Source of the DNA: an uncultured Bacteroidales bacterium
GTDB taxonomy: Bacteria > Bacteroidota > Bacteroidia > Bacteroidales > P3
Assembly: GCA_905233895.1 (NCBI GenBank)
Contig: CAJOFL010000009.1
Location: 1 to 64,000, forward strand
Length of the DNA: 64,000 nucleotides
Reading direction: 5' to 3'
Part shown: positions 1 to 64,000 of the stretch, in pieces
How positions within the stretch are numbered: position 1 is the first letter of the stretch
Layout: each line of letters begins with the position of its first letter
Made by a program: the position numbers and the translations under genes
Notes under the pieces: generated by a model
The model's input: the letters and a program-made list of their open reading frames with translations, nothing else
Database searches by the model: none
What the model was told of the DNA's origin: nothing

Positions 1-425
1 TGCGCCTTACAAATCTCTATCAGCGAGGACATCCTCTCCCCTATCCTCTTCAGCTCGTCGTTGTATTCCTGCTCGGTGAACTCCAGCTTGCCGGTATTGC
101 GGTCGGTATAGTTGCCGGGGTTGACGCGCACCTTCTCCACGAGTGTGGCGGCGACCTCGGCGGCCTTGGGGTTGAAGTGTATGTCGGCCACCAGCGGCAC
201 CTCGCAGCCGCGCCGGAGGAGTTCCTCCTTGATGCGGTCGAGGTTCTCGGCGGCCTTCACATCGGGCGCCGTGATGCGCACCAGCTCGCAGCCCGCCTCC
301 ACCATGCGGAGCGCCTGCTCCACGGTGGCGCGGGTGTCCATCGTGTCGGTATTCGTCATGCTCTGCACGCGCACGGGCGCCCCCCCGCCCAGCGTCAGGT
401 TGCCTATCTTGATTTGTCTGCTCAT
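1..425 (-). CDS. ispG: 4-hydroxy-3-methylbut-2-enyl diphosphate synthase, N-terminal part
   Basis: The gene is cut by the left edge; the first 141 codons are present. IspG is the [4Fe-4S] enzyme of the MEP isoprenoid pathway that converts methylerythritol cyclodiphosphate to HMBPP in the cytosol. Visible family signatures are the N-terminal segment with VRVQSMTNTDT (about residues 18-28), the TIM-barrel strand LVRITAPD, and VPLVADIHFN followed by KVRVNPGN. Bacteroidota IspG usually carries a large middle insertion, but that part lies outside the window. The start ATG at 423-425 follows the stop of a small coiled-coil ORF with essentially no gap, so the two are probably co-transcribed. Confidence 0.95.
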   Translation of the reverse strand, partial: MSRQIKIGNLTLGGGAPVRVQSMTNTDTMDTRATVEQALRMVEAGCELVRITAPDVKAAENLDRIKEELLRRGCEVPLVADIHFNPKAAEVAATLVEKVRVNPGNYTDRNTGKLEFTEQEYNDELKRIGERMSSLIEICKA

Positions 426-589
426 GATATTCTCGCTATGGTTCTTTGCAGGCTCAGCACCTGGCTCTTCAGCTGCTTTATCTGGTCTTGCAGATTGGCG
501 TTCTGGCTGCGGAGCTTACGGTTTTCTTCAATCAGCTCATATTGGGTCGGCTCGCGGTGTTCCTCCTTGGCGCGCTGTTCCGCACTCAT
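422..589 (-). CDS. Small coiled-coil protein (possible detached tail of the DUF2027 protein)
   Basis: This 55-residue ORF starts at the ATG at 587-589. It is rich in Glu, Gln, Lys and Arg with heptad-like spacing (ELIEENRKLRSQNANLQDQI), so a parallel coiled coil is likely. It overlaps the 3' end of the DUF2027 ORF by 53 bp in another frame and ends against the ispG start. No function is recognised. It could be an independent small gene, or the C-terminal half of the upstream DUF2027 protein separated by a frameshift. There is no strong ribosome binding site before the ATG. Confidence that it is translated is moderate. Confidence 0.5.
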   Translation of the reverse strand: MSAEQRAKEEHREPTQYELIEENRKLRSQNANLQDQIKQLKSQVLSLQRTIARIS

Positions 590-770
590 CGTTGAACACC
601 TGACCCACCTTACCTTGGTCAGCCATGCGGATAAGCTCGTTGGGGGCGAACGGCATATCGAAGCCCGTCTCATCCTCTACATACACCATGCCGCCCTGTA
701 TCTTCTTTACGATTCCCCCGCCGACGGCGTTTAGGAACTTCACTTTGTCGCCTATTTCAAATTGTGCCAT
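537..770 (-). CDS. Short DUF2027 domain protein
   Basis: This 77-residue protein begins MAQFEIGDKVKFLNAVGGG, followed by VYVEDETGFDMPF. That matches the N-terminal SH3-like DUF2027 domain found in Bacteroidota proteins that normally continue into a longer Smr-domain protein of roughly 300 or more residues. Here the ORF ends after about 60 recognisable residues and a Gly/Arg/Pro tail that looks like out-of-frame translation. The -1/+1 frame then carries a coiled coil. It is therefore either a short family member or a frameshifted one. It lies between mpl and ispG on the same strand. The domain's molecular role is not established. Confidence 0.65.
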   Translation of the reverse strand: MAQFEIGDKVKFLNAVGGGIVKKIQGGMVYVEDETGFDMPFAPNELIRMADQGKVGQVFNDECGTARQGGTPRADPI

Positions 771-800
771 TTGTAACGGTTAAAGGTTAATGTTTAAAGG

Positions 801-2156
801 TTAAAGAATTTCGTCGGCAAGAGCGGCGAAGTCGATGCCGTCGAAGTTGCCGCTGGACATCATCAGGAGGTTGGCGTTTTTCCATTCCATCGCTTTCACC
901 TTGGCCACCATCGCGGCGCTGTCGGTGAAGACTTCCACCTCGCCTCCAAAGGCCTTGCGTACCTCCTCGGGGTCGAGGGGTGGCAGTTTCTTGAGCTGTA
1001 GGGCATGCTGGCTGAAATAGACGCAGCGCACGTCGGCCTCGTCCATCGTTCCGCGGTACTGCTGCAGGAACTCCTGTGTCAACGAGCTGAAGGTGTGCAG
1101 CTCCATGCAGGCCACCAGCCGGCGGTCGGGGTACTGCTCGCGCATGGCGTGGATGGTGGCGCGCAGCTTCGATGGCGCATGGGCGAAGTCCTTATACACC
1201 GCGCAGCTGTCGTTTTTCTTGACAAGCTCCAACCGTTTCGAGGCACCTTCGAAGGTGCTGATGGCCTCGTCGAACTGCTCGTCCGTCACCCCCACCTGTC
1301 GGCAAGCCAGACGGGCGGCGGTGAGGTTGAGTAGGTTGTGATGACCAAACACCATCAACGGGGTTCTGTTGGCCAGATAGGTGACACCGTTCTCCACCAC
1401 ATTCTCGGGGCACACATACGGCAACTTCTGTATGTCGGTGCGATGGTTTTCCACCGCCACGCGATGTACCTCCTTGTCCTCGTCGCAGTAAATCAGCGTA
1501 CCCTTCGGCTCAATGAGGTTAATGAACTGTGCAAACTGGTCGCGGTAGATGTCGAACGTCGGGAAGACATTGATATGATCCCACTCGATGCCGGTGATGA
1601 TGGCCACATTGGGCTTGTATAGGTGGAACTTGGGGCGGCGGTCGATGGGCGAAGTGAGGTACTCGTCGCCCTCGATGACCATCACTTTAGCTGTATGCGA
1701 GAGGCGCACCATCACCTCGAAGCCCTTCAATTGTGCGCCCACCATATAGTCGGCCTCGATGCCGCAGTGAGCCAGCACATGCAGTATCATGGCTGTGGTA
1801 GTCGTCTTGCCGTGCGAGCCGCCCACCACGATGCGCAGCTTATCCTTGCTCTGCTCGTAGAGGTACTCCGGGTAGCTATAAATTTTCAGGCCCAACTCCT
1901 GTGCTCGCAGCAACTCAGGATTATCAATCCGTGCATGCATACCGAGCACCACAGCGTCCAAATCGGGCGTAATCCTCTCAGGATGCCAGCCGAACGTCTC
2001 CGGCAGCAATCCGTACTTCTCCAGCCGGCTCTTCGCTGGGTCGAAAATCTCATCGTCACTACCCGTGACCGTAATCCCTTTCTGGCATAACGCAATAGCC
2101 AGATTATGCATGGCACTGCCGCCAATGGCAATGAAATGTACCTTGCTCACTTTCAT
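801..2156 (-). CDS. mpl: UDP-N-acetylmuramate:tripeptide ligase (Mpl-type Mur ligase)
   Basis: This 451-residue cytosolic Mur ligase of the recycling (Mpl) type joins UDP-MurNAc to the L-Ala-D-Glu-meso-DAP tripeptide, using ATP. The N-terminal Rossmann domain reads VHFIAIGGSAMHNLAIAL, typical of MurC/Mpl. The central ATPase P-loop is GGSHGKTTTTAM (about residues 108-119). TGIEWDHINVF is the conserved Mur H-D-H segment, and the C-terminal domain starts after the conserved YKDFAHAPSKLRAT, the Mpl version of the DDYAHHP motif. The start MKVSKVHF was chosen over an in-frame upstream codon because the Rossmann strand begins immediately after it. Regulation is not evident. Confidence 0.9.
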   Translation of the reverse strand: MKVSKVHFIAIGGSAMHNLAIALCQKGITVTGSDDEIFDPAKSRLEKYGLLPETFGWHPERITPDLDAVVLGMHARIDNPELLRAQELGLKIYSYPEYLYEQSKDKLRIVVGGSHGKTTTTAMILHVLAHCGIEADYMVGAQLKGFEVMVRLSHTAKVMVIEGDEYLTSPIDRRPKFHLYKPNVAIITGIEWDHINVFPTFDIYRDQFAQFINLIEPKGTLIYCDEDKEVHRVAVENHRTDIQKLPYVCPENVVENGVTYLANRTPLMVFGHHNLLNLTAARLACRQVGVTDEQFDEAISTFEGASKRLELVKKNDSCAVYKDFAHAPSKLRATIHAMREQYPDRRLVACMELHTFSSLTQEFLQQYRGTMDEADVRCVYFSQHALQLKKLPPLDPEEVRKAFGGEVEVFTDSAAMVAKVKAMEWKNANLLMMSSGNFDGIDFAALADEIL

Positions 2157-2198
2157 GTTTCTTATTTTAAGGTGTTCACCACCCCTTACGGGGGTCAT

Positions 2199-2591
2199 AT
2201 TTCAGTCAGTCATTTTTGCAATATTTAACGTAAAAAAGACAAAATTATTATGTAAAATCCAACATTTTTACAGATTAAAAACCTACCACCCATCGGCTGG
2301 ATTTATCTTTTTTTCAAAATATAGTAAATTATTAATTATCAATAAGATAAAATGTTAAAATTCACATAACCGCAAGAACGCCAGCTGGTTAGACCCACCT
2401 TCGCCTGATCAACGCCTGATCAACGCCTGATCAACGCCTGCCTTTCTCCGACAGGAGGAAGGCAGGTGAACGCGACCGAAGTGGAGCGAACGCCTGCCTT
2501 AAACTACCACACATTTCTATTTTTTTGCTGCCGGGGGGCAATAAATTGGCACGTTTTTTGTTATGTTAGAAAGCAACAAACGTTCCGATTT
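2199..2591. other. Divergent intergenic region with repeat copy A and a strong hairpin
   Basis: This gap lies between the divergent mpl and htrA-like genes. The mpl-proximal half is AT-rich and should contain its promoter, although no clean TAnnTTTG box was found. The right half holds the 71-bp dispersed repeat (2372-2442) and then a 13-bp stem with a GACA loop at 2437-2466. The stem is perfect apart from one G-T wobble, and its arms overlap the repeat's last bases. A further CGCCTGCCT copy lies at 2490-2500. No gene is seen. Confidence 0.7.
2372..2442 (+). repeat. Dispersed 71-bp element, copy A, with 11-bp tandem units
   Basis: A unique half (GCAAGAACGCCAGCTGG followed by TTAGACCCACC) is joined to three exact 11-bp units CGCCTGATCAA (2402-2434) plus a partial fourth. 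The same sequence occurs inverted at 54635-54705 with only two mismatches. Each unit contains the palindrome TGATCA and spans about one helical turn. AT-rich flanking sequence on the left is also loosely alike between the copies. Confidence 0.9.
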
Positions 2592-3734
2592 ATGAAAAAA
2601 ATTGTCTTTCTAACGATTATGGCCACCACGCTGTTGACCGCTTCGTGCGACGCACAGCGCTCCGACAACTCCGCAAAAGCAACCACAAACCCTCTTGCTC
2701 AGCAAGTTACAGATAACCGTCCACGCCTGGAACTCAAAGACTTCACCGATGTGGCAGCCGCCACCATCGACGGTGTGGTGCATATCAAGACCGAGATGAC
2801 GCAGCTCACGCCCCTCTACCAGTCGTTTTTCGGCTTCATCATCCAGCAGGGAGTCCAACGTCAGACCTACCAGGCCTACGGCTCTGGCGTCATCATCACC
2901 GCCGACGGTTATATCCTGACCAACAACCATGTAGTGCAGGATGCCGAGCGTATCACTGTAACCCTCAACGACCGCCGCGAACTTTCCGCCCGCCTCGTGG
3001 GCAACGACCCTGCCACCGACCTGGCAGTGATTAAAGTTGAAGCTGAAGGCTTAACATATATTCCATTCGGTAACAGCGACTTGGCGCGTGTCGGCGAGCC
3101 AGTGCTAGCCATCGGCAACCCGTTCAACCTCACCTCGACCGTCACCTCGGGCATCATCAGTGCCAAAGCCCGCAATATGCACATCATCGATAATCCACGC
3201 TCGAACGAAACCCCGCTCGAGTCGTTCCTCCAGACCGACGCGGCGGTGAACAGCGGCAATTCGGGCGGCGCCCTTGTCAACTCACATGCCGAACTCATCG
3301 GTATCGTAACCGCAATCGCCTCGGGCAACGGCAATTACATAGGCTATAGCTTCGCCATTCCCTCGAACACCGCCGTCAAGGTGGCCGGCGACCTGCAACG
3401 TTACGGCTATGTGCAGCGCGGCTACCTGGGGGTGCAAGTCACCGAGGTCGACGCCAACGTGGCGCGCCAGACCGGAGCGAGCTCGATTAAAGGCCTTTAT
3501 GTGGCCAAGGTGACCGACGACTGTGCCGCCGCGAAGGCCGGCATCCGACAGGGCGACATCATTCTCCGCGTGGCCGGCAAGGAGGTCAACACCTTCGCCG
3601 AGATGATGGAGGAGCTGGCGCTCTTCTCGCCCGGCGACGAGGTGGACGTGGAATATGAGCGTTCGGGCCGTATCCACACCGTCAAAGCCACCCTCCTCAA
3701 CTCGCAAGGAACTACGCAGATTATCCGTAAGTGA
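2592..3734 (+). CDS. HtrA/DegP-like periplasmic serine protease, predicted lipoprotein
   Basis: A 380-residue S1C-family protease that would degrade or refold misfolded envelope proteins in the periplasm. The start at 2592 gives MKKIVFLTIMATTLLTASC, a lipoprotein signal with the acylated Cys at residue 19; an in-frame upstream start would bury it. The catalytic triad is visible as H113 (TNNHVV), D143 (TDLAVIKV) and S224 (GNSGGAL). One C-terminal PDZ domain follows (RGYLGVQV through GIRQGDIILRV), rather than the two of DegP, making it DegS-like in architecture but lipid-anchored. The gene overlaps the next one through GTGA, so the two are probably translationally coupled. Confidence 0.93.
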   Translation: MKKIVFLTIMATTLLTASCDAQRSDNSAKATTNPLAQQVTDNRPRLELKDFTDVAAATIDGVVHIKTEMTQLTPLYQSFFGFIIQQGVQRQTYQAYGSGVIITADGYILTNNHVVQDAERITVTLNDRRELSARLVGNDPATDLAVIKVEAEGLTYIPFGNSDLARVGEPVLAIGNPFNLTSTVTSGIISAKARNMHIIDNPRSNETPLESFLQTDAAVNSGNSGGALVNSHAELIGIVTAIASGNGNYIGYSFAIPSNTAVKVAGDLQRYGYVQRGYLGVQVTEVDANVARQTGASSIKGLYVAKVTDDCAAAKAGIRQGDIILRVAGKEVNTFAEMMEELALFSPGDEVDVEYERSGRIHTVKATLLNSQGTTQIIRK

Positions 3735-5092
3735 CCCTCGACGACAAATACGACGAGATGACTCAGCGGCCAGTCAAGTTACTGGTTTGCAAGATGGCGG
3801 TACCTACCATCATCGCGATGGTTACTACCGCATTGTACAACGTCGTCGACGCAGCCTTTATCGGACGCCTGAGCACCGAAGGCACCGCCGGCATCGGTAT
3901 CTCGTTCGCCTACATGACCTTCATCCAGGCCTTGGGCTTCTTCTTCGGCCACGGAAGCGGCAACCACATATCCCGCGCCCTCGGGGCAAAGGACCGTTCG
4001 TCGGCCTCGATAGTGGCGTCGGTGGGCTTCATCACCCCGTTCCTCGTCGGACTGGTGGCCGCCATCGTCTGCCTGCCCAACCTCTCGGCCCTGAGCCGCC
4101 TGCTCGGCGCGCCGGAAGGTGTGGTGCCCTACGCCAACGACTACCTTCGCTATATCGTTGTGGCAACGCCGTTTATGATGTCGGCCCTCACCCTCAACAA
4201 CCAACTTCGCCTGCAAGGCAACGCCCGTCTGGGAATGGTTGGCATCGTGAGCGGAGCCATACTCAACATCGCCCTCGACCCGCTCTTCATCTTCGCCCTC
4301 GACATGGGCGTAAGCGGTGCCTCGCTGGCTACCGCCATAAGCCAGTTCTTCGCCTGGTGCCTGCTGCTTCGCGGCACTTTCCGCCCCGAAAGCGTACATA
4401 TCCGCCTGCGCGACTTCAAGCCTTCTTGGCGAGTCTACTACGAGATATTCCGCGGCGGCTCCCCTTCCCTCTTCCGCCAGGTATTCAACTGCGCCGCCGC
4501 CGTGTCGCTCAACTACTGCGCCGCCCTCTACGCCGCTCCTGGCGAGGATGCATCGGCGGTAGCCGCTTTCGCCGTCGTCACACGTATCATGATGTTCGCC
4601 TTCAGCGTCGTGCTGGGCTTCTGCCAAGGGTTCCAGCCCGTGTGCGGCTACAACTACGGTGCCCGCAAATACGACCGTGTGCGCGAGTCGTGGCTTTTCG
4701 CCAGCTGCGTGGGCACTGCATTCCTGCTGGTCATCTCAGCCACAGGCTTGATATTTGCACCCCAGATAGTTGCGTTGTTCCGTGCCGAAGACCCCGCACT
4801 GATAGCGATAGGTGCCGCCACGTTGCGCTGGCAGTGCGCCGCCTTCCCGCTGGTGGCCCTGTTCACCGCCACCGGCATGTTGTTCCAGAACATCCGCATG
4901 ACCGGCCCCGCCACCCTGCTGAGCATCACCCGCAACGGTCTCTTTTTTCTGCCTGCCCTCTTGCTCCTGCCCTTGTGGCTCGGCATGCAAGGGGTGCAGA
5001 TGGCCCAGGCCGTCGCCGACATGCTTACATTCCTCCTCGCCGTCCCCTACGCCATCTGGATCAACCGCAAACTTAAAAACAATATGCAATGA
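3731..5092 (+). CDS. MATE family efflux transporter
   Basis: A 453-residue inner-membrane protein with about twelve hydrophobic segments and the MATE layout: two homologous six-helix halves, with the LGFFFGHGSGNHISRALG region in the first half and GFCQGFQPVCGYNYGA at the start of the second. MATE proteins export drugs or metabolites in exchange for Na+ or H+; the substrate here is unknown. The GTG at 3731 overlaps the protease stop (GTGA), and its own stop overlaps the next start (ATGA), so it sits inside a tightly packed operon. An ATG at 3758 is an alternative start that would still retain all helices. Confidence 0.92.
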   Translation: MTLDDKYDEMTQRPVKLLVCKMAVPTIIAMVTTALYNVVDAAFIGRLSTEGTAGIGISFAYMTFIQALGFFFGHGSGNHISRALGAKDRSSASIVASVGFITPFLVGLVAAIVCLPNLSALSRLLGAPEGVVPYANDYLRYIVVATPFMMSALTLNNQLRLQGNARLGMVGIVSGAILNIALDPLFIFALDMGVSGASLATAISQFFAWCLLLRGTFRPESVHIRLRDFKPSWRVYYEIFRGGSPSLFRQVFNCAAAVSLNYCAALYAAPGEDASAVAAFAVVTRIMMFAFSVVLGFCQGFQPVCGYNYGARKYDRVRESWLFASCVGTAFLLVISATGLIFAPQIVALFRAEDPALIAIGAATLRWQCAAFPLVALFTATGMLFQNIRMTGPATLLSITRNGLFFLPALLLLPLWLGMQGVQMAQAVADMLTFLLAVPYAIWINRKLKNNMQ

Positions 5093-6063
5093 AACGCTTC
5101 GCAATACTGATACTTCTGCTACTGGCTTTTATGTCGGCATCGGCACAGGGGTGCATCAAGGGTACCGTATGCGATGCCGAGACGCGCGAGCCATTGCCGT
5201 TTGTGAAAGTATTATTATTGCACGACGGAGAGAGAATAAAAACTGTGGAAACCGATTTCGACGGGGTATATACCATGAAGACTGTCGACTCAGGCCGGTA
5301 CGACATTGTGGCGGAGCCATGCGTGGGGTATCTCGCGGCGAGGCGCAATGGAGTGATGGTTAAGCCAACAGGGTTCACCGTATGCAACATCGACATGGAG
5401 CGAGGTGGAACATGGACCGAGGTTGAGGTAGAAGGCACTCCGATACTTGATTCTATTGATGTAGATAGCATAGTGGCGGCTGTGGGGGCGGGAGCCGATA
5501 CGCTGGTGGAACTGCAAGAGTACAAAGTTGTCGACCGCGGCCTCAAGCGGATGCTCGACCGCGTGGTGGAGTGCAAGGAACACATGTACGACTTCGACTA
5601 CAAGCCCGAACGGATGCGCAAGGGTACCGCCTGCAACCTGAAACTAACTGTTCAGCCATGTGTAGACACCGTATCGCGCAATGAATACGGCACTTGGCAG
5701 GACTACCTCTACGACCTGTACAGCTACCACCTACAGGACACCTCTCTCAAACCGCTGCCATTGCCGATCGACCGAAAAGCACCTGGATTCCAACTTGACG
5801 AACCACTGGTGCGGGTGTGGATCAACACCTCATATCATGGTAAAGCCGACAAGAAAGCCAACGGTTATACGGTGTATCGCGGCGTGGTCTTCTACCTAAA
5901 TACCAACGTATTGGAAGAGCCGTGGTTCAAACCCACAGGCCGCAAGCGCACCTTCCGCTGCATGAGAGACCCGTATGTGGGCATCTGGGACCCGCCAACA
6001 TGGATATACACCCGCCAGGATGGCTACTGGTACCGCTGGCTGGAATTGCCCATGGGATATTAA
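5089..6063 (+). CDS. Secreted protein with carboxypeptidase-regulatory-like domain
   Basis: A 324-residue protein with a signal peptide (MKRFAILILLLLAFMSASAQ). It then has a CarboxypepD_reg-like beta-sandwich: GTVCDAETREPLPFVKV, the DFDGVYTMKTVDSGRYD strand pair, and a hydrophobic turn. This domain is common at the N-terminus of Bacteroidota TonB-dependent receptors, but no receptor plug or barrel follows. The C-terminal 190 residues, rich in Tyr and Trp, match no family I recognise. The gene starts inside the MATE stop codon (ATGA) and is followed by another secreted protein of similar style. The role is unknown; it may act at the cell surface or in the periplasm. Confidence 0.75.
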   Translation: MKRFAILILLLLAFMSASAQGCIKGTVCDAETREPLPFVKVLLLHDGERIKTVETDFDGVYTMKTVDSGRYDIVAEPCVGYLAARRNGVMVKPTGFTVCNIDMERGGTWTEVEVEGTPILDSIDVDSIVAAVGAGADTLVELQEYKVVDRGLKRMLDRVVECKEHMYDFDYKPERMRKGTACNLKLTVQPCVDTVSRNEYGTWQDYLYDLYSYHLQDTSLKPLPLPIDRKAPGFQLDEPLVRVWINTSYHGKADKKANGYTVYRGVVFYLNTNVLEEPWFKPTGRKRTFRCMRDPYVGIWDPPTWIYTRQDGYWYRWLELPMGY

Positions 6064-6067
6064 CCAT

Positions 6068-7204
6068 ATGATTATTATGCAGAAAATAAAATATATCATT
6101 CTATATCTCGCCCTGTCGGCAACAGCAGTATCGGCACAAGACCTGCTGCAGCCTGCCGCATGGGATGGATACTACGACATATCCTGCCGCGAGAAACTGG
6201 TGGATTATAACTCAGATGCATTCTACATGTGCCGTCCGTCGTTCACGCCAGAATATGCGCTCTCGATAGTGAACGGCAGATATTCTGCACCATCCTGGCT
6301 TGTGCTTAAACGTGCCACGGAAAATCTCTGGTACAACGACAACTACCCCAGAGCCAACGGCAAACGGCCCAAACGGGATAAATGGGACAAGCATCACAAA
6401 TACCACGATGTCAAGATAGAAACCTACCGGCTTGACGTAAAAGCCGACGCCTGCTCCCTGATATACAATCTTGTGAAAGCTGCCAACGAGACGGCCACCT
6501 ACTTCAACGGCGAGGCCTCTGGCTGCGACGGCGTAACATACTATTTCCACTCATGGGGCAGATACGGCCGCACATGGTCGCCCAACAAGAACTGCCGTAC
6601 AGGAAGGCTGGTGGCGGTAATGGACAGCATCTGCCACGCTGTGGAACTTGGCGACACCGCGATGTTCTCCCGTCAATTGCCCTCCTGTCGTACACTGCTT
6701 GGCGAATTCCGCAATGCCTATCCTCTGACGGCTTTCATGCCAGACGTTTATTGGGTGCAGAAAATCAACGATTTTGGGGTGCATTACCGTGAATATGACC
6801 CAAACGACACAACAACGATAGACAATCTGGACTTCTCGATGTGGAACGGGATTTGGAGTCTGCCTCATATCAGACTCTTGCTTCCACAACCCCAAAGAAT
6901 GCAATACACAAAATACATTGTGGCTACAATGTCGAACCGGATAGCGAGGTTCTCGCAGCAGAGATTTCTTTTGAATGACTCGCACGCTGTACTCTTCGAG
7001 ATACTTATCGAAAATGAGCAACCTGAGGAGTACTTCTGTAAAATGAAAGGCTACGCCTATATCCGACTTAGTGATACCATTGATTTCGAAAGCAAATGCC
7101 TTTCGGCTCCGTTGGACAAGGAGGGCCTTTTCCGCCGAGGGCCCGACGGCTCTTGGCAACAAGTTGATACTACCGGCGCAACTCAATGGTGGAAAGAGCT
7201 TTAG
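6068..7204 (+). CDS. Secreted protein of unknown function
   Basis: A protein of about 378 residues with a clear signal peptide ending SATAVSA before QDLLQPA. Two close ATGs (6068 and 6077) are possible; both leave the signal peptide intact. The mature part is rich in Tyr, Trp and Arg and has no motif I recognise. It follows its neighbour by only a few bases, ends just before a strong terminator (7227-7256), and so is the last gene of the protease-MATE-secreted-protein operon. It may be functionally paired with the preceding secreted protein, but that is inference from position. Confidence 0.7.
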   Translation: MIIMQKIKYIILYLALSATAVSAQDLLQPAAWDGYYDISCREKLVDYNSDAFYMCRPSFTPEYALSIVNGRYSAPSWLVLKRATENLWYNDNYPRANGKRPKRDKWDKHHKYHDVKIETYRLDVKADACSLIYNLVKAANETATYFNGEASGCDGVTYYFHSWGRYGRTWSPNKNCRTGRLVAVMDSICHAVELGDTAMFSRQLPSCRTLLGEFRNAYPLTAFMPDVYWVQKINDFGVHYREYDPNDTTTIDNLDFSMWNGIWSLPHIRLLLPQPQRMQYTKYIVATMSNRIARFSQQRFLLNDSHAVLFEILIENEQPEEYFCKMKGYAYIRLSDTIDFESKCLSAPLDKEGLFRRGPDGSWQQVDTTGATQWWKEL

Positions 7205-7226
7205 AACAATATACAATGAACAATAT

Positions 7227-7256
7227 AAAAAGTCCGGCTATATGTCGGACTTTTTT
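7227..7256 (+). terminator. Rho-independent terminator after the 2.6-7.2 kb operon
   Basis: An inverted repeat, AAAAAGTCCG ... CGGACTTTTTT, with a short AT-rich loop and a terminal T run. It sits 23 bp after the stop of the last secreted-protein gene and immediately before the sufB promoter. Confidence 0.9.
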
Positions 7257-7258
7257 CG

Positions 7259-7266
7259 TATCTTTG
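7259..7266 (+). promoter_or_regulatory. Bacteroidota -7 promoter box for sufB
   Basis: TATCTTTG matches the Bacteroidota primary-sigma -7 consensus TAnnTTTG. It lies directly after the terminator and 28 bp before the sufB ATG. No clear TTTG -33 box is seen at the expected distance, because that position falls inside the terminator stem. Confidence 0.7.
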
Positions 7267-7293
7267 CAGCGGAATTAATGTGCATTTATCACA

Positions 7294-8739
7294 ATGGAAG
7301 ACACTGAAAAAGATATAATCCAAGAAGTTACCAACAAGGAATACGAGTTTGGTTTCACCACCGACATCGCCACCGACACCATACGCAAAGGTCTGGACGA
7401 GGAGGTGGTACGACTCATCTCGCAGAAGAAGGGCGAGCCGGAATGGCTCCTCGAGTTCCGCCTCGAGGCATTCCGCCGCTGGCAGAAGATGAAAGAACCC
7501 GACTGGGCGCACCTCGAATACGAGACCCCGAACTATCAGGACATCATCTACTTCGCCGCACCGAAACAGGAGAAGAAGAAAAGCATCGACGAGGTAGACC
7601 CCGAACTGCTCGCCACCTTCGACAAGCTGGGTATCCCCCTGCGTGAGAGGGAGGCTCTTGCAGGTGTGGCCTACGATGCCATCATGGACTCGGTGAGCGT
7701 GAAAACCACCTCGCAGAAAGCACTCGAGGAGAAGGGCATCATCTTCATGCCCATAAGCGAGGCCGTGCAGAAGCACCCCGACTTGGTGAAGAAATACCTC
7801 GGCAGCGTGGTGCCTAGCACGGACAACTTCTTCGCCGCATTGAACAGCGCCGTCTTCAGCGACGGCTCGTTCTGCTACATTCCTAAAGGGGTGCGCTGCC
7901 CGATGGAGCTGAGCAGTTACTTCCGCATCAACGCCAAAGGTACAGGCCAGTTCGAGCGCACACTGATAGTGGCCGACGAAGGAGCCTACGTCTCTTACAT
8001 GGAAGGCTGCACCGCCCCCCAGCGCGACGAGAACCAGTTGCATGCCGCCATCGTGGAGATTATCGTAATGAAAGACGCCGAAGTGAAGTACAGCACAGTG
8101 CAGAACTGGTACCCCGGCGACAAGGAAGGCAAGGGCGGCATCTATAATTTCGTCACCAAGCGCGGTATCTGCAAGGGAAACCATTCGAAACTCAGCTGGA
8201 CGCAGGTGGAGACCGGAAGTGCGGTGACATGGAAGTACCCAAGCTGCATACTGCAAGGCGACGACTCGACGGCGGAGTTCTACAGCGTGGCCGTCACGAA
8301 CAACTACCAGCAAGCCGATACCGGCACCAAGATGATACATGTGGGCAAGAACACCCACTCGACCATCATGAGCAAGGGTATATCGGCCGGCAAGAGCCAC
8401 AACAGCTACCGCGGCCTTGTGCAGATTGGCCGTGGCGCCGACAACGCCCGCAACTACTCGCAATGCGACAGCCTGCTGCTCGGCGACCAATGCGGCGCAC
8501 ATACCTGGCCCTATATCAAGGCCGACAACCACACCGCCATCCTCGAGCACGAAGCCACCACGAGCAAGATCAGCGAAGACCAGCTCTTCTACTGCCAGCA
8601 GCGCGGCATCAGCCCGGAGAGCGCCGTTGGCCTGATAGTCAACGGCTACGCCAAAGACGTGCTGAAGAAACTCCCCATGGAGTTCGCCGTCGAAGCGCAG
8701 AAGCTATTGAGTATTTCACTGGAAGGCAGCGTGGGGTAG
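7294..8739 (+). CDS. sufB: Fe-S cluster assembly scaffold protein SufB
   Basis: A 481-residue member of the SufB/SufD family, a cytosolic scaffold on which Fe-S clusters are built within the SufBC2D complex. Recognisable segments are [15 protein letters not shown], the beta-helix core with [51 protein letters not shown] and the C-terminal [20 protein letters not shown], all typical of SufB rather than SufD. It has its own promoter. The usual partners sufC, sufD and sufS are not beside it: the downstream genes encode a TonB-type lipoprotein and an RNA methyltransferase. The partners must lie elsewhere in the genome or be missing. Confidence 0.95.
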
Positions 8740-8784
8740 TTTTTTAGTTTAAGTTATTAGTTTAAGTTTTTAGCATTCGGGGTT

Positions 8785-9582
8785 ATGAAATCTGGTGCAG
8801 GCATATTGCTTTTTTTGCTTATGTTGTTGTCGTCGTGTGGCAACAAGATTAACGATGTGCAGTATCTGATGAAGAACTGCCGTTTTGTTGACAGTGTACT
8901 GGAGCAGCAGTTGACTGATGCTGTTGAGGCAATGAATGTGCCGGACAGTGTGATGTTGGTGCTGGCGCAGTATGATTATGACTGGACATCGCAGATAAGA
9001 TCCGTGGGTATTGGTACTTTCCATCCAGAGTATCATTATGGATCGGATATCCGGAGTTGTATGATGCGGATGGACGGTGTGACTGAGATTGCCGGACGCA
9101 AGTGTCTGGTTGATATGTACGGTTTACCGATGGAAGAGACGGCAGGAGCGACATTGGTTACCATCAGGGACAGTCTGGACGATGACATCGAGATGATACA
9201 GATGGAGGATAATCATTTCTTTTTCCTAGACACCACGGGACGCATAGTGGGAGACAGCCCCATCTACGATAAGTTGGAATATGTGACTGTTGTCGAGAAC
9301 GACCCGGAGTTTCCCGGGGGAGAGGATTCGTTGCAGGCCTTTGTGAATCGCAACCTGCGCAACCCGCGACAGGTGGAGGGGAAGGTGTATGTGGAGTTTA
9401 TCGTTGAACGCAATGGGCGACTGACGAACCTCAAGGTGCTGCGTGGTATTGACGAGGAGACCGACGAGGAAGCTCTACGCGTGATTCGGATGATGCCCCG
9501 ATGGATTCCCGGACGTCAGCGCGACACACGTGTCCGCGTGAAGTATACCTTTGTCGTCAAGTTTAGCCCTATAGAACAATGA
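8785..9582 (+). CDS. Lipoprotein with C-terminal TonB-like domain
   Basis: A 265-residue predicted lipoprotein: MKSGAGILLFLLMLLSSC gives a lipobox with Cys18. The last 95 residues form a TonB_C-like domain (PEFPGGEDSLQAFVNRNL, then GKVYVEFIVERNGRLTNLKVLRG and a C-terminal strand). The FPGG-x-(D/E) pattern is typical of Bacteroidota TonB-family energy transducers. Unlike true TonB there is no N-terminal transmembrane helix or Pro-rich spacer, so it is probably a periplasmic or outer-membrane paralogue rather than an ExbBD partner. Its stop overlaps the start of the next gene (ATGA). Confidence 0.8.
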   Translation: MKSGAGILLFLLMLLSSCGNKINDVQYLMKNCRFVDSVLEQQLTDAVEAMNVPDSVMLVLAQYDYDWTSQIRSVGIGTFHPEYHYGSDIRSCMMRMDGVTEIAGRKCLVDMYGLPMEETAGATLVTIRDSLDDDIEMIQMEDNHFFFLDTTGRIVGDSPIYDKLEYVTVVENDPEFPGGEDSLQAFVNRNLRNPRQVEGKVYVEFIVERNGRLTNLKVLRGIDEETDEEALRVIRMMPRWIPGRQRDTRVRVKYTFVVKFSPIEQ

Positions 9583-10142
9583 CACACAAGCTGACAACAC
9601 AGGAGATGGGCCGTATGACGGTGGAGGAGTTTCGCGCAAGTGAGAAACTTCCGCTGACGGTAGTACTCGACAATGTGCGGAGCCTGAACAATATCGGCTC
9701 CGTCTTCCGCACCGCCGACGCCTTCCGCGTGGAGCATATCGCCCTCTGCGGCATCACTGCCACCCCACCCCACCGCGAGATTCACAAGACCGCCCTCGGC
9801 GCCGAAGACAGTGTAGAATGGAGCTACCATGAGGATACCGCCGAATGCATCAAATCACTCAAGGAACAAGGCTACAAAATATATGCCGTGGAGCAGGTCG
9901 ACGACAGCATAAAACTTGGAGATGTATCATCCACTAACGCATTTACGCATTTACGCATTTACGCATTAAAAGTGGCCATAATCCTTGGCAACGAGATAGA
10001 GGGCGTACAAGAAAGCCTTCTGCCCCTCTGCGACGGCTGCCTCGAAATACCCCAGTACGGCACCAAGCACTCGCTCAACGTCAGCTGCGCTGCCGCTATC
10101 GTTATATGGGAGATGTTTAAAGAACTAAGAACTAAGAACTAA
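9579..10142 (+). CDS. TrmH/SpoU family RNA 2'-O-methyltransferase
   Basis: A 187-residue SPOUT methyltransferase that would methylate a ribose 2'-OH in tRNA or rRNA using SAM. The three SpoU motifs are visible: LDNVRSLNNIGSVFRTADAF (motif 1), AIILGNEIEGV (motif 2) and CLEIPQYGTKHSLNVSCAAA (motif 3, the knotted SAM pocket). Between motifs 1 and 2 the reading frame crosses a tandem 8-bp repeat of ACGCATTT at 9938-9966, which encodes an extra FTHLRIYAL-like stretch absent from typical members. The gene overlaps the TonB-like lipoprotein stop by ATGA. Confidence 0.9.
   Translation: MTHKLTTQEMGRMTVEEFRASEKLPLTVVLDNVRSLNNIGSVFRTADAFRVEHIALCGITATPPHREIHKTALGAEDSVEWSYHEDTAECIKSLKEQGYKIYAVEQVDDSIKLGDVSSTNAFTHLRIYALKVAIILGNEIEGVQESLLPLCDGCLEIPQYGTKHSLNVSCAAAIVIWEMFKELRTKN
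9938..9966. repeat. 8-bp tandem repeat inside the trmH-type gene
   Basis: Three to four copies of ACGCATTT/ACGCATTA occur in tandem and are translated in the methyltransferase frame. The same octamer family appears in pheT, murD and the M20 gene. Confidence 0.85.
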
Positions 10143-10161
10143 GAACCAAGAGCTAAGAGTT

Positions 10162-10518
10162 ATGACTAAGGAAGAACGTATGGAGAAGGCCCGGGGGCTG
10201 CACAAGCAAGGCTGCAACTGTTGCCAGGCCGTGGTGATGGCCTGGGCCGATCGTCTGCCCATCGACAAGGAACACGCCATGAATATGGCCGCTCCCTTCG
10301 GTCGCGGCCTCGCCGGAACGCGTGAAGTCTGCGGCTGCGTGAGCGGCATGGCGATGGTCTGTGGTCTCACGGGTCACACAGCCGACGTGCGCCCACTGAT
10401 AGAGCAGTTCCGCGAGGTCAACGGCGACATCGTCTGCGCCCGCCTCCTCGCCTCTGGCAAGAAACCCTGCCCCGACATGGTCGCCTCCACCGCCGGGATG
10501 CTAGCTGACTTATTGTGA
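10162..10518 (+). CDS. C_GCAxxG_C_C family protein
   Basis: A 118-residue protein with the redox-Cys signature of this family: GCNCCQAVVMA near the N-terminus, then APFGRGLAGTREVCGCVSG, where the conserved Cys-Gly-Cys sits after a Gly-rich stretch. These proteins are probably cytosolic and cysteine-dependent, but their reaction is not known. The gene is preceded by a short tandem array of an AAGAACT-type repeat at 10121-10160, and its stop overlaps a GTG in the hsdM frame. It is probably the last housekeeping gene before the type I restriction island. Confidence 0.85.
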   Translation: MTKEERMEKARGLHKQGCNCCQAVVMAWADRLPIDKEHAMNMAAPFGRGLAGTREVCGCVSGMAMVCGLTGHTADVRPLIEQFREVNGDIVCARLLASGKKPCPDMVASTAGMLADLL

Positions 10519-10523
10519 TAGTT

Positions 10524-12044
10524 ATGGCTAAAAAGAAGGAAATAATCGAGGAACCGTTAGAAAAACGTCTCTGGAAGGCAGCTGACAAGCTGCGTAAGAA
10601 CATCGACGCGGCGGAATACAAGCATGTGGTACTTGGACTGATATTCCTGCGCTATATATCTGTGGAGTTTGAGCGGCTCTACAATGAGCTGTTAAAACAA
10701 CAAGCCGATGGTGCCGACCCAGAGGACCGTGAGGAGTATGCTGCCGAGAATGTGTTCTATGTGCCGGGAAGCGCCCGCTGGAGCCGTCTGGTGGCCGAGG
10801 CCAAGAACCCACAGATTGGGAAGCTCATCGACGACGCCATGGATGCCATCGAGCGCGAGAACCGCACATTGAAAGGTGTGCTTCCCAAGGTATTTGCCCG
10901 ACCAAATCTCGACCCTACGTCGCTGGGCGAATTGATAGACCTTATCGGCAACTCTACCCTGCAGAACACCAGCACCCGCAGCGCCGACCTGCTGGGGCAC
11001 GTGTTCGAGTATTTCCTCGGCGAGTTCGCTTTAGCCGAGGGCAAGAAGGGAGGACAGTTCTACACGCCAAGGAGTGTTGTCGAGCTGTTGGTGACCATGC
11101 TGGAGCCCTACAAAGGGCGAGTACTCGACCCTTGCTGTGGTTCGGGTGGTATGTTTGTGCAGAGCGAGAAGTTTGTGCGTGAACATCAAGGACTTGTAGA
11201 GAATATCTCTGTCTATGGACAAGAGAGCAACCAGACCACCTGGCGACTCTGCAAGATGAACCTCGCCATCCGCGGCATCGATGCCTCACAGGTGAAGTGG
11301 AACACCGAGGGCTCGTTCCTCAACGACGCCCACAAGGATGTGAAGGCCGACTTTGTCATTGCCAACCCGCCGTTCAACGACAGCGACTGGAGTGGCGACC
11401 AACTGCGAGGCGACGCCCGTTGGCAGTATGGCATCCCACCCTCTGGCAATGCCAACTTCGCTTGGATACAGCACTTCATCTATCATCTCGCCCCCAACGG
11501 GCAGGCAGGCTTCGTTCTGGCCAAAGGCTCGCTGACGTCAAAAACAGGTGGCGAAGGCGACATCCGTCGTGCGCTTATCGACAAAGGCCTCATCGCCTGC
11601 ATTGTCAACCTGCCGGCCAAACTCTTCCTTAACACGCAGATTCCCGCCTGCCTGTGGTTCGTCACCCGCAACCGTCAGAAGAGGGCTGGTGAGATACTCT
11701 TCATCGATGCCCGCAATATGGGCCGTCTCATCAACCGCCGCACGCGTGAATTGACCGAGGAGGACATCCACACCATCGCCGACACCTACCACCATTGGCG
11801 CGATGAAAGCACAGACTATGCCGATGTGCCTGGCTTCTGTGCCTCGGTGCCCGTCAGCCGTGTGGCCGAACTGGACTATGTGCTCACCCCCGGCCGTTAT
11901 GTCGGCCTGCCCGAAGAGGAAGACGACTTTAACTTTGCCGAACGCTTCACTGCCCTCCGCGCCGAACTGGAAGCCCAGCTGAAAGAAGAAGAACGCCTGA
12001 ACAAAGTGATACTGGAGAACCTGTCAAAAATAAAGATTGACTAA
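10524..12044 (+). CDS. hsdM: Type I restriction-modification DNA methyltransferase subunit
   Basis: HsdM, 506 residues, is the N6-adenine methyltransferase of a type I restriction-modification complex and works with HsdS for target recognition. The N-terminal helical HsdM_N domain is seen in LEKRLWKAADKLRKNID and EYKHVVLGLIFLRYIS. The SAM-binding motif I is DPCCGSGGM (from D202) and the catalytic motif IV is NPPF (from N281). The ATG at 10524 was preferred over a GTG nine bases upstream. It opens an 11-kb operon-like array, although hsdS and hsdR are separated from it by extra genes. Confidence 0.95.
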   Translation: MAKKKEIIEEPLEKRLWKAADKLRKNIDAAEYKHVVLGLIFLRYISVEFERLYNELLKQQADGADPEDREEYAAENVFYVPGSARWSRLVAEAKNPQIGKLIDDAMDAIERENRTLKGVLPKVFARPNLDPTSLGELIDLIGNSTLQNTSTRSADLLGHVFEYFLGEFALAEGKKGGQFYTPRSVVELLVTMLEPYKGRVLDPCCGSGGMFVQSEKFVREHQGLVENISVYGQESNQTTWRLCKMNLAIRGIDASQVKWNTEGSFLNDAHKDVKADFVIANPPFNDSDWSGDQLRGDARWQYGIPPSGNANFAWIQHFIYHLAPNGQAGFVLAKGSLTSKTGGEGDIRRALIDKGLIACIVNLPAKLFLNTQIPACLWFVTRNRQKRAGEILFIDARNMGRLINRRTRELTEEDIHTIADTYHHWRDESTDYADVPGFCASVPVSRVAELDYVLTPGRYVGLPEEEDDFNFAERFTALRAELEAQLKEEERLNKVILENLSKIKID

Positions 12045-12046
12045 TT

Positions 12047-13168
12047 ATGGAGCAGATACAGAAGATAGATTTAGGAGAAAAGATAGAGCATCTAATAGAA
12101 GAAGCCCGCAAACGCACCATCACGGCGGTCAACACTGCCATGGTCTATACCTATTATGAGATAGGTCGGATGATTGTAGAGGATGAGCAGCAAGGCAACT
12201 ATCGAGCTAATTATGGGAAAGCTGTTATTAGGCAATTGTCCAATAGGCTTACAAGGAAATTCGGAAAAGGATTCTCTGAAAGAAACATAGAACAAATGAG
12301 ACAGTTCTATGTAATCTATTCGCAGAGAATTCAAATTTTTCAAACACCGTCTAGAAAATCATTGAAAGAAGAAAATTCCGCAACACCGTCTCGGATTTCT
12401 CCAATTTCGCAGACACTGTCTGCGGAATCTTCTCAAAAAGGTCAGACAGCGTCTGACAAATTGCATTTCACCCTCAGTTGGTCGCACTATTTGAAGCTGA
12501 TGCGCATTGAGAATCCCGACGAAAGGCGTTTCTATGAGATTGAGGCCACGGAGAATAACTGGAGTCTGCGGGAATTACAACGACAGTTCGACAGTTCGCT
12601 GTATGAACGGTTGGCTCTTAGCAAAGACAAGAAGGGAGTGAAGTCGCTAGCACAAAAAGGACAGATAATAGAGAAGCCAGAGGATATGGTGAAAGACCCA
12701 TACGTGCTGGAATTCTTAGGACTGAAAGAGTTGCCGCAATACAGCGAAAGCGAGTTGGAACAGCGTCTGATAGACCATCTGCAGACTTTCTTGCTGGAGT
12801 TAGGCAAAGGGTTTACCTTTGTAGGACGACAGGTGCGCTTTACCTTTGACGAGCAGCATTTCCGTGTGGACCTTGTTTTCTACAACCGATTGCTTCGTGC
12901 ATTTGTGTTGATAGACCTCAAACGAGGAACATTGAAGCACCAAGACCTTGGGCAGATGCAGATGTATGTCAACTACTACGACCGCTTCGTGAAAACCGAG
13001 GAGGAGAATCCGACTATTGGAATCTTGTTGTGTACTGACAAAAGCGATGCAATGGTTGAGATTACCCTACCGAAAGACAACAACCAAATCTTCGCCAGCA
13101 AATATCAGACCTATCTGCCAAGCAAAGAGGAGTTACAAAAACTGATTGAGGAAAACATATCCAAATAG
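12047..13168 (+). CDS. YhcG/DUF1016 family PD-(D/E)XK nuclease
   Basis: A 373-residue protein with an N-terminal DUF1016 winged-helix-like domain (AVNTAMVYTYYEIGRMIVE, then FGKGFSERNIEQMRQFY). A variable linker follows (about residues 95-145), then HFTLSWSHYLKLMRI and a C-terminal PD-(D/E)XK domain with D275 (RVDLVFYN) and D290-L-K292 as the likely metal and catalytic residues. Relatives often accompany type I RM genes in Bacteroidota and have been linked to DNA ends or junctions. The linker DNA carries four short repeats related to CAGAC...GTCTG. It begins 2 bp after hsdM. Confidence 0.88.
   Translation: MEQIQKIDLGEKIEHLIEEARKRTITAVNTAMVYTYYEIGRMIVEDEQQGNYRANYGKAVIRQLSNRLTRKFGKGFSERNIEQMRQFYVIYSQRIQIFQTPSRKSLKEENSATPSRISPISQTLSAESSQKGQTASDKLHFTLSWSHYLKLMRIENPDERRFYEIEATENNWSLRELQRQFDSSLYERLALSKDKKGVKSLAQKGQIIEKPEDMVKDPYVLEFLGLKELPQYSESELEQRLIDHLQTFLLELGKGFTFVGRQVRFTFDEQHFRVDLVFYNRLLRAFVLIDLKRGTLKHQDLGQMQMYVNYYDRFVKTEEENPTIGILLCTDKSDAMVEITLPKDNNQIFASKYQTYLPSKEELQKLIEENISK
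12341..12461. repeat. Four spaced CAGAC/GTCTG-type repeats in the YhcG-type linker
   Basis: Related motifs AACACCGTCTAG, AACACCGTCTCGG, CAGACACTGTCTG and CAGACAGCGTCTG lie in order in the variable linker. The last two are perfect or near-perfect small palindromes. The stretch encodes a Ser/Thr/Pro/Gln-rich linker. Confidence 0.7.
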
Positions 13169-13380
13169 AAAAGAAACACCCTAAACTTGGGGGTGCTTGA
13201 GAAACAAATAATTCCACAATTTGTGGAACAATTGCCCGGTATTGAGGATATTGAAAGAGAATTGAGTGGAGAAAAAAAATTGAACATAAGAAATACCCAG
13301 TTGTAAAGGATTACTTTACAACTGAAGAAACCAGTTATTAAGGATTACTTAATAACTGAAAAACAACGAATAGAAACGAT
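13169..13380. other. Structured non-coding gap between the YhcG-type gene and a small membrane protein
   Basis: This 212-bp AT-rich gap contains a CACCC...GGGTG inverted repeat just after the nuclease stop (about 13178-13196), a TTCCACA/TGTGGAA palindrome at 13212-13228, and two tandem hairpins (13298-13324 and 13332-13358) immediately before the next ATG. No convincing ORF is seen. Confidence 0.65.
13298..13358 (+). repeat. Two tandem 34-bp hairpin units with conserved loop and covarying stems
   Basis: Each unit is an 11-bp perfect stem around the loop GATTA. In unit 1 (13298-13324) the stem arms are CAGTTGTAAAG and CTTTACAACTG; in unit 2 (13332-13358) they are CAGTTATTAAG and CTTAATAACTG. 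The stem changes in unit 2 are matched on both arms. The second hairpin ends 22 bp before the ATG at 13381. Confidence 0.85.
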
Positions 13381-13659
13381 ATGAGTACAGAAACAGCAAA
13401 TCTGATAGTGGCTTGTGCGTCGTTGGTGGTGATGGTGGTGACGCTTGTCGTCGCCTGTGTGACGTTACGCTTTATGGTCAAGAACAGCAAGGGCTACCTG
13501 CGCAGGAAGTTGCGCGAGAAGGAAAGACGGTATAACTCCTTGGATAATCTATGTAAGACAAGTCCGTTCTCTCCGTTGGCTGGCATAGTGAAAGACAGGC
13601 ATTTTGAGGAGCGAGATAAACTGGAACAAGAGATAGAGGATATCAAAGAAAAGTTGTAA
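13381..13659 (+). CDS. Small single-pass membrane protein with coiled-coil tail
   Basis: A 92-residue protein. Residues 7-33 form one hydrophobic transmembrane helix (LIVACASLVVMVVTLVVACV), followed by a basic stretch and a charged C-terminal helix with heptad character (EERDKLEQEIEDIKEKL). It ends 1 bp before the hsdS start. No family is recognised. Its place between the YhcG-type nuclease and hsdS makes it a candidate accessory of the island, for example a membrane tether, but nothing in the sequence proves this. Two covarying hairpins lie directly upstream and could act on its translation. Confidence 0.6.
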   Translation: MSTETANLIVACASLVVMVVTLVVACVTLRFMVKNSKGYLRRKLREKERRYNSLDNLCKTSPFSPLAGIVKDRHFEERDKLEQEIEDIKEKL

Positions 13660-13660
13660 T

Positions 13661-14881
13661 ATGAGCGAATGGAAAGAATATAAGTTGGGAGAGGTCGCTG
13701 AAATAATCGGTGGAGGCACACCTGACACTTCTAATAGAGACTATTGGGGTGGAATAATTCCTTGGATTTCTCCAAAAGACTTAACAGGATATAACAAAAT
13801 TTATATCGAAAAGGGAGAAAGAAATATAACAGAATTAGGATATAAAAACTCATCCACAAGATTATTACCCAAAGGAACGGTTTTGTTTTCATCTCGTGCA
13901 CCAATTGGATATGTTGCCATTGCATCAAATCCTATATGTACAAATCAAGGTTTTAAAAGTTTAGTGTGTAACGAAACAATTGTTAACAATGTTTATTTGT
14001 ATTATTGGCTAAAAAGTAATACAGAGTATTTGCAGTCGTTAGGTACGGGAACGACATTTGCAGAAATATCAGGGTCGGCTTTAAAAACAGTAAATATTTC
14101 TCTTCCGCCGATAGAGGAGCAGAAGCGGATAGCGGGGGTGTTGAGTTCGTTGGATGACAAGATAGATTTGTTGAACCGGGAGAACGCGACCCTCGAAGCC
14201 CTCGCCGAAACTCTCTTCCGCCACTACTTCATCGAAAACCCCGACTCCACCTGGAAAGAAGGCAAACTGGGAGACTATGTTATTGAAACAATAGGTGGAG
14301 AATGGGGAACGGAGACACCTGAAGGTGAGAGCGGTATGCCAGTACGATGCCTAAGGGGGGCGGATGTTGCTGACTTGAATGACGGGATTGCGACAAGAAC
14401 ACCTCTTCGATATGTAAAGCCAAGCAAATACGAGAAAATCAAGCCGAACAATGGAGATATTATCCTAGAAATATCTGGCGGTACGGATACTTGCTCCACA
14501 GGCAGAGTGGCATATATTAATGAAGGAGTAAAGCAATTGTTCGATTACCCTATTGTGTTTTCAAACTTTTGTAGATTATTACGAGTTGATGAAAGACACA
14601 CATTCTTTGTTTATTGTTTTTTCCGTTATCTACACAAGCAGGGCGAATTCTTCAACTTAGAGAATGGTAGTTCAGGAATACACAACCTAAACTATAAGGC
14701 AGCGCTTTATGAGATGGACTGGAATGTACCAACAGATGAAAAAGTTGTTATTGACTTCAACAACCAAGTAAAACCTTATTTTGATAAAATAAATGCAAAT
14801 AAACAACAGATACTCGCGCTGTCTGCACAACGCGATGCATTACTGCCTAGACTGATGTTAGGCGAAGTGAAAATCGGATAA
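13661..14881 (+). CDS. hsdS: Type I restriction-modification specificity subunit
   Basis: HsdS, 406 residues, provides two target recognition domains separated by conserved helices. TRD1 spans about residues 5-150 (YKLGEVAEIIGGGTPDTSN start; LPPIEEQKRIAGVLSSLDDKI begins the central conserved helix). TRD2 spans about 200-370, ending in a second helical region (QQILALSAQRDALLPRLM). Both TRD-coding stretches are AT-rich, while the central conserved segment at 14160-14275 is GC-rich, a mosaic consistent with TRD exchange. It sits two genes after hsdM, 1 bp after a small membrane-protein gene. The recognised sequence cannot be inferred. Confidence 0.95.
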   Translation: MSEWKEYKLGEVAEIIGGGTPDTSNRDYWGGIIPWISPKDLTGYNKIYIEKGERNITELGYKNSSTRLLPKGTVLFSSRAPIGYVAIASNPICTNQGFKSLVCNETIVNNVYLYYWLKSNTEYLQSLGTGTTFAEISGSALKTVNISLPPIEEQKRIAGVLSSLDDKIDLLNRENATLEALAETLFRHYFIENPDSTWKEGKLGDYVIETIGGEWGTETPEGESGMPVRCLRGADVADLNDGIATRTPLRYVKPSKYEKIKPNNGDIILEISGGTDTCSTGRVAYINEGVKQLFDYPIVFSNFCRLLRVDERHTFFVYCFFRYLHKQGEFFNLENGSSGIHNLNYKAALYEMDWNVPTDEKVVIDFNNQVKPYFDKINANKQQILALSAQRDALLPRLMLGEVKIG

Positions 14882-14892
14882 TATTAAATATA

Positions 14893-17331
14893 GTGAATAA
14901 TATTAAATTATATAATATGGATATAATTGAACTTGCATTAAGTAATTATACTGATTTCTTTAAATTCGAGCAGTTGTGTTTGGAGGTTATGGGATATTAC
15001 GGATTTCCTCGAATAAGAAAAGTCGGTGGCATTAAAGATGATGGTGTTGATGCTATAAGTTCTGAAATCTATCAGGACGAAACAAAAATAAGCCGAGTAT
15101 TCCAGTTTACAATGCAGAAGGATTCAAATGCAAAAATAAAAGCTACCGTAAAAAAATTAAATGATAATAATGTTGTATTTGATGAACTGGTTTTTGTGAC
15201 TTCACAATCTGTAAATAGCATAAAGGGATTGGAAAGCAAATTCAGAATGGAGCATTCAAAGACATTACAGATATTTGATTTATCAACATTTATTCTTGTG
15301 ACAGGAGAACACAAAGATATTATTTCAAGATACTTCCCCAACATTAAAGCTCAAATAGAGGAGGATTTTTTGAAAAATAATTATTTCTCAACAGATGGGG
15401 AAAGTTTGCTAACAAGTTCGATGATTAAAAGCACGTTGCTTTTTTCACTTTCTCCGAAGCTAAAAGAAAAAATACAAAAAAAATCCTTGTTTGATAAATC
15501 CATATTGTCATTAATTTCAACATATTCGGGTGGTTTGTCACGAAGCGAAATTATTGACGAATTCCATAAGGAATTTGGCTGTATTATTGACGAATCGCAG
15601 ATAAGAGCATCGATAGAAAGATTGAAAAGGGAGGGTCTTATAAGTAACGAAGAGGAAAAAATCTCAGCATCAACGAAAGCAAAGTCTGAAATGATGGAAG
15701 GCATTTCTCATATGGAACAACGAACAAATGCCCTGATTAATGATATTATTACAAAAACGCAAGAACTTGCAGATGGAATACCTTTAAGTGATAGTGAAAT
15801 CAAACAGATATGGAATAATATACAAAAAACATTGAATTTATTTTTCAAATATTATGGGCAAGACCTGGCAATCAATGAAGATAATATTGTTTCAGGGATG
15901 GTACGTCAGAAAGAACTGATAAAAATACTTACTGATAGCATCCAACCTGACTTGGGTGAATGCCTTGTGTATGGACTTGGAGAAATACTAAGCAAGCCAA
16001 ATGATGAACAATTCCAAACAATTTTATTATGGGCAAGAGCATATATTGGAACTCAATTGATGAGATTGGATCCAATGTTGGCAGGATTCCAGAAAAAAAC
16101 ATTCGCAAGCAAGATGTATATCTTGGATACTGATTTTGTCCTTAATTGTATGGTTAAATACGGGCCGTTTAGTGACATATACACAGTCCTACTAAAAGAG
16201 TTGTTAAATAATGGTTGTAAAGTGTATATACCAAAGAGTGTGGTAGAAGAAGTTGTCATTCATGCTAGTTTCGCAAAAAGAAATTTCAATTATTTTAGGA
16301 ATACTTTTACTGCTGTAAATGAAACTGTGGTATATGAAAAATTATCAAATGTTTTTGTTATAGATTATTATATTAATATTCTCCGTAATGATAATGAGTA
16401 TTCAGATGACACATTCTCATCCTATATACAAAATATTTATGATGAGACTGATGAATACAATTTTATGTTAGAAGTAATGGAACATAGACTTCCGAAAGGT
16501 GTTGTGATTGGAGATGAGTCCTTGATTGATAGTGTAAGTATTAGCGAGGTAGATTGTGATAATCTAACCCAGTTGATATACGACGAAACAATTAAAACGC
16601 CCAAGGCTGCATATAGAACTCCTGAGGAGAATTGGCGCATTGCAAAAACTGACGCTGAACTTTACCTATTGGCTAGAGAACTCAATAAAAATATTCCCCA
16701 AAGAAATAATCAGATGTTATTTGGAATCGCATATCTCGTTACAAGTTCAAGTCGTGCAATAAGATGTGCAAAAGAAGTTAATCTCTATAGCTCTGTAGTG
16801 GCAAGACCAAAAGTGCTAGTGGCATTATTGTCAGAAATAGGTTTGTTTGATTCGTCAAATAAAGCGATTGTAAATCTATTAGGAAATCCCTTCTTGGCAG
16901 AGGCTGTAAATCAGAGTTGGGAGGAAATAAAATCTCTAATTGAGTCAGGTGTTGATTTACGAGGAAAGGAATTACCTAGATTAAAAAGGGAGTTAAAGAA
17001 GGAAATTCATGAATTAATGACCAAGAATGAGGAATTGATTTATTCGAACGATAGTGATGAATCAGATAAGAACGACTCTAAAACTGCTCTTACACTGAAT
17101 TATAATTTGGATGATTTTGTAAGTTTTGCAAAAGAGATACAGAGCAAAGGGTATAAGATGATTCCAGCGGCAGAGAAAATGATTAGCACATATGAAGAAA
17201 TGAAGTTGAGAAATGAAGAAAAAGAGAAAAAATATACTCAAATAGAAGAGGAACTGAAAAAAGTCGGAAAAGGAAAGCAAAGATATATCAGAAGAATTAC
17301 AGGAGGAACAGATGGTGGTCAAGAAAAATAG
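14893..17331 (+). CDS. Large predicted nuclease: REase-like, winged-helix and PIN-like domains
   Basis: An 812-residue protein (GTG start; ATG at 14917 is an alternative), AT-rich and unlike its GC-rich neighbours. Residues 10-150 resemble a Mrr/PD-(D/E)XK-type domain: FEQLCLEVMGYYGF, then D50-G-V-D53 and V69-F-Q71-F-T-M-Q. Residues 195-260 look like a winged helix (GGLSRSEIIDEFHKEF, IRASIERLKREGLIS). Residues 407-625 resemble a PIN nuclease: MYILDTDFVLNCMV (D412, D414), VVIGDESLIDS, TDAELYLLA (D587) and YLVTSSSRAI. The C-terminus is a Lys/Glu-rich coiled coil. It is encoded between hsdS and fic in the island and is followed by a terminator-like stem. Domain calls are by eye; the function is probably defence. 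Confidence 0.7.
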   Translation: MNNIKLYNMDIIELALSNYTDFFKFEQLCLEVMGYYGFPRIRKVGGIKDDGVDAISSEIYQDETKISRVFQFTMQKDSNAKIKATVKKLNDNNVVFDELVFVTSQSVNSIKGLESKFRMEHSKTLQIFDLSTFILVTGEHKDIISRYFPNIKAQIEEDFLKNNYFSTDGESLLTSSMIKSTLLFSLSPKLKEKIQKKSLFDKSILSLISTYSGGLSRSEIIDEFHKEFGCIIDESQIRASIERLKREGLISNEEEKISASTKAKSEMMEGISHMEQRTNALINDIITKTQELADGIPLSDSEIKQIWNNIQKTLNLFFKYYGQDLAINEDNIVSGMVRQKELIKILTDSIQPDLGECLVYGLGEILSKPNDEQFQTILLWARAYIGTQLMRLDPMLAGFQKKTFASKMYILDTDFVLNCMVKYGPFSDIYTVLLKELLNNGCKVYIPKSVVEEVVIHASFAKRNFNYFRNTFTAVNETVVYEKLSNVFVIDYYINILRNDNEYSDDTFSSYIQNIYDETDEYNFMLEVMEHRLPKGVVIGDESLIDSVSISEVDCDNLTQLIYDETIKTPKAAYRTPEENWRIAKTDAELYLLARELNKNIPQRNNQMLFGIAYLVTSSSRAIRCAKEVNLYSSVVARPKVLVALLSEIGLFDSSNKAIVNLLGNPFLAEAVNQSWEEIKSLIESGVDLRGKELPRLKRELKKEIHELMTKNEELIYSNDSDESDKNDSKTALTLNYNLDDFVSFAKEIQSKGYKMIPAAEKMISTYEEMKLRNEEKEKKYTQIEEELKKVGKGKQRYIRRITGGTDGGQEK

Positions 17332-17351
17332 GATTAATCATAATCCTATTT
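17326..17351 (+). terminator. Terminator-like stem at the end of the 812-residue nuclease gene
   Basis: An 11-bp perfect inverted repeat, AAATAGGATTA and TAATCCTATTT, with an ATCA loop. It contains the stop codon of the preceding gene. The stem is AT-rich and has only a short T run, so termination would be weak. Confidence 0.55.
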
Positions 17352-17426
17352 GTTGAATATCACCGAACCATCACCGAAGGATCATAGAACCCACATAGAG
17401 GGATCGAAGAAGGGAGACTAACAATT

Positions 17427-18455
17427 ATGGCTGAAAAAAAGACAAAGACATATAATGGATACAAACCACCTTTCACTCTGTCGGCGAAGGCGGTGGGACT
17501 GGTGGCGGATATCGCTGCCCAGATGGAGCGGTTTGCCATCCGTATGGAACAGAGCGACGCCCTGCGGCTGCGCAAGGTCAACCGTATCAAGACTATCCAT
17601 AGCTCTTTGGCCATAGAGGGCAACCATCTTCTGGAGAGTGAGGTGGCGGATATCCTTGACGGCAAGACGGTGGTGGCACCTATCCGCGAGATTCAGGAGG
17701 TGAAAAACGCCATACGGATGTATGACGAATTTGAAAAACTCGACCCCTTCTCGATGGACGACCTGCTGCGTGCACACGGGCTGATGATGTCGGCCTTGAC
17801 AGACGACGCAGGCCATTTCCGCAAGGGCGGTGTAGGTGTCTATTCCGAGAGCGGTCTGGTACATTTGGCCCCTCCATCCGACAGGGTGCATGGGTTGATG
17901 TCCGACCTGTTCGGCTGGCTGAAGAATGCCGACGACCACCTGCTGGTGCGCAGCTGCGTGTTCCACTATGAGTTCGAGTTTATCCATCCATTTATTGATG
18001 GCAACGGACGAATGGGACGTCTGTGGCAGTCGCTCATCCTCAGTCGCTGGCACCCTGCCTTTGCGCACCTGCCGGTGGAGAATATGGTCTACTCCAACCA
18101 ACAAGCCTACTACGACGCCATTGCTCAAAGTACCAAGCAGGGTGAGTGTAGCCCCTTCATCGACTTTATGCTGGAGGAGATACATAAGTCCGTACTACAA
18201 CATAAAGGTGAACCTCTTAATGCACCTGTAAATGCACCTGCAAATGCACCTGTAAATATAACTAAGAGACAAGCTGCCATTATAGATATTCTAAGAAATA
18301 ATCCTTATACCACATACGATGAAATGGCAACAACTCTTGATGTGGACAGATCAACTATTACACGAAATATTGCGGCATTAAAAGAAATGGGTATTCTAAT
18401 ACGTATAGGCGAGGACAAGAACGGATATTGGAAACTTAACAAAAAGTCACTATGA
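17427..18455 (+). CDS. Fic family protein (AMP transferase type, class II)
   Basis: A 342-residue Fic-domain protein expected to transfer AMP to a hydroxyl group of a target protein. The catalytic motif [14 protein letters not shown] starts at H187. The inhibitory motif SSLAIEGN (S59-N66) is N-terminal, as in class II Fic proteins that hold themselves inactive. A winged-helix domain closes the protein ([39 protein letters not shown]). Between the Fic and wHTH domains lies a tandem [13 protein letters not shown] stretch from a 12-bp DNA repeat (18216-18255). Its stop overlaps the hsdR ATG (ATGA), so it is translationally coupled to hsdR. The protein target is unknown. Confidence 0.93.
18216..18258 (+). 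repeat. 12-bp tandem repeat in fic encoding an NAPV-type linker
   Basis: Repeats of AATGCACCTGTA/AATGCACCTGCA produce [13 protein letters not shown] between the Fic core and the winged helix. Unit length is a multiple of 3, so copy number can change without a frameshift. Confidence 0.85.
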
Positions 18456-21400
18456 CCAAGCTGACGGAATCGGACATTGAGCAGATGACCATCGAGATAT
18501 TGCAGAGCCGTGGGTATGAATACCTTTACGGCCCTGATATCGCGCCAGACGGACAGTCGCCTATGCGGACGACGCTGAGCGAGGTGGTGCTGCGCGAGAA
18601 GCTGGAAGCGGCAGTGCGGCGGCTCAACCCATCGCTGCCGGAGCAGGTACTGGACGATGCTGTCAGGACGGCGCTGCGCATCGGCTCGACCGATTTGCTG
18701 GCCGACAACGAGCAGTTCCACGAGCTGCTGACACAGGGCGTGACGGTGTCGGTCTACGAAGAGGGTGAGGAGCGCGGAAAGAAGGTGTGGCTGGTGGACT
18801 TTGACGACCCGTGGAACAATGACTTCACGGTGGTCAACCAGTTCACCGTCATAGAAAACGGTCATAACCTAAGACCCGATGTGGTGCTGTTCGTCAACGG
18901 TCTGCCGCTGGTGGTGATGGAGTTGAAGAATGCCACCGACGAGGAGGCCACCATCACCGCCGCCTACAACCAGATAGAGACCTACAAGGCACAGATACCG
19001 TCGCTGTTCATCTACAACGAACTGATAGTTATCTCCGACGGCCTGGAAGCCCGTGCAGGCTCGCTGTCGGCAGGGTTGAGCCGCTATTCGGCCTGGAAGA
19101 GCGAGGACGGTGAGACCGTGGCCTCGCATCTGGTGGGCGAGCTGGAGGTGCTGTTGCGCGGTATGCTGAACAAGGAGACATTGCTCGACCTCATGCGCTC
19201 GTTCACCGTCTTCGAGAAAGACAAGCACGAAGACAAGGCCACGGGGCAAATCACCATCACTACGGTGAAGAAGTTGGCAGCCTACCACCAATACTACGCC
19301 GTCAACAAAGCCGTGGAGTCCACATTGAGGGCCACAGGCATTAATGTTGGCAGATGGAAGGTTTTAGAGTCGCCGACAAACTTTGGTTTTCAGACTGTGC
19401 GTGAGCAGCATACGGGCGACCACCGTGCCGGTGTGGTATGGCACACGCAAGGCAGCGGCAAGTCGCTGTCGATGGTGTTCTATGCCGGTAAGATAGTGCA
19501 GCGGCTGAACAACCCCACCATCGTGGTCATCACCGACCGAAACGACCTCGATGACCAGCTCTTCGAGACCTTCGTCTCCTCCAAGCAGTTACTGAGACAG
19601 ACGCCTGTGCAAGCCGAGAGCCGTGAGCATCTGAAACGTCTGCTTGCGGTGCAGTCGGGTGGCGTGGTCTTTACCACCATACAGAAATTCCACCCCGAAG
19701 AGGGCAATGTATATGACCTGCTGACCGATCGCAACAACGTGGTGGTGATAGCCGACGAGGCGCACCGCACACAGTACGGCTTCCGCGCCAAGAGCGTAGA
19801 TGTAAGGAACGAGGCCGACGAGGTGATAGGCTCTGAAATCAAGTACGGCTTCGCCAAGTACCTGCGTGACGCGCTGCCCAACGCCACCTATATCGGCTTC
19901 ACCGGCACCCCTATCGAACTGAGCGACAAGAATACGCCCGCCGTCTTTGGCAACTACATAGATGTCTATGACATCGCACAGGCCGTAGAGGACGGTGCCA
20001 CGGTGCGCATCTTCTACGAGAGTCGTCTGGCCAAAGTGGAACTGAGTGCCGAAGGCCGCAAACTGGTGGAGGAACTGGACAAGGAGCTCAACGTAAAGGA
20101 GATGGACGATGTGCAGAAGGCCAAAGCTAAGTGGACACAACTGGAAGCCTTGATAGGCAGTCCAAACCGTGTAAAAAACATCGCCCGCGATATCGTAGAG
20201 CATTTCGAGGCTCGTCAGCAGGTATTCGAGGGCAAGGCCATGATTGTAGCCATGAGCCGCAGGATTGCCGTAGAGCTCTACGACGAAATCATCAAGCTAC
20301 GGCCCGAATGGCACAGCGATGACCTGCGCAAAGGGGCGCTGAAAGTGGTTATGACCACTTCCGCCTCCGACGGCCCCGCTATCGCCAAGCACCACACCAC
20401 CAAAGCTGACCGACACACCCTGGCCGAAAGGATGAAAGACCCCAACGATGAGTTGAAGATGGTGATAGTGCGCGATATGTGGCTCACGGGTTTCGATGTG
20501 CCGTGTCTGCACACCCTCTATATCGACAAGCCCATGCAGGGGCACAACCTGATGCAGGCCATAGCCCGCGTGAACCGCGTCTACAAGGACAAGCCCGGCG
20601 GCTTGGTAGTGGACTACCTCGGCATCGCCGCTGACCTAAAGAGAGCCCTGTCGTTCTACTCTGACAGCGGTGGAAAGGGCGACCCCACACAGCAGCAGTC
20701 GCAAGCCGTAGAGCTGATGAAAGAGAAGCTGGAGGTGGTTGAACAGATGCTGCATGGACTAGACTGGCAGCAATATTTCACCTCCGACACAAAAGGCAAG
20801 TTGTCGTGGATACTCAAAGCCGAAGACTTCATCCTCGGTCTCGAAGATGGCAAGAAAAGGTTTGTCAACGAAGTAACGGCCTTGGGGAAGGCTTTCGCGT
20901 TGGCTATACCGCAGGAGGAAGCAATGGAGGTCAAGGACGAAGTGGCTTTCTTCCAAGCCGTGAAAGCCCGCCTATGCAAGTTCGATGCCAAGGGGGGCGG
21001 CCATACCAACGAGGAGATTGAGACCACCATTAGGCAGGTGATAGACCAAGCATTAGTATCGGAGCAGGTGATAGACCTCTTCGATGCCGCCGGCATCAAA
21101 AAGCCCGACATCTCCATCCTCTCCGAGGAATTCCTGATGGAGCTGAAGGGCATGGAACACCAGAACATCGCCCTTGAAGTATTGCGCAAACTCTTGGAGG
21201 ACGAAATCAAGGCGCGGTCGAAATACAACCTTGTGGAGGGGCGCACACTGATGGAGATGCTCGACGGTTCCATCGCACGTTACCACAACAAAATAGTCTC
21301 TGCTGCCGAAGTGATAGACGAGCTTATCAAGCTCAGCAAGCAAATTGTTGCCAGCGACAATATGGCACAGGAGATGGGGCTGGAGACCTACGAGTATGCC

Positions 21401-21667
21401 TTCTATACCGCCGTGGCCAACAACGAAAGCGCCCGCGAATTGATGGGCAAAGACAAACTGCGTGAACTAGCGGTGGTGCTCACCGAAACCATACGCAAAA
21501 ACAGCACCATAGACTGGACCATCAAGGAGAACGTGCGTGCCAAGATGAAGGTGGCTGTCAAGCGACTGCTGCGCAAATATGGCTATCCGCCCGACATGCA
21601 GGCACTTGCTACCGAGACAGTGCTGAAACAGGCAGAACTGATAGCAAATGAATTACTGAATAAATAA
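18452..21667 (+). CDS. hsdR: Type I restriction-modification endonuclease/translocase subunit
   Basis: HsdR, 1071 residues, is the DNA-translocating and cutting subunit of the type I complex. The N-terminal nuclease centre is visible as D143 ([10 protein letters not shown]) and E157-L-K159 (VVMELKN). The superfamily 2 helicase core follows, with Walker A GSGK (G334-K337), DEAH box at D435 ([11 protein letters not shown]), motif III FTGTP, and motif VI region [10 protein letters not shown]. The C-terminal part is helical and would bind HsdM. The length is normal and no frame break is seen, so the system appears intact. It starts inside the fic stop codon. Confidence 0.96.
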
Positions 21668-21671
21668 TAAA

Positions 21672-22790
21672 ATGAATAAACGAAAGATAATAAACGACCC
21701 AGTGTATGACGGGTTCCTCTCGGTGGATGACCCGGTGATACTGAGTGTCATAGAGCATCCATACTTCCAACGGCAACGGCGCATAAAGCAATTGGGGCTG
21801 ACCTACCTAGTTTACCCCGGTGCAATGCATACGCGCTTCAGCCACATGCTCGGTGCCCTAAACCTGATGAAACGGGCTCTAGACGTGCTGAAACTAAAAG
21901 GTGTGGAGATTACCGACGAGGAATGCCGCGGAGCAAAGCTAGCCATACTGCTACACGATATCGGCCACGGACCTTTCTCTCACACCTCGGAGCGGGTGCT
22001 AGTGGATGTGCCACATGAGGAACTGACACTGCGCTTCATGGAGCGTATGAACCTCGAGATGGATGGTGCTCTCGACAAAGCAATAGAAATATTCTCCAAC
22101 AAATATCCCAAGCATTTCCTCCACCAACTGGTGAGCAGCCAACTGGACATGGACCGCCTCGACTACCTTGGCCGCGACTCGTTCTTCACTGGCGTTAGCG
22201 AGGGAATTGTTGGCACCGACCGTATCATCTCGATGCTTAATGTTCACGACGACGAGCTGGTCATCGACGAGAAGGGCATCTACAGCGTGGAGAAGTTTAT
22301 CATTTCACGCCGCCTGATGTACTGGCAGGTATATATGCACAAGACCGTTATCGCCGCCGACAATGTACTACTTAATATTCTCAAGCGCGCCCGTGAACTT
22401 AACCCTGAGACTTTCCATTTCGACACAACGTCACCAGATTTCCTCGACCGCTTTGCAGAGGTGGACGACGATGATATTATGGTAGCCGTGAAACACTGGC
22501 AACATTCCGACGATGAAATCCTTGCCACCCTCTGCCACAACCTAGTCAACCGACATCTGCCCGCAATACGCATAGCCAATGAACCGTTTGCCAACGTAAA
22601 GCCGTCATATTTCGAAGGTACCGGAGTTCTGCGCAACCGTAGTTATGACTTCAACGACCAGGAGATAAAGGTACTATACAAAGACGGACGATGCCTGCCC
22701 ATAAGCGAGGCCAGCGACCAGCTGGACCGCCGCTTCCTTGAAAAGCAGGTTACTAAATATTTCATGTATTTCCCGAAAGAAAACAAATAG
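21672..22790 (+). CDS. HD-domain phosphohydrolase (dGTPase-like)
   Basis: A 372-residue HD-superfamily protein. The metal-binding pattern is seen as MHTRFSHMLG (first His), LLHDIGHGPFSHTSE (HD pair) and SSQLDMDRLDYLGRD (distal Asp). This arrangement matches the dNTP/dGTP triphosphohydrolase-like branch, soluble and cytosolic, which removes phosphates from nucleotides. The exact substrate cannot be told from sequence. It begins 4 bp after hsdR and is on the same strand, so it may be read through from the restriction operon, but its GC content and conservation fit the chromosomal backbone. Confidence 0.88.
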   Translation: MNKRKIINDPVYDGFLSVDDPVILSVIEHPYFQRQRRIKQLGLTYLVYPGAMHTRFSHMLGALNLMKRALDVLKLKGVEITDEECRGAKLAILLHDIGHGPFSHTSERVLVDVPHEELTLRFMERMNLEMDGALDKAIEIFSNKYPKHFLHQLVSSQLDMDRLDYLGRDSFFTGVSEGIVGTDRIISMLNVHDDELVIDEKGIYSVEKFIISRRLMYWQVYMHKTVIAADNVLLNILKRARELNPETFHFDTTSPDFLDRFAEVDDDDIMVAVKHWQHSDDEILATLCHNLVNRHLPAIRIANEPFANVKPSYFEGTGVLRNRSYDFNDQEIKVLYKDGRCLPISEASDQLDRRFLEKQVTKYFMYFPKENK

Positions 22791-22799
22791 ATAAAAGTT

Positions 22800-23753
22800 A
22801 TGAACCTACCGCAATTACACTCAATCACCAAGAAGATACTTGTCGCCCTGCTGGGCGGGTTCCTCTTGGTATTCCTGCTGTTCCACATGACAGCCAACCT
22901 ATTTATCCTTCGCCACGATGGCGGCGCGTGGTATTCGGCCTTCTGCCACTTCATGGGTACCAACTGGCTGGTGAAGATTATGGAAATCTGCCTTCTCGGC
23001 TTCATTGCGCTGCATATCCTACTGACTCTCTGGCTGGCACTCACTAACCGTCTGGCCCGTCCGGTGCGCTATCATCAGGCACAGCGCAGCAAGACCCATA
23101 CCACTTCGAAGCTGATGGTCTGGACAGGCATCCTTATATTTGCATGTCTGATACTTCACTTCTCCGACTTCTATTTCGTAAAACTCGGATGGGTGAAAGG
23201 CGAATATATGGTAAAAGTGGAAAAAATGCAGGATGAAGAGATGATGCAAATGATGCAGTTTGCTCAACAGATGCAGATGACTCCAGACGAATTGGTAGAC
23301 CAACTCGAAGAGCAAGCCACCATGTACAGCGAGGGTGACGAAGCAGAGACCGCCGATTATATTGCCGGGCTGCGCGAGAAACTTGAAGTCATGGACATTC
23401 TAGAGAGAGCCTACACTGAGGACAATTTCTCCAACGACCGAAAATGGATACGCCACCTTTCGTACGAAGACCGTCAGACGCTGCGACGTGTGATACCCGA
23501 AAGCGACCCCGAGCCGGACTTCTACTATATGGCACGTGAGAAATTCAGCAGCCTTTATCTTGTGGTTATGTACCTGCTGTTCTTCGCCATCGTATTCTTC
23601 CACATGCGCCACGCCTTCCCATCGGCCTTCCAGACCCTCGGCTTGAACAACTACAAGTACAACAACATCATCGAGGTGCTTGGCCGTATCTACGCCTGGG
23701 TAGTCTGCCTCGGCTTCGCAATTGTTCCCATTTTAGTTTATTTAGGATTATGA
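22800..23753 (+). CDS. frdC: Succinate dehydrogenase/fumarate reductase cytochrome b subunit with large extra loop
   Basis: A type-B dihaem cytochrome b membrane anchor with five predicted helices: [78 protein letters not shown] and the C-terminal [20 protein letters not shown]. It transfers electrons between menaquinol and the Fe-S subunit. At 317 residues it is much longer than the usual 220-230. The excess is an acidic, Met/Gln-rich hydrophilic segment at about residues 133-245 between helices 3 and 4, which should face the periplasm. The haem-ligand His residues remain in helices 1, 2, 3 and 4. The stop overlaps the frdA start. Confidence 0.92.
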
Positions 23754-25687
23754 AATTAGACTCCAAAATACCCGAAGGTCCGCTCGCTCAGAAATGGACC
23801 AATTACAAAGCCGCGCAGAAACTGGTGAACCCGGCCAACAAGCGCAAGCTCGATATCATCGTGGTGGGTACTGGCCTAGCCGGTGCCTCCGCCGCCGCAT
23901 CGCTCGGCGCCCTGGGATTCCATGTAGACATATTCTGCCTGCAGGACTCGCCGCGTCGCGCCCACTCAATCGCCGCCCAGGGCGGCATCAACGCCGCCAA
24001 GAACTATCAGAACGACGGAGACAGCGTGGAACGCCTGTTCAAGGACACCATCAAGGGTGGCGACTACCGTGCCCGTGAGGCCAATGTCTACCGTCTGGCA
24101 GAGGTTAGCGGAGACATTATCGACCAGTGTGTGGCACAGGGTGTTCCCTTCGCCCGCGACTATAGCGGCCTGCTCGACAACCGTTCCTTCGGCGGAGCCC
24201 AAGTCTCTAGAACATTCTATGCCCGCGGACAAACGGGCCAGCAGCTGCTGCTGGGTGCCTACGGCGCCTTAAGCCGCGAGATTGCACGCGGTACCGTGGT
24301 GCTACACGAACGTCACGAGATGATGGACCTTGTCATCAAGGACGGTCGCGCCCGCGGTATCATAGCACGTAACCTCGTTACTGGAGAACTAGAGCGTTAT
24401 GCCGCCCATGCCATAGTGGTGGCAACTGGAGGCTATGGCAACGTGTATTATTTGAGCACCAACGCCATGAACTCTAACGGTAGCGCCGCCTGGGTATGCC
24501 ACCGTCGAGGTGCCGCCTTTGCCAACCCCTGCTACGTGCAGATTCACCCCACCTGCATCCCCGTCCACGGCGACTATCAGTCGAAGCTCACGCTTATGAG
24601 CGAGTCACTCCGCAACGACGGCCGTATCTGGGTACCCAAGAATAAAGAGGATGCCGAAGCCATCCGCCGCGGCGAGAAGAGCGCCCTCGACATCGCTGAG
24701 GAGGATCGCGATTACTACCTCGAGCGTCGCTATCCCGCCTTCGGGAACCTGGTGCCTCGCGATGTGGCCAGCCGCGCCGCTAAAGAACGCTGCGATGCAG
24801 GCTACGGAGTAGGCCCAACGGGATTGGCTGTATATCTGGATTTCGCTGACGCCATCAAGCGACTCGGGCGTGACGTTGTGGAGCAGAAATACGGCAACCT
24901 CTTCCAAATGTACCAAAAAATTGTCGATGTCGACCCCTACGAGTACCCGATGATGATATACCCCGCCGTACACTACACCATGGGCGGCCTCTGGGTCGAC
25001 TACGAACTGCAGACCACCATCCCCGGACTCTTCGCCGCCGGCGAGGCCAACTTCAGCGACCACGGAGCCAATCGACTCGGTGCATCGGCCTTGATGCAGG
25101 GTCTGGCTGACGGCTACTTCGTCCTCCCCTATACCCTGCAGAACTACCTTGCCGACCAGATTTATGTCGGCAAGATTAAGGCCGAAGGCCCCGAATTCGA
25201 CGAGGCTGAAGCTGCTGTCCGTGCCCGTATGGACAGTCTCATCGGAATCCAAGGAGAACATTCCGTCGACCACTATCACAAGGCTCTTGGCCGTATAATG
25301 TGGGAATACTGCGGCATGGCCCGATCGAAGGAAAGCCTTGCCACTGCTGCCGACAAAGTTGCCGAGTTGGAAGCCGACTTTTACAAACACGTATTCATAC
25401 CAGGCAAAGCCAGCGATATGAATCCAGAGATGGAGAAAGCTTACCGTTTGGAGGACTATTTCGAACTGGCTCGCCTCATCATTGCCGATGCCAACCAGCG
25501 TGAGGAAAGTTGCGGTGGTCATTTCCGTATAGAGCATCAGACCGAGGACGGTGAGACACTCCGCGACGACGACAACTTCATGTTCGTCGCCGCCTGGGAG
25601 TACCAAGGTCACGACAAGCCCGAAGTGATGCACAAGGAAGAGCTCAACTACGAGCATATACAGATTGTGAAACGTAATTATAAGTAA
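23750..25687 (+). CDS. frdA: Fumarate reductase/succinate dehydrogenase flavoprotein subunit
   Basis: The 645-residue catalytic subunit of the quinol:fumarate reductase. The FAD-binding Rossmann motif is [18 protein letters not shown]. The His that binds FAD covalently lies in [17 protein letters not shown]. The active-site region is in HPTCIP and [12 protein letters not shown], with [19 protein letters not shown] near the capping domain. It works on the cytoplasmic face, reducing fumarate as the last step of anaerobic respiration in gut-type Bacteroidales, or oxidising succinate. It overlaps frdC by ATGA and is followed 3 bp later by frdB. Confidence 0.97.
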
Positions 25688-25690
25688 GCC

Positions 25691-26449
25691 ATGAAATTCA
25701 CACTCCATATCTGGCGCCAGGAGAACGCCCGCGCCAAAGGGCACTTCGAGACCTACGAGATCGACAACATCTCGGCCGACTGCTCGTTCCTCGAGATGCT
25801 CGACCAGCTGAACGAGAAGCTCATCAACGACAAGATAGCCCATCCCGTCTGTTTCGACAACGACTGCCGCGAGGGCATCTGCGGCATGTGCGGCCTCTAT
25901 ATCAACGGCCGCCCCCACGGCAACGACGACGGTGTGACCACCTGCCAGCTCCACATGCGCCATTTCAACGATGGCGACGAAATATGGGTGGAACCGTGGA
26001 GAGCGAAAGCCTTCCCAATTATCAAGGACCTGGTGGTCGACCGCACCGCTTTCGACAAGATTATCCAAGCCGGCGGGTATATCAGCGCTACCACTGGCGG
26101 GGTGCCCGACGCAAACAATATCTTGGTATCAAAACATATTGCCGACCAAGCAATGGATGCGGCTGCATGCATAGGCTGCGGTGCATGCGTGGCGGCCTGT
26201 AAGAACGCCTCTGCGATGCTCTTCGTGGGAGCAAAGGTTTCGCACCTCAATCTGTTGCCGCAAGGACAGCCCGAGGCAATGGACCGCGCCCGAAAAATGA
26301 TAATCAAGATGGACGAACTAGGCTTCGGAGGATGCACCAACACCTACGCCTGCGAGGCCGAATGCCCCAAACAAATCAAGCGACAGAACATAGCACGACT
26401 CAACCGACAGTGGATAGGACAGGCTTTCGGACGCGACCGCAACGAATAA
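25691..26449 (+). CDS. frdB: Fumarate reductase/succinate dehydrogenase iron-sulfur subunit
   Basis: A 252-residue subunit carrying three Fe-S clusters between FrdA and the cytochrome b. The [2Fe-2S] ligands are in [17 protein letters not shown] with a distal Cys in TTCQLHM. The C-terminal ferredoxin-like half has [15 protein letters not shown] and [13 protein letters not shown] for the [4Fe-4S] and [3Fe-4S] clusters. The order C-A-B matches Bacteroidota frd/sdh operons. No terminator is obvious after the stop; about 700 bp without a convincing gene follow before dnaA. Confidence 0.97.
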
Positions 26450-27178
26450 CGGCCTTGTTCGGAAACGACATTCCGCTCTAGTCTGGAGCCAAGTGGCACC
26501 CGTGAGTTCCATCACTTGACGGATGGATGCTGACGGGTGCTGATTGTAGACTTTCTCCAGAACAATGACCGTTGCCGACTCATGGCAGGAACCTGCCTTA
26601 CAAACCGCCGAACAGGCAAATAAATGCGCCTGCTCTTCAGGAATCCCCTCTGCCCGAAAATGGTTTTTCAAAAATAAAAAAAGCTATTCGGGTGAAATAA
26701 TTTTCAACCAACTTAGGTGCATAACCGCCCCCCGCAGCACACATTCAACAACTTGCGCAGAGGGAGGCCAGAATCGGGGTTTGATTTTCAAACCTTTACT
26801 CCAAACATCTGCATTCCAGTCCTATACAATGGCTATTAATCTACAAGAGGGTGGTTTACAACCCCCTAGAGAGTTATCAACAAAAAGGGCCGTTTGAGGC
26901 GAAAAAATGAAAAAAAAATTTTTACGTCTCGAATTTTTTCGTATATTAAGGGGGCTTGTAAGAGAGGTAAAAAAGGATTTTGGGTTGTAGTTTAGTAAGT
27001 TGTAGAAATGTCTTTATGACAGTGTGGCGGCGACGGGGGTGTTTCTTTACAAAAAAAAGTTGACAGTGACAAATTTTTTTTTCACTTTCTATTCACTAAA
27101 AAAGTTCGACTTTTGCAAGTGAAAGAAAACAAAACCCGCTTTGGGTAAATGATTGAAAATAGCGAACAGAGAAAAAAT
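26450..27178. other. Gene-poor region upstream of dnaA; possible replication or regulatory region
   Basis: About 730 bp between frdB and dnaA. The first 250 bp are GC-balanced with no convincing ORF on either strand. The right half is AT-rich with A/T runs at 26905-26945 and 27050-27100. One near-consensus DnaA box, TTATCAACA (one mismatch to TTATCCACA), lies at 26874-26882. A TTGACAGTGAC stretch sits at about 27059. Position beside dnaA makes an origin or an autoregulated dnaA promoter conceivable, but a single degenerate box is weak evidence. Confidence 0.4.
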
Positions 27179-28624
27179 ATGATGACAGAAGACTACAAAG
27201 AAGTGTGGGCGGAATGCCTTGGAGTGATAAAGGACGCGCTTGGCCCGGAGAACAAAGATGTGTTTTCGACGTGGTTCACTCCTATCGTGCCGTTGAAGCT
27301 TGAGGGAAGCACTCTGATTGTCCAGGTGCCTAGCATGTTCTTCTATGAATATATAGAGGAACATTATATAAAATTACTGCGCCGCGTTATCAAGTCGCAG
27401 CTGGGTCCGAATGCGATGCTGAAATACAGCATCGTGATGGACCAGACCATCCCGACCGAACCCCACTCAATGACACTCACCTCGCAGGGCGGCCGCTCGA
27501 CAGTCAATCCCCTTTCGACCCTGCCGGTGAACATCAACAAGGAAGGCTCCCGCGAGATACCTAACCCGTTCGTAATCCCCGGCCTGCGCAAAATCCGTGT
27601 GCCGTCGCAGCTGAACGGAAGTTACACGCTCGAGAACTTCGTCGAGGGCGACTGCAACCGCTTAGCCCGCTCGGCCGGCTATGCCGTTGCCGAGAAACCT
27701 GGATCCACCTCGTTCAACCCCCTCTTCATCCACTCCGGCGTAGGCCTCGGCAAGACCCATCTGGCCAACGCCATCGGCCTCAAGACCAAGGAGCTGCACC
27801 CCGACAAGACCGTTCTCTACGTCACTAGCGAACAGTTCATGAACCAATACGGAGACGCATGCAAGGATAAGCGCGTCAACGACTTCATGCACTTTTACGA
27901 AATGATTGATGTGCTGATAATCGACGATATCCAGATGGCTGCCAAGAGCGAGAAGACCCAGGAAGCCTTCTTCCACATCTTCAACCATCTGCACCAGCGC
28001 AACTGTCAAATAATCATCACCTCCGACAAGTCGCCATCCGACATACAGGGGCTCCAGCCTCGCCTGCTGAGCCGCCTGAAATGGGGACTTCAGGCCGAAT
28101 TGCAGGCCCCCGACGTCGAGACCCGTAAGGCCATCCTGCACCAGAAACTGCAGAACGAAGGCGGCGAGATGGGCGACGACGTGGTGGAGTACATCGCCTA
28201 CAACATAGCCTCAAACGTGCGCGAACTTGAGGGCGCCCTCATCTCACTTATGGCCCAGAGCTCGCTCAACCACAAGCAGATTACCATCGAACTGGCCCGC
28301 GAGCTAATCAGCAAGTACGTCCAGAGCAACCAGCGCGAAATCACCATCGAATACATCCAGAAAGTGGTGTGCGACCACCTCGAGCTTCCGGTGGAGAGCA
28401 TCCAGCAAACCTCGCGCAAGCGCGAGATAGTGCAGGCACGCCAACTGGCCATGTATTTCTCGAAGAAAATTACCAAGTCATCCCTCTCGGTCATCGGCCT
28501 GCAGTGCGGCAACAAGGACCACGCCACCGTGCTCCACGCCTGCAAGACCATCGAGAACCTCCGCCAGACCGACCGAAACATACGTGCCATGGTTGACGAG
28601 CTGGAGAAAAAGTTAGCCGAATGA
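27179..28624 (+). CDS. dnaA: Chromosomal replication initiator protein DnaA
   Basis: An AAA+ initiator of about 481 residues that melts the origin in its ATP form. Domain I is EDYKEVWAECLGVIKD...FSTWFTPIVPL. The AAA+ Walker A is SGVGLGKTHLANAI and Walker B is DVLIIDDIQ. The sensor region contains RLLSRLKWGL, and domain IV carries the DnaA signature KDHATVLHACKTI. The start was placed at the ATGATG at 27179-27184, the position that best fits the usual domain I length; an upstream in-frame ATG at 27149 is possible. The stop overlaps the next start (ATGA), an uncommon coupling to a flavin reductase rather than to dnaN. Confidence 0.95.
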   Translation: MMTEDYKEVWAECLGVIKDALGPENKDVFSTWFTPIVPLKLEGSTLIVQVPSMFFYEYIEEHYIKLLRRVIKSQLGPNAMLKYSIVMDQTIPTEPHSMTLTSQGGRSTVNPLSTLPVNINKEGSREIPNPFVIPGLRKIRVPSQLNGSYTLENFVEGDCNRLARSAGYAVAEKPGSTSFNPLFIHSGVGLGKTHLANAIGLKTKELHPDKTVLYVTSEQFMNQYGDACKDKRVNDFMHFYEMIDVLIIDDIQMAAKSEKTQEAFFHIFNHLHQRNCQIIITSDKSPSDIQGLQPRLLSRLKWGLQAELQAPDVETRKAILHQKLQNEGGEMGDDVVEYIAYNIASNVRELEGALISLMAQSSLNHKQITIELARELISKYVQSNQREITIEYIQKVVCDHLELPVESIQQTSRKREIVQARQLAMYFSKKITKSSLSVIGLQCGNKDHATVLHACKTIENLRQTDRNIRAMVDELEKKLAE

Positions 28625-29190
28625 AAGTAGGGTTCAAGCCGGGAACAATGATTTACCCGCTGCCGGCCGTGATGGTCAGTTGCGGCGACGACCCTGAAAA
28701 CTTCAACATCATCACCGTAGCATGGACGGGCACTATCTGCAGTGACCCGCCCATGTGCTATATCAGCGTTCGCCCCGAACGCCATAGCCACGCACTCATC
28801 GAACGCACCGGCGAATTCGTCATCAACCTCACCACCGAGGCACTGGCCCGCCAGACTGACTGGTGCGGAGTTCGTTCGGGCCGCGACTACAACAAGTTAC
28901 GCGAGATGGGCCTCCATGTCGAACCGGCACAACTCGTCAAGGCGCCACTTATCAAGGAAAGCCCCCTCAACATAGAATGCAAGGTATTCGAGGTGCGCCA
29001 TCTCGGAAGCCACGACATGTTCATGGCCAACGTCGTGGCCATCGACGCCGAGGAAAGCCTCATCGACAAGAGCACCGGCCAGTTCCAGCTTAACCACGCC
29101 GGCCCCCTTGCCTACTCGCACGGCAAATACTACGCCCTCGGTGAAAAACTGGGTGGTTTCGGCTTCAGCGTAAAAAAGAAAGGACATTGA
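28621..29190 (+). CDS. Flavin reductase-like, FMN-binding split-barrel protein
   Basis: A 189-residue protein of the flavin reductase-like family. Diagnostic parts are MIYPLPAVMVSCGDD, FNIITVAWTGTICSDPPMCYISVRPER, then GEFVINLTTEAL and the distal HAGPLAYSHGKYYALGE. Members bind FMN and reduce flavins or serve as NAD(P)H-dependent oxidoreductases in the cytosol; the physiological electron acceptor here is unknown. It begins within the dnaA stop codon and is followed 1 bp later by a hydroxyacid dehydrogenase, suggesting a four-gene transcript ending at the 31.3-kb terminator. Confidence 0.9.
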   Translation: MKVGFKPGTMIYPLPAVMVSCGDDPENFNIITVAWTGTICSDPPMCYISVRPERHSHALIERTGEFVINLTTEALARQTDWCGVRSGRDYNKLREMGLHVEPAQLVKAPLIKESPLNIECKVFEVRHLGSHDMFMANVVAIDAEESLIDKSTGQFQLNHAGPLAYSHGKYYALGEKLGGFGFSVKKKGH

Positions 29191-29191
29191 T

Positions 29192-30124
29192 ATGAATATA
29201 GTCTGTGTAGAATCACTGGGTATCCCCCAATCCCGCTTTGAAAGCCTCAAAGCCCATTACACTACAATGGGCCATACCTTCACCTATTATATGGACCGCC
29301 GCGAGGACAACCATACGCTCATCGAGCGCATGTGCGACGCCGACATCGCCGTTATAAGCAACATCAAACTGCCAGCCACCGTGCTCAGCCAGTGTCCAAA
29401 ACTGCGCTACCTCAGCGTCGGCTTTACCGGTCTGGACCATATCGACCTCGACTACTGCCGTGAGAACAACATCCAAGTGCAGAACGCCGCCGGCTACAGC
29501 ACCATCGCCGTCAGCGAGTTGGCCGTGGGCATGATGCTCGACCTGCTGCGAGGTATCACCACGATGGACAGTGTCATCCGACAGGGCAAGAGTCGCGGCA
29601 CCTTCCTCGGAGGCGAGCTGCGCGGTAAGACGGTAGGAGTAGTAGGAACCGGTGCCATCGGCAACGCAACCATACGCCTTCTACTGGCCTTCGGTGCCAA
29701 AGTCATAGCCTACAGTCGCACCGAGCGGCCCGATGTGAAAGCCCTCGGCGTGGAATACATGCCGCTGGCCGACATCATGAGGCAGAGCGACATCGTCACC
29801 CTCCACACACCTCTCACCGACAAAACCCGTGGCCTCATCGGCAAAAAACAGATAGCCTTGATGAAGCCCTACGCCCTGCTGGTCAACACCGCCCGCGGCC
29901 CCGTGTGCGACATCGCCGCTGTGGCGGCCGCCCTCCGCGAGGGCCGCATCGCAGGCGCCGCCTTCGATGTCTTCGAGCAGGAACCTCCCCTGCCCCTCGA
30001 CCACCCGCTGCTGTCGGCCCCCAACTGCCTCCTCACCCCCCACGTGGCCTTCGCCACCGAAGAGAGCTTCGCCGCCCGCGCCGACATCGTCTTCGGCCAC
30101 ATCGACGAATTCCTGAATGCGTGA
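29192..30124 (+). CDS. D-2-hydroxyacid dehydrogenase family protein
   Basis: A 310-residue NAD-dependent dehydrogenase. The Rossmann motif is TVGVVGTGAIGNATIRLL, followed by the catalytic-domain features TLHTPLTDKTRGLIGKKQI, LVNTARGPVCD (active-site Arg), FDVFEQEPP (Glu) and LLTPHVAFATEES (catalytic His). It would reduce a 2-oxoacid to the D-hydroxyacid or act on a related compound such as glycerate; specificity is not visible. The 3' end reads through GAATGCGTGAATGCGTTAAT, a short octamer-type repeat that also forms the start of the next gene (GTGA overlap). Confidence 0.9.
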   Translation: MNIVCVESLGIPQSRFESLKAHYTTMGHTFTYYMDRREDNHTLIERMCDADIAVISNIKLPATVLSQCPKLRYLSVGFTGLDHIDLDYCRENNIQVQNAAGYSTIAVSELAVGMMLDLLRGITTMDSVIRQGKSRGTFLGGELRGKTVGVVGTGAIGNATIRLLLAFGAKVIAYSRTERPDVKALGVEYMPLADIMRQSDIVTLHTPLTDKTRGLIGKKQIALMKPYALLVNTARGPVCDIAAVAAALREGRIAGAAFDVFEQEPPLPLDHPLLSAPNCLLTPHVAFATEESFAARADIVFGHIDEFLNA

Positions 30125-31296
30125 ATGCGTTAATCATCATAGTCCTCTGCCTTTTCACGCCGCTGCTGATACTGTGGCTCACTCACCGTTTCCCACTGCT
30201 CAACAAGGTGGGCACCATCATCATCGCTTACGTCATAGGCTGTGTGCTGGGCCTTACAGGCCTTATTCCCGACACAACGGAGGTGCATAAGGTGCAGACC
30301 GACATAGCCACCTACACCATCCCCTTCGCCATACCGCTGCTACTTTTCTCGTCCGACATACGGTCGTGGACCAAGTTGGCTCCAGCCTTCATCAAGTCGA
30401 CCTTGCTTGGCATCCTCGGCTGCTGCCTGGCCATCACCGCTGGCTTCCTCGTATGCGCTGGCGACGACAAGGCGACCTTCGCCAATATCGGCGGTATGCT
30501 CACCGGCCTCTACACCGGCGGCAACGCCAACCTCGCCTCCATCAAGGTGGCCCTGAGCGTCGACGACACCACTTACATAATCACCTCGGCTTACAGCACC
30601 CTGCTCAGCGCTGTATACCTTTTCTTCGTTATCATCTTCGGCAAACGGGTGCTACGCCTCGTACTGCCCGACTTCCCTGTTGAAAAGTCAGGAACCCAAA
30701 ACTCGGAGATCGGCAACAACTCCGAATCTCGAGATCAGAACTCCGAACTATTCTATGGTCTCTTCCGCAAAGACAATCTATGCCATCTGGCGCAAGCCCT
30801 TGTGCTGACCATAATCATTATCGCCATTGGTGCCGGCATAGCACTGCTGTGTCCGGACAATATGTTCCAGACCATCTTCATCCTCGCCATCAGCACCCTG
30901 GCAATCATAGCCTCCACCTTCAAGCGAGTGCGCAAAATAAAGCGCACCTTCGAGGCCGGCACCTATCTCATACTCGTCTTCTCCATCGCCGTGGCCTCTC
31001 AGGTCACCACCAGCACCATTGGCAATATCAACCCAAGCATCTTCCTCTTCATCACCATCGCCACTCTCGGATCGCTGCTGATGCATGTGCTGCTGAGTGC
31101 CCTCTTCCGCATTGACACCGATACCACCCTAGCCTCGAGCATCTCTCTCATATGCTCGCCGCCCTTCGTACCCGTGGTAGCCGGTGCGGTGAAGAACAAA
31201 GCCATAATCGGACCAGGCATCGCCGTCGGCCTCTTCGGCTACGCCGTCGGCACCTACGTCGGTTTCCTTCTAGCTCGCCTACTGATGTTGTTTTAA
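30121..31296 (+). CDS. DUF819 family integral membrane protein
   Basis: A protein of about 391 residues with many hydrophobic helices and the DUF819 signature YTIPFAIPLLLFSSDIRSW followed by GGMLTGLYTGGNANLASI. The GTG start at 30121 overlaps the preceding stop; starting earlier would add a long Arg/Pro-rich tail from another frame. A hydrophilic low-complexity insert (about residues 188-208, from repeats at 30685-30750) interrupts the protein between its two halves. Homologues are inner-membrane proteins of unknown transport or regulatory role. A strong bidirectional terminator follows. Confidence 0.87.
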   Translation: MNALIIIVLCLFTPLLILWLTHRFPLLNKVGTIIIAYVIGCVLGLTGLIPDTTEVHKVQTDIATYTIPFAIPLLLFSSDIRSWTKLAPAFIKSTLLGILGCCLAITAGFLVCAGDDKATFANIGGMLTGLYTGGNANLASIKVALSVDDTTYIITSAYSTLLSAVYLFFVIIFGKRVLRLVLPDFPVEKSGTQNSEIGNNSESRDQNSELFYGLFRKDNLCHLAQALVLTIIIIAIGAGIALLCPDNMFQTIFILAISTLAIIASTFKRVRKIKRTFEAGTYLILVFSIAVASQVTTSTIGNINPSIFLFITIATLGSLLMHVLLSALFRIDTDTTLASSISLICSPPFVPVVAGAVKNKAIIGPGIAVGLFGYAVGTYVGFLLARLLMLF

Positions 31297-31300
31297 TAAA

Positions 31301-31330
31301 AAGAGCCGCTCGGTTGAGCGGCTCTTTTGG
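31301..31330. terminator. Bidirectional terminator between DUF819 and aminotransferase genes
   Basis: A perfect 13-bp stem, AAAAGAGCCGCTC and GAGCGGCTCTTTT, with a GGTT loop. It is flanked by A and T runs, so it can end both the plus-strand operon and the convergent minus-strand aminotransferase gene. Confidence 0.93.
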
Positions 31331-31341
31331 GCATATCTTTT

Positions 31342-32658
31342 TTATTTCACCGGATGGTCCTTGTGGAAGGCCTCGAGACGAGCCTTGAGGTCGGGGAACT
31401 GATCGCGCTGGACCAGGGCCACGCAGGCGCGGATACCCTGCTTGTGGCTACCCGTGATGTCAAGGGCTATGGCGCTGATACCGTAGCGGATAAGCTCGTT
31501 GAGCAAGTCCACACCCTCGAAACCGGGATAGCAGAAGGTGAAATAGAAACCGTCACCGATGTCCTCACCCATGTCTTTATCGTAGACAATGTAGAAGCCG
31601 TTGTCGGTGAAGAGTTTCTTCATTACGTTGGCCTTCTCGCCGTACTCTTTGATGTCCTTGACAAAGTTGAAAGTGCCGTCGTTGGCTCCCTTAAGCATTG
31701 CAGCCATGGCGTACTGAACGCTGTGGGCGGTACCGGAGGAAAGGCAATAGAGAGTGCCAAAGATGAGGGCGCGACCGAGCTGTGTCTGGCTGTAGTAGCG
31801 GGCCAAGTCTGGACACTCCATGTTGAACAGCTTAGGCGAGCAGACCATCATGGCGATACGCTCACCGGCATAGCTGAAACTCTTCGAGCCGGAAATCATG
31901 ATGACGTAGAGATCGGTGTACTTGGCTACAGTGGGCTGGAAAGGAGCCTGACCGGGAACGCTGTAGTCCTTGCGGAAGTCCATAAGGAAGTAGGCGGAGT
32001 CCTCCATAACAACGACACCGTATTTGTTGGCCATCTCGCCGATAATCTGCAGCTCGTGGTCGGTGAAGCAGAACCATGCGGGGTTATTGGGGCTACTGAA
32101 AATCATGCAGGCCACGTCGCCATCCTTGAGTTCCTCTTCCAGTTTAGTACGCAGAGCATCACCACGGTATTCATAGACGTCGAAAGCCTTCATCGGGATG
32201 CCGAGTACGCGGCACTGCTGCTTCTGCACGGGGAAGCCGGGGTCGATAAAAAGCACCTTGGTCTTCTTGGCATCGTAACGGGTGAGGGTAAGGAACGAAG
32301 CAAATCCAGCCTGCATCGAACCCACAGTAGGCACACAGCAGTCGGGCGTCACGTCGATGTCGAGGAAATTCTTCACGAAACGGGCTGCCTCGCGTTTGAA
32401 GTCGGCGGTACCATATATTTCTGGGTAGATGCTGGCCACGCCGTTCTTTAGAGCCTCAATCTGGGCCTGCACTCCCACCTGTGGGGCTGGTAGGCCAGGA
32501 ATGCCCATCTCCATCTTCACGAAGCGGATGCCAGTCTCGGCCTCCACATCCTGAATCATCTTGCGCATCTCGCGGATACTGGCACGTCCGGGGTTTTTGA
32601 TTTTGTTGGCCACCGCAATGCGGTCTATCGTTTCTTTCTGTATCGGAATTTGTGTCAT
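31342..32658 (-). CDS. PLP-dependent aminotransferase, class I/II
   Basis: A 438-residue fold-type I aminotransferase. It shows GIPGLPAPQVGV near the N-terminus, FSSPNNPAWFCFT (the Asn contacting PLP), MEDSAYF, and SGSKSFSYAGER, where the Lys forms the Schiff base with PLP. The C-terminal CYPGF-to-SHKQGIRACV region would bind the substrate carboxylate. The amino-acid specificity is not evident. It is transcribed leftward, convergent with DUF819, and is the gene downstream of porD on the same strand, 33 bp away. Confidence 0.93.
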   Translation of the reverse strand: MTQIPIQKETIDRIAVANKIKNPGRASIREMRKMIQDVEAETGIRFVKMEMGIPGLPAPQVGVQAQIEALKNGVASIYPEIYGTADFKREAARFVKNFLDIDVTPDCCVPTVGSMQAGFASFLTLTRYDAKKTKVLFIDPGFPVQKQQCRVLGIPMKAFDVYEYRGDALRTKLEEELKDGDVACMIFSSPNNPAWFCFTDHELQIIGEMANKYGVVVMEDSAYFLMDFRKDYSVPGQAPFQPTVAKYTDLYVIMISGSKSFSYAGERIAMMVCSPKLFNMECPDLARYYSQTQLGRALIFGTLYCLSSGTAHSVQYAMAAMLKGANDGTFNFVKDIKEYGEKANVMKKLFTDNGFYIVYDKDMGEDIGDGFYFTFCYPGFEGVDLLNELIRYGISAIALDITGSHKQGIRACVALVQRDQFPDLKARLEAFHKDHPVK

Positions 32659-32691
32659 ATTGTTTTTTTTATACGTTTATCCGTTGATATG

Positions 32692-33624
32692 TTATTTTGT
32701 ATTGAAATCCTTCAGTTTCACCACGTTGATTGGGCTTATCTCCTTGATGAGGTCATAAACTTCCTTTTGCTCTTGGGCGGGAGCAGGGGTGAAAATGGAG
32801 ACAATCTCCTGAATCTTGACATCCACGAACTGCTGGACCGACAAGAGGTTGGTTCGGGCCTTGTTAACCTTCTGTAAGGCACGTAGAGAGGCTATAATGG
32901 CCTGTCGGGCCTGCGGCTGATCCTTGGTCATCATGTCGAGACCCATGCGGTGGTAGGCGTAGTACACTTCATGGAGCCCGGCATAAGCAGAATTGGTATG
33001 GTTTTCCATAAACCAGTAGCGGTTCTTTGAGCCACCGGCATCCCAGCCCGCATAGCGGTCGTTGGGCACCGCCTGCTGCACCTGTTGTGCCGCAGCATAG
33101 AACTGCTCGCCCCCGTACATCTGGTAGGAGTCGAAGTAAATGCCAAGCATGATATAGCAGTAATAACCCAGTGCCGAGGCCAAGTTGGAATAGAATGTGG
33201 TCATGTCGAAGTCAAGAGGCTGGCTCTCGTTATAGGTGAACGTGAAGTTGTTGCCCTCTATATAGTTGAACAAACCCGAAGTATAGGTGGAGTTATAAAC
33301 TGGACGACGCATCTGGATGGAGAGCTGGCCAGCAAAATCAGTGGCCGAAGTGCGGGAATTGAGAATCAAGGTAATGGAACAGTCAATACGCTCCTGCTGC
33401 TCAAAGTCGATATTGGTCCAGCGACGCCCGTTGACGAAGTCCTCAATAGCCTGTTTCATATTGTCGAACACCTTCTTGTCCGATGACTCATAACTTTGAG
33501 TAGTTGTCATCAGTTTCTGGTAGTTGACACCGACGGCACAGCGGAACTCCTGTGCTCCGGCAGGGCGCAGCACACCGAACAGCAATACCGCAATAATAGT
33601 TATATATCTCACTTTCAGCAGCAT
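32692..33624 (-). CDS. porD: PorD-like type IX secretion-associated protein (DUF4835)
   Basis: A 310-residue exported protein with a signal peptide ending AGAQ, followed by EFRCAVGVNYQKL and VFDNMKQAIEDFVNGRRWT, which are hallmarks of DUF4835/PorD. Further family segments are IDCSITLILNSR, QMRRPVYNSTY and YYCYIMLGIYFDSY. PorD is needed for the type IX secretion system of Porphyromonas and relatives, which moves C-terminal-domain cargo across the outer membrane. No other T9SS gene is in the window. A TATTTTTG -7 box lies upstream on the minus strand (33666-33673). Confidence 0.88.
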   Translation of the reverse strand: MLLKVRYITIIAVLLFGVLRPAGAQEFRCAVGVNYQKLMTTTQSYESSDKKVFDNMKQAIEDFVNGRRWTNIDFEQQERIDCSITLILNSRTSATDFAGQLSIQMRRPVYNSTYTSGLFNYIEGNNFTFTYNESQPLDFDMTTFYSNLASALGYYCYIMLGIYFDSYQMYGGEQFYAAAQQVQQAVPNDRYAGWDAGGSKNRYWFMENHTNSAYAGLHEVYYAYHRMGLDMMTKDQPQARQAIIASLRALQKVNKARTNLLSVQQFVDVKIQEIVSIFTPAPAQEQKEVYDLIKEISPINVVKLKDFNTK

Positions 33625-33665
33625 ATAACATAATCATCAATCCATTACGGATGGAATCCACGATG

Positions 33666-33673
33666 CAAAAATA
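33666..33673 (-). promoter_or_regulatory. Bacteroidota -7 box for porD
   Basis: On the minus strand the sequence reads TATTTTTG, matching TAnnTTTG, 42 bp upstream of the porD ATG. The -33 position is T-rich without a perfect TTTG. Confidence 0.6.
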
Positions 33674-33722
33674 GCAAAAAAAAATGAATATCAGTTGAAA
33701 ATGTGCATAATAAAAAAATAAT

Positions 33723-33753
33723 TTTGCCATATCGGTGGAAAGTTGTAATTTTG
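33723..33753 (+). promoter_or_regulatory. Full Bacteroidota promoter for the DUF6029-Omp28 operon
   Basis: TTTG at 33723-33726 is separated by exactly 19 bp from TAATTTTG at 33746-33753, matching the Bacteroidota consensus TTTG-N19-TAnnTTTG. The ATG of the DUF6029 gene follows 37 bp downstream. Confidence 0.8.
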
Positions 33754-33790
33754 TAATTCAAATAAATGACAGATATAATATCGGAACACA

Positions 33791-35458
33791 ATGAATAAAA
33801 GACTATTACTTACAGCGTTGGCAACTATTGGCATAAGCTTGGCGGTTAGCGCACAAGGTATTATGGGCGGACATGTCACTGGAAACATACAGCTCGACGC
33901 TCAGATGAGCCGCGAAGACTCGGTGATTGGTGCCGACGACGTGCCCGAAATGCTGCTTATGAACGCCCGCGCCGACATTCTCTACCAGAACGGCGACTTC
34001 AGTGCCGGCCTGCGCTTTGAGATGTACCAGAACCCGCTGCTCGGCTTCGACGCCCGTTACACAGGACAGGGACTGCCCAACTATTTCGTCAGCTACAACG
34101 GCAACTGGCTCTCTGTTACAGCCGGTACCTTTTACGAGCAGTTCGGCTCGGGTATGATTCTGCGTGCTTATGAGGACCGCTACCTCGGACTGGACAACTC
34201 GCTACTAGGTATGAACATACAGCTGCGCCCGTGGAAAGGCGTCACCATCAAAGCTGTGGCTGGCAAGCAACGTTTCTTCTGGGATTATGGTCGCGGACTG
34301 GTACGTGGATTGGACGGCGAGGTAAACCTCAACAGTATCATAAAGAAGATGGAAGACTGCAAACTGCGTGTCACCCTCGGCGCCGGATTCGTAAGCAAGT
34401 ACGAGGAGGACGAGAGCATCCCATCGGCCACCAACCCCAACCACCGTCTCAACCTGCCACTCAACGTAGGTGCCGGTGCCGTGCGCGGCGATGTCACCTA
34501 TGGTCGTTGGAACCTCACCGCCGAATATGCCCACAAGGGTCAGGATCCCAGCGTCATGAACAACTATATCTACCGTCCGGGCGAAGCCTTGATGGTGGGT
34601 CTCACCTACTCGATGCGTGGCTTCAGTGCAAACCTGCAGGCCAAACATGTGGACAATATGTGCTTCAAGAGCGTCCGCTCGCAGACCGGCGAAATGCTCT
34701 ATATCAACTATATCCCCGCCATAACCAAACAGCACACCTACGCCTTCCTCACCATGTTCCCCTATGCCACACAGGTGACCGGCGAGGAAGCTGTACAGGC
34801 CGATGTAATGTACAAAATTAAAAAAGGCACCCTGCTGGGTGGCAAATACGGCACCGACCTGCACCTCAACGGGTCACTGGTAAGAGGTCTGGACACCACC
34901 ACCATCGGTGGCGCCGGCACTGACGGCTACGAGGCCAAATGGCTCGGAAACGGAGACCTTTACTATGCCGACCTATCGCTCGAGGTAGCCAAGAAACTCT
35001 CCAAGACGGTCAAACTCACCGCAACCTACGCCTACCAGATGTTCAACCCAGTGGTTGAAGGGCACGAGCCTGGACTATACCACAACCACGTGGCAATCGC
35101 CGACCTCTCGTGGCGAGTCAGCAAGAAACACTCTCTGCGTTTCGAGGCCGAATGGATGGGAAGCGACAGCAGATACGATCCTGCAAACGGACACGATGAC
35201 CGTCGTGCGGGCGACTGGATGATGGGCCTCGTCGAATGGAACATCGGAAGCCACTGGTTCGTCTCGGTCAGCGACCAGTATGCATACAACGACGGAATAG
35301 GCAACTACTACAACCTCTCGGCTGGCTACAACGTGGGGGCAACCCGCCTGCAGCTCTCCTACGGCAAGCAGCGCGAGGGCTTACTCTGCATCGGCGGCGT
35401 ATGCCGTCAGGTGCCGGCCAGCAACGGATTGACATTCAGTTTAACCACAAGTTTCTAA
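33791..35458 (+). CDS. DUF6029 family outer-membrane beta-barrel protein
   Basis: A 555-residue protein with a signal peptide ending VSAQ. It is then rich in alternating polar and aromatic strands (LLMNARADILYQNGDFSAGL, SVTAGTFYEQFGSGMILRAY, DLYYADLSLEVAKKLSKTV), ending in an aromatic residue (TFSLTTSF), typical of outer-membrane barrels. This pattern matches the DUF6029 family of Bacteroidota. Its transported or bound substrate is unknown. It is followed 4 bp later by an Omp28-type lipoprotein and shares its promoter. Confidence 0.82.
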   Translation: MNKRLLLTALATIGISLAVSAQGIMGGHVTGNIQLDAQMSREDSVIGADDVPEMLLMNARADILYQNGDFSAGLRFEMYQNPLLGFDARYTGQGLPNYFVSYNGNWLSVTAGTFYEQFGSGMILRAYEDRYLGLDNSLLGMNIQLRPWKGVTIKAVAGKQRFFWDYGRGLVRGLDGEVNLNSIIKKMEDCKLRVTLGAGFVSKYEEDESIPSATNPNHRLNLPLNVGAGAVRGDVTYGRWNLTAEYAHKGQDPSVMNNYIYRPGEALMVGLTYSMRGFSANLQAKHVDNMCFKSVRSQTGEMLYINYIPAITKQHTYAFLTMFPYATQVTGEEAVQADVMYKIKKGTLLGGKYGTDLHLNGSLVRGLDTTTIGGAGTDGYEAKWLGNGDLYYADLSLEVAKKLSKTVKLTATYAYQMFNPVVEGHEPGLYHNHVAIADLSWRVSKKHSLRFEAEWMGSDSRYDPANGHDDRRAGDWMMGLVEWNIGSHWFVSVSDQYAYNDGIGNYYNLSAGYNVGATRLQLSYGKQREGLLCIGGVCRQVPASNGLTFSLTTSF

Positions 35459-35462
35459 AAAT

Positions 35463-36296
35463 ATGAAAAGGAGAATATTAGGTTTAATAGGTTTGATATG
35501 TTTAATAGGCGTTGTATCTTGCGACAAGATAGAACCCGGGAATTATACCACCGGTACCACCGATGGTGGCAGTAACTGGGAGAACGCAAACGTACACCGC
35601 GTTTATGTGGAAAAATACACTGGCCCTAAATGCCCCAATTGCCCTGCAGCCGATATGACACTGGACGAGGCTCATCATAAATATGGCGACCGATTAGTAA
35701 TCATTTCAATAAACCATCCCAAAGGACAGGGAGAACCTTTCCCTGGCGACCCCGACATGCGTACCGACGAAGGTAATATCTGGGATAATTACTTCGGCAT
35801 CAATGCCATTCCAGCAGCCTATATCAACCGCAGTACAACAACTCAGTACAGCGGCGCAATGAGTAATATCATTGCCGACATAAAAGATGTAATCAGTCAA
35901 GCGCCACAGGCCGGAGTAGAGGTGGGAGCAATCCTCGGTGACGACGACACGCTGCGCATTACGGTGGATGTGGAACTGTTCCGACAAATGGATGATGGCA
36001 TAACCCTGACGCTAGCACTGACCGAGGACTCTCTGAAATACCGCCAAATCAATGGTAGTGTCATAGACAGCAACTATATTCACAACCACATGCTGCGCGC
36101 TGTAATCACCGATGTGTGGGGCAATGATATCCCACTGGAAGGCAATGCCGGAGAACACAAGATTGGCCAGTTTAAGTACAAGCTCACCAATCCCGACATC
36201 AATATTGAGAACTGCCACGTGGTGGCATTAGTGTCCCGCAAGAGTGACCGCTATGTACTGAATTGTGCTGAAACAACCATCCAACTGGTTTATTGA
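35463..36296 (+). CDS. Omp28-related outer membrane lipoprotein
   Basis: A 277-residue predicted lipoprotein: the signal MKRRILGLIGLICLIGVVSC places the acylated Cys at residue 20. The mature part has a thioredoxin-like start with VYVEKYTGPKCPNCPAADM, the Omp28 hallmark Cys-x-x-Cys region, then DRLVIISINHPKGQ. The C-terminal part is a beta-sandwich with a YIHNHMLRAVITDVWG segment common to Omp28-family proteins. It is likely surface-exposed or periplasmic and may act in thiol chemistry or adhesion; this is not established. The signal-peptide DNA itself is a short GGTTTAATA-like repeat. Confidence 0.85.
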   Translation: MKRRILGLIGLICLIGVVSCDKIEPGNYTTGTTDGGSNWENANVHRVYVEKYTGPKCPNCPAADMTLDEAHHKYGDRLVIISINHPKGQGEPFPGDPDMRTDEGNIWDNYFGINAIPAAYINRSTTTQYSGAMSNIIADIKDVISQAPQAGVEVGAILGDDDTLRITVDVELFRQMDDGITLTLALTEDSLKYRQINGSVIDSNYIHNHMLRAVITDVWGNDIPLEGNAGEHKIGQFKYKLTNPDINIENCHVVALVSRKSDRYVLNCAETTIQLVY

Positions 36297-36300
36297 TAGC

Positions 36301-37650
36301 ATGAACAGGAAGATACTCGGGCTTGCATTGCCCAACATCATCACCAACATCACCGTTCCGCTGCTCGGCATGGTGGATATGGCGATTGTGGGCCACCTCT
36401 CGAGTACACATATCGGTGCCATCACCATTGGCACATCCATTTTCAACCTTATCTACTGGAACTTCGGATTCCTGCGCATGGGCACTAGCGGCTTCACCGC
36501 ACAGGCTTACGGCGCCAACCGTTGGGATGAAGCCGTAAAAACTCTTATTCGCGCCTGCTCCATCGCCCTCAGCATAGCCGTCACGCTACTGGCCCTGCAA
36601 TGGCCCATCTCGTTGATCGTACCCATCATCTTCGAGGGTAGCAGCGAGGTAATGCGTCTGGCGCTCACGTATTTCTTCGTACGAATATGGGCTGCTCCCG
36701 CCACCCTCGGGCTATATGCCATAAAGGGCTGGTTCATAGGTATGCAGGATTCAAAGACTCCTATGTGGATTGCCATCTTCCTCAACTGTGTGAACATCGT
36801 GGCATCACTGCTCTTCGTGCTGGTGCTCCACTGGGATATTGCCGGTGTGGCCCTCGGCACAGTACTTGCCAACTATTCCGGACTGGCACTGGGTCTCATC
36901 TTCTTGCGGAAGCGTCTGAAAACTCCTAACATTCAAAGTATTCTGAACAATCCGAGAAATCTTATCAAAGAATCTCTCCACTGGCAGGAGATGCGCCGCT
37001 TCTTCAAAGTCAACGGCGACATCTTCCTTCGCACGATTTGCCTCTCGGCGGTGTTCACCTTCATCACCGCCGCTAGTGGCCGCATCAGCGACGAAGTGCT
37101 GGCCATTGACGCACTGCTGCTGCAATTCTTCACCCTCTTCAGCTATATAATGGACGGTTTCGCCTATGCCGCAGAAGCACTGGTGGGCCGGTATATAGGC
37201 TCGCGTCAGAAGCGTCACCTGAAGCTGGCGGTGCGCTTGGTGCTCATCTGGGGTCTGATACTCACCGTGTTCTTCACCATCCTCTACGCTCTGTTTAGCA
37301 ACCAGTTCCTGCATATCTTCACCTCCGACAATGCTCTAATTGCTGCCGCCGGGAAATATATGTTCTGGGTTCTCGCCATACCAGTGTGCGGATTCGCGGC
37401 GTTCCTCTTCGATGGTATCTTTGTCGGTGCCACCGCCAGCCGCACCATGCGCAACGCCATGTTCGTGGCTACCGCCGCTTTCTTCCTTGTATATTTCGGC
37501 CTGAAATACATCGACATTAACTTTATCGGAAGGCTCACCGACCACGGATGGAACAACAACCTCTGGACCGCCTTTATGGTCTTCCTTATCCTCCGAGGCC
37601 TCCTGCAGGCTATCCGAGTGAGGAAAGACATTTACTCTCAAGCCCAATGA
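36301..37650 (+). CDS. MATE family efflux transporter (DinF-like)
   Basis: A 449-residue inner-membrane protein with twelve predicted helices. It opens MNRKILGLALPNIITNITVP, then LLGMVDMAIVGHL and FGFLRMGTSGFTAQAYGA in the first half, and SYIMDGFAYAAEALVGRYIG in the second, features of the DinF branch of MATE transporters. It is a different subfamily from the MATE at 3.7 kb. The ATG at 36301 was chosen because the first helix begins directly after it. The stop overlaps the start of the patatin gene (ATGA). Confidence 0.93.
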   Translation: MNRKILGLALPNIITNITVPLLGMVDMAIVGHLSSTHIGAITIGTSIFNLIYWNFGFLRMGTSGFTAQAYGANRWDEAVKTLIRACSIALSIAVTLLALQWPISLIVPIIFEGSSEVMRLALTYFFVRIWAAPATLGLYAIKGWFIGMQDSKTPMWIAIFLNCVNIVASLLFVLVLHWDIAGVALGTVLANYSGLALGLIFLRKRLKTPNIQSILNNPRNLIKESLHWQEMRRFFKVNGDIFLRTICLSAVFTFITAASGRISDEVLAIDALLLQFFTLFSYIMDGFAYAAEALVGRYIGSRQKRHLKLAVRLVLIWGLILTVFFTILYALFSNQFLHIFTSDNALIAAAGKYMFWVLAIPVCGFAAFLFDGIFVGATASRTMRNAMFVATAAFFLVYFGLKYIDINFIGRLTDHGWNNNLWTAFMVFLILRGLLQAIRVRKDIYSQAQ

Positions 37651-39683
37651 AAAAGACACTTACCATACTATTATTACTTGCAACCCTAATACCACTCTCT
37701 GCGCAGGAGCGGCCCACCGTAGCCGTGGTGCTTAGCGGCGGCGGCGCAAAGGGTGTGGCACATATTGGTGCACTGAAGGTTATCGAGGAGGCCGGCATTC
37801 CTATCGACATCATCTGCGGCACCAGTATGGGGGCCCTTGTCGGAGGACTCTACTCACTAGGATATACGCCCGAAGAACTTGACTCTATTGTGCGCGCTCA
37901 AGACTGGACAACACTTCTCTCCGACCGTATCGATCCCGACCTGCTCAACCTCCACCAACGCGAGGAGCAGAACACCTACGCCCTCATACGTGGCATCACA
38001 GCCGACCGCCCACAGAGTGGCGGACTTATACGAGGGCGCAACCTGATGCAGCTTTTCCACCAGCTCTGCGACAACAGGCTGGCATATTTCTATCCCAATG
38101 GCAACCCTCGTGACAGCATTGACTTCAACCAACTGCCGGTACGCTTCGCATGTGTAGCCACCGACTTGGTAACTTTCACAGAAGTGGATTTCCACGACGG
38201 AAACCTGCTCAGCATCATGCGCGCCTCAATGGCAATTCCAGGGGTGTTCACACCCGTCAGAAAAGACGAGATGGTGCTCGTTGACGGCGGACTGACAAAT
38301 AATTATCCAGCCGACATAGCTCGAGCAATGGGTGCCGATATCATTATTGGCGTCAACGTGCAGAACGAGCCGCGCACTGCCGACGAGATTGGCGACGCAG
38401 CTTCTGTGATGAACCAAATTATCGACATGGGAGCCCGCCGCAAATATGAAGAAACTATGGCTATGAGCGACGTGGTGATAAAGGTGGATGTAAGTGGCTA
38501 CAGCGCCGCCAGTTTCACCTCCGCATCCATCGACACCCTTCTGCGTCGTGGTGAAGAAGAAGCCCGACGCCACTGGAACGAACTGATTGATTTGGGAATA
38601 AGCGGAGAAAAACGAGAGATTATATATGATGCATCTGCAAACTCGACACATCTCACATCCAACGCTCTTAGACCCCTTCCCGTGGTCGGTATTCCAATTG
38701 CACGTGTAGGATTCAGGTTCGACAGCGAAGAGATGGGGTCGTTGATGCTTAGCGGAACCCTGCCTCTTCACGCCCATGTACCCATGCAACTTGACGCCCG
38801 GCTCCGCTTGGGCCGTCGCTTCGAGGCATCGGCTTCCGCAAAACTATTCCCTCGCGGCTTCACCTCCCCTACCCTTTCCTACACCTTCCGCCGCAACGAT
38901 CTCGACATCTACTCAGCTGGCGACCGCATCTACAACGTCATTTACCGCCAGCACCATGCCGATCTCACTCCGCTCAACTTCAACTTCCACAATTACAATG
39001 TCCGTATAGGTCTCCGCTGGGATTGGTTCGACTATTTCGGCCGTATCCTTACATCCCACTCGCAAGTTCCAGCCGACATTGCCAACCTAACCGACGACCA
39101 CTATTTCTCCTACAGGGTAGAAGCCGATCAGAATAACGAGAACCATTGGTATTTCCCCAGTCGCGGTATGCGTACCGGTATTCGTGCGGCATATATTACT
39201 GACAACTTCCTTGGTCTAAACGGACAAGAAGGACTTTTAGACGTGGGTGGGAATTGGCGTATGAATATTCCACTGAGTCGTACAATATCCCTACAGCCTA
39301 TGCTCTATGGACGCTTCCTCCTCTCGGACAACACTCCCGTTTGTTACATCAACGCTCTCGGTACCGAATGGTTTGGACAGTATGTCGACCAGCAGATGCC
39401 ATTCGACGGAATACACCACACCGAATATGTCGACCGCCATTTTGCCGCCTTTCGCCTGCAAGGACAATATCGAATGATGAAGAACCACTATTTCCAGTTG
39501 CGCCTTTCAGCAGCACTCACCTGCGACCAGTGGCCAACTTCTATCGACGATCTCAGCGCCATCCTCGGAACTTCGGCGGCTTACTTCTACAACACATATT
39601 TTGGTCCAATAGGGGCAGTGGTGGGATACAACAGCCTCCTGCACCGTCCTACTTTCTATATCACACTTGGACACAGATTCTGA
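37647..39683 (+). CDS. Patatin-like phospholipase with C-terminal BamA/Omp85-type barrel
   Basis: A 678-residue exported protein: signal peptide MKKTLTILLLLATLIPLSAQ, then a patatin domain with the oxyanion hole GGGAKG, nucleophile serine GTSMG and catalytic Asp in DGGLTNNYPAD. After a POTRA-like linker (about 330-385) the C-terminal 290 residues are strand-rich and end GHRF, consistent with an Omp85 barrel as in Pseudomonas PlpD. It would be a type V-like lipase anchored in the outer membrane, cleaving acyl esters. It overlaps the MATE gene by ATGA. Confidence 0.9.
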   Translation: MKKTLTILLLLATLIPLSAQERPTVAVVLSGGGAKGVAHIGALKVIEEAGIPIDIICGTSMGALVGGLYSLGYTPEELDSIVRAQDWTTLLSDRIDPDLLNLHQREEQNTYALIRGITADRPQSGGLIRGRNLMQLFHQLCDNRLAYFYPNGNPRDSIDFNQLPVRFACVATDLVTFTEVDFHDGNLLSIMRASMAIPGVFTPVRKDEMVLVDGGLTNNYPADIARAMGADIIIGVNVQNEPRTADEIGDAASVMNQIIDMGARRKYEETMAMSDVVIKVDVSGYSAASFTSASIDTLLRRGEEEARRHWNELIDLGISGEKREIIYDASANSTHLTSNALRPLPVVGIPIARVGFRFDSEEMGSLMLSGTLPLHAHVPMQLDARLRLGRRFEASASAKLFPRGFTSPTLSYTFRRNDLDIYSAGDRIYNVIYRQHHADLTPLNFNFHNYNVRIGLRWDWFDYFGRILTSHSQVPADIANLTDDHYFSYRVEADQNNENHWYFPSRGMRTGIRAAYITDNFLGLNGQEGLLDVGGNWRMNIPLSRTISLQPMLYGRFLLSDNTPVCYINALGTEWFGQYVDQQMPFDGIHHTEYVDRHFAAFRLQGQYRMMKNHYFQLRLSAALTCDQWPTSIDDLSAILGTSAAYFYNTYFGPIGAVVGYNSLLHRPTFYITLGHRF

Positions 39684-39687
39684 ACCT

Positions 39688-40398
39688 ATGAAAGGCAAAC
39701 TGATTCTCTTCCCCGTTCCCATTGGTGCCGACGACCTGGCACAGAGTCTACCTGAAGGAAACCTCGGACTACTGGCCTCATGCCATACATTCATTGTTGA
39801 AGAACTTCGCACAGCCCGTAGGTTCCTAAAGAAGGCGGGATACCCGCACGCCATCGACGAAACACAATTCTATGAGTTAAATGAACACACCTCGCACGAG
39901 GATATTGGACATTACCTCGACGCAATAGAACGCGGCGAGAATATCGGCCTACTCTCCGAGGCTGGCCTTCCATGCGTTGCCGACCCGGGGGCGATGATAA
40001 CGAAGGTGGCACAACGTCGTGGAATAGAGATTGTACCGCTCGTAGGCCCCTCGTCGCTCATGCTGGCCCTGATGGCCTCGGGATTCAACGGCCAGTCGTT
40101 CGCTTTCGTCGGCTATCTGCCAGTCGACAAAAGCCGTCGCGCTGCCGCTATAAAGCATCTTGAAGAGCGTCTGCACCGTGAGCACCAGACACAAATATTT
40201 ATAGAAGCTCCTTATCGTAACAACCAGATGCTCGAAGCACTCTGCACCACCCTCCAGCCGCAGACAATAATCTGTGTCGCCTGCGACCTTACGCTACCCA
40301 CACAAACAATCCGCGCTCTCACTGCCCGCCAATGGCAGAAAGAGCGCGAGAAGGTGAACCTCCACAAGAGGAACACCGTGTTCCTGATAGGAGAATAA
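39688..40398 (+). CDS. SAM-dependent methyltransferase, RsmI-like (tetrapyrrole methylase fold)
   Basis: A 236-residue protein related to RsmI, which methylates the ribose of C1402 in 16S rRNA. Signatures are GKLILFPVPIGADDL, where RsmI proper has VATPIGNLED; then NIGLLSEAGLPCVADPGA, IVPLVGPSSLMLALMASG and FVGYLPVDKSRR. The altered N-terminal motif and lack of the C-terminal extension place it in the second, shorter Bacteroidota subgroup, so the substrate is less certain. ATG 39688 was preferred over a codon upstream that lies inside the previous gene. Its stop abuts that of the convergent rluB-like gene with no spacer. Confidence 0.87.
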   Translation: MKGKLILFPVPIGADDLAQSLPEGNLGLLASCHTFIVEELRTARRFLKKAGYPHAIDETQFYELNEHTSHEDIGHYLDAIERGENIGLLSEAGLPCVADPGAMITKVAQRRGIEIVPLVGPSSLMLALMASGFNGQSFAFVGYLPVDKSRRAAAIKHLEERLHREHQTQIFIEAPYRNNQMLEALCTTLQPQTIICVACDLTLPTQTIRALTARQWQKEREKVNLHKRNTVFLIGE

Positions 40399-41262
40399 TC
40401 AAATCATTTTGAGGAAACCCACCTCTTTGTCGGTGAGCTCTCTCCAGCGGCCGCGGGGAAGGTCTTTCTTGGTGAGGCCGGCGAAGACAGTGCGGTCGAG
40501 TTTATGAACCTCATATCCAAGGGCCTCGAAGAGGCGGCGCACGATGCGGTTGCGGCCGCTGTGAAGCTCAACACCCACGACGCGTTTGTCGACATTGCCG
40601 CCTTGAGCGACATACTGTATATCATCCACATGCATAGGGCCGTCATCCAGTTCGATACCATCGAGGAGTTTCTTCATATCCTCCTTGGTGACGGGCTTGT
40701 TGAGTTCCACCTGGTAAATCTTGTAGACTTGCGTAGAGGGGTGGGTGAGGCGCTTGGCCAGCTCGCCGTCGTTGGTGAAGAGCAGCAGGCCGGTGGTGGC
40801 GCGGTCGAGACGGCCGACGGGGTAGATGCGCTCGGCGCAGCAGCCGTCCATAAGCATCATCACCGTGCGGCGCTCCTGCGGGTCGTCGGTGGTGGTGATA
40901 AAGCCCTTGGGCTTGTTGAGGAGGAAGTAGCGCAGACGCTCCGAGCGGAGCTTCTCGCCGCCATACTGCACCTCGTCGCCAGGCATCACCTGGTAGCCCA
41001 TCTCAGTGACCACCTTGCCGTTTACCTTCACGCTACCGGCAGCGATGAGCTCGTCGGCCTCGCGACGCGAGCAGATGCCAGCATGGGCGATGTACTTGTT
41101 GAGGCGCATAGCTCCCTCGGGATGTGGTTCCTTCGGTTTTTGCGGAGCGACAGGTTTGCGGCCTGCAGGGCGGGTGCTTCTAGGTTTTCTAGCCTCTTTA
41201 GCAGGGCTAGCCTGGCTAGATTTACTAGTACTAGCTTTCTTTACTACGTTCTTCTGTATCAT
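40399..41262 (-). CDS. rRNA pseudouridine synthase, RluB/RsuA family
   Basis: A 287-residue enzyme converting a uridine in 23S or 16S rRNA to pseudouridine. A basic, Ser/Lys/Pro-rich N-terminal tail of about 50 residues precedes the S4 RNA-binding domain (MRLNKYIAHAGICSRREADE). The catalytic domain has YPVGRLDRATTGLLLFTND with the nucleophile Asp, and ends HSGRNRIVRRLFEALGYEV. The tail is encoded by a degenerate 9-bp repeat holding six CTAG sites (41180-41234). The upstream 168-residue ORF overlaps its first codons. Confidence 0.93.
   Translation of the reverse strand: MIQKNVVKKASTSKSSQASPAKEARKPRSTRPAGRKPVAPQKPKEPHPEGAMRLNKYIAHAGICSRREADELIAAGSVKVNGKVVTEMGYQVMPGDEVQYGGEKLRSERLRYFLLNKPKGFITTTDDPQERRTVMMLMDGCCAERIYPVGRLDRATTGLLLFTNDGELAKRLTHPSTQVYKIYQVELNKPVTKEDMKKLLDGIELDDGPMHVDDIQYVAQGGNVDKRVVGVELHSGRNRIVRRLFEALGYEVHKLDRTVFAGLTKKDLPRGRWRELTDKEVGFLKMI
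41180..41234. repeat. Degenerate 9-bp tandem repeat with six CTAG tetranucleotides
   Basis: CTAG occurs at 41180, 41189, 41207, 41216, 41225 and 41231. Five of these sit on a strict 9-bp phase, and the missing phase position, 41198, reads TTAG. It encodes the AST/SQASPAKEARKPRS-type tail of the pseudouridine synthase. Confidence 0.85.
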
Positions 41263-41737
41263 TGTCTTGTTGTTTTTCTTTTTGCCAATCCTCTAATTCT
41301 TTCATGGCTCGGTAGTGTCCACCGAAGTGCATCACGTATGGCCAGTCGTACTCCTTCTGCTGGTAGTCGAGGAACTTTTCCGTCTCGCGCGCCAGCATGA
41401 GGAATATCTCGAGGCGGTGCGAGAGGAGCCACTTGACGGCCGGTATGTTGCGCCGCGCGGCGAGGGCGTACATCATGTTCACCTTGGTGAGGTTGCGCTG
41501 TACCCACTCCTGTGCCTTCTCGTCGCCGTCGCAGGCGTTGCTGAGGATGGCCAGCCAGGCGAAGTTGTGCTTGAAGAGCCACACCATGGCGTCGTCGTCG
41601 CCGCGGATGGCGTTGCTGAAGGCCGCCAGCTCGGGGTGCGGCCCCTCGACCAGCACCTTGAAGAAGTCGGTCCTTCCCCCGACACTCTTCACCAGCGCCA
41701 GCAGCAACTTCACATCATATTGCTCCAAGCCTTTCAT
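41231..41737 (-). CDS. Hypothetical protein, helical repeat-like
   Basis: A 168-residue protein starting at the ATG at 41735-41737, which has a GAGGA ribosome-binding-like sequence upstream. It is acidic and helical, with recurring Trp/Leu patterns (AMVWLFKHNFAWLAILSNACDGDEKAQEWVQ, NIPAVKWLLSHRLEIFLMLA) that resemble degenerate ankyrin-like helical hairpins. No signal peptide or catalytic motif is seen. Its 3' end overlaps the pseudouridine synthase gene by about 32 bp, so the two are likely co-expressed. Function unknown. Confidence 0.7.
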   Translation of the reverse strand: MKGLEQYDVKLLLALVKSVGGRTDFFKVLVEGPHPELAAFSNAIRGDDDAMVWLFKHNFAWLAILSNACDGDEKAQEWVQRNLTKVNMMYALAARRNIPAVKWLLSHRLEIFLMLARETEKFLDYQQKEYDWPYVMHFGGHYRAMKELEDWQKEKQQDNDTEERSKES

Positions 41738-41957
41738 CGTTTCTAATAAATCCTCAGCATTATTACACCTATTTCCCCTGTATTGCAATGCGAGTTACCA
41801 GTTACCAGTTTACCGGTAAGTATTCAACATGACTATTACATAGGGTTAACATAGTGGTTAGTAGCACTTCGATGCATGTTTACCCTATCTTATCACGGAG
41901 TCATCTCGGACTTATCAGGGAGTCATTACGGAGTCACCATTAACAATCAGCAACTTA

Positions 41958-44576
41958 TCAACCTCTGATTTTGGCGCCCAGCTGGGTCTCGAGGGTCTTC
42001 TGGATTTTGGACATGGTAGCCTCAATCTGCTTGTCGGCGAGGGTCTTGTCCTTGTCCTGCAGGATGAAGCTGACGGCGTAGGACTTGAAGCCTTCAGTGA
42101 TGCCCTTGCCCTCATAGACGTCGAAGAGGCTGACAGACTTGAGCAGCTTCTTCTCGCACTGCAGGGCGGCCTGCTCTACCTGAGCAAAGGTGACATCCTT
42201 GCGCAGGATGAGGGCGAGGTCGCGCCGCACTTCGGGGAACTTGGCCACCTCCTGATACTGAACTTCCTTCGTGGGGTACTGCTTGAGGAGCAGCGTCCAG
42301 TTGAGGTCGGCATAATAGACGGGCTGCTTGATGTCCATCTTCTTCAGCGTCTCGCGGCCGATGCGACCGAGGGTGCCGAGCAGTTTCTTACTATCCCTCT
42401 GCACGATGTCGAGGCCTTCGGCGAAGAACTTGTACTGCGTCGGCACCATCTCCACGCGGCCCATGTTAACGCGCATGCGGTGCAGGATGTCCATGACGTA
42501 GGCCTTGAGGTAGAAGAAGTCGGTCTCGGAAGGCTTCATCTTCCAGCTCTCGGGCGTCATGTTGCCGGTCATGAAAATGCTGACGTGCTCGGTCTCAGCG
42601 AACCTTTTCGTCACCGGCAATTCGGAATATTCGGAGTTTTCAGAATATTCGGAATTCTTCAGATAAGATCTACCGAACTCATACAGCTTCTGGTCGAGGA
42701 TGCGGAAGTTGATATTGCGGGCGATGCACTCGAGGCCGCTATAGAGCAACGTCTGGCGCATCACGTTGAGTTCCTTCGAGAGGGGGTTGAGGATGGGGAT
42801 GCAACGGTCGGCGGGGAAGTCGGGGTTCTCCTCGTAATACTCGCTCTTGGTCAGCGAGTTGTTCATAATCTCGCTGAAGCCGTTGTCGGTGAGGTAGTCG
42901 CTGACGGCGTTCTTCAGTTTGCGCGGGTCGGGCTTCTTGCCGTAGCTGAGGCAGCTGTTGACGGTCTCGCCGATGTGGATGTTGTTGTAGCCGTAGATGC
43001 GCATGATTTCCTCCACGATGTCACACTCGCGGGTGACATCGGCCTTGCAGGTGGGCACCTTGAGGGTCATGCCTTCGGCGGTCTCGTTGACAATCTCGAT
43101 GTCGAGCGAGGTGAGGGCGGTGCGGACGGCCTCCAGCGGGATGTCCTGCCCCACGAGGTCGAACATACGGCGGAAGTTCACCTCAACGACGGGTTTCTCG
43201 ATGGGCTTCGGGTAGAGGTCCACCATCTGGCCGCATATCTCGCCGCCGGCGAGTTCTTGGATGAGCTTCACGGCACGACGCAGAGCCCACTCGGTGATAT
43301 TGGGGTCGCAGGTACGCTCGTAGCGGTAGCTGGCGTCGGTCTTCAGCGTGTGGCGCTGGCTGGTCTTGCGGATGCTCACGGGGTTGAAGAAGGCGCTCTC
43401 GAGGAAGACGTTCTTGGTCTCCATAGTTGTGCCGCTCTTCAGGCCACCGAAGACACCGGCGATGCACATAGGCTCCGCCAATGTGTTAATTTGTGAATTT
43501 GTTAATTCGTTAGTCTGACTCCCACATTCACACATTCCCGAATTCCCACATTCGCAACATATCATCAGGTCGCGGGCATCGAGCGTGCGCTCCACGCCGT
43601 CGAGGGTGACGAACTTGGTGCCCTGCGGCAGGCGCTTCACGATGACGTGGCCACCAGCAATCTGGTCGGCATCGAAAGCGTGCAGCGGCTGGCCCACTTC
43701 CATCATGACGAAGTTGGTGACATCGACCACGTTGTTGATGGGGCGCAGACCCACGGTGCGCAGGCGGTTCTGCAGCCACTCGGGGCTCTCCCCTACCTTC
43801 ACGTTGCGCAGCGTGATGCCGGTATAGCGCGGGCATAGGTCGGGGTCTTCGACAGTAACCCTGATTGCGTTATCGTGTGATTGCGTTATTGTGTTAGTGG
43901 CTGGCGCGTCAGCACTAACGCATTTACACGTTGACGCATTAACGCATTCAGAAACCTCCGGCCACTTAATCTTCAGCTGCTTCCCCTCGCGTGTATTTCT
44001 CACAGCCACCACGTCGCGGGCCACGCCGATGTGCGAGATGGCGTCCATGCGGTTGGCGGTGATGGCCACCTCCAGCAGGCAGTCGTCCTTCACGTGGAAG
44101 TACTCCTTGGCGGGCATTCCCACGGGGGCGTCGTCCGGCAGCACCATGATGCCGGCGTGGTCGGTGCCGAGCTGCAGCTCGTCGGCAGCGCAGAGCATGC
44201 CCTCGCTGACGGCGCCGCGCAATTTGCCCTTCTTGATCTCGTAGTAGTATTCGGTATCCGAGGTGTAGATCTTGGTGCCAATCTGTGCGCACACCACCTT
44301 CTGTCCGGCAGCCACGTTGGGGGCGCCGCAGACGATGTTCAGCGGACGCTCGCCGCCCACGTCGACGGTGGTCAGGTGCAGGTGGTCGCTGTCGGGGTGC
44401 GGCTCGCAGGTCAGTACCTGCGCTATCACCACATGCTCCAGACCGCCCTTGATGGTCTCCACCTTCTCCATGCTGTCCACCTCCAGACCGGAGAAAGTCA
44501 GCAGGTCGTCCAACTGTTGAGGAGTCATATCCTCAATATCCACATACTCTTTAAGCCAATCAAAAGAAATATTCAT
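41958..44576 (-). CDS. pheT: Phenylalanyl-tRNA synthetase beta subunit
   Basis: An 872-residue PheRS beta chain, longer than the roughly 820 usual in Bacteroidota. It has the tRNA-binding OB-fold domain (HVVIAQVLTCEPHPDSDHL), the B3/B4 editing domain, the B5 domain and the C-terminal anticodon-binding-like domain (EVAKFPEVRRDLALIL). It pairs with PheS to charge tRNA-Phe. The extra length is from three low-complexity inserts at about residues 208-240, 339-361 and 639-653, each encoded by short tandem repeats at 43860-43955, 43490-43560 and 42618-42660. No frameshift is seen, so the enzyme should be active. Confidence 0.96.
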   Translation of the reverse strand: MNISFDWLKEYVDIEDMTPQQLDDLLTFSGLEVDSMEKVETIKGGLEHVVIAQVLTCEPHPDSDHLHLTTVDVGGERPLNIVCGAPNVAAGQKVVCAQIGTKIYTSDTEYYYEIKKGKLRGAVSEGMLCAADELQLGTDHAGIMVLPDDAPVGMPAKEYFHVKDDCLLEVAITANRMDAISHIGVARDVVAVRNTREGKQLKIKWPEVSECVNASTCKCVSADAPATNTITQSHDNAIRVTVEDPDLCPRYTGITLRNVKVGESPEWLQNRLRTVGLRPINNVVDVTNFVMMEVGQPLHAFDADQIAGGHVIVKRLPQGTKFVTLDGVERTLDARDLMICCECGNSGMCECGSQTNELTNSQINTLAEPMCIAGVFGGLKSGTTMETKNVFLESAFFNPVSIRKTSQRHTLKTDASYRYERTCDPNITEWALRRAVKLIQELAGGEICGQMVDLYPKPIEKPVVEVNFRRMFDLVGQDIPLEAVRTALTSLDIEIVNETAEGMTLKVPTCKADVTRECDIVEEIMRIYGYNNIHIGETVNSCLSYGKKPDPRKLKNAVSDYLTDNGFSEIMNNSLTKSEYYEENPDFPADRCIPILNPLSKELNVMRQTLLYSGLECIARNINFRILDQKLYEFGRSYLKNSEYSENSEYSELPVTKRFAETEHVSIFMTGNMTPESWKMKPSETDFFYLKAYVMDILHRMRVNMGRVEMVPTQYKFFAEGLDIVQRDSKKLLGTLGRIGRETLKKMDIKQPVYYADLNWTLLLKQYPTKEVQYQEVAKFPEVRRDLALILRKDVTFAQVEQAALQCEKKLLKSVSLFDVYEGKGITEGFKSYAVSFILQDKDKTLADKQIEATMSKIQKTLETQLGAKIRG
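43860..43955 (-). repeat. Composite low-complexity insert in pheT, sister of the one in the M20 gene
   Basis: On the minus strand the insert runs from a TGCGTTAATGCGT-like array through a shared TGCTGACGCG core to ACGCAATCA-like units. It encodes a segment that begins ECVNASTCKCVSADA. The M20 gene has a related array at 51040-51126 encoding ECVNVLMRKCVSADA. Confidence 0.85.
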
Positions 44577-44623
44577 ATATGTATCAGTTTATTATCAATA
44601 ATATATACTCTTTGCATTACTCT

Positions 44624-44655
44624 GCAAAGATACTACATTTTTTTCAAACAGCAAA
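44624..44655 (-). promoter_or_regulatory. Bacteroidota promoter for pheT
   Basis: Reading the minus strand, TTTG (44652-44655) is followed after 20 bp by TATCTTTG (44624-44631), close to the TTTG-N19-TAnnTTTG consensus. The pheT ATG is 47 bp downstream. Confidence 0.7.
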
Positions 44656-44663
44656 GTAAAAAA

Positions 44664-44996
44664 TCAGTCTTCCAATGAATCAAATGCGCGACGAATTTCT
44701 GCATCACTGATATTCTCAGCCTCACTCTTGTCGTACATCTTTACCAGCACAATTCGTTGACATTGTTCGTCAACAATGTAGTTGAACGTAATAACCCTTG
44801 CGCCACCGCTTTTTCCCTTAGCTTTCGAGCGGATAGCAAGCCGTATCTTACGGAATCCTCCTGATAGTTCAACACCCATGAAGGGATTTTCCAGCAGCTG
44901 CGATTGCAGCAGACGCAAGTCATCGCGCAACGAGGCATATTTGCCCGACAGATGCTTGAAATTCTTGCGAAATTCGCGAGTGACAACAATATCCAT
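44664..44996 (-). CDS. RelE/ParE-family toxin
   Basis: A 110-residue protein with the RelE/ParE fold pattern: MDIVVTREFRKNFKHLSGKY at the N-terminus, LSGGFRKIRLAI in the middle strand, ARVITFNYIVDE and IVLVKMYDKSEAENIS at the C-terminus. Such toxins cleave ribosome-bound mRNA (RelE) or block gyrase (ParE). The longer basic loop KSKAKGKSGGARV is typical of the HigB/RelE-like subgroup. It is encoded 3 bp after the antitoxin gene in one operon. It lies between pheT and the type II restriction island. Confidence 0.88.
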   Translation of the reverse strand: MDIVVTREFRKNFKHLSGKYASLRDDLRLLQSQLLENPFMGVELSGGFRKIRLAIRSKAKGKSGGARVITFNYIVDEQCQRIVLVKMYDKSEAENISDAEIRRAFDSLED

Positions 44997-44999
44997 GGG

Positions 45000-45209
45000 T
45001 TATGCTTCTGCCAAAAGATCATCTAACGATTCTGCTTTCAACTCACCTACGGCAATCTGCTTCGCCTCTTTGGCAGCAGAACACAAGGATGACAGGAACT
45101 CCGATTTCGCATTGTTTTCTGTCGTAAACCGCATCTTCATCTCACGTGCAAGCGAAACCAGAATGTCATACTGCGACTGGTTGCTGGGATACATAGTAAT
45201 TGCATTCAT
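45000..45209 (-). CDS. Antitoxin of the RelE/ParE pair
   Basis: A 69-residue protein directly upstream of the toxin. It starts MNAITMYPSNQSQYDILVSL, reminiscent of the N-terminal DNA-binding or toxin-contact segment of Bacteroidota antitoxins, and ends with an acidic helix (ELKAESLDDLLAEA) that would wrap the toxin. It would neutralise the toxin and repress the operon, probably through the repeat-rich DNA upstream. Assignment is by position and size. Confidence 0.8.
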   Translation of the reverse strand: MNAITMYPSNQSQYDILVSLAREMKMRFTTENNAKSEFLSSLCSAAKEAKQIAVGELKAESLDDLLAEA

Positions 45210-45294
45210 AACATCTTATTTTTAAGTTTGTAACGCAACATATCGGTTTTTATTGTGTAGCGAGAGAAAATGTTTTTCAATATATCTCCGACTG

Positions 45295-45302
45295 CAAAGA
45301 TA
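45295..45302 (-). promoter_or_regulatory. -7 box of the toxin-antitoxin operon
   Basis: The minus strand reads TATCTTTG, a match to TAnnTTTG, 86 bp upstream of the antitoxin ATG. The 22-bp repeat array begins 2 bp upstream of it, so the -33 region lies inside the repeats. Confidence 0.7.
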
Positions 45303-45303
45303 C

Positions 45304-45435
45304 AAAAAATCTTCAAATCTCCAACAAAAAATCTTCAAATCTTCAAAAAAAATCTCCGATTCTTCATCCAAAAATCCTCAATTCTTCATCATAAAATCTT
45401 CAAATCTTCGGAGAAAAATCTCCGATTCTTTTTTC
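45304..45435. repeat. Six tandem 22-bp A-tract repeats upstream of the toxin-antitoxin promoter
   Basis: Units start at 45304, 45326, 45348, 45370, 45392 and 45414. Their consensus begins AAAAATCTTCAAATCTTCA with three variable bases. Units 3 and 6 share a CTCCGATTC variant. The 22-bp period is close to two helical turns, so the A-tracts are roughly in phase. Confidence 0.85.
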
Positions 45436-45450
45436 AACAACCATATATTT

Positions 45451-45508
45451 ACCACCGCCGAAACACAACAACCTCTCGACAATCCGTCGGCGATGTTTCG
45501 GCGGTGGT
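45451..45508. repeat. 14-bp perfect inverted repeat with 30-nt loop
   Basis: ACCACCGCCGAAAC at 45451-45464 pairs exactly with GTTTCGGCGGTGGT at 45495-45508. The right arm is part of a 29-bp direct repeat (45481-45509) found again at 45700-45728 with four mismatches. Confidence 0.85.
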
Positions 45509-45537
45509 GACTCCTGCTGCTTCACATCACAGGAAAT

Positions 45538-45575
45538 AATGACGAAAACAAACTTTTTTTGCCATTTTCGTCATT
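45538..45575. repeat. 11-bp perfect inverted repeat with T-rich loop
   Basis: AATGACGAAAA (45538-45548) and TTTTCGTCATT (45565-45575) form a perfect stem around a 16-nt loop containing seven Ts. It may be a terminator remnant or a recombination site beside the ATPase fragment. Confidence 0.7.
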
Positions 45576-45580
45576 AATCA

Positions 45581-45700
45581 CTAAGCAAGATACGCGACTC
45601 ATATCCAAAATATCTACTTACCACCGACTTTGAGGCATCAAACATTGAAGGTATCCAACGGCTTAATGTCATCGATTGGCTTTTGAAAAAGAACAACTAA
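45581..45700 (+). pseudogene. C-terminal remnant of an AAA+ ATPase with DUF4143-type tail
   Basis: The frame from 45581 to the stop at 45698-45700 encodes 39 residues ending DSYPKYLLTTDFEASNIEG followed by IQRLNVIDWLLKKNN. This resembles the conserved C-terminus of Bacteroidota ATP-binding proteins that end in a DUF4143-type domain. The rest of the gene (about 350 residues) is absent: an in-frame stop lies just upstream. It is a deletion remnant with no start codon. Confidence 0.7.
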
Positions 45701-45871
45701 ATCCGTCGGTGTTCCTTCGGCGGTGGTGTTTCTTCGGTCCTTCTTGGTGGGTTATATATGGGTCCTTTTGCTCATAGGATACAAGAAAAAAAAGAGCATA
45801 TCTTCCACGACAGATATACTCTTAGTTTCCCCCAATTATCGAGCTCCTGCCACTGTATGGGCGGCTTTTGA

Positions 45872-46627
45872 TTACTCAAACAATTCTGCTGGATTTATCT
45901 TAAACTGTAAATCCTTTGCAGAATCCCGACCGCCGTCCCCACCCTTTCTCTGCATTGTTATTCTTCCTATACGAAAATTCCCTCGTTCAGTGATTTCAAC
46001 ATCCCCATTACCAAAGAAGTTGAGACAATAGTTCATTGGCTTCAGCACCCAACGAGCATTATACATTACTTTTTGTGCAACGAGCATCCATTCCGCAGCG
46101 AACTCTCCGCGACCTTTCAGTATATCCGATACAATAAGTATCTTGTGTTGACGTATCCAATCCAGGACCAATCTTTGCTCAGGGAAAGAAAACTCATCGG
46201 CAAACATCCTACGTGGGTCTTTGGGATTCGGAATTGATGGTTTATCCTCTCCCGTATAGCGTCTTAGGACTGACCTTACATTTGAAGGCATTCCCCATAG
46301 ATCGGCATATCTGTCCACCCGTCGCCTTTCTATCTGATTGAATCCATTAACATTGCTTACAAGTTTCACCTGTAGATTTCGAATATCTATGGCTTTCTTG
46401 AGATAGATAGTAACCTGAACCTGAACATCTGTTTTATAATGCCCAGACAATATTACTGCCTCCACATGCTCAATATCTTTTAAATCATAGTTCATTATAC
46501 GAAGCCACCTTTGAGCATCCTCATCATAGCGCCAATTGTTGAACTTGCTTGCTACTTCCTTTTCATTCTGAAAGCCTTGGCGCGCAGTCAAACTGCCAAG
46601 AAGCACTGGATCGATTATTGTCGACAT
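45872..46627 (-). CDS. Type II restriction endonuclease, HinP1I-like
   Basis: A 251-residue predicted endonuclease encoded directly downstream of an M.HhaI-like methyltransferase and overlapping it by about 13 bp. The active-site spacing T66-D67, then 18 residues, then Q86-V-K88 matches the S/T-D-X18-Q-x-K pattern known for HinP1I, a GCGC-cutting enzyme of similar length (247 residues). HinP1I cuts G^CGC in a monomeric, MspI-like fold. The C-terminal RIGRITMQRKGGDGGRDSAK is another strand-plus-basic segment. Cleavage of GCGC is an inference from motif spacing and the partner methyltransferase. Confidence 0.82.
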   Translation of the reverse strand: MSTIIDPVLLGSLTARQGFQNEKEVASKFNNWRYDEDAQRWLRIMNYDLKDIEHVEAVILSGHYKTDVQVQVTIYLKKAIDIRNLQVKLVSNVNGFNQIERRRVDRYADLWGMPSNVRSVLRRYTGEDKPSIPNPKDPRRMFADEFSFPEQRLVLDWIRQHKILIVSDILKGRGEFAAEWMLVAQKVMYNARWVLKPMNYCLNFFGNGDVEITERGNFRIGRITMQRKGGDGGRDSAKDLQFKINPAELFE

Positions 46628-47601
46628 AATGATATAATTTTAGATATTTCACCGACAATATATTGAAGCACGTCTATCGTAACACTGTTACCAAATTGCT
46701 TGTACGCCTGTTGCTGGTTTGGGTGTACGACAAAATCATCCGGAAAACCCTGTAATCTGGCACATTCCCGTGGGCTCAACTTCCTGACAAGTCCATTGAT
46801 ATAATACAGTCCTGTCTTCGCTCCCGCACCGCCACCATACGCACTAAGTGTGATTGCATGTCCAATGGGGTCATATATTCGCTCACCCTGCCCCCCTTTG
46901 TTTACAATTCCAATCTGAATTGGCCTATTGGGCAATTCGCCGCTCACGGCAGGCTCTTTATATATTTGAATATCTTTCCTTTCAATGATTTTAGCATCTG
47001 TTGGACAGTTTTCGAGAAGATCTTTTAGTGTTGATACCTCATTGATGCATGGGAATGAAAAAGTATGTCCTTGCAGAATATCATCTCGGAAACAAACCAT
47101 ATAAATACGTTCCCTGTGTTGAGGCACACCGAAATCACCACTGTTAAGCACTTTGAAAAACATCGAATAACCAAGTTCATCCATTGTGCCTTGTACAACT
47201 TTGAATGTACGTCCCTTATCATGTTGCACAAGATTTTTAACATTCTCCATAAAAACAACTTTGGGCATGTGATGTTTCACTATGCGAGCTATGTCAAAAA
47301 ACAAAGTTCCACGGGTATCATCAAAACCAAGCCGCTTGCCACTGACTGAGAATGCTTGACACGGAAAACCACCGCACAAAATATCATGGGGCGGTATCTC
47401 CTCAGCAGCAATCTTGGTGATATCACCAGACGGCATCATTCCAAAATTGGAAAAATAAGTTTCTTGGGCAGGTTTATCCCACTCTGATGCATACAAGCAT
47501 TCTGCACCATACGAGGATAAGGCGTAATGGAAGCCGCCTATTCCTGCAAACAAATCAATAAAAGAATAACCTTTTAGGCTCTTTTCTGTTACTTCGATCA
47601 T
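46615..47601 (-). CDS. DNA (cytosine-5-)-methyltransferase, M.HhaI-like
   Basis: A 328-residue C5-cytosine methyltransferase. It aligns by eye with M.HhaI along its full length: FIDLFAGIGGF (motif I), FPCQAFSVSGKRLGF with the catalytic Cys at residue 81 as in M.HhaI, VVFMENVKN (motif VI), QHRERIYMVCF (motif VIII), then GIVNKGGQGERIYDP, ITLSAYGGGAGAKTG in the target-recognition part and QAYKQFGNSV (motif X). The target is therefore probably GCGC, protecting the host from the paired endonuclease. The ATG lies 4 bp from a hairpin (47606-47635) that may block its ribosome access. Confidence 0.95.
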   Translation of the reverse strand: MIEVTEKSLKGYSFIDLFAGIGGFHYALSSYGAECLYASEWDKPAQETYFSNFGMMPSGDITKIAAEEIPPHDILCGGFPCQAFSVSGKRLGFDDTRGTLFFDIARIVKHHMPKVVFMENVKNLVQHDKGRTFKVVQGTMDELGYSMFFKVLNSGDFGVPQHRERIYMVCFRDDILQGHTFSFPCINEVSTLKDLLENCPTDAKIIERKDIQIYKEPAVSGELPNRPIQIGIVNKGGQGERIYDPIGHAITLSAYGGGAGAKTGLYYINGLVRKLSPRECARLQGFPDDFVVHPNQQQAYKQFGNSVTIDVLQYIVGEISKIISLCRQ

Positions 47602-47605
47602 TTTT

Positions 47606-47635
47606 GTGATTGATTAGCGCATTGCTATCAATCAC
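47606..47635. promoter_or_regulatory. Hairpin at the methyltransferase start codon
   Basis: GTGATTGAT and ATCAATCAC pair over 9 bp, extended by AGC/GCT around a GCATT loop. On the minus strand it ends four bases before the ATG and occupies the place of a ribosome-binding site. Confidence 0.7.
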
Positions 47636-47650
47636 TTATCGGCAACAAGA

Positions 47651-47827
47651 AAGGCGTGAGCCTTGATTGCGTTCAGGGAAAGCCTAGGAAGAAACCCCTG
47701 TAATGTTGCAAAGCACACGCCAAATGGCGCAGGCCACCAGCAACATTACTTGGTTACCGTCGAGCGGCTTACCTTGAACTATCTTTTCCGATTATCAAAA
47801 TCAGTTTCCTAGGCTTATTTTGAACGC
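47651..47827 (+). ncRNA. Candidate structured RNA with long closing helix
   Basis: GCGTTCA (47669-47675) pairs with TGAACGC (47821-47827), and AAGCCTAGGAA (47680-47690) with TTCCTAGGCTT (47806-47816). The 4-nt joint GGGA/ATTT gives three G-U pairs plus one A-A mismatch in the plus-strand RNA only. Inside are GTAATGTTGC/GCAACATTAC (47700-47709, 47740-47749) topped by CGCCA/TGGCG, and a CCG/CGG hairpin near 47752-47773. Just upstream is AAGGC-GTGA-GCCTT (47651-47664) with a GNRA tetraloop in plus-strand sense. It resembles no Rfam class I can name. No reverse transcriptase is in the window, so a retron is not supported; a MITE-like DNA element is the alternative. Confidence 0.55.
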
Positions 47828-47925
47828 GAAATGGTAGTCAATGCTATGTTATTTTGTTTCTATTATATTCTTTTTTATCTCATTGTTTTATTTTTATTTT
47901 CGACTGCAAAAATACAAAAAATATT

Positions 47926-48275
47926 CTATTTCGTTTTACCTAAATAAAAGACATCAAAATACCGCTGCATGGCATTTGCATCTGTATGATAGATGTTCTT
48001 GCCGTAGTAGTAATCGGCCATCACCTCGTAGAGGCGGCACAGCTCCTTCAATCCTGCTCGGTTCTTGTTGGCGTCGATGGTCAATGATACAAGCTCCAAC
48101 GCACGGTCGGCGGCACGGTGGCACTGCTCCTCATTGCCTTTGTTTTTCCAGCGGTTGGCACGAGACACCTCGCTGCCGATGTTCAGCATCTGCTCGGCCA
48201 ACGACATCTGTGCCCAGCGACCAGCAGCCAGGTCCTTGTGTTGGAACTCCATCGTCAGCATGGCAGCAAATGACA

Positions 48276-48276
<1 letters not shown>
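47926..48276 (-). CDS. Small helical protein of unknown function
   Basis: A 116-residue, all-helical-looking protein: RWAQMSLAEQMLNIGSEVSRAN, then AADRALELVSLTIDANKN and LKELCRLYEVMADYYYGKN. This conserved pattern occurs in an unnamed family of about 115-residue bacterial proteins, and a four-helix bundle is plausible. The ATG overlaps the glnS stop by one base (TAATG), so it is translated with glnS. A shorter start at MLTMEFQ is possible. The role is unknown. Confidence 0.75.
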
Positions 48277-49970
<1,694 letters not shown>

Positions 49971-50022
49971 AACGATTTGAAAATATTTATATTATAATAC
50001 AATTATCTATAAAATCAAACTG

Positions 50023-50053
50023 CAAAGGTACATAAAACCGACGACATGGCAAA
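50023..50053 (-). promoter_or_regulatory. Full Bacteroidota promoter for glnS
   Basis: On the minus strand TTTG (50050-50053) is followed by exactly 19 bp and TACCTTTG (50023-50030), matching TTTG-N19-TAnnTTTG. The glnS ATG lies 52 bp downstream. Confidence 0.8.
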
Positions 50054-50122
50054 ATAATAATTCAAAAAAAACAATACAATACTGCATATCAATATTTTTT
50101 CCCAATAATTAAAAAATATTTG

Positions 50123-50130
50123 TATCTTTG
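50123..50130 (+). promoter_or_regulatory. -7 box almost touching the LEA-lipoprotein start codon
   Basis: TATCTTTG ends only 4 bp before the ATG at 50135. Transcription from this box should start at or next to the A of the ATG, which predicts a leaderless or nearly leaderless mRNA. Confidence 0.65.
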
Positions 50131-50134
50131 CAGC

Positions 50135-50803
50135 ATGAAAAAAATAACCTTAGTATTAGCCCTCGCAGGTTCTATCCTGCTCAGTTCGTGTGACATACTC
50201 AACGAACTTGCCAGTCAGTTCAGCAGTGTGGCCAATCTGGCAAACTGCGAATTCAACCTCAAAAACGTCTCCAACGTCACTGTGGCAGGCGTCAACGTGA
50301 AGAACGTGACGCAAGGCAACTTATCGGCCACCGACGTGGTGAAACTTGTGGCCGCCTACCAGGCCAAGAAGGTACCGCTGTCGATGAATGTCAATGTCGA
50401 TGTGACCAACCCCACCACCACCCAGGCCGCTATGACGGCGCTGGACTGGATTCTGTCCATCGACGGTACCGACATGGCCAACGGAGTCAACTCCAACAGC
50501 TACACCATCAAGCCATCGGCCACCACCACCGTGCCGCTGGGCGTCAATGCCGAGTTGGCCGACCTCTTCTCGAAAAAGAGTGTTGAGGCCCTGAAGAACT
50601 TCGCCGCCAGTTTCAACAACGAAGGCATCTCGTCGAAGGTAGGTCTGCGAGTGCGCCCCAGCCTCTCGGTTGGTACCACCCAGGTGCCCTTCCCCAACTA
50701 CATCACCCTGGAGAAGAAGACCGGCACCACAACCAGCACCACAGCCAGCTCAACCTCGGGCAACGGCAATACCAACGGTCCTACCCTGTCACAAACCAGG
50801 TAA
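50135..50803 (+). CDS. LEA type 2-like (WHy domain) lipoprotein
   Basis: A protein of 222 residues. The signal MKKITLVLALAGSILLSSC places the lipid-carrying Cys at residue 19. The mature part matches the LEA-2/WHy beta-sandwich seen in Bacteroidota lipoproteins: CEFNLKNVSNVTVAGVNV, then KKVPLSMNVNVDVTNPTTTQ and a C-terminal VGLRVRPSLSV. A Thr/Ser-rich low-complexity tail ends the protein. It is probably on the periplasmic or outer face of the outer membrane. The start ATG lies 4 bp after a -7 box, so translation may be leaderless. A terminator follows. Confidence 0.82.
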   Translation: MKKITLVLALAGSILLSSCDILNELASQFSSVANLANCEFNLKNVSNVTVAGVNVKNVTQGNLSATDVVKLVAAYQAKKVPLSMNVNVDVTNPTTTQAAMTALDWILSIDGTDMANGVNSNSYTIKPSATTTVPLGVNAELADLFSKKSVEALKNFAASFNNEGISSKVGLRVRPSLSVGTTQVPFPNYITLEKKTGTTTSTTASSTSGNGNTNGPTLSQTR

Positions 50804-50830
50804 ATATTTTATTTCAAAATAACGCAATAA

Positions 50831-50862
50831 AGAAGGCGAAGGTTGACCTTCGCCTTCTTTAT
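50831..50862. terminator. Bidirectional terminator between the LEA lipoprotein and M20 peptidase genes
   Basis: AAGAAGGCGAAGG and CCTTCGCCTTCTT form a 13-bp stem with a TTGA loop, followed by TTTATT. It overlaps the stop codon region of the convergent M20 peptidase gene. Confidence 0.92.
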
Positions 50863-51989
50863 TGTGCTAACTGGAAGAACAGTTGGGCGGCGGGCTCGAT
50901 GAGGTCGTCGGGGAAGTCGTAGGAGGGGTGGTGCAGCTCGGGCTGGTGCTCACCGCTACCGATGCCGAACATGGCACCGGGGAACTCCATCAAGTACTCG
51001 GCGAAGTCCTCACTCCAGCGGAAAGGCTCCTCCTTAACGATTACGTTAATGCGTGATTGCTTGATTGCGTTAGTGTTTGTCGCGTCAGCACTCACGCATT
51101 TACGCATTAACACATTAACACATTCCTCATGGTTCTCCGTGGCGTGGAAAGGCTCCACCAAAGAGCGAGATACGGTGAGGCTGTGGCGGGAGGCAATCTC
51201 GTCGACAGCACTGTTGGCGTCGGACAGGAGCCGTTCCATCGCAGCGTTGGTGAAGGCGCGGAGGGTGAACATCACCTCAGCATGACCTGCCGATGTACCA
51301 AAAGCCGGTTCGCCAAGACGGACACAGATGAGGGTGGATTGCCGGAACTCACCATTCAACCCATTAAACCCGTTGAACCTATTGATAATCTCAGCCACTG
51401 CAAGGCCTGGATTGAGGCCCAGTTCAGGCGTGGAGGCGTGGGTCTCGCGACCGTCGAGGCGGTAGACGACGCCCGTGGAGGCGGCGGCAAAAGTGCGCGG
51501 ACAGATGACGACGGTGCCGAGCGGATAGCCTGGAAGGTTGTGCAAGGCATAGAACGCCTTGATGTCGTACTGCTGCAATATGCCACTGTCGAGCACGGCG
51601 CGCGAGCCGGTGCCGGTCTCCTCGGCGGGCTGCCAAAGCAGTAAAATTGAGAATTGAGAATTGAGAGTTGAGAATCTCTCATCTATCAGTTCGGCTAAGC
51701 GTAATAATATAGTGGTATGACCGTCGTGGCCACAGCGGTGACCTATGGGGAGGGCATCGGTGTCGGCCCGGAAGGCAACTGTTGGAATGCGTGAATGCGT
51801 GAATGTGTTATTGTGTGAATCTTTGGCTTCCCAGACGGCGATGACGCCGTAGCCACCCACATGGGTGTAGACCTTGGTCGGGTGCAGGCCTTGCAGGTGA
51901 CGGACAATCATATCATGGGCAAACTGTTCGTTGCCGGCGGTCTGAGGATGGTCGTGCAATGCTTTGCGAATGGAGATATAGTCAGTCAT
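50859..51989 (-). CDS. M20 family amidohydrolase/peptidase with several low-complexity inserts
   Basis: A 376-residue zinc-dependent hydrolase of the M20D (aminoacylase/hippurate hydrolase) type. It has IRKALHDHPQTAGNE (substrate end), ALPIGHRCGHDGHTTILL (zinc His and Asp), WQPAEETGTGSRAVLDSG and a C-terminal GSGEHQPELHHPSYDFPDD with the last zinc-binding His. Four low-complexity inserts from tandem repeats lie at 51040-51126, 51345-51378, 51640-51676 and 51786-51822. The gene overlaps the murD stop by 4 bp. It may act in peptide or peptidoglycan-derived amide turnover, but its substrate is unknown. Confidence 0.88.
   Translation of the reverse strand: MTDYISIRKALHDHPQTAGNEQFAHDMIVRHLQGLHPTKVYTHVGGYGVIAVWEAKDSHNNTFTHSRIPTVAFRADTDALPIGHRCGHDGHTTILLRLAELIDERFSTLNSQFSILLLWQPAEETGTGSRAVLDSGILQQYDIKAFYALHNLPGYPLGTVVICPRTFAAASTGVVYRLDGRETHASTPELGLNPGLAVAEIINRFNGFNGLNGEFRQSTLICVRLGEPAFGTSAGHAEVMFTLRAFTNAAMERLLSDANSAVDEIASRHSLTVSRSLVEPFHATENHEECVNVLMRKCVSADATNTNAIKQSRINVIVKEEPFRWSEDFAEYLMEFPGAMFGIGSGEHQPELHHPSYDFPDDLIEPAAQLFFQLAQ
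51040..51126 (-). repeat. Composite low-complexity insert in the M20 peptidase gene
   Basis: Built from octamer-type units (TAATGCGT, ACGCAATC) around the same TGCTGACGCG core as the pheT insert and in the same reading frame relative to it. It adds about 30 residues with the shared ECVN/CVSADA pattern. Confidence 0.85.
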
Positions 51990-53257
51990 TTCAGTTTCAT
52001 TATCTGTTCGCGGAAAAAGTCACCGCGATGCTCGAAGTTCTTGAATGCGTCGTAGGAGGCGGCTGCCGGAGAGAGGAGCACCACCCCACCCTGAGGCGTA
52101 TGCTCGGCACACCAGGGAACGATCTTGGTATAGTCGTCCTCTTCGAGGAATTGAGTATTGAGTATTGAGAGTTGGGAATGAATTCTGCGGCCGGCGGCAC
52201 CGACGAAGACGAGGTTTTTTATTGCGTGATTGTGAGATTGCGTAATTGCTTGAGTGAGGAATTCGACCAGCGGCTGGTAGTCGATACCACGGTCGAAGCC
52301 CCCGAGGATAAGGGTATCCACACGGCCAAGGGCCTTGACGGCGGCAATGGCGGCTGCGGGGATGGTGGAGATGCTATCGTCGTACCAAGTAATACCGCGC
52401 ACTTCGGCCACTTTCTCCAAACGATGCCGCAATCCAACAAATGTAGACATCTGCTGGGTGGATACAGGCACTCCCAGAAGATTCGCCACACGGCAAGCCA
52501 CGAGGGCGTTGCTGCGGTTATGGTCGCCCTCGAGGGGGAAAGCATCGAGGAGAGTGCGTTCCTCATCGGTGATATCGTTGAGGGAATAGGGGTGCATACA
52601 CGAGCGTACACTTGGGTACGCCTCTACGATGTTGCGCAGTTCGTCATTGTCGGTACAATAGAAGAAATGGTCTCCCTCGCGCTGACGGAGGGCTATCTGC
52701 ATTTTGGCCATCTTGTAGCCCATATAATCGTCGTAGTGGTCGAGATGTTCCTGGAAGAGGTTAAGAAGCACGGCGATATGCGGGGCACGGTGGATATTCT
52801 CCAACTGGTGGCAGCTGAGTTCGGCCACGACTATGCTGTCCTCACGGAGGTCGTCGAGGATATCGAACAGGGGTATGCCAATATTCCCTGCAAGTATCGA
52901 GCCTGGCAGGAGGTGGTGGATAAGGCTGGCGGTGGTGGACTTGCCCTTGGTGCCGGTGACGCCAATGGTGAGGTCACCGTAGACCTGAAGGAAGAGGTCG
53001 GTGAGGGAAGAGACTTCGAGACTTCGGGGCTTCGAGACTTCAAGTACTCGCATAGGCACACCGGGCGACTTGATGATGAGGTCGTAGTCTTTAGCACTCT
53101 CGGCGGCAATCTGCTCGTTGCCGTCGGCGATGGTATAATCGGCCTGCGGAAGGAGCCGCTGGATGAGCCGTTCGACACTCTTACCTTCACGGCCGTAGCC
53201 GGCAATCAATATCTTGCGACCCTCGAGCAGGGCTTTCAATTGGTCTTCGCGGTACAT
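51986..53257 (-). CDS. murD: UDP-N-acetylmuramoyl-L-alanine-glutamate ligase (MurD, MurD2-like)
   Basis: A 423-residue Mur ligase adding glutamate to UDP-MurNAc-L-Ala with ATP. The N-terminal domain has KILIAGYGREGKSVERLI, the P-loop is GVTGTKGKSTTASLI, and NLFQEHLDHYDDYMGY is the Mur His segment. The C-terminal domain contains WYDDSISTIPAAAIAAVKAL in the place where classical MurD has NDSKATNPGST; this is closer to MurD2-type ligases, which use L-Glu. The neighbouring murL-like gene fits that. Inserts from short repeats lie at 53008-53047, 52213-52250 and 52150-52185. Confidence 0.9.
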   Translation of the reverse strand: MYREDQLKALLEGRKILIAGYGREGKSVERLIQRLLPQADYTIADGNEQIAAESAKDYDLIIKSPGVPMRVLEVSKPRSLEVSSLTDLFLQVYGDLTIGVTGTKGKSTTASLIHHLLPGSILAGNIGIPLFDILDDLREDSIVVAELSCHQLENIHRAPHIAVLLNLFQEHLDHYDDYMGYKMAKMQIALRQREGDHFFYCTDNDELRNIVEAYPSVRSCMHPYSLNDITDEERTLLDAFPLEGDHNRSNALVACRVANLLGVPVSTQQMSTFVGLRHRLEKVAEVRGITWYDDSISTIPAAAIAAVKALGRVDTLILGGFDRGIDYQPLVEFLTQAITQSHNHAIKNLVFVGAAGRRIHSQLSILNTQFLEEDDYTKIVPWCAEHTPQGGVVLLSPAAASYDAFKNFEHRGDFFREQIMKLK

Positions 53258-54567
53258 GCGTCTTGTAGGATTTTGCGTTCTACGGGAGTGAGGTTGCCGA
53301 TCGGCAAGAGTGTGTTAAGGGCTATAGGATCAATAAGGACATTAAAGTCTTTAAGGAGGGATGGGCGTTCCGTTTTATACCAGCGGGCGAGAGCCATCGA
53401 GAGAGCCTGGCGCACTTCGCTGACGGTGCCTACGCACTCGAAGGGCTTTGTCTCCTCCTCGCCGAGAAGTTGGCGGAACTCATGCTCGAGAGTGATGTCG
53501 TCGAGCATCGACTTGCCGAATATCTGGTTAAGCCTTGCGGGTTCGATGAACGGCGAAAGGATGATATAGGCAAAGAGGCACTTGGCACAGTGTCCGCACC
53601 AGATGTCCTGCTTGCTACCCACGTTGCACGAGCGGAATACATCATGATAGGCCGTGAAACGGCTGAAGAGCATGGCAATCTGAAGTTCGGAGAGCGGCCT
53701 CAAAAAACTGAAATAGTTGAATCCAGGGCAATAGTGGCGGAAGTCGTCCTCGAACTCGAGACTCTTGCTGTACTGATGATTCACATCGGAGCCGATAACG
53801 GTGCTTTCATTGGCTGAACTCTCGTTGGAGAGGGCCACGTTGGGGATGCCGCTGAGGGCCGAGGCGAGGCGAGTGTAGAAAGCCAGCATTGCGCTGAAGG
53901 GGGTATGTCCATTGAGGTAGCCCTTCGCGTTCAGTTCCAGCAGCGTAGGATCTATCGTGCGACGTATCACCAACACTTCATCCATCGGGAATCCAGCCAC
54001 TCGAGCGCACTCGACGGTGGCGCCGCGTGGATTCATGATGAGGGGGCGGATAGTCTTGCCAGAACGGCGCAGGAGCTCGAGGGTGACCACGCTGTCCTTG
54101 CCGCCGCCAATGGGAACGATATAAAGTTGAGAGTTGGCTTTCGCACACGAATAATTCTCAATTCTCAATTCTCCACTCTCAATTTCGAGAAACGCCTCAG
54201 GCGTTTCTTGAATGCCGTTGGTATAGAAGAACTCGCCGAGTCCATGCCAGTAGAGTTTCTTCCAGAAGGCAACCTGCTCAGAAGAGAGGCTTCCGCAGAG
54301 GACCCGCACCGTTGGCGGACAGGCACATTTCCAGTAGCTTATCAGCTCTATCATGCCGATATTGAAGACGATAGAGTCAATATCGACGTCGAAGTTGAGG
54401 AACGGGCGCCGCTCGATGAGGGCGGTGGGATGGAACTCGATGTCGCCCATGCGGAAGTCGAACCATAGGCGCAACCCCTCGGGGCACACCTCGTGGTGCC
54501 ATGCCACATACTCAAACTCAGGATATTGCGCCCGTAGCGAGCGGTACTTTTCGTTGTTGTCGGTCAT
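53236..54567 (-). CDS. murL: UDP-MurNAc-L-Ala-L-Glu epimerase-like protein (MurL family)
   Basis: A 443-residue protein with an ATP-pyrophosphatase-type loop, PIGGGKDSVVTLELL, near residue 150. It is followed by SNESSANESTVIGSDVNHQY and a Cys-rich CNVGSKQDIWCGHCAKCLFA. This layout fits MurL, which epimerises the L-Glu of UDP-MurNAc-L-Ala-L-Glu to D-Glu in Xanthomonas, completing the path begun by MurD2. The partner ligase gene starts within its last 22 bp. An upstream start at 54597 is possible, but MTDNNEKYRSLRAQYPEF fits better. A 7-bp repeat at 54150-54187 adds a hydrophilic insert ahead of the PP-loop. Confidence 0.8.
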   Translation of the reverse strand: MTDNNEKYRSLRAQYPEFEYVAWHHEVCPEGLRLWFDFRMGDIEFHPTALIERRPFLNFDVDIDSIVFNIGMIELISYWKCACPPTVRVLCGSLSSEQVAFWKKLYWHGLGEFFYTNGIQETPEAFLEIESGELRIENYSCAKANSQLYIVPIGGGKDSVVTLELLRRSGKTIRPLIMNPRGATVECARVAGFPMDEVLVIRRTIDPTLLELNAKGYLNGHTPFSAMLAFYTRLASALSGIPNVALSNESSANESTVIGSDVNHQYSKSLEFEDDFRHYCPGFNYFSFLRPLSELQIAMLFSRFTAYHDVFRSCNVGSKQDIWCGHCAKCLFAYIILSPFIEPARLNQIFGKSMLDDITLEHEFRQLLGEEETKPFECVGTVSEVRQALSMALARWYKTERPSLLKDFNVLIDPIALNTLLPIGNLTPVERKILQDACTAKTN

Positions 54568-54597
54568 AATATTTATTATAACGCCACGGCAAACCAT

Positions 54598-54857
54598 TTT
54601 ATTGTGCCGAATCGAAAATAAAGGGGTAGTACAGGGCAGGCGTTGATCAGGCGTTGATCAGGCGTTGATCAGGCGAAGGTGGGTCTAACCACCTGGAGTT
54701 CTTGCTCTTAAGCGATTTTTAACATTATATAACACACATAATCAACAAGTTAAATATTTTTCAAAAAGTCAAATATTTTTTCCGTAACCGGCACAATAAT
54801 CCTCCATCGGGAGCGTTATGACAACAAAAAAGAAACAAACCAACACCTGACAGACAG
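54598..54857. other. Divergent intergenic region with repeat copy B
   Basis: This gap separates the leftward murL and rightward yajC. It contains the inverted copy of the 71-bp element (54635-54705) and an AT-rich flank. No ORF or clear -7 box was found. As with copy A, the element lies between two diverging genes. Confidence 0.7.
54635..54705 (-). repeat. Dispersed 71-bp element, copy B (inverted)
   Basis: The reverse complement matches copy A (2372-2442) in 69 of 71 positions, including all three exact 11-bp units and the partial fourth. The AT-rich flank (54706-54775) resembles the left flank of copy A loosely. The two copies are in opposite orientation, 52 kb apart. Confidence 0.9.
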
Positions 54858-55145
54858 ATGATACTCCTCGACATTGCAAACGGCTGGAAGACAGCCATCA
54901 TGATTGTGGCTATGATTGCCGTGTTCTATTTCTTCCTGATAAAGCCCCAAAGCGACAAGAGCAAGAAAGAGGCCGCTTACCGTGACAGCCTGAAAAACGG
55001 CGACTTAGTGATGACCGCCGGAGGTGTACACGTCACCTTTGTCAGTGCCGACCGCGGCATGGCCACCGTCGAGGCCGCTCCCGGAGTGAGGATGAAAGTG
55101 CAACTAGCCACTCTCCAGCCCATCCCCGAGCGCAAACGCAAATAA
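54858..55145 (+). CDS. yajC: Preprotein translocase accessory subunit YajC
   Basis: A 95-residue membrane protein: one N-terminal transmembrane helix (AIMIVAMIAVFYFFLIKPQ), followed by the diagnostic KPQSDKSKKEAAYRDSLKNGD, the phrase DLVMTAGGVHVTFVSADRGM and a short basic tail. YajC joins SecDF at the Sec translocon. Here secD and secF are not next to it. A short hairpin-like segment after the stop (AAGCC...GGCTT, 55148-55172) may end its transcript. Confidence 0.92.
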   Translation: MILLDIANGWKTAIMIVAMIAVFYFFLIKPQSDKSKKEAAYRDSLKNGDLVMTAGGVHVTFVSADRGMATVEAAPGVRMKVQLATLQPIPERKRK

Positions 55146-55238
55146 AAAAGCCTTCCTCATAGGAATTGGCTTTGAATGTCTTAACTTTTATTAAGATTTT
55201 TTAACACGCAAAGTATCTCCCACTTCGCGTTTTATGTG

Positions 55239-55246
55239 TAACTTTG
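55239..55246 (+). promoter_or_regulatory. Bacteroidota -7 box for the RND efflux operon
   Basis: TAACTTTG matches TAnnTTTG and lies 85 bp upstream of the TolC-family ATG, giving a fairly long leader. No perfect TTTG is found 19 bp upstream. Confidence 0.6.
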
Positions 55247-55330
55247 CAAGTTGCCTTAGTGTGCACTAAGACGAGCCATATTATTATATACAAGCAACTT
55301 AAATAAAAATAAACGATACTAAAGAATTCG

Positions 55331-56728
55331 ATGGAATTGAAAAAACTGACATTTGCATTGTTCCTCCTGCTGCTGGCCGGTTCGGCCGGTGCACAGGAGC
55401 GTCCGGTACTTAGGCTGACCCTAGAGCAGGCTCAGCAATATGCTGTTGAGCACAACGCCACAATGCAGAACGCCGACCTCGACGTGAAGAAAGCCGAATT
55501 GGCCAAGTGGAAGACCTTCAGCACGATGCTGCCGCAGGTGAAAGCGGGATTCGACTACCAGAACATGTGCGGCTACCGCATGAACCTCGGCGGTGGCGGC
55601 TCGATGATGTCGATGATGCCCGATTCGATCACCATCGGCGGCGTAACAATGCCCATCTCCTTCCCTTCGAGCGGCGACACCGAAGAGAGTTCGAACGAAA
55701 GCGGCATCGCGATGAACCCCAGCGGAACCTTTAGCATCACAGCCTCGGTGGCCATTACCGGCGCCCAGATTGTAGGCACCATGCTGCAGAACATCTCGCG
55801 CCAGATGACCGACCTTTCGCGCCAGATGACCGAGCAGCAGACCCGCTCGAACGTCAAGAACGTATATGTAAGCATCCTCGTCATGCAGCAGACGGTGGGC
55901 CTGCTCGACTCGAGCCTGGCCAACCTCGAACGGCTGGCAGCCACCAGCCAGGCTGCCGTCGATGTGGGAGCCGCCGAGCAGGTCGATGCCGACAAGCTCC
56001 AAGTCCAGGTGGCCACGATGAAGAACAGCATCAACAGCACCAAGCGCTCGCTCCAGGCCCTGCGCAACTCGATGCTGCTGCAGCTGGGTGCCGACGTCGA
56101 CGCCACCCTCGAGCTCACCACCACGATCGACGAGATACTGAACGTCGACAACGCCGTGCAGCTCCTCGGTCAGGGATTCGACATCACCAAGAACTACAAT
56201 TACAAGCTTCTTGAGCAGAGCGAAGCGGTGGCCAAGCGCAACGTCACGATGGCATGGATGGACTTCACCCCCACCCTCTCGGCCTACTACCAGTACAGCA
56301 ACAAGACCTATTTCGGAAAAGACGAGGGTTTCAACATGACCCCGCCGAACATGGTCGGCGCCTCGGTCAGCGTGCCCCTGTTCAGCAGCGGCTCGCGCAC
56401 AGCCAATATCAAGAGTGCGAAAATCGACCTTCAGGAAGCCGTCAACAACCGCCGCCAGGCCGAAGACGGCCTCAGAGTGCAATACAACCAGCTTTGCTAC
56501 GACCTTGTGTCGGCCCTCGAAAGCTACGACATCCAGAGCCGCAACCTCGAAGTGACGCAGCGCGTGTTCGACAACATCACCGAGAAATACAAGTTCGGCC
56601 GCGCCTCGAGCCTCGAGGTGACCAACGCGTCGACCGACATCATCAGCGCACAGAGCAACTACATCCAGGCCGTGATGAGCGTCATCTCGGCCCAGGTGGC
56701 TTTGGAGAACCTACTCAACATCGAATAA
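55331..56728 (+). CDS. TolC family outer-membrane efflux protein
   Basis: A 465-residue outer-membrane channel of a tripartite pump. The signal peptide ends GSAGAQ, and the mature part has two homologous helical hairpin repeats with the TolC-type start LTLEQAQQYAVEHNATMQNADLDVKKAELAKWK split over the first helices. A low-complexity Gly/Ser/Met/Pro stretch sits in the first barrel loop (about residues 85-130). The last helices read VTNASTDIISAQSNYIQAVM. It forms an operon with the adaptor 13 bp downstream and the RND pump. Confidence 0.92.
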   Translation: MELKKLTFALFLLLLAGSAGAQERPVLRLTLEQAQQYAVEHNATMQNADLDVKKAELAKWKTFSTMLPQVKAGFDYQNMCGYRMNLGGGGSMMSMMPDSITIGGVTMPISFPSSGDTEESSNESGIAMNPSGTFSITASVAITGAQIVGTMLQNISRQMTDLSRQMTEQQTRSNVKNVYVSILVMQQTVGLLDSSLANLERLAATSQAAVDVGAAEQVDADKLQVQVATMKNSINSTKRSLQALRNSMLLQLGADVDATLELTTTIDEILNVDNAVQLLGQGFDITKNYNYKLLEQSEAVAKRNVTMAWMDFTPTLSAYYQYSNKTYFGKDEGFNMTPPNMVGASVSVPLFSSGSRTANIKSAKIDLQEAVNNRRQAEDGLRVQYNQLCYDLVSALESYDIQSRNLEVTQRVFDNITEKYKFGRASSLEVTNASTDIISAQSNYIQAVMSVISAQVALENLLNIE

Positions 56729-56741
56729 AACAACAACACCA

Positions 56742-57773
56742 ATGAATAAAGCAATCAGACTTACGGCAATCGTCCTTGCCACCATCGGAATTGTGGCATG
56801 CGGAGGAAAAGGTGGCGACAAGGCTGCCACCACCACCGCCAAAGAAGCAGAAAAAGTGAAAGTGCAGACCCTCGAGAGCGAGCGCATCGCCAAAACACTC
56901 GAGCTCAGCTCGACCCTCGAAGGCTACGAGACCATGAACATCGCCCCCAGCCTCACCGGCCACATCGAACATATCTATGTCGAAGTGGGCTCGCGAGTGC
57001 AGAAAGGCTCGATGCTCGTGCGTATGGACCAGACCCAGCTCAACACCACCCGCATCAACCTGGCCTCGACCAAGACCGAGTTCGAGCGCGTGAGCGCTCT
57101 GAAGCAGAGCGGTTCGATCAGCCAGCAGGTCTACGACCAGACCAAAGCCGGCTACGACCAGCTTGCCGAGAACGAGAAATTCCTCGAGCAGAACACCTTC
57201 GTAAAAGCCCAGTTCGCCGGCGTGATCAGCGCCAAATACTATGAGGATGGCGAAATGTATGCCGGCCAGCCCATCCTCACCCTCACCCAGATCAGCCGCC
57301 TGAAAGCCATCATCAATATCCCCGAGACCTACTTCCCGATGGTGAAACAGGGAATGAAAGTGGAAATCGAGAGCGACATCTATCCCGGCGAGGTGTTCCC
57401 CGCCACCATCGAGATTGTCTATCCCACCATCGACGCCGCCAGCCACACCTTCCAGGCCAAGCTGAACATCCCCAACGCCTCGGAGAAGATCCGTCCCGGC
57501 ATGTATGTCCGCACCCGTCTGGCCGTGGGCGAAGTCGACGCAATAGTGGTTCCTTACCAGAGCGTGTTGAAACTCACCGGATCAAATGACCGCTATGTGT
57601 TTGTTAACGACAACGGTACCGCACGCCGCGTGGCCGTAACCCTCGGACAGCGTTACGACGACCGTATCGAGATTATACCTGTAGAATCCGGCGCCCTCAA
57701 GGCTGGCGACGAACTGGTAGTTACCGGCCAGGCTCGTCTGGTCGACGGTGCAACCCTCGAAATTGTAGAGTAA
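56742..57773 (+). CDS. RND efflux periplasmic adaptor (membrane fusion protein), lipoprotein
   Basis: A 343-residue adaptor with an N-terminal lipoprotein signal (IVLATIGIVAC). The hairpin and lipoyl halves are visible in TGHIEHIYVEVGSRVQKGSMLVRMD and TFVKAQFAGVISAKYYEDG, followed by the beta-barrel segment (LKAIINIPETYFPMVKQGMKVE) and the membrane-proximal domain near VVPYQSVLKL. It links the RND pump to the TolC channel. It ends 1 bp before the permease gene, consistent with co-translation. Confidence 0.93.
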   Translation: MNKAIRLTAIVLATIGIVACGGKGGDKAATTTAKEAEKVKVQTLESERIAKTLELSSTLEGYETMNIAPSLTGHIEHIYVEVGSRVQKGSMLVRMDQTQLNTTRINLASTKTEFERVSALKQSGSISQQVYDQTKAGYDQLAENEKFLEQNTFVKAQFAGVISAKYYEDGEMYAGQPILTLTQISRLKAIINIPETYFPMVKQGMKVEIESDIYPGEVFPATIEIVYPTIDAASHTFQAKLNIPNASEKIRPGMYVRTRLAVGEVDAIVVPYQSVLKLTGSNDRYVFVNDNGTARRVAVTLGQRYDDRIEIIPVESGALKAGDELVVTGQARLVDGATLEIVE

Positions 57774-57774
57774 T

Positions 57775-60700
57775 ATGGCAATTTACAAAACAGCAATCAA
57801 CAAGCCCATCACCACGGGCTTGATATTCGTGGCCGTCATTGTGCTGGGCCTCTTCTCGCTCACGCGTCTGCCTATCGACCAGATGCCCGAGATGGACCCG
57901 CCCTATGTAACCGTGATGACCACCTACGCAGGCGCAAACGCAAGCGATATCGAAACTAACATCACCAAGATTATCGAGAACTCGCTCAACTCCGTCGACG
58001 GTCTTAAGAATATCACATCAACCTCAAAGGATAACATATCAGTTGTAACACTCGAATTCGAATGGGGTGAAAACATCGACGAATCGCTCAACGACATACG
58101 TTCCTACGTCGACCTGCTCTACGACAATCTACCCGACGGCGTAAGCCGCCCGATGATATTGAAGCTCAACTCGTCGGCAATGCCGATTCTGCAGTTCGGC
58201 TTCACTGCAAAGGAAAGCTATCCTGGTCTCGACCGTATCCTCGAGGACAACGTGGTCAATGTGCTGAACCGCGTCGACGGTATCGGCAACATCACAGTCA
58301 GCGGTGCACCCCAACGATATGTCTATATTGACCTCGACCCCAAGCAGCTCGACGCCTACGGCATACCTCTGGAACTTGTGGGCAACGCTATCAGCGCCAA
58401 CAATCTTGACCTCGCCAGCGGAACCGTCAAGATGGGCAAGGAGCAGTACCAGATGCGCGTCAAGGGTGAATATGTGGAAAGTTCTGAGATTGCCGACATC
58501 GTGGTTACAACCACCCCCACCGGCAAGCAAGTCTTTGTACGCGACCTAGCCACCGTACGCGACACCATCAAAGATCTCTCGCTCGACGAGAAAATCAACA
58601 GCCGCGATGGTGCCCGTCTTATCATCACCAAACAGACCGGCGCTAACACCGTTGCAATAGCCAGCGCGGTAAGGAAAGAGATGGCCAAGATACAGAAGAC
58701 CCTGCCGCCCGACATCGAGATAACCCTTATCCGCGACGGCTCGGAAGAGATTGTCAACGCCATCAACGGCCTTACCAGCAGCATCTTCTACGCCCTTTTG
58801 TTCGTGGTGCTGGTTGTGCTGGTATTCCTCGGCAACTGGCGTTCAACGCTTATCATCGCCCTCACCATTCCCATATCGCTTGTAACATCATTCATCTACC
58901 TGCTGTTGGCCGACAGCTCGTTGAACATCATCTCGCTGGCTTCTCTTACCGTTGCCATCGGTATGGTGGTCGACGATGCCATTGTAGTGTTGGAGAACAT
59001 CACCAAGCACATAGAACGTGGCGAGTCGCCTCGCGAGGCAGCCATCTATGCTACCAACGAAGTATGGACATCGGTCATTGCAACCACCTTGGTATTGGTA
59101 GCTGTATTCGTGCCACTGACCATGATTCCCGGTATGATGGGCATCATGTTCAAGGAATTGGGATGGATTATCACCATCGTGGTATGTGTATCGACCACAG
59201 CAGCCATCTCTCTCATTCCCATGCTGGCCAGCAAGATGCTGCGCGAGAAAAAGTTCTACCTCACCCGTGAGGATCGTGAGGAAGCCGAACGCAAGGAGGC
59301 TAAGCGCTGGTTCACCTTCGACAAGACCATCGGCCGTGTTTTCTCTGCAATCGAAGCAGGCTACGCCAACTTCCTGCGGTTCTGCCTGCGCCATAAGCTG
59401 TCCACATTCCTCGTAGCACTTGCCTTCTTTGCAGTATCCATGATTCCCGTTGCGATGGGTAAAGTCGGCATGGACTTTATGAAAGAGCAGGACAACGGCC
59501 AGATATCCATCAGCGCCGAGCTTCAGCGCGGCACCCGCATTGAGGAGACCCTCAAAACCGCCCGTCACATGGAGGAGGATATCCGTAACATCTTGGGCGA
59601 CGACATTATTGCCCTCTCCACCAATGCCGGTTCGAACGACGATGCCGGTTTCGCGGCCCTCTTCAACAGCACTACCAACAACAAGATATCCATGACGGTG
59701 CGCTGCACCAAGAAATATGTGCGTAAGCGCACCATCTTCGAGATGCAGGAAGAACTCCGCCAATGCTTCGCCGAATATCCCGAGTTGGTAACATTCCAGG
59801 TCTCGCAAGGCGGCATGGGCGGCGGCTCCAACAACTCGCTGAGTGTGGAAATCTACGGCTACGACTTCGACCAGACCACCTCCTTCACGCAGGAACTCAA
59901 GCGCCGTGTGGAACAGAACGTCCGCGGTGCTCGCGACACCCGTATCAGTCGCGATGAGGACCGCGCCGAACTCAAGATAGAGCTCGACAAGCAAAAACTC
60001 GCACTTCATGGCCTCAACGAAAGCACCGTAGCCATGTATATCCGCAACCGCGTGAATGGTATGGCCGCAGGCTACCTCAAAGAAGACGGCGAAGAGTACA
60101 ACATCGTAGTACGTCTGCGCGAGGAATACCGCGACGCCATCTCCGATATCGAGCAGCTCTCCATCCCAACAGCAACCGGCAAATTGATAAAACTAGAAGA
60201 GTTGGGCACAGTGGAGGAATACTGGTGCCCGCCCACCATCGAGCGTAAAAACCGCCAGCGTTACCTCACCCTCACCGTCTTGCCCTATAAGACCTCGCTC
60301 CGTGAGCTCGCCATGAATGTGCAGAATGAGATTGACCAACTGGGCGTACCTTCCGGAATACATGTTAGCCTAGCCGGTTCGTTCGAAGACCAGCAGGAAT
60401 CCACCCGCGCCATGATACTCGTAGGCGCACTTATCATCCTGCTTGTCTATATCGTTATGGCTTCGCAGTTCGAGAGTTTCGGAAAGCCCGCTATCATCAT
60501 GGCCGCCATTCCCTTCGCCCTTACGGGCGCCGTACTGGCGTTGCTAATAACGGGCGAAAACCTCGATATGGTCGGTATGCTCGGATTGGTGCTATTGATA
60601 GGTATCGTCGTGAAGAACGGTATCGTGCTGGTGGATTATATCAACCTTCTGCGCGAACGCGACATTCCCCTCAACGAGGCTATCGCCCTCAGCGGACAAA

Positions 60701-60969
60701 GCCGTCTGCGCCCGGTTATGATGACCGCCTTCACTACTATCCTCGGTATGATCCCTATGGCCACATCCCATTCCGAAGGTTCCGAATTGTGGACCACTCT
60801 TGGTATCATCGTCATCGGAGGTCTCACCATCTCAACCTTCGTTACCCTTATCGTGGTGCCGGTGCTCTATGGCGGTCTCCAGAGCCTCGTGCGCATCCTC
60901 CGTAAACTCTTCCATATAGAGAAGAAAGACCGATTTGTATTTATGAAAATAAACCTCGACGAGAAATGA
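57775..60969 (+). CDS. RND family efflux permease (HAE1-type)
   Basis: A 1064-residue inner-membrane pump of the AcrB type with twelve predicted helices and two large periplasmic loops. The first helix is TTGLIFVAVIVLGLFSLTRL, and the proton-relay region in TM4 reads VAIGMVVDDAIVVLENI with the paired Asp residues. The second half has VGMLGLVLLIGIVVKNGIVLVDY and the motif RLRPVMMTAFTTILGMIPMA. It expels hydrophobic compounds or lipids using the proton gradient. The gene overlaps the following PII-like gene by 4 bp (ATGA). Confidence 0.95.
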   Translation: MAIYKTAINKPITTGLIFVAVIVLGLFSLTRLPIDQMPEMDPPYVTVMTTYAGANASDIETNITKIIENSLNSVDGLKNITSTSKDNISVVTLEFEWGENIDESLNDIRSYVDLLYDNLPDGVSRPMILKLNSSAMPILQFGFTAKESYPGLDRILEDNVVNVLNRVDGIGNITVSGAPQRYVYIDLDPKQLDAYGIPLELVGNAISANNLDLASGTVKMGKEQYQMRVKGEYVESSEIADIVVTTTPTGKQVFVRDLATVRDTIKDLSLDEKINSRDGARLIITKQTGANTVAIASAVRKEMAKIQKTLPPDIEITLIRDGSEEIVNAINGLTSSIFYALLFVVLVVLVFLGNWRSTLIIALTIPISLVTSFIYLLLADSSLNIISLASLTVAIGMVVDDAIVVLENITKHIERGESPREAAIYATNEVWTSVIATTLVLVAVFVPLTMIPGMMGIMFKELGWIITIVVCVSTTAAISLIPMLASKMLREKKFYLTREDREEAERKEAKRWFTFDKTIGRVFSAIEAGYANFLRFCLRHKLSTFLVALAFFAVSMIPVAMGKVGMDFMKEQDNGQISISAELQRGTRIEETLKTARHMEEDIRNILGDDIIALSTNAGSNDDAGFAALFNSTTNNKISMTVRCTKKYVRKRTIFEMQEELRQCFAEYPELVTFQVSQGGMGGGSNNSLSVEIYGYDFDQTTSFTQELKRRVEQNVRGARDTRISRDEDRAELKIELDKQKLALHGLNESTVAMYIRNRVNGMAAGYLKEDGEEYNIVVRLREEYRDAISDIEQLSIPTATGKLIKLEELGTVEEYWCPPTIERKNRQRYLTLTVLPYKTSLRELAMNVQNEIDQLGVPSGIHVSLAGSFEDQQESTRAMILVGALIILLVYIVMASQFESFGKPAIIMAAIPFALTGAVLALLITGENLDMVGMLGLVLLIGIVVKNGIVLVDYINLLRERDIPLNEAIALSGQSRLRPVMMTAFTTILGMIPMATSHSEGSELWTTLGIIVIGGLTISTFVTLIVVPVLYGGLQSLVRILRKLFHIEKKDRFVFMKINLDEK

Positions 60970-61259
60970 AAAGTGTAATGATAATCTTCAACCAAGCCAG
61001 CACCGAGCGTGTCGAGTATATGCTCGATATGCTGGATATCCGCGGTTTCTCCTTCTGGGAGAACGTGCAGGGACGCGGCCATATTAACGGCGACCCCCAC
61101 CGCGGAACCCACACTTGGCCAGAAATGAACAACGCCGTAATGACCGTAGTCGACGACTCGAAAGTCGACGAGCTACTGCTCTCGGTGCGTAAGCTCGACA
61201 AACGCAACGAAGAGGTCGGTATCCGAGCCTTCGTCTGGAACGTCGAGCAAATGGTCTGA
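60966..61259 (+). CDS. PII-like signalling protein linked to the RND operon
   Basis: A 97-residue soluble protein with a PII/GlnB-like ferredoxin fold: MKSVMIIFNQASTERVEYML, then a T-loop-like VQGRGHINGDPHRGTHTWPE, and the C-terminal strand-helix VDDSKVDELLLSVRKLDK ... GIRAFVWNV. It lacks the uridylylation Tyr motif of GlnB. PII-like proteins often sense nucleotides and control transporters. Its start overlaps the permease stop, so it is probably made with the pump and may modulate it. Confidence 0.75.
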   Translation: MKSVMIIFNQASTERVEYMLDMLDIRGFSFWENVQGRGHINGDPHRGTHTWPEMNNAVMTVVDDSKVDELLLSVRKLDKRNEEVGIRAFVWNVEQMV

Positions 61260-61290
61260 CATATTTCTGAACATATAATATCATCAACCT

Positions 61291-62643
61291 ATGAAACAAT
61301 ATATCGAACAAAACAAGGACCGATTCCTTGAAGAGCTTTTCTCACTTATCCGCATCCCTTCCATCAGCAGCGAGCAGGAGCACAAACCAGATATGGTGCG
61401 TTGCGCCGAGCGTTGGAAAGAACTCCTACTTGAGGCCGGTGCCGACCGTGCCGAGGTGATGCCAACCGACGGCAACCCGGTTGTATACGGCGAGAAGATC
61501 ATCGACCCCAAGAAGCCCACCGTGCTGGTCTATGGTCACTACGATGTGATGCCGGTAGCACCGCTCGAGCTGTGGCGCACACAGCCTTTCGAGCCTGTGG
61601 TCAAGGACGGCTATATCTGGGCCCGTGGCGCCGACGATGACAAGGGTCAGAGTTTCATGCACGCCAAAGCGTTTGAATATATGGTACGTACTGGCAACCT
61701 GCCCTGCAACGTGAAATTCATGCTCGAAGGCGAGGAGGAAATCGGCAGCGGCAGCCTCTATGGTTTCTGCGAGAAGAACAAGGAGTTGCTCAAAGCCGAC
61801 ATTATCCTTGTGAGCGACACTTCGATGATTGCCCCCGACGTGCCCAGCATCACCAGCGGCTTGCGCGGCCTCTGCTACTGGGAGGTGGAAGTAACCGGCG
61901 CCAATCACGATCTGCACAGCGGTATCTTTGGCGGCGCTGTTGCCAACCCCATCAACGTGCTCTGCAAGATGATTGCCGACCTGCACGATGCCGACGGCCA
62001 CATCACCATCCCCGGCTTTTACGACGACGTGCTTGTCCTTAGCGACGAGGAACGCGCCCTTATGGCACAGGCTCCCTTCAACGAGGAGCAGTACAAGCGC
62101 GACCTCGGCGTGAAGGCCCTCAAGGGAGAGAAAGGCTACACCACCAAGGAGCGTACCGGCATCCGGCCCTGTCTCGATGTATGTGGTATCTGGGGCGGAC
62201 ATACCGGCGAGGGTACCAAGACCGTGCTTCCCAGCAAAGCCTACGCCAAGATTAGCACCCGTCTGGTGGCCAATCAGGACTTTGAGAAGATAAGCCGCCT
62301 ATTTCAGGAATATTTCGAGAGTGTGGCTCCCGATTACGTAACCGTCAAAGTAACACCTTGTCACGGTGGCGCAGCCTACGTCAGCCCGATAGAGTTGAAA
62401 GCCTACAAGGCCGCCGAGAAGGCAATGACCGACACCTTCGGCAAGCGCCCCATCCCCACCCGCAGCGGCGGAAGCATCCCCATCGTCGCCGGCTTCGAGA
62501 AAATACTGGGTCTCAAGAGCATCCTAATGGGCTTCGGACTCGCCAGTGACGACATCCATGCCCCCAACGAGAACTATCCCCTCCAGCAGTTCTTCCGCGG
62601 CATCGAGACCATTCCGCTGTTCTACAAATATTTCGCAGAATAA
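61291..62643 (+). CDS. M20/M25/M40 family dipeptidase
   Basis: A 450-residue metallopeptidase of the PepV/CNDP-type M20 branch. The zinc ligands lie in LVYGHYDVMPV (His, Asp), RGADDDKGQSFMHAKAF (bridging Asp), FMLEGEEEIGSGS (the catalytic Glu pair) and DTSMIAPDVPSI. A dimerisation domain with NHDLHSGIFGGAVANP follows, and the last His is in DDIHAPNENYPL. It would cut dipeptides or similar amides in the cytosol. It follows the PII-like gene by 31 bp and may belong to the same transcript. Confidence 0.93.
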   Translation: MKQYIEQNKDRFLEELFSLIRIPSISSEQEHKPDMVRCAERWKELLLEAGADRAEVMPTDGNPVVYGEKIIDPKKPTVLVYGHYDVMPVAPLELWRTQPFEPVVKDGYIWARGADDDKGQSFMHAKAFEYMVRTGNLPCNVKFMLEGEEEIGSGSLYGFCEKNKELLKADIILVSDTSMIAPDVPSITSGLRGLCYWEVEVTGANHDLHSGIFGGAVANPINVLCKMIADLHDADGHITIPGFYDDVLVLSDEERALMAQAPFNEEQYKRDLGVKALKGEKGYTTKERTGIRPCLDVCGIWGGHTGEGTKTVLPSKAYAKISTRLVANQDFEKISRLFQEYFESVAPDYVTVKVTPCHGGAAYVSPIELKAYKAAEKAMTDTFGKRPIPTRSGGSIPIVAGFEKILGLKSILMGFGLASDDIHAPNENYPLQQFFRGIETIPLFYKYFAE

Positions 62644-62708
62644 ATTTCAATCAGAACTATCAGAATATTTCTTTTGTTCTTTTTATTCTGATTAAGAAAA
62701 AAAGAATT

Positions 62709-64000
62709 ATGTACGAAATTATCAGCAAGAGGCTGCTCAACAGCCACGAGATTTACCGGATGGAAGTCCACGCCCCGTGGATATCGCTCAGCGGCAAGCC
62801 GGGCCAGTTTGTCATCGTCATCCCCCATGAGAACGGCGAGCGCATACCACTCACCATCAGTGACATCGTCTACCAACGGCAGTCGGTGGTCATTGTCTTC
62901 CAGGTGGTCGGCGAGACAACGCGCCAGTTGGCTGCGATGAACGAGGGCGACGACCTATACACTATCGTCGGCCCGCTAGGACGTCCGAGCGAACTGATTG
63001 AGAAGCACGAAAAGGGCGAGCTGAAGCGACTGCTCTTCGTGGCTGGTGGTGTGGGTATCGCGCCGGTATTTCCGCAGGTGAAATGGGCTTTCCGCCAAGG
63101 GATTCCGACCGACGTCATCATCGGTGCACGCTCGAAGGACCTCCTCTTCTATGAGGACGAGCTGCGCGCCGTGTGCCATAATCTGCATATCATGACCGAC
63201 GACGGTTCCTACGGCGAACAGGGCTTGGTTACCGCCAAAGTCGACCAACTCTGCCAAAGTGGTGCCGACTACAGCCATTGTGTGGCCATCGGTCCCTTGC
63301 CGATGATGAAATTCGTGGCGTTGACCACCAAGAAATACGACCTTACCACCATCGTGAGCCTCAACTGCATGATGGTCGACGGAACAGGTATGTGCGGAGC
63401 CTGCCGCGTGAGGGTCGGCGACGAGGTGAAGTTCTGCTGCGTCGACGGCCCCGAGTTCGACGGCCATCTGGTCGACTTCGACGAGGCCGCCCGCAAGCTC
63501 AAGACCCCCGACGCCCGACGCTACCGCATAGCCACTGCCTCGGATGGTCATAATTGCAATCTGGCTCCCGCTGTAGAAGCCGCAATGTCAGAAGCCAAGA
63601 AGCGCCAGAAGCCCCGCGAGCAAGACCCGAAGGTGCGCGCAAAGAACTTCGACGAGGTCTCGTTTGGCCTCACCGAGCATCAGGCCCTGCTCGAAGCCAA
63701 CCGCTGCCTGCAATGCAAGAAGCCGCGTTGCGTGGAAGCCTGCCCTGTGGGCATCAATATCCCCCGTTTCATCCAGGATATCAAGGAAGAAAACCTCAAC
63801 CAAGCCTATATCACCATCACCCACGACTCGGCCCTTCCGGCCGTATGCGGACGTGTATGCCCGCAGGAGACCCAATGCGAGGGGAGCTGCGTGATGGGCA
63901 TCAAAGCCGAGCCTATCGCTATCGGAGCATTGGAGCGCTTCGTGGCCGACAACCACCGCGCCCAATCCAAGCCCCAGAGCCCATGCTATCCTGCCGGCCG
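62709..64000 (+). CDS. NfnAB-like fused oxidoreductase (ferredoxin-NADP reductase/glutamate synthase small subunit-type), partial
   Basis: The gene begins with MYEIISKRLLNSHEIYRMEV and runs off the right edge with at least 430 codons. The first about 280 residues form the NfnA/DHODB-type FAD/NAD domain: KPGQFVIVIPHE, VAGGVGIAPVFP and a C-terminal [2Fe-2S] site, DGTGMCGACRVRV. After a linker, the NfnB/GltD-like Fe-S part starts (NRCLQCKKPRCVEACPVGINIPRF, then CGRVCPQETQCEGSCV). Such fusions catalyse NADPH/NADH/ferredoxin electron exchange. The remaining FAD domain of the second half lies outside the window. Confidence 0.93.
   Translation, partial: MYEIISKRLLNSHEIYRMEVHAPWISLSGKPGQFVIVIPHENGERIPLTISDIVYQRQSVVIVFQVVGETTRQLAAMNEGDDLYTIVGPLGRPSELIEKHEKGELKRLLFVAGGVGIAPVFPQVKWAFRQGIPTDVIIGARSKDLLFYEDELRAVCHNLHIMTDDGSYGEQGLVTAKVDQLCQSGADYSHCVAIGPLPMMKFVALTTKKYDLTTIVSLNCMMVDGTGMCGACRVRVGDEVKFCCVDGPEFDGHLVDFDEAARKLKTPDARRYRIATASDGHNCNLAPAVEAAMSEAKKRQKPREQDPKVRAKNFDEVSFGLTEHQALLEANRCLQCKKPRCVEACPVGINIPRFIQDIKEENLNQAYITITHDSALPAVCGRVCPQETQCEGSCVMGIKAEPIAIGALERFVADNHRAQSKPQSPCYPAG

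What the first reader, a model, noticed from the sequence alone, without database searches (positions are those of the whole stretch)
43860..51126. Two related composite inserts in unrelated essential-type genes (pheT and the M20 peptidase)
In pheT (43860-43955) and in the M20 gene (51040-51126), both on the minus strand, an insert of about 30 codons has the same order: aaTGCGTtaATGCGT-like units, a common TGCTGACGCG core, then ACGCAATCA-like units. The peptides share ECVN...CVSADA and a Thr-Asn-x-Ile-x-Gln-Ser pattern. The host proteins are unrelated and neither fold needs this segment. This is what a small mobile or gene-converting intragenic element would look like, comparable in concept to the Rickettsia palindromic elements, but I know of no description of this one in Bacteroidales.
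Basis: partly seen in the sequence, partly recalled or inferred. Interest (0 to 1): 0.8.

Follow-up and report, generated by a model that had tools for sequence, protein, structure and literature searches.

The report
Dispersed coding palindromes in gut Bacteroidales
A short mirror-image DNA repeat has spread through genomes of a group of gut bacteria, sitting between genes and also inside unrelated genes, where it is translated as an extra loop, much as is known in Rickettsia but with a different build.

Summary
The pheT and M20 inserts are two copies of an ~88-bp imperfect palindrome: four octamers (AATGYGTN), a core (AGTGCTGACGCGCCAGCCACT), four inverted octamers (AACRCAAT). A model of it finds 26 places in this genome (E<=0.01), six in the window. 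At E<=1e-6 it is in 71 of 119 genomes of the genus and 0 of 197 others of the order. Most relatives lack it at both sites, so it is not ancestral to either protein. Fourteen host protein families carry it in the 62 copies examined, always in one orientation and, in 13, mainly in one frame (ECVNALMRxCVSADAxxTNxITQSHNNAI), though both strands offer open frames. Orthologous sites without it hold other 7-/8-mer arrays in 14 of 64 cases against 26 of 2019 control windows. Coding copies lack 10-54 bp of host sequence; two intergenic sites gained about the whole element. Best reading: a selfish, non-autonomous, protein-tolerated palindromic repeat that works like Rickettsia palindromic elements but is built differently, copied as a unit. 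The machinery is unidentified; this genome shows no Y1 (REP-type) transposase, and no phage match was found. Templated overwriting is inference.

The parts
43861..43949 (-). Full element inside pheT, about residues 209-238, just before the Pfam B3_4 match (248-444)
   Evidence: R1 109.8 bits, E 1.7e-21
51037..51125 (-). Full element inside the M20 peptidase gene
   Evidence: R1 98.8 bits, E 6.1e-19
43477..43553 (-). Eroded second element in pheT (CECGNSGMCECGSQTNELTNSQINT); G004 has a clear octamer element at the same place
   Evidence: (E 9.4e-6)
9913..9970 (-). Half element: four octamers plus CACT half core
   Evidence: (89% over 36 nt, minus strand); R1's better match is on the + strand (E 1.5e-4), as a palindrome matches on both
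51783..51830 (-). Octamer half element near the N-terminus of the M20 gene (DSHNNTFTHSRIP); G004, G009, G010, G022, G024 have a shorter loop, G002 another extended one
   Evidence: (E 0.006)
52218..52264 (-). Octamer half element in murD (TQAITQSHNHAIKN); not in the relatives aligned
   Evidence: (E 8.9e-4)
51642..51676 (.). Heptamer array (AATTGAG) in the M20 gene; related phenomenon, not the same element
52150..52177 (.). Heptamer array in murD at a site holding differently built heptamer arrays in other species

Best explanation
The inserts are copies of a selfish, non-autonomous palindromic repeat (4 octamers, core, 4 inverted octamers, ~88 bp). SHOWN: whole elements are dispersed over unrelated loci in one genus; many relatives lack them at the same sites; in genes they stay open in one orientation and nearly always one frame, so the host protein gains a translated segment at a tolerated place; the same sites are reused by arrays or palindromes of other 7-/8-mer make. 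INFERRED: a copy is made as a unit, probably through a single-stranded or hairpin intermediate, and is written into or over a target, sometimes by annealing at short similarity (gene-conversion-like); selection then keeps only copies in spacers and linkers that leave the gene working. No element-encoded or dedicated enzyme was found; the machinery is presumed to be a host repair or replication enzyme, or an unidentified one.
For: Dispersal: 26 non-overlapping places in G000 at E<=0.01 (42 matches, palindromes hit on both strands, 150 of 546 candidates scored); 85 of 119 genus genomes at E<=1e-3. Empty sites: pheT insert in G000, G002, G004; the site is 51 bp shorter in 7 of 8 relatives measured, the eighth (G022) holding another palindrome; M20 site 33 bp shorter in G004, G009, G022, G024. 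Intergenic gain: two relatives lack 90 bp at L022, one lacks 87 bp at L019. One orientation: of 62 copies, 39 lie in a through-running frame; 34 of these fall in 14 host families (one representative each Pfam-recognised), all 34 same orientation, 31 frame 0; the other 5, antisense, have no Pfam hit. Open frames are about equally common on both strands (17 and 19 of 40). Conserved columns follow the 8-bp period, not codons (A2 G5 T8 A10 G13 A18 G21 A26). Site reuse: 14 of 64 vs 26 of 2019. Arm exchange: in L092 a GAAATTC-type array stands in place of the left arm, core and right arm intact.
Against: No movement within a species was observed and no enzyme identified. 34 of 119 genus genomes gave no match. 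Similarity of an element end to the ancestral host sequence exceeds 95% of control positions at only 4 of 14 junctions (M20 left; pheT right for 2 of 3 relatives; L021 right; L121 right), so annealing at short similarity is not general. Loss of host bases could be later trimming. The control windows are mostly coding DNA and its rows are not independent (the 14 come from 8 of 17 sites), so part of the reuse may only mean that linkers and spacers tolerate inserts. Some sites are shared by species whose flanks are only 79-89% identical, so turnover is slower than 'mobile' may suggest.
Confidence: 0.6

Rival explanations
1. REP/REPIN- or IS200-like mobile palindromes moved by a Y1 (HUH) tyrosine transposase (RAYT).
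For: Palindromic, multi-copy, hairpin-capable: z -3.1 and -3.8 for folding of the two window copies as single-stranded DNA. 46 of 61 genomes searched have Y1_Tnp.
Against: G000 (97.8% complete draft) has none, nor do element-bearing G008, G009, G014, G019; G001 and G012 have Y1_Tnp but no element match. The consensus has no GTAG or CGTC tag.
Confidence: 0.12
2. Tandem arrays arise in place by replication slippage or template switching; likeness between loci is convergence from one mutational bias.
For: Arrays of period 7 and 8 are over-represented: 4 and 5 in the window, against 0 at periods 2-6, 9, 10 and 2 at period 11; murD sites in different species carry differently built heptamers with little length change.
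Against: Copies at unrelated loci share the whole 88-bp plan, core and fixed left/right asymmetry included, the best full-length ones at 78-98% identity; independent slippage cannot make that.
Confidence: 0.12
3. A functional RNA or DNA structure (terminator, attenuator, protein-binding site) kept by selection at each site.
For: At pheT the element differs by 0-3 of 89 bases between five species while flanks differ by 5.5-14.8%; octamer positions are highly conserved.
Against: No covariation above shuffles (78.4% of cells paired, shuffles 78.7%); no Rfam family reaches its gathering score in window 43000-52000; found in many unrelated coding regions and absent from orthologues.
Confidence: 0.08
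4. Reverse-transcribed or telomerase-like repeat addition at breaks.
For: Short strand-asymmetric 7-/8-mers that differ between species; G000 has one RVT_1 match.
Against: Element-rich G002 and G004 (98% complete) have no RVT_1 match; 8 of 16 genomes searched have none. Inverted whole-element copies do not fit.
Confidence: 0.04

Closest known systems
Rickettsia palindromic elements (RPE; Ogata et al. 2000, 2002; seen only as summarised in PMC10969869 passages)
   Same: Palindromic, multi-copy, in-frame in unrelated protein genes with a conserved translated peptide; part of the copies outside ORFs.
   Different: Shorter (~88 bp vs ~150 bp quoted), built from 8-bp tandem units around a core, in Bacteroidales; differently built arrays reuse the same sites; coding copies go with loss of host sequence.
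REP / REPIN elements with RAYT (PMC3733652 passages; abstract start)
   Same: Dispersed palindromes, some intragenic.
   Different: REPs are 20-40 bp; here ~88 bp, no GTAG/CGTC tag, no Y1 transposase in G000.
Short tandem heptamer repeats (TAACTGA repeats, PMC4679880 passages; cyanobacterial STRR, recalled)
   Same: Short tandem units of 7-8 bp, dispersed, origin unknown.
   Different: Those are direct repeats, mostly intergenic in the genome studied; here octamers form a palindrome around a fixed core.
PARCEL palindromic coding repeats (PMC2996958 passages) and nematomorph mitochondrial coding palindromes (PMC6649704 passages)
   Same: Palindromic DNA that is translated.
   Different: PARCELs are tandem 75-nt protein-repeat units; nematomorph repeats are perfect inverted repeats in mitochondrial genes.

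Membership tests
Rickettsia palindromic elements | Palindromic repeat present in many copies in one genome | tested here: met
Rickettsia palindromic elements | In-frame presence in unrelated protein-coding genes with a conserved peptide | tested here: met
   34 copies in 14 host families, one orientation
Rickettsia palindromic elements | Sequence homology to an RPE family / occurrence in Rickettsiales | not tested
   No RPE sequence was compared; one exact pattern of the element found 41 contigs in GTDB species genomes, all titled Bacteroidales or Bacteroidetes
REP/REPIN with RAYT | GTAG or CGTC tag at the foot of the hairpin | tested here: not met
   absent from the consensus
REP/REPIN with RAYT | Y1 tyrosine transposase in the genome | tested here: not met
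   0 PF01797 matches in G000 (draft, 97.8% complete)
MITE | Terminal inverted repeats shared with an autonomous transposon | not tested
   Of five stretches fetched with close copies only L338 was read: between copies 1.1 kb apart lies one metallophosphoesterase-like frame (annotation recalled)
MITE | Target-site duplication | tested here: inconclusive
   None evident by eye at the L022 site; too few clean sites
STRR-type tandem repeats | Direct tandem short units | tested here: met
   each arm is four octamers; the palindromic plan is extra

The most novel reading that the evidence does not exclude
A genus-wide templated overwriting system: single-stranded palindromic cassettes made of interchangeable 7-/8-mer arms and a core repeatedly rewrite the same linkers and intergenic spacers in different species, without a classical transposase, so that protein loops are continually replaced by alternative coding palindromes.
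Probability: 0.3. Interest if true: 0.88.

Novelty: new variant of a known kind. Interest (0 to 1): 0.7.

Why it matters
Translated palindromes inside protein genes are best known from Rickettsia; intragenic REPs are reported elsewhere (PMC3733652 passages). A differently built case in gut-associated Bacteroidales, with many related genomes carrying filled and empty sites, makes it possible to test how such elements move, why one frame and orientation survive, and whether they supply new loops to proteins. Annotation and protein alignments in this genus should expect non-homologous inserted loops.

Tried and rejected
Considered and dropped: ancestral protein segment (most orthologues lack it); integron attC (motifs do not fit, by eye only); RNA-structure function; phage origin (the pheT copy has no blastn match at E<=0.01 in 50,697 phage records; 0 exact matches of one pattern in IMG/VR); RAYT or RT as needed machinery; an autonomous copy between close elements (one locus read). 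RNAalifold did not recover the long palindrome; I named that structure myself. Microhomology at junctions was mixed. Structure prediction was not run.

Rows dropped and limits: 66 locus ids went into, 4 duplicates were removed, 62 left; the sample is biased, being the best matches to the pheT copy or the model, and orthologous sites recur in it. Only one representative per host cluster was Pfam-tested. In one search, 11 of 81 site-by-genome rows had no locatable flanks; of the 70 left, 6 held the octamer element and 64 were counted; the G022 row at L022, counted as another array, is an octamer variant just below my cut-off; weaker arrays (L177, L223 and others) count as none. In one search six rows could not be measured. 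Of the 17 loci whose flanks were searched, L126 was not aligned. score at most about 14 and 36 candidates per genome, so copy counts are lower bounds. One search used stricter filters and E<=1e-6; the like-for-like count of 71 of 119 is mine from the best E-values listed.
Full report
CHECK. The two inserts exist at 43861-43949 (pheT) and 51037/51039-51125 (M20), both on the minus strand. The genome-wide search with the pheT copy gives the M20 copy at 82% identity, E 2.7e-18, and further full-length copies on contigs C12, C3, C41 and C1. A consensus of 25 copies reads GAATGCGTTAATGCGTTAATGCGTnAATGCGTnAGTGCTGACGCGCCAGCCACTAACACAATAACGCAATCACACAATAACGCAATCAn: four octamers, a nearly palindromic core, and four octamers that are the inverted complement of the left ones except for one fixed mismatch each. 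In the full-length register 78.4% of cells pair, against 23-38% when slid by 1-3 columns; compensatory change is not above shuffles. Conserved columns recur every 8 bases, not every 3, so conservation is at the DNA level.

SPREAD. A model gives 42 matches at E<=0.01 in the window's genome, which I collapse to 26 non-overlapping places since a palindrome matches both strands (two adjoin on C13); six lie in the window. In the genus 85 of 119 genomes, the own one included, match at E<=1e-3, 71 of 119 at E<=1e-6 by my count of the listed best values. In a draw of 198 genomes of the order only the window's own matches at E<=1e-6, under stricter filters; the other 197 include two of another genus of the same family. 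One exact pattern scanned over 84,980 species genomes gave 41 contigs from, by my count, 19 assemblies, all titled Bacteroidales or Bacteroidetes, several naming ruminant gut. No match in phage collections.

EMPTY AND FILLED SITES. In PheT the insert is present in 3 of 21 same-genus sequences aligned (G000, G002, G004) and in none of 9 from the order; G022 has at the same spot a palindrome of another make (GAATGAG-type units). In 7 of 8 relatives measured the site is 51 bp shorter; three of these (G023, G010, G001) have a short heptamer array in the short linker. Two more genomes, G139 and G089, share the pheT element; among the five it differs by 0-3 of 89 bases while flanks differ by 5.5-14.8%, and 1-19% of flank windows are as similar. 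At the other shared sites element and flanks look about equally diverged by eye. In the M20 gene G004, G009, G022 and G024 are 33 bp shorter, while G002 and G010 carry heptamer arrays, inverted about a core in G002. For 16 further copies or half copies in G000 and G002 orthologous stretches from up to four relatives were aligned. Net gain was 90 bp at L022 (two relatives) and 87 bp at L019 (one), both intergenic, but 33-75 bp in the full coding copies measured (pheT, M20, L021, L090, L120, L121) and 36 bp for the 46-bp half copy L029; so 10-54 bp of host sequence are missing beside coding copies, the exact number depending on where the element's ends are set. Sites are reused: among 64 located orthologous sites without the octamer element, 14, from 8 of 17 sites, hold another period-7/8 array, against 26 of 2019 length-matched windows elsewhere in the same loci. 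In murD several of the five stretches compared carry heptamer arrays of different make in different species with little length change. Locus L092 joins a GAAATTC-type left arm to the octamer core and right arm, which suggests exchangeable arms.

IN GENES. Of 62 distinct copies examined, 39 lie in a frame that runs through. Thirty-four of them fall into 14 host families, one representative of each recognised by Pfam: PheT and M20; a Mur ligase, GH97, an alpha-L-rhamnosidase, Peripla_BP_2, a two-domain ABC ATPase, ArsP_1, LPG_synthase_C, PriA, an FGGY kinase, an FAD/ferredoxin oxidoreductase; an amidohydrolase and a GT9 glycosyltransferase. All 34 are in one orientation, 31 in frame 0 (exceptions L018, L077, L098). 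The other five ORFs run antisense and match no Pfam family, so I treat them as spurious. Both strands of the element have an open frame about equally often (17 and 19 of 40), so the bias points to selection; the antisense reading is hydrophobic (LIALLCDCVIVLVA), a plausible reason but inference. In PheT the insert lies about ten residues before the B3_4 match and opposite gaps in the alignment to the best solved bacterial PheT sequence.

MACHINERY. The window's genome has no Y1 transposase match. RVT_1 is missing from 8 of 16 genomes, element-rich G002 and G004 among them. No shared enzyme was identified. Copying through a single-stranded or hairpin intermediate with gene-conversion-like writing is inference from whole-element copies, arm exchange, missing host bases and reuse of sites; end similarity to the host is above 95% of controls at 4 of 14 junctions only.

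KNOWN OR NEW. The nearest concept is the Rickettsia palindromic element, seen here through passages of a 2024 review (PMC10969869) and of PMC3733652; of the originals, the 2002 paper was asked for and is not held, the 2000 paper was not looked up. Searches of the held library listed no description of such elements in Bacteroidales; most subscription papers are not in it. I call it a new variant of a known kind: it works like an RPE, but homology to RPEs was not tested.

Noticed in passing
window 10117-10159, 48398-48431, 51642-51676, 52150-52177, 54152-54182: Short heptamer arrays inside and between genes; period 7 and 8 stand out among short periods, and in 326 kb of relatives period 7 gives 52 arrays, one of them a run of N.
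   Followed up: partly
L100, L101, L102, L109, L111 murD region vs window 51986-53257: Several stretches of murD carry species-specific heptamer arrays with little length change, as if host codons had been overwritten in place.
   Followed up: partly
L219 and L225 (G022), in part L218 (G004): A larger insert of about 170-210 bp with AACGGCGAATT-type start and inverted end sits at intergenic sites; perhaps another palindromic family.
   Followed up: no
L087, L099 (G021), L096 (G043): Direct arrays of whole half-elements (CACTAACGAATTAACACATT-type) in tandem, another mode of amplification of the same octamers.
   Followed up: no
window 45872-47601: A DNA cytosine methyltransferase-like gene (motifs recalled, not searched) and a companion ORF lie between pheT and the M20 gene, as a restriction-modification pair would.
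   Followed up: no
window 2396-2444 and 54632-54681: An 11-bp-period array (CCTGATCAACG) occurs twice in opposite orientations, 52 kb apart.
   Followed up: no
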